Positions 1 through 32,872 of a stretch of 32,872 bases of DNA are shown here, in pieces. Origin of the DNA: an uncultured bacterium (GTDB lineage Bacteria; Patescibacteriota; Minisyncoccia; Phycocordibacterales; JAACPR01); the NCBI GenBank assembly GCA_937858275.1, contig CALLZK010000022.1, positions 1 through 32,872 on the forward strand, read 5' to 3'. How positions within the stretch are numbered: the stretch's first letter is position 1; each line of letters starts with the position of its first letter. The notes beneath the pieces are model-generated. The model made no database searches. It was not told where the DNA came from and saw only the letters and a program-made list of their open reading frames with translations. The translations under genes were made by a program, and so were the position numbers.

Positions 1-198
1 TTGGTCGGGGCGACAATTTGAGCGAAGCGAATATATTGGAGAGATGGCAGAGTGGGACTGATGCAAATTTATTTGCGTCAGTCCGCGAGTCCTTTTTTGA
101 AGGACGAAGCGAGGCAAACACTCTGACATCATACCCGACCATTTTGGTCGGGGCGACAATTTGAGCGAAGCGAATATATTGGAGAGATGGCAGAGTGG
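1..198. repeat. 55-bp direct repeat (1-55 and 144-198) ending inside tRNA-Ser
   Basis: Bases 1-55 and 144-198 are identical by eye, with an offset of 143 bp. Each copy holds the 37 bp upstream of tRNA-Ser followed by the first 18 bases of the tRNA (38-55 and 181-198). Only the second copy continues into a complete tRNA. The first copy starts at the first base of the window, so the repeat could extend further left. Confidence 0.9.
38..152. repeat. Hairpin-rich foldback segment with tRNA-Ser 5' fragment
   Basis: Bases 38-55 duplicate the 5' end of tRNA-Ser. Bases 43-54 are complementary to 119-130 with one mismatch. Inside that closing stem sit two hairpins: 56-68 with 71-83 (13 bp, one G-T pair, TT loop) and 89-94 with 100-105. 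A third hairpin, 134-141 with 145-152 (8 bp, TTT loop), leads into the second repeat copy. No ORF is credible here. It resembles a REP- or MITE-like palindromic element grafted on a tRNA fragment, but the family is not identified. Confidence 0.7.
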
Positions 199-267
199 TT
201 GAATGCACCGGTCTTGAAAACCGGAACACTCGAAAGGGTGTCGTGAGTTCGAATCTCACTCTCTCCG
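181..267 (+). tRNA. tRNA-Ser (anticodon TGA)
   Basis: This is a complete class II tRNA. A 7-bp acceptor stem (GGAGAGA with TCTCTCC) is followed by a D arm, an anticodon loop with TGA that reads UCN serine codons, a variable arm (ACACTCG/AAAGGGTGT region) and a T arm with GTTCGAATC. The discriminator base is G at 267. CCA is not encoded; the next bases are CAA. A TATATT at 175-180 directly abuts the 5' end and is too close to be its own -10, so the promoter probably lies further upstream. Confidence 0.95.
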
Positions 268-268
268 C

Positions 269-450
269 AACGGCTTGCGAGAATAATCTAAAAGGTTATT
301 CGAGCAAGGCGTCTTTTGTAATAGCGAGAGTGAGATGAGAAAGCCAGAGCGATGTGCGAGTTTGGCGAAGCCAAGGCGAGCACCGCGAGGCGGGGTCGCA
401 AAAATTTTCCGTCAGGAAAATTATTTGTGACCGAATCTCACTCTCTCCGC
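269..450. repeat. Hairpin-rich foldback segment ending in tRNA-Ser 3' fragment
   Basis: The last 19 bases (432-450) repeat the 3' end of tRNA-Ser (250-268). An inverted copy of part of that end lies at 326-336, complementary to 435-445. The interval is full of hairpins: 274-308 (5 + 9 bp with a symmetric GA/GA internal loop), 362-366 with 370-374 (GAA loop), and 395-410 with 415-431. The G+C content is higher than in the coding flanks. The arrangement mirrors the one on the 5' side of the tRNA. No protein-coding content is supported. Confidence 0.7.
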
Positions 451-475
451 CAAAAAACGAACTTGTATTACCCCA

Positions 476-964
476 TCATCTTATACACAAAACCCTAGCC
501 CCGGGTCCCCAATCGTTTGGAACTGTTTTTCCAAAATTAACATCACTTTGTTCAAAACGAACAAACAAAACACCAGTGGTTCCAAACGAACATCCCCCCT
601 GATCACCACGCTTGATATAAGCATAATGATAAACTGCATTATTTATTGGATCGTACAAGCCAGGTGAAGGCAAATAACCACCCTGAACAAGTGTGTTAAT
701 AAAATTAGGTGTTGACATAACCGAACTAATTTCCCAACCGTAATAATTTTCTGCCACAGCTTCTGGAATAGATCCATTATCATTAGCATAAGTCAAAATT
801 GCCGTCTCCAATGTTCTTACATCCAACATCCTTACAGAGTCTCTGGCTTTTTTTCTGGAAGAATCTACACTTGCCAAAGCCACAGTAGACAACAAGGATA
901 TTATCGCTATTACAACCAAAAGTTCAATTAGCGTAAAACCCAAATTATGTTTTTTATATTTCAC
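476..964 (-). CDS. Type IV prepilin-like protein
   Basis: This 162-residue protein has a class III prepilin signal: a short basic leader, then G9/F10 as the cleavage site followed by TLIELLVVIAII, with the conserved Glu at mature position 5 (E14). The hydrophobic helix spans about residues 10-32 and a globular C-terminal domain follows. Two cysteines, C125 and C160, are placed like the disulfide pair closing the D-region of many pilins. The start is GTG at 964; there is no ATG upstream of the leader and no SD sequence. A TATTAT at 971-976 (-) lies 6 nt from the start, suggesting a leaderless mRNA. It is divergent from a VKOR gene, a plausible disulfide-forming partner. Whether it is a major pilin or a pseudopilin cannot be told; PilB is encoded at 14078-15751. 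Confidence 0.88.
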   Translation of the reverse strand: MKYKKHNLGFTLIELLVVIAIISLLSTVALASVDSSRKKARDSVRMLDVRTLETAILTYANDNGSIPEAVAENYYGWEISSVMSTPNFINTLVQGGYLPSPGLYDPINNAVYHYAYIKRGDQGGCSFGTTGVLFVRFEQSDVNFGKTVPNDWGPGARVLCIR

Positions 965-1040
965 TCTTTAATAATATCAAATTTTGACACTGTGTAATAA
1001 TGTCTTTTGAAAAAACATTATAGTTGCTATAATATATTCA
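965..1040. promoter_or_regulatory. Divergent promoters of prepilin and VKOR genes
   Basis: Plus strand: an extended -10, TGC + TATAAT (1028-1033), lies 7 nt before the ATG at 1041, with TTGAAA at 1007-1012 as a possible -35 (15-nt spacer). Minus strand: TGA + TATTAT (971-976) lies 6 nt before the GTG at 964. Neither leader has room for an SD sequence, so both transcripts are predicted to be leaderless. Confidence 0.6.
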
Positions 1041-2066
1041 ATGATATTTTTTATATCAAATTCAATATTGGCGATATTAGGAATTTTTGTTTCTTACAAA
1101 ATTCTTCTTAAAAAAAACGATAGGAAAAGCAAAGTCTGTTCAAATATTTTTAATTGCCAAGATGTTTTAGATAGCAAATTTGCAAAATTATTTTATCTAG
1201 ATATAGAAAAAATAGGTTTATTATATTACTCAATATTGCTGGTGGGATATTTGTGGTTAATATTTTTTGGATTATCGACTGGAATAATTATATACATGGT
1301 AACTCTTGTGGCATCTGTAATTGGTTTGTGTTTTTCTATATATTTGATTTTGGTTCAGGGACTTTATCTAAAAAACTGGTGCAAATTATGTGTTTCTTCT
1401 GCAATAATTTCCATTATTATTTTTATAATATCGACACTTTCATTTATACCCAACACATCAGAAATTTCCCTATTATTGTATTCTAGTATAAAAACCCTTT
1501 CAATTATTCAATTAATTGCAATATCAATTGGCACAAGCTCTGCAACAGTCTCTGCATTATTAACAATAATATTTTTAAAAGATTTTAAAATTGACTCAAA
1601 AGAAGAGAAGAAATTATTTGTATTGGATCAAATAATTTGGGCTTCAATACTAACTCTGATAATTGTAAATTTGGGCTTGTATATTGCAAATCCGCAAAAT
1701 TATGCAAATTCTAATTTGATAATTTCTCAACTTGGAATATTGAGCATATTATTATTAAATAACACAATATTGAGTCTTTATGTTTCACCAAAATTAATTG
1801 GCACAAGAATAGATTTCAAATCAATTCATGTTTTTAGTGTATTTTGGTTGAGACAATTGGCTTTGGCTCTTGGTGTAATTTCAATTGTGTCTTGGTATTC
1901 AATATTAATAACTAACTTTTTTATAAAAAATCAAATTTACGATTTTGCAGAAATTTTAGCTTACTATATTTCAATATCTTTGATCGCGGTGATATTAACA
2001 CAAATCGCAATCATTGTTGTTGACCAAACAAAAATTTCTAGAGATAATGTATATAAATTCAAATAA
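1041..2066 (+). CDS. Vitamin K epoxide reductase (VKOR) family membrane protein
   Basis: This is a 341-residue polytopic membrane protein. The N-terminal part matches the VKOR fold: a loop cysteine pair (C33, C39 in CSNIFNC) followed by a QDVLDSKFAKLF segment, and the redox CXXC at C114-C117 (WCKLC) next to a transmembrane helix. VKOR family proteins reoxidise DsbA-like thiol oxidases, or substrates directly, and pass electrons to quinones. The C-terminal half (about 135-341) adds roughly six hydrophobic segments with no thioredoxin domain, and its role is unknown. It overlaps the next gene by one base (TAATG). The oxidised partner is not in the window; the neighbouring prepilin with two cysteines is a candidate client. 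Confidence 0.85.
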   Translation: MIFFISNSILAILGIFVSYKILLKKNDRKSKVCSNIFNCQDVLDSKFAKLFYLDIEKIGLLYYSILLVGYLWLIFFGLSTGIIIYMVTLVASVIGLCFSIYLILVQGLYLKNWCKLCVSSAIISIIIFIISTLSFIPNTSEISLLLYSSIKTLSIIQLIAISIGTSSATVSALLTIIFLKDFKIDSKEEKKLFVLDQIIWASILTLIIVNLGLYIANPQNYANSNLIISQLGILSILLLNNTILSLYVSPKLIGTRIDFKSIHVFSVFWLRQLALALGVISIVSWYSILITNFFIKNQIYDFAEILAYYISISLIAVILTQIAIIVVDQTKISRDNVYKFK

Positions 2067-2545
2067 TGGCAAAAAAACAAAATAAAAAAATCGAGTGGAT
2101 GACCTTTGATCACATAAAAGAAGAAAAAACAACTGACTGGTTTTGGATGGTCGGCACTATTGCTGTAGGATTATCAATTTTGGCAATTTTTTACAACAAT
2201 TATTTGTTTGCACTTATGATATTAATTGCCACATTTACATCTTTCCTTTCAGCACAAACTCCACCAAAAATAATTCCATTTGAAATAAGCAGAAGGGGCA
2301 TATTTGTAAACAAAACACTTTATCCTTTTTCTGAAATAGAAAGTTTTTGTTTGATAGACGAAGATGGTTTTGAAAGGGACAGAATACTTATAAAATCACA
2401 AAGAATGTTTATGCCCATAATAACAATTCCAATTGGCGAAGATGCTGACATGGAAGAAATAAGAGAATTTTTATTGGAATTTATAAAAGAAGAAAATTTG
2501 ACAGATCCTATTCCAGAAGTCGTGATGAGAAAATTAGGTTTTTAG
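2066..2545 (+). CDS. Small two-helix membrane protein of unknown function
   Basis: This 159-residue protein has a charged N-terminus, two hydrophobic segments (about 26-43 and 45-62), then a soluble domain rich in beta-type sequence (PFEISRRGIFVNKTLYPFSEIESF, shown here as a region around residues 70-95) and an acidic C-terminal helix. The layout recalls small PH-like or YcxB-like membrane proteins, but no diagnostic motif is visible and I do not assign a family. The ATG overlaps the stop of the VKOR gene (TAATG), so it is probably translationally coupled to it. The next feature is the tRNA-Arg promoter. Confidence 0.75.
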   Translation: MAKKQNKKIEWMTFDHIKEEKTTDWFWMVGTIAVGLSILAIFYNNYLFALMILIATFTSFLSAQTPPKIIPFEISRRGIFVNKTLYPFSEIESFCLIDEDGFERDRILIKSQRMFMPIITIPIGEDADMEEIREFLLEFIKEENLTDPIPEVVMRKLGF

Positions 2546-2559
2546 TTTTTTTAAAAAAC

Positions 2560-2588
2560 TTGATATTTTACACAAACAATACTATTAT
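2560..2588 (+). promoter_or_regulatory. Promoter of tRNA-Arg
   Basis: TTGATA (2560-2565) and TATTAT (2583-2588) are separated by 17 nt. An overlapping TATAAT (2586-2591) would give a 20-nt spacer. Transcription would start about 20 nt before the mature tRNA. Confidence 0.6.
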
Positions 2589-2616
2589 AATTTTTGCTTT
2601 TTGTTTTTAAATAAAA

Positions 2617-2688
2617 GTCCTCATAGTTTAATGGATAGAACGCGAGATTGCGGATCTCGTAATCCAGGTTCGATTCCTGGTGAGGGCA
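2617..2688 (+). tRNA. tRNA-Arg (anticodon GCG)
   Basis: The acceptor stem is 2617-2623 with 2681-2687 (one T-G pair). The anticodon stem CGAGA/TCTCG encloses the loop TTGCGGA with anticodon GCG at 2650-2652. The T arm contains GGTTCGATTCC and the discriminator is A at 2688. CCA is not encoded. The GCG anticodon is unusual for bacteria, which normally read CGN arginine codons with ACG modified to inosine. Confidence 0.93.
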
Positions 2689-2747
2689 GATAAGTAAAAT
2701 TAAAACATCTCATTTTCAAAACTTTTTTCTTTTATCAAAGATTTATT

Positions 2748-3335
2748 CTACGGCCAAGGTTTGTCATCAATATAAATTTGCCTCAACACAGCATTTCCGT
2801 CCTTATCCACAACAACTCTAGCCGAAGCATCTCTATCCCAAAAATTAAAATTTATTCCTTTGCCCTCTGGAATAAAATATTCCTCGATTCCATATTTAAC
2901 AGAAATAGTTTTGTCAAAAGAATTAATTCCACCAGAAACATTTTGAACTACACCTTTTATAAAAATTTCATCATTTGTTGGTTTTTGAGATTGAGATTTT
3001 TGAACATACCAATATTTTGACCCTTTTCTCAAAACAACATAAATCGTTTGACCATTTTTTATAAATTTATCATCAGAATTTTTTGGTTCTAATCTAATAC
3101 TTGGAGACGAAGGATTATTTAGATTAAGATCATGTGAATATGCACTTATAGTAGAAATATCATATGCAAAAGTGACATAATCACCCCTTAATGGATCTCG
3201 AGGATCAACCGGTGCGATTTTTAACAAAATACTTGTGCCACCAGTCAAAACAGAAATCTTAAAAATTATAATTACAAGTATTATCAAAACCTGCAAAACA
3301 ATGGCTATTATAAATTTGGTATTTTTATTTAACAT
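2748..3335 (-). CDS. GDYXXLXY domain membrane-anchored protein
   Basis: This 195-residue protein has one N-terminal transmembrane helix (about 8-32) and an extracytoplasmic domain. The sequence PVDPRDPLRGDYVTFAY (about residues 42-58) matches the signature of the GDYXXLXY family, known as a partner of DUF2157/DUF4401 membrane proteins. Its function is unknown in any organism. It is the last gene of a three-gene minus-strand operon, 15 bp after the preceding ORF. The association with DUF2157 at 4456-5148 supports the family call. No SD sequence is seen. Confidence 0.85.
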   Translation of the reverse strand: MLNKNTKFIIAIVLQVLIILVIIIFKISVLTGGTSILLKIAPVDPRDPLRGDYVTFAYDISTISAYSHDLNLNNPSSPSIRLEPKNSDDKFIKNGQTIYVVLRKGSKYWYVQKSQSQKPTNDEIFIKGVVQNVSGGINSFDKTISVKYGIEEYFIPEGKGINFNFWDRDASARVVVDKDGNAVLRQIYIDDKPWP

Positions 3336-3350
3336 ATATTTTAAATTATT

Positions 3351-4439
3351 TTAAGAACTTTTAACCTCGGAAATAATTTTTCTCCTTCCCTTTTCCATAA
3401 ACCAGCCGACCACAAAAAGCAATATTCCAGCCAATATAAAGAAAATGCTTTTCTCAATAAAATCAAAGAACCAATCAAAATATTTAATCAAAATCAAAAT
3501 GAAAAGGAAAATTACACCCATGTTTATTAACCACTCTTCTTTTCTCTTATATCCGAGCAAAATAATTCCAATTAACTGAATAAATATCGCCAAATTATAA
3601 ATAATAGCCCAGAAATATCCCACATTATTCAATTCAAAACTAGAATAAAATCCCGATCTAGTCATTTCAAACAGTGAAATATTTTGATTTTGAATTAACA
3701 AAACAGAAACAAAAAGCACAAATAACAATAGCAACCAACCAAATTCTCCAGGATGAATAAGTTTTTTTATATTTGTAAAAATCAATAGCCCCAAAAATAA
3801 AATAATCAAAAACAAAATAGATATGGCAACCTGCCAAGAGCTAAATATTGATGCATTAATAGCATTTTCCAAAATTTCCAAACCAAATTTGTTTGAGTAG
3901 AAAAATATTTGACCTGTCACAAAAATTACTCCCAAGACAACATAAACCAAAGACAGTCTTTTCATATTTTCTTTTTGTTCATGAATTCTACCAATCAAAT
4001 AAAATGACAAGAAAATCAGCGGTAAGCCAACAAAAATAGCAACGGATGAGGGTGATTGGGCAAAAACATCAGACCACATAAAAATCTTTACCGACCACCA
4101 AGAAATCAGTCCGAACAAACCAATTGGTAAAAGAAAAATGAATTTAAAATAATAACAAACAAATATTGCAACAATGGAACAGAACAAAACTAATGTTTCC
4201 AAAGCTATTGGTTGGCCAAATATTTTATTTATAGACAAAAGAGAAATCATCAAGAAAAACACAGATAAAACAGCAAAAAGTTGTGCCACCAAGTCCTCTT
4301 TTGAAAGAGCAACTCTAATATGCCAATCTTTGTCAGATTGCAAACTAAGTCCTTTTTTATTCCTCAAGCTTCCAATACCATAAAATATGGCAACTATAAC
4401 ACCTACAACAATCAAGATTGGTAATATTGAATAATACAT
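3351..4439 (-). CDS. Polytopic membrane protein, DUF2157/DUF4401-like
   Basis: This 362-residue protein is almost entirely transmembrane, with about ten hydrophobic segments and a short charged C-terminus (MEKGRRK). It lies between a DUF2157 protein and a GDYXXLXY protein, the place usually held by DUF4401 or by the C-terminal half of a larger DUF2157 protein. No catalytic motif is visible. It starts 16 bp after the end of the upstream gene. The operon position makes a joint membrane complex likely; the biochemical role is unknown. Confidence 0.7.
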   Translation of the reverse strand: MYYSILPILIVVGVIVAIFYGIGSLRNKKGLSLQSDKDWHIRVALSKEDLVAQLFAVLSVFFLMISLLSINKIFGQPIALETLVLFCSIVAIFVCYYFKFIFLLPIGLFGLISWWSVKIFMWSDVFAQSPSSVAIFVGLPLIFLSFYLIGRIHEQKENMKRLSLVYVVLGVIFVTGQIFFYSNKFGLEILENAINASIFSSWQVAISILFLIILFLGLLIFTNIKKLIHPGEFGWLLLLFVLFVSVLLIQNQNISLFEMTRSGFYSSFELNNVGYFWAIIYNLAIFIQLIGIILLGYKRKEEWLINMGVIFLFILILIKYFDWFFDFIEKSIFFILAGILLFVVGWFMEKGRRKIISEVKSS

Positions 4440-4455
4440 AATGATAAATTAATTT

Positions 4456-5148
4456 TTAATAAAAATTTGATAAACTTACATCTAATTTCTTTTTGAAAAA
4501 CAATGCCACAGAAAAACAAATTATTGTCATCAAAATTAATAATGTGGAAGAGGTCATCAAAAAAGGATCACCAGAACCAGTTCCCAAAATACCCAAAGGA
4601 TAAGCAAAAACTGCCACAAAACCAGTTATTATAGCCAATACCAAAGCAGAGTAAGATCCAACAGCAAAAAACATAGCAATCGTACCTACCGACCACAAAA
4701 TAAATCCATCTGGCCAATTTGCTCTAATGTTAAATATTTGTGCCACCAAAAATATTCCTGCCCCATAAATAAGAGAACCAAGCAGAATAAGTGCTTCCCC
4801 GCTTTTTGTGAAAGTGGTTTTCTCTTTTATCCAAAATCCAGCCGCATAAGAAATAATCATAGAAATCAAAATTATAAAAACTTTTGCAAAAGAGCTCATA
4901 TATTGCCAATTTGATGCTATGAAAGAAAATATTCCTGCCCCAATTAAAATTACTCCAAATGTCACAACTATCGAGATTGTCTTTTGGGAAGAATTAATCT
5001 TTGAATCTTCTTGATTTAAAATATCAAATCCCAATTGAATTTTGTCGATTGAATTACCTTGTGAAATTAATTCCGAATAAATAACTTCTTTTGTCTTACC
5101 AGACTCCAAACCTAATTTAATAAATTGTTGAATTTCTAATTCTGTCAT
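4456..5148 (-). CDS. DUF2157 membrane protein
   Basis: This 230-residue protein starts with a soluble helical region (1-55) that resembles a short three-helix binding domain. A series of transmembrane helices follows, beginning with GVILIGAGIFSFIASNW (about 65-81), the typical DUF2157 signature (glycine-rich helix ending in NW). The remaining helices run to about residue 220. It is the first gene of the operon with 3351-4439 and 2748-3335. It is shorter than many DUF2157 proteins; the next ORF may carry the rest of what is elsewhere a single polypeptide. A -10 element lies 7 nt upstream of the ATG. Confidence 0.82.
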   Translation of the reverse strand: MTELEIQQFIKLGLESGKTKEVIYSELISQGNSIDKIQLGFDILNQEDSKINSSQKTISIVVTFGVILIGAGIFSFIASNWQYMSSFAKVFIILISMIISYAAGFWIKEKTTFTKSGEALILLGSLIYGAGIFLVAQIFNIRANWPDGFILWSVGTIAMFFAVGSYSALVLAIITGFVAVFAYPLGILGTGSGDPFLMTSSTLLILMTIICFSVALFFKKKLDVSLSNFY

Positions 5149-5155
5149 AAAAAAT

Positions 5156-5161
5156 ATTATA
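5156..5161 (-). promoter_or_regulatory. Extended -10 of the DUF2157 operon
   Basis: On the minus strand TGG + TATAAT stands 7 nt before the ATG at 5148, predicting a leaderless transcript. It lies just downstream of the rpsT terminator, so the operon is independently transcribed. Confidence 0.6.
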
Positions 5162-5188
5162 CCATAAAAAAATTAGAAAATAAAAAAT

Positions 5189-5203
5189 CCCCAATTTTTG
5201 GGG
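5189..5203 (-). terminator. Intrinsic terminator of rpsT
   Basis: CCCCAA (5189-5194) pairs with TTGGGG (5198-5203) around a 3-nt loop. On the minus strand the hairpin is followed by a T-rich run (complement of 5181-5188). It lies 8 bp after the rpsT stop. Confidence 0.85.
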
Positions 5204-5211
5204 AGTTTTTA

Positions 5212-5490
5212 TTATTTTTTGTCTGCAAATTTGACTTTTTTGATTTTTGCAACAAGTCGAGACTTTGTCCTGGCGGCTGTATTTTTGTGAATAGTATTCA
5301 TTTTTGCGGCCTTATCAATCAATTTGTATGCTTGTGGAACTTTTGCCTCAGCCTCTTTGACTTTACCCTCTTTTAATAAATTTGTAATTTCTTTTATTTC
5401 GTTTTTGTATAATCTTTTTCTTCTCAAATTAAAAACTGCTTTCTTTTCAGAATTTCTAATTGCTTTTTTTGCTGATGTTGTTATAGCCAT
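5212..5490 (-). CDS. rpsT: 30S ribosomal protein S20
   Basis: This 92-residue protein is very basic and helical. It begins MAITTSAKKAIRNSEKK, with the typical S20 N-terminus, and contains the conserved C-terminal helix region KAAKMNTIHKNTAARTKSRL (about 61-80). S20 binds the 5' domain of 16S rRNA early in 30S assembly. Its length is normal for the family. It is monocistronic, divergent from ruvA, with a terminator 8 bp after the stop. A TACTAT (5502-5507, -) lies 11 nt before the ATG and no SD sequence is present. Confidence 0.96.
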   Translation of the reverse strand: MAITTSAKKAIRNSEKKAVFNLRRKRLYKNEIKEITNLLKEGKVKEAEAKVPQAYKLIDKAAKMNTIHKNTAARTKSRLVAKIKKVKFADKK

Positions 5491-5563
5491 AATTGAAAAA
5501 CATAGTAACAGATTTAAAGATAAAATGCAAATGAAAATATTTTCACAAAATCAAACCTGATGT

Positions 5564-5569
5564 TATCAT
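5564..5569 (+). promoter_or_regulatory. Extended -10 of ruvA
   Basis: TGT + TATCAT ends 9 nt before the ruvA ATG (5579). The transcript would start within a few bases of the start codon. Confidence 0.5.
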
Positions 5570-5578
5570 ATATACAAT

Positions 5579-6172
5579 ATGATTGCATATATTGAAGGAA
5601 AAATTATAGAAAAAAAAGACACTTTTGTGATATTGAATGTGTCTGGTATTGGATATAAAATAAATACCACACAAGAAACATCAGCAAAAATCAAAAACAC
5701 AGACAAAACAAGTCTTTGGATATATCATGCTATTAGAGAAAATTCTCAAGACTTGTATGGTTTTGAAAACAAAATCGATTTGGAAATGTTTGAAATGCTT
5801 TTGACAATATCTGGCATTGGACCAAAATCAGCACTATCAATTCTAAACATAGCACCAACCGAAACAATCATTGACGGCATAAAATCAGAAGATCCAAATT
5901 ACCTTTCAAAAATATCAGGCATTAGCAAAAAAAATTCAGAAAAAATAATTCTTAATTTAAAAAATAAAATATCAGAATATCAAAATGACCAAAGCGAAGA
6001 AAGTAAAAATAATAATTCAACAGCCATTGATGCATTGGTGGCACTTGGATATTCAGAAAAAGAATCCAGAATTGTAGTTCAAGATATTTATAAAAAAGAA
6101 AAAATGAGCGACAATTCTCAAAATACAGAAAAAATAATAAAGTTAGCATTAAAAAAATTATCAGGACAATAA
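5579..6172 (+). CDS. ruvA: Holliday junction branch migration protein RuvA
   Basis: This 197-residue protein is of normal length. Domain I (OB fold) starts MIAYIEGKIIEK and contains the GIGYKINT strand. Two helix-hairpin-helix motifs follow in domain II: LLTISGIGPKSALSIL (about 78-93) and LSKISGISKKNSEKI (about 113-127). After an acidic, asparagine-rich linker (about 135-147), domain III (DALVALGYSEKESR) contacts RuvB. RuvA tetramers bind the four-way junction and load RuvB. Here ruvA stands apart from ruvB/ruvC (16133-18261), leading a plus-strand operon with a Mur ligase and mutM. Confidence 0.97.
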   Translation: MIAYIEGKIIEKKDTFVILNVSGIGYKINTTQETSAKIKNTDKTSLWIYHAIRENSQDLYGFENKIDLEMFEMLLTISGIGPKSALSILNIAPTETIIDGIKSEDPNYLSKISGISKKNSEKIILNLKNKISEYQNDQSEESKNNNSTAIDALVALGYSEKESRIVVQDIYKKEKMSDNSQNTEKIIKLALKKLSGQ

Positions 6173-6176
6173 AAAT

Positions 6177-7445
6177 ATGGAAATAGAAAAAATTTTAAGA
6201 AAAATAGAAAAAATTATTCCAAAAAAGATATTTAGAGCCACACAACCAATTTATCATTATTTATTAACTCTTTTGGGTGCAATAATTTATAGATTTCCAG
6301 CGAGAAAACTTTTTATAATTGGAATAACCGGAACAAAAGGAAAATCGACAACTACAGAAATAGTCAATGCAATTTTAGAAGAAGCAGGATACAAAACCGC
6401 CCTTTCAAATACAATTAGATTCAAAATAGACAAAGATTCAAAAGCAAACAAATACAAAATGTCTATGCCGGGAAGATTTTTTATGCAAAAATTCCTAAGA
6501 CAAGCGGTCAAAAATGGCTGTACTCATGCAGTAGTAGAAATAACATCTGAAGGATCAAAACAATTTCGACACAAATTTATTTGGCTTGATGCTTTCATTT
6601 TCACAAATCTGGCACCAGAGCATATTGAATCTCACGGTTCTTATGAAAAATATAGAGAAGCAAAATTGAGAATAGCAGATAATGTAAAAAAGAAAAATGG
6701 AATTGTAATCGTAAACGGAGACGATGAAGAATCTGAGATGTTTTTAAATAGAACGAATGTGACAAAAAAGATAAAATTCTCGCTAACAGATGCAAAGCCA
6801 ATTCGCTTTGGAGAGAAAACAGAAATGCGATTCAAAAAAAATACTCTTTATTCCCCACTGCCGGGAGAATTTAATGTTTATAATATTTTGGCATCAGCAA
6901 CTCTGGCAGAACAAATTGGAATATCAGATGAAATAATAAAAACCGCCGTAGAAAAATTATCGGAAATTCCCGGAAGAGTTCAAAAAGTTAAAGTTGGTCA
7001 AGATTTTGATGTTATTGTTGATTATGCCCATACCGCAGAATCACTTGAGGAATTATACAAAGCTTTTCCAAACCGAAGAAAAATTTGCATATTAGGAAAT
7101 ACGGGCGGCGGAAGAGACAAATGGAAAAGACCGATAATGGCAAAAGTTGCCGAAAAATATTGCGATGAAATAATTTTGGCAAATGAAGACCCTTATGATG
7201 AAGACCCTTTTCAAATTGTACAAGAAATGAAAGATGCAATTTCTGACTCAACAAAATCAGTAAAAATAATTCTAGACAGAAGGCAGGCAATATCTGAGGC
7301 GGTTAAAAAAGCCCAAAAAAATGATATTGTTTTGATATCTGGTAAAGGAACGGATCCGTATATTATGGAAGCAAATGGACAAAAAACTCCTTGGTCTGAT
7401 TTTGAAATTGCAAAAGAAGAAATACTAAAACAAATAAAAAAATAA
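6177..7445 (+). CDS. MurE-like Mur ligase lacking the usual N-terminal domain
   Basis: This 422-residue protein has the Mur ligase ATP-binding loop GTKGKST (52-58), the central FTNLAPEHIESHGS motif, PGRVQ, and the C-terminal domain with DYAHTAESL. Mur ligases add amino acids to UDP-MurNAc peptides by way of an acyl phosphate. The C-terminal sequence most resembles MurE. The meso-DAP-specific DNPR motif of MurE is replaced by NEDPYDEDP, so the amino acid added is uncertain. Instead of the usual UDP-substrate domain of about 90 residues, only some 45 residues precede the P-loop, including a hydrophobic stretch (about 24-38). This recalls MurT-type or CPR-specific ligases acting at the membrane. 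It starts 4 bp after ruvA and ends 1 bp before mutM. Confidence 0.85.
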   Translation: MEIEKILRKIEKIIPKKIFRATQPIYHYLLTLLGAIIYRFPARKLFIIGITGTKGKSTTTEIVNAILEEAGYKTALSNTIRFKIDKDSKANKYKMSMPGRFFMQKFLRQAVKNGCTHAVVEITSEGSKQFRHKFIWLDAFIFTNLAPEHIESHGSYEKYREAKLRIADNVKKKNGIVIVNGDDEESEMFLNRTNVTKKIKFSLTDAKPIRFGEKTEMRFKKNTLYSPLPGEFNVYNILASATLAEQIGISDEIIKTAVEKLSEIPGRVQKVKVGQDFDVIVDYAHTAESLEELYKAFPNRRKICILGNTGGGRDKWKRPIMAKVAEKYCDEIILANEDPYDEDPFQIVQEMKDAISDSTKSVKIILDRRQAISEAVKKAQKNDIVLISGKGTDPYIMEANGQKTPWSDFEIAKEEILKQIKK

Positions 7446-7446
7446 G

Positions 7447-8355
7447 ATGCCAGAACTTCCAGAAGTCACAACCACATCAAGAATTTTGGATAAAATCTTG
7501 AAAAATAAAAAAATAATTTTTGTTTGGACAAATTATAAAAGTGATTATTTTAAAGGAAAAGAAAATATAAAAGATCCAAAATATTTTGATTTTTTCAAAA
7601 AAGAAATTTTAAATCAAAAAATTAAAAAAGTTCATAGAATAGGAAAAAATGTCCTGATTGATATTTCTGGTCCAAAAACAATTTTGATTCACATGAAAAT
7701 GACCGGTCATTTACTTTATGGAAATTACAAATATGACAAAAATAAAAATGAGTGGTCGGCAACAGATCCTGGACCACTTCAAGATAAGTTCAACCAACAC
7801 ATTAGAGTTGTATTTGAATTAGATAATGGGAAAAAACTAGTATTATCAGATGTAAGAAAATTTGCCAAAGTAGCATTAATAAAAGATTCTAATATAAAAA
7901 ATTTTAAAGATTTAAAAGATGTTGGTCCAGACCCGCTAGATCAAAATTTTGATTTAAAAAAATTTACAGAAGTTTTAGAAAAAAAACCAAAAGGCAAAAT
8001 AAAAACCGTTTTGATGGACCAATCAATAATTTCAGGAATTGGCAATATTTATTCCGATGAAGCTCTTTGGATGACCGGAATTCATCCAGAAAGACCTATT
8101 TTCAAAATTAAAAAAAATGAGTTTGATTTTTTATTAAAAAATATTAAAAAAGTTTTAAATTTAGGTATTGATTTTGGCGGAGACTCAACATCAGACTACA
8201 GACAACCAGACGGCAGACCGGGAAATTTTCATCACAAACATCAAGTTTACAAAAGAAAAGGTCAAAAATGCAAAAAGAAAAATTGTGATGGACAAATTAT
8301 CAGAAAAATAATTGGTGGCAGAAGTGCACATTTTTGTGACAAACATCAAATATAA
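7447..8355 (+). CDS. mutM: Formamidopyrimidine-DNA glycosylase (Fpg/MutM)
   Basis: This 302-residue protein begins MPELPEVTT; after Met removal, Pro is the Schiff-base nucleophile and Glu the catalytic acid. K67 (RIGKNVL), HMKMTGHL (82-89) and QSIISGIGNIYSDEAL match conserved Fpg blocks. It excises 8-oxoguanine and formamidopyrimidines and nicks the strand. The C-terminal zinc finger is present but atypical: C275-x4-C280 and C297-x2-H300 in place of four cysteines with CxxC spacing. It is co-transcribed with ruvA and the Mur ligase. The converging SpoU gene stops 1 bp beyond it. Confidence 0.94.
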   Translation: MPELPEVTTTSRILDKILKNKKIIFVWTNYKSDYFKGKENIKDPKYFDFFKKEILNQKIKKVHRIGKNVLIDISGPKTILIHMKMTGHLLYGNYKYDKNKNEWSATDPGPLQDKFNQHIRVVFELDNGKKLVLSDVRKFAKVALIKDSNIKNFKDLKDVGPDPLDQNFDLKKFTEVLEKKPKGKIKTVLMDQSIISGIGNIYSDEALWMTGIHPERPIFKIKKNEFDFLLKNIKKVLNLGIDFGGDSTSDYRQPDGRPGNFHHKHQVYKRKGQKCKKKNCDGQIIRKIIGGRSAHFCDKHQI

Positions 8356-8356
8356 G

Positions 8357-8887
8357 CTATTTATCAAGTAATCTAAACAAAAAAATTGCAGTGGCAACAG
8401 AAACATTGAGAGACTCTTTTTTGCCAAACATTGGAATTTCAACTATAAAATCACACAAATCAATAATTTCCCCAGACAACCCATCAACCTCCCTGCCAAC
8501 AAAAATCGCAATTTTTTTTGTTTTAAAATTTTCTGTTCGACAAACATCATCACAAAATTTTTTGTAATCAATAGATTTTTCATTTTGTTCCAAACCAACA
8601 ATAAGACACTTTTGTTTTTTTAATTGCAAAATAAAATCTAAAATATTATTTTCTTCATTTAAAATTTCCCAATCGACCGTCTTTTCAGAGCCAAGTGCCG
8701 TCTTTTTAAAATCATTTCTTTCTCTACCAAAACGATCAATTGGTCCGGGCGAATAACCAGTCAAATATATTTTTGAAACTCCAACAGCATCTGAAGTTCT
8801 AAAAATAGAGCCAATATTCAAAACACTTCTAATGTCATGTAGAACAAGGATAACTTCTAATTCTGTTTTGTTTTTGTCTTTTAACAT
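8357..8887 (-). CDS. SpoU/TrmH-family RNA 2'-O-methyltransferase
   Basis: This 176-residue protein carries the three SPOUT motifs: HDIRSVLNIGSIFRTSD (motif 1, about 17-33), IFVGREVDGLS (motif 2, about 128-138) and IPMFGKKESLNVSVATAIF (motif 3, about 151-169). These form the trefoil-knot SAM site. The enzyme methylates ribose in tRNA or rRNA; the target nucleotide cannot be read from the sequence. It is short, with no N-terminal substrate-binding extension, like TrmL. Its start is 19 bp from the divergent DoxX-like gene and -10 elements for both overlap there. Confidence 0.9.
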   Translation of the reverse strand: MLKDKNKTELEVILVLHDIRSVLNIGSIFRTSDAVGVSKIYLTGYSPGPIDRFGRERNDFKKTALGSEKTVDWEILNEENNILDFILQLKKQKCLIVGLEQNEKSIDYKKFCDDVCRTENFKTKKIAIFVGREVDGLSGEIIDLCDFIVEIPMFGKKESLNVSVATAIFLFRLLDK

Positions 8888-8906
8888 TATTTGCTATACT
8901 ACACTT
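8888..8906. promoter_or_regulatory. 19-bp divergent promoter with overlapping -10 elements
   Basis: The whole space between two divergent ATGs is 19 bp. Plus strand: TGC + TATACT (8895-8900), 6 nt before the ATG at 8907. Minus strand: TAGTAT (8896-8901), 8 nt before the ATG at 8887. The two -10 boxes share five bases, so polymerase cannot use both at once. Confidence 0.6.
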
Positions 8907-9311
8907 ATGTTAAACTTTTTTCCAGAGCTACTACCTTTTGGCCTAATCTCTGCAACAATAATCAGAATTGTTGTTGGTTCTGTTTTGTTTTATTTTGGGA
9001 TATTATCAATTTCAACAAAAAAAGAAATAGTTTCAGAAAGACTAAACAATTTCAAATACCCAGCTCCAAAGTTTTTTACTTTCTTAATCTCAATTATTGG
9101 AATAATTACCGGCTCTTTTTTGATTGCAGGATTTGCAACACAAATTGTGGCGATAATAGCAATATATTTATTTTTAAATTTGATTTTTATAGATTCAGGT
9201 GAAAAAAATATCTTTGGACAAACCAAATTATTTTATATTTCTATGATTTTAATTTCTATTACTTTGATATTTTCAGGTGCTGGTTTTTGGGCAATCGATT
9301 TGCCTTTGTAG
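8907..9311 (+). CDS. DoxX-like membrane protein
   Basis: This 134-residue protein has four transmembrane helices (about 9-30, 52-71, 75-93, 108-125). The pattern of an N-terminal RIVVGSVLFYFGI helix and the C-terminal GAGFWAID is DoxX-like (family signature near GPGxxSLD). DoxX relatives are poorly defined membrane proteins linked to redox stress. A longer frame opens at 8832, but it would overlap the SpoU coding region by 56 bp. The ATG at 8907 sits 6 nt after a good extended -10 and begins just before the first helix, so it is preferred. Confidence 0.72.
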   Translation: MLNFFPELLPFGLISATIIRIVVGSVLFYFGILSISTKKEIVSERLNNFKYPAPKFFTFLISIIGIITGSFLIAGFATQIVAIIAIYLFLNLIFIDSGEKNIFGQTKLFYISMILISITLIFSGAGFWAIDLPL

Positions 9312-9332
9312 ATTAAAAAACTAAAAAAATAA

Positions 9333-9360
9333 TAGACTTTTTAAAAAAGTTTGATATAGT
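9333..9360 (+). promoter_or_regulatory. Promoter of tRNA-Lys
   Basis: TAGACT (9333-9338) and TGA + TATAGT (9355-9360) are spaced by 16 nt, about 33 nt before the mature tRNA 5' end. Confidence 0.5.
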
Positions 9361-9392
9361 TTTTAAAAGACACTTTTTAAGTTGTCCAAAAT

Positions 9393-9468
9393 GCGTCTAT
9401 AGCTCAGCTGGTAGAGCACCTGCCTTTTAAGCAGAGGGTCGCAGGTTCGAGTCCTGCTAGACGCACCA
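9393..9468 (+). tRNA. tRNA-Lys (anticodon TTT)
   Basis: The acceptor stem GCGTCTA (9393-9399) pairs with TAGACGC (9458-9464). The D arm is AGCTCAGCTGGTAGAGC, the anticodon loop is CTTTTAA with TTT, and the T arm carries GGTTCGAGTCC. A73 is followed by an encoded CCA (9466-9468), unlike the tRNA-Ser and tRNA-Arg genes in this window. The converging holA gene stops 4 bp away. Confidence 0.97.
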
Positions 9469-9472
9469 ATTT

Positions 9473-10201
9473 TTATAGTCCCAAAATAAATTTTTCCAAT
9501 CTAATTGAAAGATTTGCACCGCCACGATGAGATTCGTGATATATCTCGACCATTTTATCAGAAATATTTTGCAATTCTGAAAAAGTAAAGTTGTTAGAAT
9601 ATTTTTTTGCTTTTGAATATACAAAAGGTTTTAGATCCGCATGTTGTGCGGAATTTGTTTTGCTGGCCAAAATCATAATCTTTAATTGCCACCACAAAAT
9701 TCCGTGCAATTCTTCCGGCTGACTGTTTTTTATTAATTTCAAATAACAAAGCCACATTTTTCTGACATCCCTTTGTCCAAAATAATCTGCCAAAGAAAAA
9801 GCATTTAATTTTTGAAATGATTTTGACTTTGTGTCTTTATTTGATTCTGTTTTTTTAAATTCTAAAAATTTGTGAGATTCTGTTTGTAAAATTTTTAATT
9901 TTTCTTTTTTTAAAAAATTTTCACAAAAAATAAAAATGTTTTCTGATTTTTTTATATTAGAAATTTTTTCCAAAATTTTATCAGAATTTTCTTCATTGGA
10001 AATAATTCCAGAAAAAATCACAATGTATTTTTTGGAAAAAAGAGACTGTCCCCCAATTAATTCATCTAACGAAAAATTTTCCAAATTCAAATTGTTAATT
10101 TTGAAAACCTCTGAATTTGGTTTTTTGCTTAGTAAATCATCAACAAGTTTAGAAGATTTTTCAAAAACCTTTTTGGAATCACCGTAAAATGTATAAATCA
10201 T
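9473..10201 (-). CDS. holA: DNA polymerase III delta subunit (HolA-like)
   Basis: This 242-residue protein starts MIYTFYGDSKKVFEKS, like the delta-subunit N-terminus (short strand, then the helix that holds a P-loop in related AAA+ proteins). The most telling part is the C-terminal collar-type domain: ILWWQLKIMILAS, then KAKKYSNNFTFSELQNI and the end LSIRLEKFIL. HolA opens the beta clamp (dnaN at 22601-23707). It is shorter than E. coli HolA (about 340). The frame runs back to 10249, but that extension crosses the terminator of the upstream gene. The ATG at 10201 has a TATTCT 7 nt upstream and is chosen. The call rests on weak overall similarity. Confidence 0.75.
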   Translation of the reverse strand: MIYTFYGDSKKVFEKSSKLVDDLLSKKPNSEVFKINNLNLENFSLDELIGGQSLFSKKYIVIFSGIISNEENSDKILEKISNIKKSENIFIFCENFLKKEKLKILQTESHKFLEFKKTESNKDTKSKSFQKLNAFSLADYFGQRDVRKMWLCYLKLIKNSQPEELHGILWWQLKIMILASKTNSAQHADLKPFVYSKAKKYSNNFTFSELQNISDKMVEIYHESHRGGANLSIRLEKFILGL

Positions 10202-10237
10202 ACATACAAGAATACACCAAAAACAATCATAAAAAAA

Positions 10238-10260
10238 GTGCCCGAACAAATGCCGGGCAC
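10238..10260 (-). terminator. Strong intrinsic terminator after the 61-aa gene
   Basis: GTGCCCG (10238-10244) pairs with CGGGCAC (10254-10260) around a 9-nt loop. On the minus strand the hairpin is followed by seven T (complement of 10231-10237). It begins 6 nt after the stop codon at 10267. Confidence 0.9.
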
Positions 10261-10266
10261 CAAAGA

Positions 10267-10452
10267 CTATTCCTGTTGAGACGAAGATTCGTCTCCAACC
10301 GAAATCACAACACCGGGAAGATGAATTTGATCAACGAAAGATTCGCCAGGATAAAATATAGATGGAACATGTCCACCACCATCTCTTATCCGAGAAACCT
10401 GCTGTTTCATACAATCATCTTCGATGTTTTCATCTTTACGATGAAGCTTCAT
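10267..10452 (-). CDS. Small hydrophilic protein in an SD-bearing cassette
   Basis: This 61-residue protein has no recognised domain, no membrane segment and no signal peptide. It is charged at the N-terminus (MKLHRKDENIEDD), has a glycine run (DGGGH, about 24-28) and ends in a polar tail (DESSSQQE). It is believed real because the ATG has a strong SD (GGAG, 6 nt spacing), the stop is followed by a terminator within 6 nt, and G+C is clearly higher than in the flanking holA and polA genes. The SD box is identical over 12 nt to that of 13530-13967 and absent from other genes here. Its function is unknown. Confidence 0.7.
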   Translation of the reverse strand: MKLHRKDENIEDDCMKQQVSRIRDGGGHVPSIFYPGESFVDQIHLPGVVISVGDESSSQQE

Positions 10453-10457
10453 AAATT

Positions 10458-10484
10458 TCTCCTTTCTTTCAAAAGAATAATTTA
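10458..10484 (-). promoter_or_regulatory. Shared 12-nt SD box and weak promoter of the 61-aa gene
   Basis: On the minus strand AAAGAAAGGAGA (complement of 10458-10469) precedes the ATG by 5 nt and is the same 12-mer as before 13967. Upstream, TAAATT (10479-10484) with TTGATT (10502-10507) at a 17-nt spacing is a weak promoter candidate giving a leader of about 20 nt. That leader is just long enough to hold the SD sequence. Confidence 0.6.
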
Positions 10485-10529
10485 AAATTTAAAATAATGC
10501 AAATCAAAAAAATAAATTCTTCGTCAAAA

Positions 10530-12911
10530 TTATTTTTTCTCCATTTCTCCCCAGTTTTTTCCGATAGAAAATTCAGAAATTATTGGAACACCCAGAGACT
10601 TTTCTTTTGTCAAAACAGATTGCATTATTTTTTTTATATCTAGCACAATCTTATCAATCACATTTTCGGAAACTTCATATATAACCTCATCATGAATTTG
10701 CAAAATTAATTTTACATCCTTATCTAAATTTTGTTTTTTTAAATACTGATCAATTTTGACCATAGACATTTTTATCAAATCGGCTTGTGTTCCCTGAATT
10801 GGAGCATTAATTGCCATTCTTTCTGCCTGTGCCCTGATATAAGGAATTGAAGATTTAAATCCGTCAAAATATCTTCTTCTGCCAAAAATCGTTTCTGTGT
10901 AGCCATTTTTTCTGGCAAACTCTTTAGTTTTTTCTAAATATTTAAATAAATCTGTATAAATTGAAAAATAATCATTATAAAATTTTTGAGCTGTTTGCCG
11001 ATCAGAACCGATTCCGTCTTTTAGAGCATTAACTCCCATACCATACAAAATTCCAAAATTTATAATTTTGGCTTTTCTTCTCATTTCTTTATCAACATTT
11101 TGTTTTTCAACTCCAAAAATTGCTGAAGCGACATTTGTGTGAATATCTTCTCCATTTTTAAAAACTTCTATTAATTTTTTATCTTCTGACAAAATTGCAG
11201 CGATTCTCAACTCTATTTGAGAATAATCGAAAGCCAATAATAATTTACCCTTTTCGGCTACAAAAGATTTTCTTATTTCTCTTCCACGATCTGTGCCAAT
11301 TGGAATGTTTTGCAAATTCGGATTATTTGAAGACATTCTGCCTGTGGTTGTGCCAGTTTGTAAAAAATTTGCATGCAATCTGCCGTCATTTGCGACACTT
11401 TTTGGTATTGCATCTATATATGTTGAGAGCAATTTTTGAAATTCTCTATATTCTAATATTTCATCTATTATTTTGTGACTACCTTTTAATTTTTGCAAAA
11501 CATCTTCACGAGTAGATAATTTTCCAGTAGATGTTTTTCTCATTCCCTTATATTTTAAATTTAATTTTGTAAATAATATTTCTGACAATTGTTGAGGAGA
11601 ATTTATGTTAAATTCTTGCCCAGCAAAATCCCAAATATTTTTTTCATATTTTTTTAATTCTTTATGATATTCAATCGATAAATTATTTAAAAAATTTAAA
11701 TCCACTTTTACACCATTTTTTTCCATATCGGAAATAATTGGTATTAAAGGTTTTTCAATGTTATAAAAAACATAATCTAACTTTTTTTCAAAAATTTCTT
11801 TTAAGATTTTTTTGTGAGCAATTTCTATATCTTGCTCACGAGTATAATTAAAAACATCTTCTAGTTGAGGATTAGTAATTGAAGAATTTATCAACCACAA
11901 AGCAATTTTTGCTTCTGATGAAATAATTTGATTTATTTTTTTATCTTCCAAATTATTTTTTTGTATATTTTCAGAAAAACTATCAGAACTATTTTCTGGA
12001 ACTATCAAAATCTCTTTTAGTCTCAAATTTAAAGATCTAAATTCCAAATCCTTAAAGAAATCTTGAATTTTTTGAACAGAAACTGTTTCAGACCAATTTT
12101 TTTCTGGTATTTCAAATTCAACCGGAACATCTTTTCGAATTGTTGCTAACATTTTACTAAACTCGGCCTCTTCTCTATTTTCTTTCAAAAGATTTATGAT
12201 TCTTTCTTTTATTCCTATTTCCAAAATTTTTTCTGGCGACTTTTCTAAAGTATTATAAATATTTTCGATTGAGCCAATTTTTGAAATTAAAATAGTTGCT
12301 GTTTTTTCTCCTATTCCAGAAATTCCAATAATATTATCAGAGGGATCCCCCCTCAAACCCTTGTAGTCTGGCAACAAATTAGGAGAAAATCCAAATCTAT
12401 TAAAAACTCCATCCTCATCATATATAATAGTATCTTTTATGCCCTTTTTTAAAGTAAAAACTTTGACATTTTTTCCATCAACAAGCTGAAGTGTGTCCAT
12501 GTCACCAGATGCTATTATAATTTCTGCATCTTTTTTTAATTTTTCAGATAATGTACCCAAAACATCATCTGCTTCATAGCCCTCTTTTTGATATACCGGT
12601 ATTCCAAAAGCAGAATACAAATCATAAGCTCTTTTGATTTGAGAAATAAGTTCAGGATCAGATGCTTTCCGACCAGCCTTATAATCAGTGTATGCCTCAT
12701 GTCTGTATGTTGGTTTTGGTAAATCAAAAGCCGCAATCAAATGATCAGGTTTTAATTCTTTTATTATAGAAATAAGCATTGAAGAAAGCCCGTACAATGC
12801 ACCAGTCGGTTCACCCCTGCTTGACGAAAAATCTGGCAAAGCATGATATGCCCTGTGCAATATTGCATGAGAATCAAGTAAAACTATTCTTTTTTTATCT
12901 TTTTGTGACAT
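10530..12911 (-). CDS. polA: DNA polymerase I
   Basis: This 793-residue protein has a 5' nuclease domain (about 1-290) with DSHAILHRAYHALP, AFDLPKPTYRHE, EADDVLGTL, SGDMDTLQLV and the helix-hairpin-helix GLRGDPSDNIIGISGIGEKT. The middle region (about 310-430) should hold the 3'-5' exonuclease, but the D-x-E active-site motif is not visible, so proofreading is probably lost, as in Taq polymerase. The polymerase domain is intact: TGRMSSNNPNLQNIP, DYSQIELRI (motif A), RRKAKIINFGILYGM (O helix, motif B) and HDEVIYEV (motif C). It acts in repair and Okazaki fragment maturation. The ATG directly follows the tsaE stop with no gap, so the two are coupled. Confidence 0.97.
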   Translation of the reverse strand: MSQKDKKRIVLLDSHAILHRAYHALPDFSSSRGEPTGALYGLSSMLISIIKELKPDHLIAAFDLPKPTYRHEAYTDYKAGRKASDPELISQIKRAYDLYSAFGIPVYQKEGYEADDVLGTLSEKLKKDAEIIIASGDMDTLQLVDGKNVKVFTLKKGIKDTIIYDEDGVFNRFGFSPNLLPDYKGLRGDPSDNIIGISGIGEKTATILISKIGSIENIYNTLEKSPEKILEIGIKERIINLLKENREEAEFSKMLATIRKDVPVEFEIPEKNWSETVSVQKIQDFFKDLEFRSLNLRLKEILIVPENSSDSFSENIQKNNLEDKKINQIISSEAKIALWLINSSITNPQLEDVFNYTREQDIEIAHKKILKEIFEKKLDYVFYNIEKPLIPIISDMEKNGVKVDLNFLNNLSIEYHKELKKYEKNIWDFAGQEFNINSPQQLSEILFTKLNLKYKGMRKTSTGKLSTREDVLQKLKGSHKIIDEILEYREFQKLLSTYIDAIPKSVANDGRLHANFLQTGTTTGRMSSNNPNLQNIPIGTDRGREIRKSFVAEKGKLLLAFDYSQIELRIAAILSEDKKLIEVFKNGEDIHTNVASAIFGVEKQNVDKEMRRKAKIINFGILYGMGVNALKDGIGSDRQTAQKFYNDYFSIYTDLFKYLEKTKEFARKNGYTETIFGRRRYFDGFKSSIPYIRAQAERMAINAPIQGTQADLIKMSMVKIDQYLKKQNLDKDVKLILQIHDEVIYEVSENVIDKIVLDIKKIMQSVLTKEKSLGVPIISEFSIGKNWGEMEKK

Positions 12912-13463
12912 TTATAAATTAATTGATTCAAATTTAACATTTCTTTGATTTTCATTAATAAATTCAAAAGACAATTTAAAAAAACTTTTTGGCATGGCAT
13001 CAATTATAATATCTGGCCATTCAACTATTATTATATTTTCTGGATTATTAATTATTTCAATCCAATTCAAGACAGATAATTCTTTTGATGATTTTAATCT
13101 GTACATATCAAAGTGATATATTTTTTTAAAAAAGATTTTATTTTCAAAATCATTATTGTTTTCTTTTAAAAAAATTGATTGATTGTTTTGCCAAAAATTA
13201 TTTGGAATATCAAAAATTTTACAAATCACAAAAGTTGGACTAGTCACATTTTCTTTTATTTCAAAATTTTTAACAAAATATTTTGTAAAAGTAGTTTTGC
13301 CAGAACCTAAATTTCCAAAAAGAGCTATAACTGTTGCGGTTTCATTCTTTTTATTAAAAACCGAATTTAAAATATGTAAAAAAATTTTTTGAGAAAAGAT
13401 AGCCATTTCTGATTCGTTTTTTATTTCAAAAAAATCTTCTTTTTTAATTAATTGAAAATTCAT
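12912..13463 (-). CDS. tsaE: tRNA threonylcarbamoyladenosine biosynthesis ATPase TsaE
   Basis: This 183-residue P-loop protein has Walker A GNLGSGKTT (50-58), VTSPTFVI (73-80, switch-like motif), YHFDMYRL (a hallmark of TsaE) and VEWPDII near the C-terminus. TsaE powers the TsaB/TsaD complex that makes t6A37 in ANN-reading tRNAs. It is longer than the usual 150 residues or so because about 25 low-complexity, asparagine-rich residues are inserted between SPTF and HFDMYR. The ATG lies 6 nt after an extended -10 (TGT + TAGAAT, 13470-13475). TsaB/TsaD are not in the window. Confidence 0.92.
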   Translation of the reverse strand: MNFQLIKKEDFFEIKNESEMAIFSQKIFLHILNSVFNKKNETATVIALFGNLGSGKTTFTKYFVKNFEIKENVTSPTFVICKIFDIPNNFWQNNQSIFLKENNNDFENKIFFKKIYHFDMYRLKSSKELSVLNWIEIINNPENIIIVEWPDIIIDAMPKSFFKLSFEFINENQRNVKFESINL

Positions 13464-13469
13464 TTAATC

Positions 13470-13475
13470 ATTCTA
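13470..13475 (-). promoter_or_regulatory. Extended -10 of tsaE-polA
   Basis: TGT + TAGAAT on the minus strand, 6 nt before the ATG at 13463. The same nine-base sequence stands 7 nt before tyrS (19844-19849). Confidence 0.55.
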
Positions 13476-13494
13476 ACATTTTTTAAAAAGTAAA

Positions 13495-13525
13495 AAACCG
13501 CGGCAGAGAGACTCTGTCGCGGTTT
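13495..13525 (-). terminator. Strong intrinsic terminator after the lipoprotein-like gene
   Basis: AAACCGCGGCAGAG (13495-13508) pairs with CTCTGTCGCGGTTT (13512-13525), 14 bp with one G-T pair and an AGA loop. On the minus strand the stem runs into a T-rich tract. It lies 4 nt after the stop at 13530. Confidence 0.92.
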
Positions 13526-13529
13526 AAGT

Positions 13530-13967
13530 TTAGTCACAGTACCCACACGGGCACAGTGACGGTTGTTGTGCCGGTGATGTTGATGTATCACCGGCCTTCT
13601 TCCGAACCTTTATTTCGTGCCAGTTGGCACTTTTTGAAGTTCGGCTGTAGCATCCCTCACCCCAGCTGTGAGGTGAGCCGCAGTTGACACATTCAACAGG
13701 GTCAAAAACACTGTTCCGCTGTGTTTGTGTTACCCCGTTGAAGGTCCACGATCCGTGGGTTCTCCTGGTCGAACCAGAAGAAAACGCAATATCGACTCCA
13801 CCAATTCCCGGACGAAAGGATTGATTGTAGTTGATGCTGTTCCTCCTGTACCGCCCACCCCAGGAGTTATAATTTTCTTCCTCGGAGTGGTAGGATCCCC
13901 ACCGCTCGGTCGTGGCACAACCGGTGCCCAAACCAACAACCAATAACATCAAAAAACTGATTTTCAT
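13530..13967 (-). CDS. G+C-rich secreted, lipoprotein-like protein with Cys clusters
   Basis: This 145-residue protein starts with a signal-like hydrophobic segment (MKISFLMLLVVGLGTGC); C17 could be a lipidation site, but the lipobox is imperfect. The rest is polar and rich in Gly, Ser, Asn and Arg, with no membrane helix. It holds CVNC and SWGEGC (about 93-107) and ends in CPCGYC, giving a cysteine pattern that could bind metal or form disulfides. No family is recognised. About half of its bases are G or C, against roughly a quarter to a third in its neighbours. It has a strong SD (GGAG), a near-consensus promoter and its own terminator. It looks acquired or under special expression. Other frames are open across it because of base composition, but only this one has the start signals. 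Confidence 0.75.
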   Translation of the reverse strand: MKISFLMLLVVGLGTGCATTERWGSYHSEEENYNSWGGRYRRNSINYNQSFRPGIGGVDIAFSSGSTRRTHGSWTFNGVTQTQRNSVFDPVECVNCGSPHSWGEGCYSRTSKSANWHEIKVRKKAGDTSTSPAQQPSLCPCGYCD

Positions 13968-13972
13968 GGCCC

Positions 13973-14038
13973 TCTCCTTTCTTTATTTGAGCCTTTTTTA
14001 TTCTGCACAAATTATAACATAATTTATAAAAAAATCAA
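13973..14038 (-). promoter_or_regulatory. Promoter and SD of the lipoprotein-like gene
   Basis: On the minus strand TTGATT (14033-14038), a 16-nt spacer, then TGT + TATAAT (14011-14016). A leader of about 37 nt contains the 12-nt box AAAGAAAGGAGA (13973-13984) whose GGAG is 6 nt from the ATG. This is one of only two genes in the window with such a leader. Confidence 0.75.
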
Positions 14039-14062
14039 GCAAACAAAAAAACTTCTTTTTGA

Positions 14063-14068
14063 TATAAT
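14063..14068 (+). promoter_or_regulatory. Extended -10 of pilB
   Basis: TGA + TATAAT, ending 9 nt before the ATG at 14078. No clear -35 is seen. A leaderless or nearly leaderless transcript is predicted. Confidence 0.6.
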
Positions 14069-14077
14069 TTAAATCAA

Positions 14078-15751
14078 ATGGTCATAAAATTTGATGAAGA
14101 TAAACAAAATATAAAAATCGCCGAACTAAGAGAAAAAGAAAGCGAGGATTTGGCACAGTATTTATCATCAAAATATGGCTTACCATACATAGATCTTATT
14201 GGAAAAGCATATATTGATACAAATGCACTGAGAATTATAAGAGAAGACGATGCAAGACAAGTAAAAATAGCAGCATTTCAACTTACAAATAAAAATATAA
14301 AAGTAGCAATTATCTCCCCAAACACACAAGGACTAAATGTGATTTTAGAAAATCTACAAAACCAAGGGTACATTCCAGAATTGTATGTTTGCTCTCAAAA
14401 AAGTTTGGAACATGCATGGAGTAGATACAAAGATGTTTCATTTGCCACAGAAACATCCGCCGGAACACTTGATGTTGCAAACGAGTTTATTTCTGATTTC
14501 ATAAAAAAAGTAAATTCTGTTGATGGTGCAAAAAAACTTATAGAAGATGTAAAGCAAATGAAAAGAGGTTTTAAAATTTCAAGAATTGTAGAAATAATTG
14601 TCGCCGCTGGTATTGGGTCAAAAGCTTCTGATATACACATAGAACCAGAAGAGGATGAGGTTGTTGTTCGTTTTAGAATAGACGGTGTTTTGATCAGGGT
14701 CACATTATTAGATTTTGATACATACAAATTATTAATTTCCAGAATAAAATTATTATCTGGACTAAAACTAAACATAAAAGAACAGGCACAGAACGGAAGG
14801 TTCAGTGTGAGAATTGGCGAAACAGAATTCGAAATTAGAACATCAACAATGCCCGGAAACAATGGTGAGTCAGTAGTTATGAGATTACTTGACCCAAAAT
14901 CACTGACTGTTCCACTAGATCAAATCGGAATTCCAGACAAATTATTAAAATTATTCATAAGAGAAATAGAAAAACCAAACGGAATGATTTTGAATACTGG
15001 CCCAACCGGATCTGGAAAAACTACCACACTTTATTCCTTTTTAAATAGAGTAAAAACTCCGGAAATAAAAATAATCACAATAGAAGATCCTATAGAATAT
15101 CACTTGGCAGGAGTCGTTCAAACACAGGTTGACCAAAAAAAGAATTACGATTTTGCATCCGGCTTAAAAAACTCTCTTAGACAAGATCCTGATGTAATAA
15201 TGGTTGGAGAAATTAGAGATAATGACACGGCGGCAACTGCTATTCAAGCAGCATTAACTGGACACCTTGTTTTTTCAACCTTACACACAAACAGTGCCGC
15301 AGGTGCTTTTCCAAGATTAGCAGATCTTGGTGTTGATTCAAAAATAATGACTTCAGCAATAAATCTTGTAATTGCTCAAAGACTTGTAAGAAAACTATGT
15401 CCACATTGTGCCAAAACAGTTCAACTTGAGGGAGAAAGGTTAGAAAAATTAAAAAATATTTATGATCAAATTAATGACCCAGAAAAACCTCCGTTTTCTG
15501 ATGAAATAAAAGAATCTGTCGGATGCCCCCAATGTAATAACACAGGATATAGGGGTAGAATTGGTATTTTTGAGGCAATATTTATGGATACAGAGTTAGA
15601 AAAAATAATTCACGACTTTGGTAGTGAGCATGAAATATTTGATGTTGCCAAAAAACAAGGAATGATTAGCATGAGTGAAGATGGTCTAATAAAAATAATG
15701 AAAGGGGTTACAACAATAGATGAAGTTGAAAGAGTTGTTGGTTTTTTTTAG
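14078..15751 (+). CDS. pilB: Type IV pilus assembly ATPase PilB
   Basis: This 557-residue GspE/PilB-family ATPase has an N-terminal MshEN-like domain (about 1-125), then a linker and the N2 domain with ASDIHIEPEEDEVVVRFRIDG. The C-terminal ATPase domain carries Walker A GPTGSGKTTT (about 309-318), the Asp box TIEDPIEY, Walker B region DPDVIMVGEIRD and the His box LVFSTLHTN. A zinc-binding set CPHC...CPQC (about 445-490) is followed by GYRGRIGIFE, typical of assembly rather than retraction ATPases. It powers pilin polymerisation, plausibly of the prepilin at 476-964. It is monocistronic here; the PilC, PilM-O and PilT genes are not in the window. Confidence 0.95.
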   Translation: MVIKFDEDKQNIKIAELREKESEDLAQYLSSKYGLPYIDLIGKAYIDTNALRIIREDDARQVKIAAFQLTNKNIKVAIISPNTQGLNVILENLQNQGYIPELYVCSQKSLEHAWSRYKDVSFATETSAGTLDVANEFISDFIKKVNSVDGAKKLIEDVKQMKRGFKISRIVEIIVAAGIGSKASDIHIEPEEDEVVVRFRIDGVLIRVTLLDFDTYKLLISRIKLLSGLKLNIKEQAQNGRFSVRIGETEFEIRTSTMPGNNGESVVMRLLDPKSLTVPLDQIGIPDKLLKLFIREIEKPNGMILNTGPTGSGKTTTLYSFLNRVKTPEIKIITIEDPIEYHLAGVVQTQVDQKKNYDFASGLKNSLRQDPDVIMVGEIRDNDTAATAIQAALTGHLVFSTLHTNSAAGAFPRLADLGVDSKIMTSAINLVIAQRLVRKLCPHCAKTVQLEGERLEKLKNIYDQINDPEKPPFSDEIKESVGCPQCNNTGYRGRIGIFEAIFMDTELEKIIHDFGSEHEIFDVAKKQGMISMSEDGLIKIMKGVTTIDEVERVVGFF

Positions 15752-15879
15752 ATTAAAAAATATTTATTTTTTTTAAAAAAAAATAAAAAACAGTATGAAA
15801 CAAAAAAAATGTTTTGACTAGTTGAATTTATAAAATATATGACTAATATATTTTATATACAGAAATTTTTAGTTTTTTC
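15752..15879. other. A/T-rich spacer with an 11-bp palindrome
   Basis: This gene-free stretch holds long A and T runs (about 15757-15800) and a perfect inverted repeat, ATAAAATATAT (15830-15840) with ATATATTTTAT (15846-15856), loop GACTA. It could be a weak bidirectional terminator for pilB, a protein site, or a promoter area for the RNA that follows. No ORF is supported. Confidence 0.5.
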
Positions 15880-16070
15880 GGAACGAAAGAAGTACATATA
15901 AAAGTTCCAGAATATAAACCTCTAAGCAAAACCTTTAAATACCGAGACCTAAAGGCAGGTAATTATCTAAGGATAGCATCAGTAAATACAGCCAAAGCCG
16001 TCAACCAAAAACGTCCTCGATGAAACACCAACGGGATATTCCCTTTGCTTAGAGATTTATGTTCTTGAAC
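15880..16070 (+). ncRNA. Candidate structured RNA between pilB and ruvB
   Basis: This intergenic segment is richer in G+C than the spacers around it and has no ORF. A long closing helix is visible: 15920-15930 pairs perfectly with 16044-16054 (11 bp), extended after one mismatch by 15914-15918 with 16056-16060, and by GTTC (15904-15907) with GAAC (16067-16070). Inside are possible local hairpins at 15932-15937/15950-15955, TATC/GATA (15964-15974) and GGGA/TCCC (16033-16043). GTTCC (15904-15908) could instead pair with GGAAC (15880-15884), which would be mutually exclusive with the outer helix. Size and rod-like closure recall 6S RNA, but I find no RNase P, tmRNA or SRP RNA signature, and no known riboswitch core. 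The strand is uncertain. Confidence 0.45.
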
Positions 16071-16110
16071 AGAATTTTCGAATATCTTGTATAAAAAAAC
16101 TTATACATGG

Positions 16111-16116
16111 TATAAT
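16111..16116 (+). promoter_or_regulatory. Extended -10 of ruvB-yebC-ruvC
   Basis: TGG + TATAAT, 16 nt before the ruvB ATG, giving a leader of about 9 nt. An inverted repeat (TGTATAA and TTATACA, about 16088-16107) lies just upstream and could be an operator or the end of the preceding RNA. Confidence 0.6.
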
Positions 16117-16132
16117 AACATATACAAATATT

Positions 16133-17161
16133 ATGTCAAGTACCCCCAAACCAACAAAAAAAGACACAGACAATAATAATAAAATAGATAACTTTTTAGA
16201 TCAAGAGCTGAGACCAAAGTTTTGGGATGAATATATTGGTCAAGAAAGTATAAAAAACAATCTAAACATACTACTACAAGCAGCAAAAGAAAGGTCTCAT
16301 CCGCCAGAGCATATTTTGTTTTATGGCCCTCCAGGACTGGGTAAAACGACACTCGCCCATCTTATTGCTCATCACACAAATTCACAAATAAAGATAACTT
16401 CTGGTCCGTCCATCGAAAAAGTTGGCGACATTGCCTCAATATTAACAAATTTAAATTCTGGGGATATCCTGTTTATAGACGAGGTCCATAGACTAAACAA
16501 ATCAGTCGAGGAGGTGCTATATCCGGCCATGGAGTCAGGAAATTTGGATATAATAATTGGAAAAGGTCCGTCAGCCAGAACAATTCAGTTGGAATTGCCG
16601 CCATTCACCATGATCGCCGCAACAACCAGAATTTCAATGCTTTCATCCCCTCTTCGATCCAGGTTCTCTGGCGGAATATTTAGATTAGAATTTTATTCTC
16701 AAAAAGAAATTGAAAAAATCATAGAAAGATCTGCGAAAATTTTAAAAATAAACATAGACAAAAATGCTTGTGAGGAAATTGCCAAAAGAAGCAGACAAAC
16801 ACCAAGAACTGCAAACTATCTTTTAAAAAGATGTAGAGATTATTCTCAAGTACACAAAACAGATTTAACAAAAGAATCTGTAGACAAAACATTAGACATG
16901 TTACAAATAGACGATGTTGGTCTTACAAAGGCAGACAAAAACATTTTAGAAACCATTGTAGAAAAATTCAATGGTGGTCCAGTCGGATTACACACAATAT
17001 CAATGTCGCTTTCAGAAGAGCCCGGAACAATAGAAGAATTTAATGAACCGTATTTAATACAACTTGGCTTTATAGAAAGAACACCTCGCGGCCGAATGGT
17101 TACTGAAAAAGGATATTCTCATTTAAACATAAAACCACCGCCAAATCTTTTTAAAAAATAA
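16133..17161 (+). CDS. ruvB: Holliday junction DNA helicase RuvB
   Basis: This 342-residue AAA+ ATPase of normal length starts with a polar N-terminus and LRPKFWDEYIGQE. Walker A is GPPGLGKTT (about 65-73), Walker B LFIDEVHRL (about 112-120), sensor 1 AATTRISML and the arginine-finger region SPLRSRF. The C-terminal winged helix contains NGGPVGLHTISMSLSEEPGTIEE. RuvB hexamers drive branch migration on RuvA-bound junctions. It heads a plus-strand cluster with yebC and ruvC. Confidence 0.98.
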   Translation: MSSTPKPTKKDTDNNNKIDNFLDQELRPKFWDEYIGQESIKNNLNILLQAAKERSHPPEHILFYGPPGLGKTTLAHLIAHHTNSQIKITSGPSIEKVGDIASILTNLNSGDILFIDEVHRLNKSVEEVLYPAMESGNLDIIIGKGPSARTIQLELPPFTMIAATTRISMLSSPLRSRFSGGIFRLEFYSQKEIEKIIERSAKILKINIDKNACEEIAKRSRQTPRTANYLLKRCRDYSQVHKTDLTKESVDKTLDMLQIDDVGLTKADKNILETIVEKFNGGPVGLHTISMSLSEEPGTIEEFNEPYLIQLGFIERTPRGRMVTEKGYSHLNIKPPPNLFKK

Positions 17162-17213
17162 TTCAAAACTATTCATAAAATAATTCTTTAAAAATTAATC
17201 TAAAAACAAAAAC

Positions 17214-17744
17214 ATGTCTGGACATAACAAGTGGTCAAAAATAAAAAATAAAAAGGGAGTCGAAGATGCAAAAAGAAGTCAAAAATTTTCCAAATTATCA
17301 AAACTAATTACTTCTGTTTCAAAGAGAGTTGATGGAAACACGACATCACCAGAACTTGTGGCAATTGTTGAAATAGCAAAAAAAGAAAATATGCCAAAAG
17401 ACACAATTGAAAGAGCGATCAAAAAAGGAACGGACAGCAACACAACTTCAATGGAAAGTGTCTTATACGAAACTTATGGTCCTGGAGGAACGGCAATAAT
17501 GATAGAGGGATTAACCGATAACAAAAATAGAACTGCCGCAGAAATAAGGCACATTTTATCAAAAAACGGATTTGATCTGGCACAACCAGGTTCTGCATCA
17601 TGGGCTTTTTCAAAAGAAAACGGAAAATGGATTGCAAATACATTAGTCGATTTATCTGACGAAGATTTAGAAAAATTATCAAATTTGGTAGATATTTTGG
17701 AAGAATTAGAAGATGTGCAAGAAGTTTTTACAAATGCAGAATAA
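17214..17744 (+). CDS. yebC: YebC/PmpR family protein, internally shortened
   Basis: This 176-residue protein begins MSGHNKWSKIKNKKG, the family hallmark, and has the normal first domain (to about 75) and YGPGGTAIMIEGLTDNKNRT. Typical members have about 240 residues. Here the sequence passes from GSASWAFSK...WIANTLVDLSDEDLEKL straight to the family C-terminus (LEELEDVQEVFTNAE). The domain holding the EAGAEDV and PxN motifs, about 65 residues, is therefore missing. YebC proteins act as transcription regulators or as ribosome-associated factors relieving stalls at proline runs. The frame is intact. It sits between ruvB and ruvC, a common neighbour arrangement. Confidence 0.92.
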   Translation: MSGHNKWSKIKNKKGVEDAKRSQKFSKLSKLITSVSKRVDGNTTSPELVAIVEIAKKENMPKDTIERAIKKGTDSNTTSMESVLYETYGPGGTAIMIEGLTDNKNRTAAEIRHILSKNGFDLAQPGSASWAFSKENGKWIANTLVDLSDEDLEKLSNLVDILEELEDVQEVFTNAE

Positions 17745-17769
17745 TTTGTAATTTTATAAAAAATAAAAA

Positions 17770-18261
17770 ATGAAAATAATCTCTATAGATCCAGGATATG
17801 AAAGACTTGGTATAGCAATAATTGATTTGGAGAAAAAAGAGTTAGACTCATTCATTTTTTCTGAATGCTTCAAGACAAATTCAAAAGAAGAACACTCAAC
17901 TCGTTTGGCAAAAATTCAAAAAAGAATTTTAGAAATTATAAAAATTTATAAACCAACAGAATTGGCAATAGAAACATTATTTTTTAACACAAATGCAAAA
18001 ACCGCCTTAATGGTTGCCGAAGCTAGAGGTACAATAATTGCCACAGCAAAAAATGAGGGTTTGGAAATATTTGAATACAGCCCGCAACAAATAAAAATAG
18101 CAGTTTCTGGAAACGGAAAAAGTGATAAAAATTCTATTATAAAAATAATACCAATGTTAATAAATATTAAAAAAAACATATCAAACGACGACGAATTTGA
18201 TGCGATAGCATGCGGATTAACACATAGAGCAAGTAGAAAAAATAAAAATTTAAAAAAATAA
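17770..18261 (+). CDS. ruvC: Holliday junction resolvase RuvC
   Basis: This 163-residue endonuclease is of normal length. The acidic catalytic tetrad is visible: D7 in ISIDPGYERLG, E68 in LAIETLFF, and D141 and D144 in NDDEFDAIACGLTH. The NTNAKTALMVAEARG segment and YSPQQIK are also conserved. RuvC makes symmetric cuts in junctions moved by RuvAB. The C-terminus is a basic tail. It is the last gene of the ruvB-yebC-ruvC cluster, 25 bp after yebC. No SD sequence is present. Confidence 0.96.
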   Translation: MKIISIDPGYERLGIAIIDLEKKELDSFIFSECFKTNSKEEHSTRLAKIQKRILEIIKIYKPTELAIETLFFNTNAKTALMVAEARGTIIATAKNEGLEIFEYSPQQIKIAVSGNGKSDKNSIIKIIPMLINIKKNISNDDEFDAIACGLTHRASRKNKNLKK

Positions 18262-18369
18262 TTTTTTCACACCTTTTGCTTTTCCACAGAAAATTTTAAA
18301 ACACTATTTGCATTTTAAAATTAATTTGTTACAAGTATATTAAATTAAAAATTAATTTTTTAAAAAAAT

Positions 18370-18612
18370 ATGGAAAATGAAGAAATGCACGATTTAAAAG
18401 ATGGAGAAAACGAAGTTGATGAAATATTAGAAATAGGAATAGCTGAAGAATTAATAGAAGAAGATGTGGACGGTGTAGAAGAAGAGCCTCATGTCGATCC
18501 TCTTATTTTAAAAGAGCCCGATGAAGAAAATTCTGAATTAGAGGAAGATGAGGAAGAAGAAGATGAATATGATTTGTTAGTTGACGTTTACGAAGATATA
18601 GATAACTTCTAA
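18370..18612 (+). CDS. Small very acidic protein of unknown function
   Basis: This 80-residue protein is more than 40 percent Asp and Glu, with a run of acidic residues at about 56-66, and ends DLLVDVYEDIDNF. There is no membrane segment, no cysteine and no known fold. It is predicted to be largely disordered. It starts after a 108-bp spacer with a possible -10 (TATATT, about 18336-18341) and lacks an SD sequence. It converges with tyrS, 3 bp apart. The base composition is like that of its neighbours. It could be a nucleic-acid mimic or a chaperone-like tail, but nothing supports a specific role. Confidence 0.65.
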   Translation: MENEEMHDLKDGENEVDEILEIGIAEELIEEDVDGVEEEPHVDPLILKEPDEENSELEEDEEEEDEYDLLVDVYEDIDNF

Positions 18613-18615
18613 ATT

Positions 18616-19836
18616 TTAAACTACTATTTTTACAAATCTTTTTTTGCCTATTCTATAAAAACCAGATTCTTTTATTATATAATTTGGATCGTTTATTTTT
18701 TGTTTTTCAGAATCAGAAATAATTTTTAGTATAGCACCGCCATCAATCAATCGCCTCCAATCATTTTTTGAAATAACAATCTTTTCTTTTATTAAAATAT
18801 CGACAATTTTTTGATCAACACTTGCTTTTATTTCAATAAAATTTTCTGGTATACCTCCACGACTAAATGTTTTTTCAAAATTTTCAACTGCGGAAATAGC
18901 ATCTTTTTCGCCGTGATACATTTTTACGATTTCTTTGCCTAATTCAATTTTTAAATCTTTTGGATTTATTTTTTGAGATAAAAGATTTGCTTCAAATTCT
19001 GCAATTTTTTCTTCTGAAAAATCTGTGCAAACTCTGAAATATTTTATTATTAAATCATCCCTTAAAGACATTATTTTTCCAAAAATTTCACTTGGTTCAT
19101 CTATTATATTGATAACATTACCCCAACTAGTAGACATTTTTCTACCATCTGTTCCTTCAAGCATTGTTGTTGTCAAAATATCCTGTTCTGTTTTGCCATA
19201 ATATTTTTGAATTATTCTTCCGGCTTTTAGATTAAACAATTGATCAAAACCTCCAATTTCAACATCCGCATCAACCATTACAGAATCGTAGCCCTGCATC
19301 AAAGGATACATAAATTCTCTTAGTGATATTTCCCCGCCTCTATCTAGTCTGTCTTTGAAATTTCTACGAGAAATCATTTGGCTAACTGTAAAACTTTCAG
19401 CCAGTTTTGTAATTTCTTTAAATTTTAATTTACTTAACCAATCTGAATTGTATTTAAAAGAAACTTTTTTTAAATCTAAAATTTTGCCAATTTGATTTTT
19501 GTAATTTTTTAGATTTTTTTCAACATCAAAATCAGAAAGCATTGGTCTTTTTTCTAATTTATCTGAAGGATCACCTATTTGTGCTGTAAAATTTCCAACA
19601 ATAAAAATTATATTGTGTCCCAAATCCTGAAATTCTTTTAGTTTTCTCAAAATGACAGCTCTTCCTATATGAATTTTTGAACCAGTTGGATCAAATCCGA
19701 GTTTTATATTTAATCTTTTTCCAGAAAGAAGCTTTTTTTCTAGAGATTCCAAAACGAAAACCTCTTCAACATTTCTGGTTAAGAGTTTTTTAATCTTTTC
19801 TTTATCGGTATTTACTTTTTTGCTAAAATTTAACAT
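18616..19836 (-). CDS. tyrS: Tyrosyl-tRNA synthetase
   Basis: This 406-residue class I synthetase has the HIGH motif as HIGR (56-59) in KLGFDPTGSKIHIGR and the KMSKS motif as KMSTS in TDGRKMSTSWGN. VGNFTAQIGDPSD, YPLMQGYDSV and IGGFDQLFN match tyrosine-pocket blocks. The C-terminal S4-like RNA-binding domain includes KNDWRRLIDGGAI. The sequence is of the bacterial short-insert (TyrZ-like) type. The ATG is 7 nt after an extended -10 (TGT + TAGAAT, 19844-19849), identical to the one at tsaE. It is divergent from the PBP gene. Confidence 0.96.
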   Translation of the reverse strand: MLNFSKKVNTDKEKIKKLLTRNVEEVFVLESLEKKLLSGKRLNIKLGFDPTGSKIHIGRAVILRKLKEFQDLGHNIIFIVGNFTAQIGDPSDKLEKRPMLSDFDVEKNLKNYKNQIGKILDLKKVSFKYNSDWLSKLKFKEITKLAESFTVSQMISRRNFKDRLDRGGEISLREFMYPLMQGYDSVMVDADVEIGGFDQLFNLKAGRIIQKYYGKTEQDILTTTMLEGTDGRKMSTSWGNVINIIDEPSEIFGKIMSLRDDLIIKYFRVCTDFSEEKIAEFEANLLSQKINPKDLKIELGKEIVKMYHGEKDAISAVENFEKTFSRGGIPENFIEIKASVDQKIVDILIKEKIVISKNDWRRLIDGGAILKIISDSEKQKINDPNYIIKESGFYRIGKKRFVKIVV

Positions 19837-19843
19837 TATTATT

Positions 19844-19886
19844 ATTCTAACATTTTAGACATCTAAAACAAAATAGATGATATAAT
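19844..19886. promoter_or_regulatory. Divergent leaderless promoters of tyrS and the PBP gene
   Basis: Minus strand: TGT + TAGAAT (19844-19849), 7 nt before the tyrS ATG. Plus strand: TGA + TATAAT (19881-19886), 10 nt before the PBP ATG at 19897. There is no SD sequence on either side. Confidence 0.6.
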
Positions 19887-19896
19887 AAATTTACAA

Positions 19897-22341
19897 ATGT
19901 ATAAAAAAATCAAAAAAATAATAAAACCGTGGCTAAAAATAATACTAGTTGCATTTTTGTTTATAACTGGTGGATTATTTATATGGTTAGCATCTTTGGA
20001 TTTACCAAATTTAAATAACTTTGAAGAAAGAAGGGTTGCCCAATCCACAAAAATATTTGATAGAACTGGAGAAATAATATTGTACGATGTTCATGGCGAT
20101 ATAAAAAGAACAATAGTGCCACTTGAACAAATATCTGATTATCTAAAAATGGCTACAATTTCAATAGAAGATAAAAATTTTTATGAACATAATGGAATCC
20201 AAATATCCGCCATATTTAGAGCAGTAATAACAAACTTATCAACAGGAGACCTTCTTGGCGGACAAGGCGGATCAACCATTACACAGCAAGTAATAAAAAA
20301 TGCTCTTTTAACTAGAGAAAAAAAAGTTTCCAGAAAAATAAAAGAATGGGTTTTGGCACCAAGACTAGAAAGAAAATTAACCAAAAATCAAATTCTTGAA
20401 ATTTATTTAAACGAAATACCTTACGGTGGAAATGTATACGGTGCCGAAGAAGCCGCTAGAAGATTTTTTGGGAAACAAGCAAAAGATTTGAGTTTGCCAG
20501 AAGCTGCATATTTGGCAGCATTACCACAAGCACCAACATTTTATTCTCCTTACGGAAACAATGTAGAAAAATTAGAGGCCAGAAAAAATCTTGTTATTGA
20601 TCAAATGGTTGTCGCTGGATATATTACAAAAGAAGAGGCTGAATCTGCAAAAAATTCAGAGGTTGAATTTCAAAAACAACAACAATTTGGTATAAAAGCT
20701 CCTCATTTTGTAATGTATGTTAGAGAATTATTAGAGAAAGAATATGGTAAAGATGTTGTAGAACAAGGCGGATTAAGAGTTATAACAACACTTGATTGGG
20801 AATTACAACAAGAAGCAGAAGAAATTGTAAAAAAATATGCTTTTATAAACAAAGATAGATTTGATGCGGAAAATGCTTCAATTGTAGCAACCGATCCAAA
20901 AAGCGGTGAAATTTTGGTTATGGTTGGTTCAAGAGATTATTTTGATGAACAAATAGATGGAAATTTTAATATTGCAACAACAGTCAGACAACCAGGTTCC
21001 GCATTCAAACCAATAGTTTATGCTGAAGCATTTAACAAAGGTTATAGACCAGAAACAATTGTTTTTGATTTACAAACAGAATTTTCTACTGCTTGTGCCG
21101 GTGGAGGTAGCTGTTATAGTCCTGGCAACTATGACAATATTTTTAGAGGTCCAATGAGTTTAAGAGATGCTTTGGCACAATCTGTGAATGTTCCCGCAGT
21201 AAAAGTTTTATATCTTGCAGGAATTAGAGATTCACTAAATTTAGCAAAAAGAATGGGAATAGAAACATTAACAAATGTTGATAGATATGGATTAACTCTT
21301 GTATTAGGAGGCGGTGAAGTTAGACCTCTTGATATGGCATCTGCTTACGGAATTTTTGCAAATGACGGATTAAAATATCCTCAAAATGCAATACTAAAAA
21401 TTCAAGATAATAAAGAAAAAGTTTTATTTGAAAAAAGAAATGAGTTACCGGACAGAATTTTATCAGAAAATGTTTCAAGAATGATAACCGATGTTTTATC
21501 TGACAATGTTGCAAGAACACCAGCTTTTGGTTCAAGCTCCTTTCTATTTTTTCCAAATAATGATGTTGCTGTAAAGACTGGTACAACAAACGACTACAGA
21601 GATGCATGGATAGTTGGATATACACCAAACATATCAGTGTCAGCATGGGCTGGAAATAATGACAACAGGTCTATGGAAAAAAGAGTTGCCGGATTTATCG
21701 TTGCTCCAATGTGGAACGAATTTATGCAAATAGCTCTACAAAAAATGCAACACGATAATTTTATAAGACCAACTCAATTATCGTTAGATGTTAAACCTAT
21801 AATTGGAGGATTTTGGAAAGGTGAAACAACTAGTGTTATTCAAGATGAAAATGGTGAACAAAAAGTTGTTGTAACAGGAAAAGGTGGTGGGATACATTCT
21901 ATATTACATTGGGTAAATAGAAGCGACCCCCTTGGACCAATGCCATCCAATCCTTGGAGTGATCCTCAATATGAATTATGGGAAATACCGGTCAGAAACT
22001 GGGTTTCAAGACAAAATATCTCAGACAATGTGGAAATAACTGATTTAAATAATTTTCAAGCACCAAAACTACAAATCATAAGTTTGAGTAATAATAATAA
22101 TTATTTATCAGATAGTCCTTTTGTTATTGTTGTAGAAATGTCAGACAGAAGAAAAATAGTTAGCGGTGAGGTTTTTGTAAATAATCAAAAAATAGGAAAT
22201 ATAGATGCAAATACAAATTCATTTATGGTAATTCCAAAAGAAAATCAAGTATTTTCAGAAAAAAACATATTGAAAGTTTCAATCAAAGATGAGCTTGGAA
22301 ATTCATTTAATTCTGAAATAAATTTTGGAATAATTAATTAA
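19897..22341 (+). CDS. Class A penicillin-binding protein (transglycosylase/transpeptidase)
   Basis: This 814-residue bifunctional protein has a basic cytoplasmic start and one transmembrane helix (about 13-33). The GT51 transglycosylase domain has its catalytic Glu in IEDKNFYEHNG (E91) and GGSTITQQ (about 124-131). The transpeptidase domain carries S368-x-x-K371 (GSAFKP), S429-V-N and K560-T-G-T-T. A C-terminal region of about 150 residues looks like an added beta-rich domain. It polymerises and cross-links peptidoglycan on the outer face of the membrane. With the Mur ligase at 6177, it shows the cell makes its own wall. The last four bases overlap the converging gene. Confidence 0.95.
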   Translation: MYKKIKKIIKPWLKIILVAFLFITGGLFIWLASLDLPNLNNFEERRVAQSTKIFDRTGEIILYDVHGDIKRTIVPLEQISDYLKMATISIEDKNFYEHNGIQISAIFRAVITNLSTGDLLGGQGGSTITQQVIKNALLTREKKVSRKIKEWVLAPRLERKLTKNQILEIYLNEIPYGGNVYGAEEAARRFFGKQAKDLSLPEAAYLAALPQAPTFYSPYGNNVEKLEARKNLVIDQMVVAGYITKEEAESAKNSEVEFQKQQQFGIKAPHFVMYVRELLEKEYGKDVVEQGGLRVITTLDWELQQEAEEIVKKYAFINKDRFDAENASIVATDPKSGEILVMVGSRDYFDEQIDGNFNIATTVRQPGSAFKPIVYAEAFNKGYRPETIVFDLQTEFSTACAGGGSCYSPGNYDNIFRGPMSLRDALAQSVNVPAVKVLYLAGIRDSLNLAKRMGIETLTNVDRYGLTLVLGGGEVRPLDMASAYGIFANDGLKYPQNAILKIQDNKEKVLFEKRNELPDRILSENVSRMITDVLSDNVARTPAFGSSSFLFFPNNDVAVKTGTTNDYRDAWIVGYTPNISVSAWAGNNDNRSMEKRVAGFIVAPMWNEFMQIALQKMQHDNFIRPTQLSLDVKPIIGGFWKGETTSVIQDENGEQKVVVTGKGGGIHSILHWVNRSDPLGPMPSNPWSDPQYELWEIPVRNWVSRQNISDNVEITDLNNFQAPKLQIISLSNNNNYLSDSPFVIVVEMSDRRKIVSGEVFVNNQKIGNIDANTNSFMVIPKENQVFSEKNILKVSIKDELGNSFNSEINFGIIN

Positions 22342-22601
22342 ATAATTTTTTTATCAAAAGAATCAACACTATTTAGTTTTAAATTTATTTTTTCTTGAAT
22401 CTTTTTTTTATTTATAAATATTTCTGTTTTCTCTACCCCAACCTTATTTATCTTGACAATCTTTTTTTGAACATCAATATCTTTTGTTGTTAATTCAATA
22501 TTACAGACCTCTTTAACTGATTCAATTATAATTTTTTTTAGATTTGAATCTTTTAATTCTAAATTAAAAAACTTTTTTAAATAAAAAGAAATTTGTTGCA
22601 T
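22338..22601 (-). CDS. Small protein after dnaN, possibly DciA/DUF721-like
   Basis: This 87-residue basic protein has no membrane segment. The C-terminal half alternates hydrophobic and charged residues (KKIVKINKVGVEKTEIFINKKKI, a region near 45-68), resembling the end of DUF721/DciA proteins, where a strand pair is followed by a helix ending in LN. DciA-type proteins help load the replicative helicase, which would suit its place in the dnaA-dnaN operon. The similarity is weak and the protein is short. The ATG overlaps the dnaN stop (TAATG), so the two are translationally coupled. Confidence 0.55.
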   Translation of the reverse strand: MQQISFYLKKFFNLELKDSNLKKIIIESVKEVCNIELTTKDIDVQKKIVKINKVGVEKTEIFINKKKIQEKINLKLNSVDSFDKKII

Positions 22602-23707
22602 TATCTCTTTACAATACTACTTACAAGATACATAAAACTTTTATCATTTGATGGCTGTATAATCATTGGTTTGTCATTTCCAAAAAATTTCATATCTATT
22701 GAATCTGATTTTATTGAGGAAAAACTATCTGTTATATATTTACTGTTAAAAGAAATCGCCAAATCTTCACCCGTAATTTTTGATTTTAAAATATTTTTTG
22801 TTTCACCAACATCATTAGAATTAGAATTTATTTGAAATATATTTTCTTTTGGTAAAATTGAAAAATATATTTGATTAAATTTATCAGCAAAAATATTTGA
22901 AACCCTCAAAACAGTTGCCAAATCCTCTTTCAAAACTTGAATTTCTGTTTTTACTTCTTTTGGTATAATTTGTTTGTAGTCAGGAAAATTTCCTTCAACA
23001 ACTCTTGAAATTAAAGTTATTTTTTCTGAGATTATAATTAATTGATCATCTTTAAAACAAAGTTCTATCTGTTCATCTAAATCATCCAAAACTCTTATTA
23101 TTTCTGATACATTTTTGTATGGTATCAAAACACTTTCAAAAGTTTCTGAATTTTTAACTTTTATTTTCTTTTCTGCCAATCTGAAAGTGTCAGTTCCAAC
23201 AAAAACCAAGTCCCCGTCATCATGATACACATAAACGCTAGAAAACTCGGGTTTAATGATTGAAACTGCAGTACTATACCAAACAGACGATAAACCGTTT
23301 ATCAAGTCGCCAGAGTCAATTTTAAAGCTTTTAGAAGGTTTTTCTAACTTGATCTCAGGAAAATCTTCTGGTGACTGAGTTTTTATAACAGTGTCTGTGG
23401 TTTGACTGGTTATCTTAAGATTATTTGAGGAGAAATCAAAATTTAAATAAGAATCGTTTTTTGGTAAATTTAAAATGAAAGAGCTTAGTATTGATGCTGG
23501 AACAAGTATTGTTTTATCTAAATCATTTTTTATTTTAAGAGAGACAATAATGCTTATATCTAGATTTGTAGCCTTTATCTTTAACAAATTTTCTGAAAAT
23601 TCAAATAACAAACATGCCAATGCTGGTAGTGTTGAATTTTTAGATGCTATCTTTTCTACTTTAGATAACAAATTCGCTAGTTTTTCTTTATTTATTTCTA
23701 ATTTCAT
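22601..23707 (-). CDS. dnaN: DNA polymerase III beta sliding clamp
   Basis: This 368-residue protein has normal clamp length and three repeated domains. The start MKLEINKEKLANLLSKVEKI, then TLPALACLLFEF and LKIKATNLDISI, are typical of domain 1. EGNFPDYKQIIPKE in the middle and the C-terminal FMYLVSSIVKR (equivalent of the MPMRL tail) are also conserved. It encircles DNA and tethers polymerases; HolA at 9473 is a likely loader part. It follows dnaA after a 235-bp spacer containing DnaA boxes, and is coupled to the small gene downstream. Confidence 0.97.
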   Translation of the reverse strand: MKLEINKEKLANLLSKVEKIASKNSTLPALACLLFEFSENLLKIKATNLDISIIVSLKIKNDLDKTILVPASILSSFILNLPKNDSYLNFDFSSNNLKITSQTTDTVIKTQSPEDFPEIKLEKPSKSFKIDSGDLINGLSSVWYSTAVSIIKPEFSSVYVYHDDGDLVFVGTDTFRLAEKKIKVKNSETFESVLIPYKNVSEIIRVLDDLDEQIELCFKDDQLIIISEKITLISRVVEGNFPDYKQIIPKEVKTEIQVLKEDLATVLRVSNIFADKFNQIYFSILPKENIFQINSNSNDVGETKNILKSKITGEDLAISFNSKYITDSFSSIKSDSIDMKFFGNDKPMIIQPSNDKSFMYLVSSIVKR

Positions 23708-23942
23708 TTTAAATTTAAATTATTTATTATTATTAGGACTGTTAATATGTGTATAAGTCTTTTTTATGGCTAAAAACTTGTCTTTTTTAAGTTTTTTTAA
23801 TTTTAAAAACTGTGGATTACTTATTGATAAAAATAAAATTTGTTGATAACTTTTTAAACTTTAAATAATCACCCCTTTTGACCACAAATCAATAACACTT
23901 AATCCTTTACTTTTCCACAACTTTTACAGATACTTTTCAACT
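23708..23942. other. Putative replication origin (oriC) between dnaA and dnaN
   Basis: This 235-bp gene-free segment is very A/T-rich and contains DnaA-box-like 9-mers. TTATACACA (-, 23748-23756) is a perfect match to TTATNCACA. TAATCCACA (-, 23811-23819), TTATCAACA (-, 23841-23849) and TTTTCCACA (+, 23911-23919) differ from TTATCCACA at one position each. A/T runs between 23760 and 23810 could be the unwinding element. A further TTATCAACA lies at 25390-25398 on the other side of dnaA. The position beside dnaA and rpmH-rnpA-yidC is a classic origin setting. Confidence 0.7.
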
Positions 23943-25286
23943 TTATAACATTGATCGTATCTGATTAAGTTGTTGGGAAAGAGTATTATCTATTTTTAGA
24001 TCGTTTTTGATTTTTTCACATGAATGAATAACTGTTGTATGATCTCTTCCCCCCAGTTTCTCACCTATTGTTGGATATGAAATGTTAAAATCTTCTCTCA
24101 TTATGTACATAATAATCTGTCTCGGTCTAACAACCTCTTTTTTTCTTGTTTTATCACATATACTTGCCTCTTCAACATTAAAAAAGTCCGATATTATTTT
24201 TATTAATTCGTTAACAGACACTAATTTTTTTGGTTTTGAAGAGTTTTTTACCAAATCTCTTATTTCGTTGAAAGAAAGATTTTTGCCTTTTAGTTGTGTT
24301 TGACAAATTATTGAGTTTAATGCTCCCTCTATTTCTCTTATGTTTCCATCTACTGATTTTGCTACATAGTCATATATTTCTTTGTCTAATCTAATGTTAT
24401 TTTTTTCTGCTTTCACTTTCAATATTGCAACTCTTGATTCGTGATCTGGTGGAGATATATCAACCATCATTCCCTGATTAAATCTCGATTTTAACCTTTC
24501 TTCAAGACCACTGATAAAATTTGGATGTTTATCTGAAGAAAATATAATTTGCTTGTTATTGTCGTATAAAGTGTTAAATAAGTGAAATAATTCTTCCTGA
24601 GTTCTGTCTTTTCCGGATAGAAACTGAATATCGTCCATAATTAAAACATCGTATTTTCTATACTTGTCTTTAAATAAATTTACTTTATTTGATTGAACAG
24701 AACTTATGTATTCAATTGTAAATTTTTCAGAAGTTAGATAAAAAACCTTTTTTTCTGGATAAAGTGTTTTTATGGTATTGCCAACCGCTTGAAGAAGGTG
24801 AGTTTTTCCGTTTCCTGTGTTTCCGTATATAAATAATGGATTATAAATTATACCCGGTTGTCTTATTACTGCCTGAGAGGCCGCATGAGCTAACTCATTA
24901 AATGGACCTATTACAAAATTATCAAAAGTATATCTCGGGTTTAGATTATCTTCTTTGTTTATATAATAATCTGAAAGGGGTAGTTGATTTGTTGGCCCTA
25001 TTTTAATCTGACTAACTACTTTTTTGTTTTTATCGTTTTTGCTGACTATAAATTCTATAGATCTAACCTCTTCAGATATATCCCTTAGGGCCTTTAGGGT
25101 GTCTTTATAAAATTTGTTATTTAACCAGTCCCTAACAAAACTATTTGGAACACCCACCTGAACAATACCATCGCTTATTTTCACTATAAAAGTGTCTTTA
25201 AACCATGTATTAAAATTTGCTCTAGAAACCTGCTTCTCTATATTTTCCAAAGCCTGTTCCCAAATATCTTTATTATTATTTTGCAT
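23943..25286 (-). CDS. dnaA: Chromosomal replication initiator DnaA
   Basis: This 447-residue protein has domain I starting with DIWEQALENIEKQVSRANFNTWF and a short linker. The AAA+ domain has Walker A GNTGNGKTH, Walker B VLIMDDIQFL, and LFNTLYDNNKQIIFSSD and LKSRFNQGM (sensor/arginine regions). Domain IV carries the DNA-binding signature GGRDHTTVIHSCEKI near the C-terminus. It binds DnaA boxes and opens the origin. Its length is typical. An inferred -10 (TATAAT, 25329-25334, -) lies about 42 nt before the ATG, so this gene has a leader, unlike most others here; no SD is obvious in it. Confidence 0.98.
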   Translation of the reverse strand: MQNNNKDIWEQALENIEKQVSRANFNTWFKDTFIVKISDGIVQVGVPNSFVRDWLNNKFYKDTLKALRDISEEVRSIEFIVSKNDKNKKVVSQIKIGPTNQLPLSDYYINKEDNLNPRYTFDNFVIGPFNELAHAASQAVIRQPGIIYNPLFIYGNTGNGKTHLLQAVGNTIKTLYPEKKVFYLTSEKFTIEYISSVQSNKVNLFKDKYRKYDVLIMDDIQFLSGKDRTQEELFHLFNTLYDNNKQIIFSSDKHPNFISGLEERLKSRFNQGMMVDISPPDHESRVAILKVKAEKNNIRLDKEIYDYVAKSVDGNIREIEGALNSIICQTQLKGKNLSFNEIRDLVKNSSKPKKLVSVNELIKIISDFFNVEEASICDKTRKKEVVRPRQIIMYIMREDFNISYPTIGEKLGGRDHTTVIHSCEKIKNDLKIDNTLSQQLNQIRSML

Positions 25287-25414
25287 ACTTATTAAATGAT
25301 TTTAAAATTACTTTTCTTTGTTGACCATATTATATACCCGAATTTAATTTTAAGAACTTGCTTAAAAACATAATTTATGTTAAAAACATGTTGATAACCT
25401 GTTAATTAAATTTA
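25287..25414. promoter_or_regulatory. dnaA-rpmH divergent control region
   Basis: This 128-bp spacer holds a minus-strand TATAAT (25329-25334) for dnaA and a DnaA-box-like TTATCAACA (-, 25390-25398) 16 nt before the rpmH ATG. The box could belong to the origin or mediate control of dnaA and rpmH by DnaA. Confidence 0.5.
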
Positions 25415-25548
25415 TGTCAATAACATATCAACCCAAAAAAAGAAAAAGAGCAAAAACTCACGGTTTTTTAGTTAGAAATAAAACCAAAGGAGGAAAAAGA
25501 GTTTTGAAAAGTAGAAGACAAAAGGGCAGAAAAAAAATATCTGTATAA
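25415..25548 (+). CDS. rpmH: 50S ribosomal protein L34, with an apparent -1 frameshift
   Basis: From the ATG at 25415 the sequence reads MSITYQPKK, a perfect L34 start, then leaves the family and stops at 25469-25471. The frame one base back gives [18 protein letters not shown] and continues to [12 protein letters not shown] with a TAA at 25546-25548, which is the rest of L34. The switch is at a run of six A (25436-25441) followed by G; a seventh A, or a -1 slip, would restore a normal 44-residue protein. No ATG, GTG or TTG start serves the second frame alone. It is followed by rnpA with a TAATG overlap. A sequencing indel, transcript slippage or ribosomal frameshifting are all possible. Confidence 0.85.
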
Positions 25549-25865
25549 TGTTTTCATCAAAAAATAGATTAGACAACGAATCTGTTAGAAATATTTTAAA
25601 AAATAATGTCGGAGCAATCAATACTCCCCTATTTTATGCTAAAAGAATTAAAAATGATTTAAATTTATATAGATTTGCTATTTTGATACCAAAAAAAATA
25701 TATAAAAAAGCCGTAGATAGACACAAAATAAAGAGAAAAATTATATCAATAATAAAAGAATTTGAAGATATTTCAAAATGCGATTATGTTTTAACTTTGA
25801 AAAAAGACATTAACAGTCTTGATAAGACCGAAATACAAAAAGACTTGGTTAAAATTGTAAACTAA
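25548..25865 (+). CDS. rnpA: Ribonuclease P protein component
   Basis: This 105-residue basic protein has FAILIPKKIYKKAVDRHKIKRKI (about 43-65), the conserved RNase P protein core corresponding to the RNR motif region (here DRHKIKR rather than RNRxKR). It assists the catalytic RNA in removing tRNA 5' leaders; the RNA gene is not in the window. Its ATG overlaps the rpmH stop (TAATG), and rpmH-rnpA-yidC is a classic order next to dnaA. It is shorter than the E. coli protein (119), within the family range. Confidence 0.92.
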   Translation: MFSSKNRLDNESVRNILKNNVGAINTPLFYAKRIKNDLNLYRFAILIPKKIYKKAVDRHKIKRKIISIIKEFEDISKCDYVLTLKKDINSLDKTEIQKDLVKIVN

Positions 25866-25905
25866 GTTATTATATTTATTATATTAATTTTTAATAAAAA
25901 CATAA

Positions 25906-26634
25906 ATGAAAGATTTATTCATAAGCTTAATAGTACAACCATTTTACAACACACTTATTTTGTTAGTTGATTTTTTAACAACAGATTTAGGAATTGCAAT
26001 TATAATTTTGACTATAATAATAAGGACAATATTGTTTCCTCTTTCAAAAAGCCAAATTAGAACCCAAATAAAAATGCAACAAGTTCAGGGTCCTCTAAAA
26101 GAAATACAAAAAAAATATAAAGACGACAGAGAGGCGATGGGTAGAGAAATGCTAAAATTATATAAGGAACACAAACTAAATCCTTTTTCTGGAATATTTT
26201 TGATAATGATACAACTCCCTCTTTTGATTGGTTTGTATTATGTTTTTATGAATTCTGGATTACCAGAATTAAATACAAATCTTTTATACAGTTTTGTTCC
26301 AAGACCAGAATATATAAATACAAACTTTTTGGGAATGATAGAAATGACACAAAAAAGCTTATTATTAGCCATTTTAGCTATGATAACCCAATTTATTCAA
26401 ATGAAAATAATTTTACCAAAAAATATTTCCTCCTCAAAAAATGTTTCTTCTGGTGAAATAAATATGGAAGATATGATGAAGAATATGCAAAAACAAATGC
26501 TTTATATTATGCCAATAATTTTGTTTTTTGTTTCTTATACATTTGGAGCAATAATCGGACTTTACATTTTGGTCGGAAATATTTATTCAATCGGACAAGA
26601 GTTGTATATTAGAAAAACAATTAAAAGGGATTAG
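25906..26634 (+). CDS. yidC: Membrane protein insertase YidC
   Basis: This 242-residue protein is the short form without the large periplasmic domain of Gram-negative YidC and without an obvious lipoprotein signal. TM helices lie at about 10-35 (ending IRTILFPLSKSQ), 97-115, 148-168 and 200-230. The hydrophilic hairpin between the first and second helices contains IKMQQVQGPLKEIQKKYKDD, and an Arg in IIIRTILF matches the groove arginine. It inserts membrane proteins alone or with Sec. It is last in the rpmH-rnpA-yidC operon and converges with the T4SS-like operon, 7 bp apart. Confidence 0.95.
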   Translation: MKDLFISLIVQPFYNTLILLVDFLTTDLGIAIIILTIIIRTILFPLSKSQIRTQIKMQQVQGPLKEIQKKYKDDREAMGREMLKLYKEHKLNPFSGIFLIMIQLPLLIGLYYVFMNSGLPELNTNLLYSFVPRPEYINTNFLGMIEMTQKSLLLAILAMITQFIQMKIILPKNISSSKNVSSGEINMEDMMKNMQKQMLYIMPIILFFVSYTFGAIIGLYILVGNIYSIGQELYIRKTIKRD

Positions 26635-26641
26635 TTTTTTA

Positions 26642-27898
26642 TTACATTTTACCAATGTATAAACTCCAAAGAGTTCTGTCTGATTTGTTCATGAAAACTA
26701 GGTAGTTTTCGTTTTCTGACAATTGTGGCTCTATAACATCCAGAGGTATTGGGAATGATGCCACAAGTTCAATAATGCCCGTATCTGTATTTATTTTTAT
26801 TATTTCATCGTCTGTTGAGACAATTCCCTGATACCAACTATCTGGCATTACACCCGACGGTATTCTTTTTGGTTGAGCACAATAAAGTATATTTTGTTCC
26901 TTGTTACTCCAAACACATTTTTCGGCAAATGTTTGCGACAGTAAAAGACTTCCTTCAGAGGTATTTGTAATGTATATGTTGTTGAATATTCTTCCTCCAA
27001 ATATTGAAGAGTAAAATATTTTTCCACCGCTTCTGTTAGATTTTGTTGTTATGCCGTTTAGTCCAGATATAATATTTCTTATTTGACCACCGTTTGGTGA
27101 TAAATTAAATACAAAACTTTCGTATAGACCACTGGCTTTTGTTGTTAATATTATTCCAGCATCATTCCATTCAGATATAAATTCAGTTATTGTTTGATCA
27201 AGTATGGCTCTTTGATCCTGAGGCATTTTTCCGTCAAAAGTATATCCTTTTCCTTCTTTTGTATAGAAAAACATGTCGCTTCCAATTTTTTTGGTAATAT
27301 AATCTATGTCTTTTGTTAAGAAAACACCTTTAATTTCTAATAGATCAGCACCTTCTTCATTAGTAGAAATTTCTGCTGGGTCTTTTTCTAAAATTCTACC
27401 AACAAATGTTTCTATTTCTCTATTTTGATTTAAATATCTTAATAAAACACTATTTCCATTATTAAAAAAGATTGCTTCTTGTATTCTTGGAATCGTCGTG
27501 TTTGTTATTCTTTGTAAATTTAAACTAGTTGAATTTGCCTCAAAAACATTACCTGTCGCCTTTTCTATGTATTTATATGTTGTTTCTATAATCTGCTCAT
27601 TATCTGTTGTTGTGGCCACTTTATCTGAAAGCATAAAACCTGCTACAGAACTTTCTGTTATTAATCTAAGTCTATTTGCTTTGGGATCAATTTTAACATC
27701 CACACCGGGCTGACTTGGTTGTTGTTGAACATTTTGATTTTCTGATCTTGGAAATATATCCCCAATTCTTCTTACTTGACCGTTTTCTGTAAGTTGATTT
27801 GCTGGCGAGTTGTCATAAAAGAAAATCATATACAAAACAAAACCTCCTGCCAAAATCGATACTATCATTAATATTAATATTGCTGTTTTTTTTGTCAT
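26642..27898 (-). CDS. Membrane-anchored extracytoplasmic protein of unknown function
   Basis: This 418-residue protein has an N-terminal transmembrane anchor (about 5-27), a proline/glutamine-rich linker (about 45-70) and a large domain rich in short strands and repeated GxIxxIxS-like segments. It ends with SENENYLVFMNKSDRTLWSLYIGKM-type sequence, whose pattern resembles WD/TolB-like propellers. No catalytic motif is seen. It is the last visible gene of the VirB4-containing operon, 2 bp after the VirB2-like gene, so it probably serves that secretion or pilus apparatus. A propeller fold is inference only. Confidence 0.65.
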   Translation of the reverse strand: MTKKTAILILMIVSILAGGFVLYMIFFYDNSPANQLTENGQVRRIGDIFPRSENQNVQQQPSQPGVDVKIDPKANRLRLITESSVAGFMLSDKVATTTDNEQIIETTYKYIEKATGNVFEANSTSLNLQRITNTTIPRIQEAIFFNNGNSVLLRYLNQNREIETFVGRILEKDPAEISTNEEGADLLEIKGVFLTKDIDYITKKIGSDMFFYTKEGKGYTFDGKMPQDQRAILDQTITEFISEWNDAGIILTTKASGLYESFVFNLSPNGGQIRNIISGLNGITTKSNRSGGKIFYSSIFGGRIFNNIYITNTSEGSLLLSQTFAEKCVWSNKEQNILYCAQPKRIPSGVMPDSWYQGIVSTDDEIIKINTDTGIIELVASFPIPLDVIEPQLSENENYLVFMNKSDRTLWSLYIGKM

Positions 27899-27900
27899 GT

Positions 27901-28725
27901 TTATGGTGTTGTGAAATTACTTAATTGATTATGATTCCATCCAGAACCAACCGCTTGTCCGGAATTTACATTATTAATTACACTTTGTACTGACACTGAA
28001 GTATTAAGAGGATTCTGTTGATTCTGATTTGTTACAATCAGTTGTCCTGTTGGTGTTTGTATATTAATTAGATTAACCCCGTCGGCTGTGACTGGACTAT
28101 TTAGATTTCCCGTTACTCCAGAGGCAGGAGCATTTTGATTAATTATGGATGAACTAATACTAACACCGCTTCCATTATTAGTTGTGTTTGGAGAGGCCGC
28201 TCCGCCTTCGCCGTTTCCTATATTAACTTGTCCGGATGTCGCACCACCAGTTGTTGCACCACCCCGACTATTATTTGCCTGATTTACTGATGTTGTAAAT
28301 CTCAATCCCAATATTTGCGGATTGATTGTGTTTAAAATAAGCCATGTAGATAATGCCAATATCAAACCAGCAACGGCAGAACTTATTTTTTGTTTTCCCT
28401 CACTTTTGTCAAAAATAGCATCTGTTGTCATGTATTGGATTCCACCTATTACAATAAACAAAATTGATAAAATTATTGCAATAGCTATTCCCCATTTAAA
28501 AAATAATGATACAAGATCTGAAAAGCTGGTTCTTGAACTACTTGGAAAAATATCGTTACCAGAAAGCGGAACATATTCCATGTTGGCTTGTGCGGTGTTT
28601 GATTGAGGTGAAAGGGTTAAAATTTGAGGATTATTTTTTATTATTGAAAATGAAAATATAAAAATAAAGCCACAAAGCATTGACCAGATTAAGACTTTAT
28701 TTTTTAAAATATTTTCTTTAAACAT
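27901..28725 (-). CDS. VirB2/TrbC-like pilin protein with long C-terminal tail
   Basis: In this 274-residue protein, residues 1-30 form a hydrophobic signal-like segment. The core at about 68-140 has two long hydrophobic helices (WGIAIAIILSILFIVIGGIQYM and AVAGLILALSTWLILNTINP, each a region) split by a short polar loop with KSEGKQKISS. This is the layout of VirB2/TrbC pilins of type IV secretion systems. Unusually, about 130 residues rich in Asn, Gly, Ser and Thr follow, low in complexity and probably surface-exposed. It lies in an operon with VirB4 and PrgI homologues. Plain VirB2 subunits have about 100 residues, so the tail is a notable addition. Confidence 0.75.
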   Translation of the reverse strand: MFKENILKNKVLIWSMLCGFIFIFSFSIIKNNPQILTLSPQSNTAQANMEYVPLSGNDIFPSSSRTSFSDLVSLFFKWGIAIAIILSILFIVIGGIQYMTTDAIFDKSEGKQKISSAVAGLILALSTWLILNTINPQILGLRFTTSVNQANNSRGGATTGGATSGQVNIGNGEGGAASPNTTNNGSGVSISSSIINQNAPASGVTGNLNSPVTADGVNLINIQTPTGQLIVTNQNQQNPLNTSVSVQSVINNVNSGQAVGSGWNHNQLSNFTTP

Positions 28726-28726
28726 A

Positions 28727-29752
28727 TTATTGTTTATTAAATTTTACTAATAAATTTGAATTATTATACTGCATCAACATGTTTGGGTTAGATAGTTTAT
28801 GGCTAATTTGTACCTGACCAGCTTTTTCGTCTGTTCTTCTAAGGGTAAGTGAGTTTTTGTTTTGTGTCTGAACTGGTTTTGAGTCCATAAACCATTCAGA
28901 TTTCAAATTTTTTATTGAGTTTTTTTCAAAAAAGTAAGGTTCAGATATTATGTTTAATTCTTGTGTTAACATGGTTATTTCTCCGAAAATTGCTCTATCT
29001 AAAATTGTTCCAAACACAGGATTGCTTTCATAAAATAATATTATTGGATCCGTAAAACCAAATGTTCTACTTGTTTTTGCTGAATTTTGAGAATTTAGAG
29101 GGCTAACTTCTAGAACTACTCTAACCGGTCGGCTTATTATATTGTTTGTGTAGTAATAGGTATCTTTTCCTGGTCCAGAGTTTTCCGCATCTCTTTTGTC
29201 GTTTATTTCCCATCTAAAAACCAAATCTTTTGACGGTATTTTGTTTCCGTTTTGATCTTTAAAATCTGTTACTGCTATAAATTTATAATTTGATTGACTT
29301 GATGCAAGTGCTTTTCCTCTGTAAAAAGCCGGAACATATGTTTGTGCTTCGGCGACAATAGACAGATTTTGAGGGGTTATAATTTTTTCAGCTTGTATTT
29401 CCGACAAATTTTGTTTCGTGACTATTACTTTGATAACATTTCTGGAACCGGAATTTCCAAGTTCTAAATCTATATGAGTTAGTCCAATACCCTCTCGATA
29501 TTTAACATCATTTAACATCCAAGTTATTAGTTGTTTTTTTAAATCGGTAGTATAACTTGTGACTGAGGCTTTTACTGTTTGATTTGGTGCCGGAAACGGT
29601 GGGTTAATTTCTAGAAAGACATTTTCTAATTGATTAAAATCACTAAACATGTTTTCTACTTCAAAATCCCCCATTTGAGAATAAGAAAGTATTGGTATTA
29701 AAAAAATAACTAAAATAATAATTATTGATATGGGTGTAAAATATTTTTTCAT
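28727..29752 (-). CDS. Secreted protein of the T4SS-like operon, unknown function
   Basis: This 341-residue protein starts MKKYFTPISIIIILVIFLIP, a good signal peptide, with a likely cleavage after about residue 25 (SYSQ). The mature part has strand-rich, Ig-like or cadherin-like character (ENVFLEINPPFPAPNQTVKAS near 35-55; FRWEINDK). There are no cysteines and no catalytic motif. The frame is open to an ATG at 29794, 14 codons further upstream, but that start would put extra residues before the signal; a weak -10 (TAAAAT, 29763-29768) also fits the later start. It follows virB4 by 60 bp. It may be an outer part of the secretion apparatus. Confidence 0.7.
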   Translation of the reverse strand: MKKYFTPISIIIILVIFLIPILSYSQMGDFEVENMFSDFNQLENVFLEINPPFPAPNQTVKASVTSYTTDLKKQLITWMLNDVKYREGIGLTHIDLELGNSGSRNVIKVIVTKQNLSEIQAEKIITPQNLSIVAEAQTYVPAFYRGKALASSQSNYKFIAVTDFKDQNGNKIPSKDLVFRWEINDKRDAENSGPGKDTYYYTNNIISRPVRVVLEVSPLNSQNSAKTSRTFGFTDPIILFYESNPVFGTILDRAIFGEITMLTQELNIISEPYFFEKNSIKNLKSEWFMDSKPVQTQNKNSLTLRRTDEKAGQVQISHKLSNPNMLMQYNNSNLLVKFNKQ

Positions 29753-29812
29753 TCTTATAGATATTTTAACAAAATTGATTTTTTTTGAAAACAAAGTTAT
29801 TAGACTTTTAAA

Positions 29813-31687
29813 TTATAAACCTTCTAGTTGTTTTTGTGTTTTTCTAACAGAAGATTCACCTTCTAGTGTAGAAGAATCTTTCAATTGTTGTTTTGCTTTT
29901 CTTATGTTTAGAATTTGGGAAGGGTCTGAGGTTATAATTTGATCTTCTGCATAAGAAGCAATAACTTTTATGGCGACATGTTTCATTCCGGCAAAAAATA
30001 TTCCCTCACCAACACCAGATTCCAAAAGAAGGTATTTTTCCTCATCGGTTAGATTGAAGGTTTTTTGAACTATATCTATAGATGAAACCGATTGCTTCAT
30101 TAGCATTTGCATAGAAGAGTTGCTTATTATGGGTACACCATATGGAGAATTTAAGAAGTCCTCAACATCTTGTGTTATTGTGGACATTCCCAAATAGTAT
30201 TTTCTACATCTTTTTGCTAATCCAAAAAGAAAAGATGCTGTATCCTCTGATTTCATCATCCACCATGCTTCATCAATAACCAACAATCGTTTCTTTAATT
30301 CTTTTCTTATTGCGGTCCAAATAAAGTGTGTTACCAAATACATCGCAATTGGTTTTAGCTCATCTTCCATATCTCTAAGCGAAAAAACTATGAAACTTTT
30401 GTTTATGTCTACATTTGTTGGTTTATTTATAAAACCCGACCATGTTCCTTTTGTGTATTTTCCTAATTTCTGAACTAAATTTTCTGCTCCTTCCATGCCC
30501 GCCAAAACTAATTCAAAATCGGTCATAAGCGGTGGTTCTATTTGTGAAAAGTCTGAGTCCGGAGTTATGTCTTTTAGGGCATAAGTTTCTGTAATTGCTC
30601 TGTCTATAATCGCATCTTCTTCTGGTGTTAATCCTCCAAACATTAATCTAAAAAGTCCCACCAAATTTACAATGTTTGATCTTAGTATATCAGAAGGTTG
30701 CTCATCTGGTTTTGGTTCTGGCAAATCAAAAGGATTTATATGGTGTTGAGAGGTTAGTGATATGTTGAAAAATCTGCCTCCTGTTGATTCGGCTATATAT
30801 TCGTATTCTCTTTCTGGGTCTATAACAATAACTTCAGTTCCAAACATTAAGGACCTAAGAATTTCTAATTTTGTTGTATAAGATTTTCCGGCACCGGCTT
30901 TTGCAAATGTAACAGAATTATAATTTTCTAATGAAAATCTATCAAAAAGAACAAGGCCAGAATTGTGTCTATTTATTCCATACAAAATACCTTTATCTGA
31001 TGTTAGTTCAAAAGAAATAAAAGGAAATATACTAGAAAGAGGTGCAGAATTCAATTTTGTATGAACACCCAAAAGATCTGTACATATAGGAATAATACTT
31101 TTAAATCCTTCTTCTTGTTGGAAAATGGCTGGCTTTACAAAAACTAATTTTGCTTCAAGAATTGATTTTATTTCTGACTCTATTTTTGTTAATTCATCTT
31201 CGGAATCTGCATATATTGAAATATATAAACCAACATCAAATATCTTTTCTTGTGCTTGTTGTAGTTGGTCTCTAAGGGTTTCAAGATCGTTGTATGCCGT
31301 ATCTAGTTTTGGATCTCTGACCAGTCCTTTTTCCATTCTTGAATTAATTTGACTTTCTATTTCTGCTACTTTTTTTTGAAATTGTCTAAGTATTTTTGCC
31401 GTATCAATTGGGTGAACAAAAATTGAAACATCAAATATTTTGTCTAAATTTATTATTGGAGAAAACCAATTATCAGATAAAAATCTGGGATATGATATAA
31501 CAAAAAAACTCCTAACTATCTTGTCGCCAAGATTTATGTCTTTTGGATTTACTTGAAGTGCCGGAGGGGAGATTATGTCTTTTAATTCTAAAACACCCGC
31601 CTCATATATTTGTTGGGGCAAAAAAGAAGTTATTTTTACTTCATTTTTTTCTTCTTTTTTCTTTTTTAAAAAATCTAATATACCCAT
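29813..31687 (-). CDS. VirB4/TraC-family conjugation ATPase
   Basis: This 624-residue protein has an N-terminal VirB4-type domain with coiled-coil segments (about 96-150) and then the motor domain. Walker A is AKAGAGKSYTT (about 262-272), IVIDPEREYEYIAE follows, then Walker B LLVIDEAWWMM and the TQDVEDFL segment (motif of sensor type). VirB4 ATPases drive assembly and substrate transfer in type IV secretion and conjugation. Length is shorter than classical VirB4 (about 790), consistent with part of the N-terminal domain lying in the separate 206-residue protein upstream. It lies 1 bp after that gene. No relaxase or VirD4 is visible in the window. Confidence 0.9.
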   Translation of the reverse strand: MGILDFLKKKKEEKNEVKITSFLPQQIYEAGVLELKDIISPPALQVNPKDINLGDKIVRSFFVISYPRFLSDNWFSPIINLDKIFDVSIFVHPIDTAKILRQFQKKVAEIESQINSRMEKGLVRDPKLDTAYNDLETLRDQLQQAQEKIFDVGLYISIYADSEDELTKIESEIKSILEAKLVFVKPAIFQQEEGFKSIIPICTDLLGVHTKLNSAPLSSIFPFISFELTSDKGILYGINRHNSGLVLFDRFSLENYNSVTFAKAGAGKSYTTKLEILRSLMFGTEVIVIDPEREYEYIAESTGGRFFNISLTSQHHINPFDLPEPKPDEQPSDILRSNIVNLVGLFRLMFGGLTPEEDAIIDRAITETYALKDITPDSDFSQIEPPLMTDFELVLAGMEGAENLVQKLGKYTKGTWSGFINKPTNVDINKSFIVFSLRDMEDELKPIAMYLVTHFIWTAIRKELKKRLLVIDEAWWMMKSEDTASFLFGLAKRCRKYYLGMSTITQDVEDFLNSPYGVPIISNSSMQMLMKQSVSSIDIVQKTFNLTDEEKYLLLESGVGEGIFFAGMKHVAIKVIASYAEDQIITSDPSQILNIRKAKQQLKDSSTLEGESSVRKTQKQLEGL

Positions 31688-31688
31688 T

Positions 31689-32309
31689 TTAATTTTCGAT
31701 TATGGGAGCTTCTGAGTCCCCGGGATTAAATATTTTATAGTATACCTCAATTAATTCTTCTGTTCCAAGTTGAGCAACCCTGACACCGGTTCTGGCTATT
31801 CCCTGTTTGACAACTGATACTCTTTGCTCTAACTGGCTTCTATCTTCTTCAAATTTATCAATCGCGGCTTTTTTAAAATCTGTTTTTTCAAAAAATGAAT
31901 TAGTTTTTTTTATATCAAGTGTTGGCGGGGTATAGGAAACCACAATAAAAAAGTTTTTGGTCATTATGTTTACTGATTCTGTAAAGGTTCTAACAAAATT
32001 TATATATTCTTTTATTTGTAGTCTCATCAAATCGTTTATTTGATCTTTTCTTTTTTGTTCTAGTGAATTTAGATATGGTCTAATGTCTAATTTTCTAGAT
32101 TGAATAAAAATTTGAATAGAAAAATCTAAAGAGTTTAAAAAATTTTGGAATTGAAATATGATAGATTCTTGCTCGTCTACGGATTTTAGGGCAAAGTTTA
32201 GTGATGAGGTCATCAAAATAGATTTCATAGAACCATCTTTCATTATTGCAACACCGTCCCTAACTTCTTTTATTGGAACAAACTCTTGAGTTGTATTAGA
32301 AGATTTCAT
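31689..32309 (-). CDS. TraC/VirB4 N-terminal-domain-like protein
   Basis: This 206-residue soluble protein has VPIKEVRDGVAIMKDGSMKSILMTSS near the start, the strand pattern of the N-terminal domain of VirB4/TraC ATPases. A helical middle follows (DEQESIIFQFQNFLNSLDFSIQIFIQSRKLD) and a charged coiled-coil tail. There is no P-loop. With the next gene supplying the ATPase, the pair looks like a VirB4 split into two polypeptides, as is seen in T4SS-like clusters of Patescibacteria. Its ATG lies 8 nt after an extended -10, giving it a possible internal promoter within the operon. Confidence 0.75.
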   Translation of the reverse strand: MKSSNTTQEFVPIKEVRDGVAIMKDGSMKSILMTSSLNFALKSVDEQESIIFQFQNFLNSLDFSIQIFIQSRKLDIRPYLNSLEQKRKDQINDLMRLQIKEYINFVRTFTESVNIMTKNFFIVVSYTPPTLDIKKTNSFFEKTDFKKAAIDKFEEDRSQLEQRVSVVKQGIARTGVRVAQLGTEELIEVYYKIFNPGDSEAPIIEN

Positions 32310-32317
32310 TTGTGTTT

Positions 32318-32323
32318 ATTATA
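32318..32323 (-). promoter_or_regulatory. Extended -10 before the TraC-like gene
   Basis: On the minus strand TGC + TATAAT stands 8 nt before the ATG at 32309, in the 38-bp gap after the PrgI gene. It predicts a leaderless internal transcript for the virB4 half of the operon. Confidence 0.55.
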
Positions 32324-32347
32324 GCACTAAATTTTTTTTATTAAAAT

Positions 32348-32764
32348 TTATTTATCTATATTTTCGTTTATATCTAGCTCCCAAGACAGATCTTTTAATT
32401 TGCTGTCTGATAGTTTTGGAATATTTGATTCTGTTGTCAAAATTGCATCAGATTCTTTTTTCATTTGTTCTGGGGTTTTTGGGATTTTTTTCCATATATA
32501 TATTTTTGGTTTTCCTGTGTATTTTATAAAGTTTTCAACAATTTTTATAAAAGGTATGTGCCCGTCGTATTTGTAAAAGGCGAAAGCAAAAAACAGTCCG
32601 GCTATAGGAAGTGCTATAAATAATGCTATTATTCTGTTTGGTATTATTCTCGTTAAAATAAAAGCTATTCCAATTCCTGCACCGACATACAAAAATTGCT
32701 TGGCGGTTAATTGACCAAAAATTCTGTCTTCTATTCCTATAAATTGTGGAACTTGAAATCTCAT
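32348..32764 (-). CDS. PrgI family membrane protein
   Basis: This 138-residue protein starts MRFQVPQFIGIEDRIFGQLTAKQF and has two close transmembrane helices (about 25-41 and 46-64), then GHIPFIKIVENFIKY and YIWKK. This is the PrgI layout (VirB3-like inner membrane component of Gram-positive type IV secretion, usually encoded next to VirB4). The acidic C-terminal tail (about 100-138) is extra. Its place directly upstream of the TraC/VirB4 genes supports the call. No SD sequence precedes the ATG. Confidence 0.85.
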   Translation of the reverse strand: MRFQVPQFIGIEDRIFGQLTAKQFLYVGAGIGIAFILTRIIPNRIIALFIALPIAGLFFAFAFYKYDGHIPFIKIVENFIKYTGKPKIYIWKKIPKTPEQMKKESDAILTTESNIPKLSDSKLKDLSWELDINENIDK

Positions 32765-32765
32765 T

Positions 32766-32872
32766 TTAATTTATTTGCTCTCTATATGGATCTGGAAGTT
32801 TCTGTCTTTCTGGTGGGATTGGGTCAGAAAGTTTTTTAATGTCTTGTTTTTGTATATTTATTTCTTCCGGTA
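32766..32872 (-). CDS. 3' end of an unidentified gene of the T4SS-like operon
   Basis: An open minus-strand frame enters from the right edge and stops at 32766-32768, 1 bp before the PrgI start codon. Only 34 or so C-terminal residues are visible. They are hydrophilic and proline-rich (LSDPIPPERQKLPDPYREQIN), with no motif. The tight spacing says it is co-transcribed with the PrgI gene. Its identity cannot be judged from this end. Confidence 0.6.
   Translation of the reverse strand, partial: PEEINIQKQDIKKLSDPIPPERQKLPDPYREQIN

Follow-up and report, generated by a model that had tools for sequence, protein, structure and literature searches.

Two self-contained gene cassettes with extended Shine-Dalgarno boxes in a Patescibacteria lineage that looks mostly leaderless and whose readable 16S ends have no anti-Shine-Dalgarno sequence

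How does a gene headed by an extended Shine-Dalgarno (SD) box come to stand in a genome whose other genes look mostly leaderless, and how is it read there? The question is raised by two small genes, here called cassettes 1 and 2, that lie in gaps between the housekeeping genes polA and holA, and tsaE and pilB, respectively, of a Patescibacteria genome (599,548 bp, 97.8% complete). The window that was analysed is one whole contig of this assembly (C22; 32,872 nt), which opens at positions 1-270 with a direct repeat around a tRNA-Ser gene and its upstream half-copy. A sequence-only reading had taken the two genes for members of one class of self-contained, G+C-rich cassettes, perhaps acquired or expressed by an SD-dependent route of their own. 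Statistics for the class in this genome come from the window plus sampled stretches (363 kb in all), in which genes were called with a simple gene caller.

Both genes carry the 12-mer AAAGAAAGGAGA at the same distance from the ATG (Table 1), as the sequence-only reading had it, and these two are the only matches with 0 mismatches in the window. The strong terminators that it placed after both genes also hold up, since 0/200 shuffles fold equally well at either one. A promoter candidate had been proposed at each gene. Cassette 2 carries one, TGTTATAAT, with a resulting leader of ~35-40 nt; cassette 1 has no clear promoter, a weak one at best, and could also be transcribed from the tsaE-polA transcript. 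Compared with the genes of the window (GC 0.296±0.036, GC3 0.214±0.042), cassette 2 is a clear compositional outlier (GC 0.51, GC3 0.54), while cassette 1 departs from its neighbours in GC (0.40) and is only mildly high in GC3 (0.27). The cassette 1 protein has no relatives in 397 genomes of the order, Pfam, PHROGs, phages, plasmids or IMG/VR. The cassette 2 protein has none by Pfam, PHROGs, PDB, phages, plasmids or IMG/VR, and in the 397 order genomes it found one weak partial match (E 5e-4, 40% over 42 residues, with a stop inside). Neither an integrase, a transposase nor a shared flanking repeat was seen at either site, and a shared mobile-element or attC-like repeat around the cassettes was rejected after a search of the flanks returned only AT-rich matches.

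Table 1. Features of the two cassettes, a leaderless neighbour and the hairpin-SD leaders of this genome
Feature	Position	Strand	Remarks
Cassette 1 ORF	10267..10452	minus	61 aa orphan
Extended SD box of cassette 1	10458..10469	minus	AAAGAAAGGAGA, 5 nt before ATG
Intrinsic terminator of cassette 1	10237..10261	minus	GGTGCCCGGC..GGGCACTTTTTTT, z -3.2
Cassette 2 ORF	13530..13967	minus	145 aa predicted lipoprotein, MKISFLMLLVVGLGTGC lipobox, cysteine-rich C-terminus
Extended SD box of cassette 2	13973..13984	minus	AAAGAAAGGAGA, 5 nt before ATG
Promoter candidate of cassette 2	14011..14038	minus	TTGATT, 16 nt, TATAAT, extended -10 (TG)
Intrinsic terminator of cassette 2	13485..13526	minus	AAACCGCG..CGCGGTTTTTT, z -4.4
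TATAAT just upstream of pilB ATG (14078)	14061..14077	plus	leaderless example, divergent from cassette 2
Five hairpin-SD leaders of this genome	L068:4589, L072:2650, L072:11593, L066:17187, L074:3160		

The proposed genome-wide scan bore out the rarity of the box: the exact 11-mer AAAGAAAGGAG followed by N3-9 and ATG occurs at only 2 sites in the genome and at 0 in the reversed control. The 12-mer is nevertheless ordinary and not a cassette-specific tag, being the complement of the usual 16S tail ACCTCCTTTCT. Both cassettes match the canonical tail over 9 nt (AGAAAGGAG, the complement of CTCCTTTCT) at the usual spacing. The description of the genome as otherwise without SD sequences was overstated, since AAGGAG+N3-9+ATG has 36 matches in the genome versus 9 in the reversed control, and about 4% of the genes form an SD-led minority class. 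Its marks are a long leader, a strong SD, an orphan product and a terminator, to which raised G+C is added in this AT-rich host. Within the 363-kb sample a terminator lies 3' of 9/14 SD genes versus 16/300 others (p 4e-8), and GC3 is at least 0.30 in 11/14 versus 8/300 (p 4e-13). Start-site errors are behind several of these eight GC3-rich "non-SD" exceptions, among which SD-like boxes were seen at inner starts of miscalled genes. With SD, terminator and atypical G+C, both cassettes belong to this one self-contained class, as had been supposed. A Pfam search at E 0.001 with 20 further proteins, 19 of them from this genome, left 17 without a match and matched the others to an EamA half-transporter, a Band 7 protein and a SAICAR synthetase. 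Phage relatives are known for one class-like gene of this genome (GC 0.57), at 46% in a viral contig and at 37% in a Fusobacterium phage.

A short perfect hairpin lies directly against the SD in five leaders of this genome (e.g. GTCGGTacaACCGAC-AGAAAGGAG). As a class feature this hairpin (GTCGGTacaACCGACAGAAAGGAG and four similar ones) was rejected as not general (8/73 versus 3.8 expected), and a viral scan with the hairpin-SD motif gave unrelated contexts only. On the minus strand at L074:2780-2830, a small hairpin is followed by 17 nt perfectly complementary to a canonical 16S tail (AGAAAGGAGGTGATTCC), and no real ORF comes after them.

The bulk of the genes in this genome has no clear SD excess. 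Upstream of the non-SD genes TATAAT peaks sharply at 13-15 nt from the ATG, a spacing that is the signature of leaderless transcripts, and judged by this spacing the majority looks leaderless, in agreement with the sequence-only reading. The cassette neighbours pilB and holA both fit the pattern.

CCUCC is absent from 43/43 readable 16S ends of the order, and both family relatives (G001 and G002) lack it as well. Ends in the order read like GTGGAATATTTCAA. The replacement has the form GTGGA[AT][TC]A[AT]TTCAA or one close to it, and in many cases a small inverted repeat, TTC..GAA, comes next (e.g. L203, L200 and L110). Most other classes of the phylum keep GGATCACCTCCTTTCT at the 16S tail, and in other orders of the same class the anti-SD is mixed or degenerate, so its order-wide loss looks derived. 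Going by these relatives, the anti-SD would be absent in this genome too, whose own 16S lies outside the assembly. An SD-dependent expression route is thus doubtful, unless this genome differs from its order. In one relative, G130, two 16S ends stand on separate contigs (G130:C2:172187 and G130:C6:258), one without and one with a canonical anti-SD; the canonical second 16S is likely contamination. We considered three substitutes for the missing tail. No displaced anti-SD behind an intron was found within 1.5 kb downstream of the 16S at 30 loci, no CCTCCTT occurs inside 23 16S genes of the order, and the extended matches offered no clear candidate for a free anti-SD RNA.

The SD-led class extends across the order. 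The exact box with ATG occurs at 87 sites in 97 order genomes versus 14 in reversed controls, some of them inside genes. In five order genomes an SD of at least 8 nt precedes 23/104 terminator-closed genes (control motif 4) versus 8/913 others (control 7; p 6e-18). In four sampled genomes that have an anti-SD, SDs are for the most part shorter or nearly lacking. Average G+C of SD-led genes is 0.39-0.45 (~0.42) whether the neighbours have 0.31 or 0.48, and its slope against host G+C is 0.37±0.13, compared with 0.82±0.03 for other short genes. Raised G+C is therefore not a property of the class everywhere; the label "G+C-rich" fits in this genome owing to a very AT-rich host. The SD-led proteins are for the most part confined to their own lineages, with 9 related pairs among 129. 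A small family whose proteins start ERRGEIALxxLK is SD-led in three genomes (L165, L168 and L146; 31-36% identical), and very strong SDs precede tiny ORFs of 10-34 codons, possible micropeptides, at L148, L157, L152 and L145.

The flanks of the two cassettes are the housekeeping genes named before, and both gaps were compared with those of relatives. polA and holA are 1-62 nt apart in 5/7 relatives compared (G004, G006, G009, G011 and G014), and cassette 1 therefore looks inserted between them; in the other two, the genes are separated by 270 nt (G002) or by an additional gene on the other strand (G001). The tsaE-pilB gap is empty (61-171 nt) in four relatives (G005, G008, G012 and G017) and is occupied by other genes in most, 10/14 of those in which both flanks were found. 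The occupants are one to four differing genes, usually codirectional with tsaE, mostly secreted or lipoproteins, and above their neighbours in G+C in 6/10 filled relatives. They range from 62 to 273 aa or more, and no pair is convincingly similar (best E 0.004-0.011), although the G004 and G019 proteins have a C-terminal RWDIR in common.

For the class as a whole acquisition fits best, and we give about an even chance to the explanation that both genes are accessory cassettes from a pool among anti-SD-bearing microbes that now sit in a mostly leaderless, anti-SD-less lineage. Each unit, consisting of promoter, leader, extended SD, orphan ORF and terminator, would derive from a pool circulating among microbes with a canonical anti-SD, its accessory genes shaped in anti-SD-bearing cells, phages included. 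Such units would sit in permissive gaps between housekeeping genes, and each, bringing its own start and stop signals, would therefore add a gene without disturbing the neighbours. Initiation in the present host probably proceeds without mRNA-rRNA pairing, helped by the A/G-rich leader; E. coli ribosomes have been reported to start at the correct sites in the absence of such pairing (PMC7043885). No donor for either cassette gene was found in the databases searched. Evidence against acquisition comes from G013, G096 and G002, where the G+C of the class is host-like, and from SD-led families that persist with their SDs kept. The occupied tsaE-pilB gap of most relatives and the lack of an integrase, transposase or common flanking repeat at the two sites also count against it.

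The host-like G+C and the kept SDs favour the main rival, in which the SD-led class would be native. Something other than the lost 16S tail, be it a protein, another RNA or a minor ribosome population, would still read its SDs and so give surface and accessory genes an expression channel of their own. The SD of a nitronate monooxygenase is kept in 6/7 order genomes with proteins 51-65% identical to the query, outside donors of this gene in the sampled phylum being only more distant relatives, and a lysozyme-like gene just after the 16S keeps its SD in 3/3 order genomes (L200, L201 and L202). In G013 there is an SD excess only at 8 nt and above with no background of weak SDs; clear intermediate, decayed SD lengths are absent there too, in a test that is underpowered. 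Conserved SDs would be expected from selection on a working SD or from frequent exchange within a shared pool. We regard native reading as somewhat unlikely in view of the 16S genes without CCTCCTT, the lack of a candidate anti-SD RNA among the extended matches, a class G+C largely independent of the host and the lineage specificity of most SD-led proteins. It is likewise unlikely, in our view, that a small class of terminator-closed genes, most of them secreted or orphan, has its very strong SDs read in this anti-SD-less order by a mechanism other than the 16S tail, which would amount to a second initiation channel. For cassette 2, the gene in the tsaE-pilB gap of most relatives could be one fast-evolving native gene, and cassette 2 the local version of this ancient, vertically inherited lipoprotein, with G+C and SD set by its own constraints. 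The mostly filled gap, its codirectional secreted products, several of them lipoproteins, and the shared RWDIR point that way; the four empty gaps, the spread in length and gene number and the poor best pair make it distinctly improbable, and it leaves cassette 1 unexplained. We would be very surprised if this genome, unlike its relatives, kept an anti-SD, so that both cassettes were ordinary SD-led acquired genes: the 16S missing from the assembly leaves room for this, whereas the anti-SD-less family relatives and order members and the bulk of genes without clear SD excess argue against it.

Phage morons are autonomous promoter-gene-terminator insertions, and the cassettes resemble them as self-contained units between genes that adjoin in relatives, with atypical composition and an orphan product. 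Insertion between genes adjacent in relatives and an own terminator are found at both cassettes, an own promoter clearly at cassette 2 and weakly at cassette 1. Unlike morons, the cassettes stand in a bacterial chromosome among housekeeping genes and not in a prophage, neither protein has a PHROG match, and they add an SD foreign to the 16S of the lineage. Integron gene cassettes likewise make up a mobile-looking pool of small accessory genes with orphan products; here, by contrast, no attC-like repeat was seen, and the units have their own terminators and leaders and occupy scattered single sites.

The bacteria lacking a CCUCCU anti-SD that are named in the passages cited from Amin et al. (2018, PMC6107228) are mainly Bacteroidetes, Tenericutes and Carsonella, and are generally without SDs. 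The order studied here is like them in its 16S tail and in most of its genes; compared with what those passages describe, it differs in retaining very strong canonical SDs on a small class of genes. In the Bacteroidetes of Jha et al. (2021, as cited in PMC9723584) the anti-SD is present but sequestered; these genomes are SD-poor as well, whereas here the anti-SD is absent from the 16S gene of the order. Long SDs like those of the cassettes pair with an extended 16S tail in Staphylococcus aureus as described in PMC13009471, in that case with the matching tail in the same cell.

The order-wide loss of the anti-SD is notable in itself. We found no paper on such loss in Patescibacteria in the open-access literature searched, a scope that leaves most subscription papers outside, and any claim of novelty is limited to that literature. 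Where the host ribosome has nothing to pair an SD with, the SD is a simple sequence mark by which incoming accessory genes could be recognised in leaderless Patescibacteria genomes. If these SDs are still used, the order would be a test of SD function without an anti-SD.
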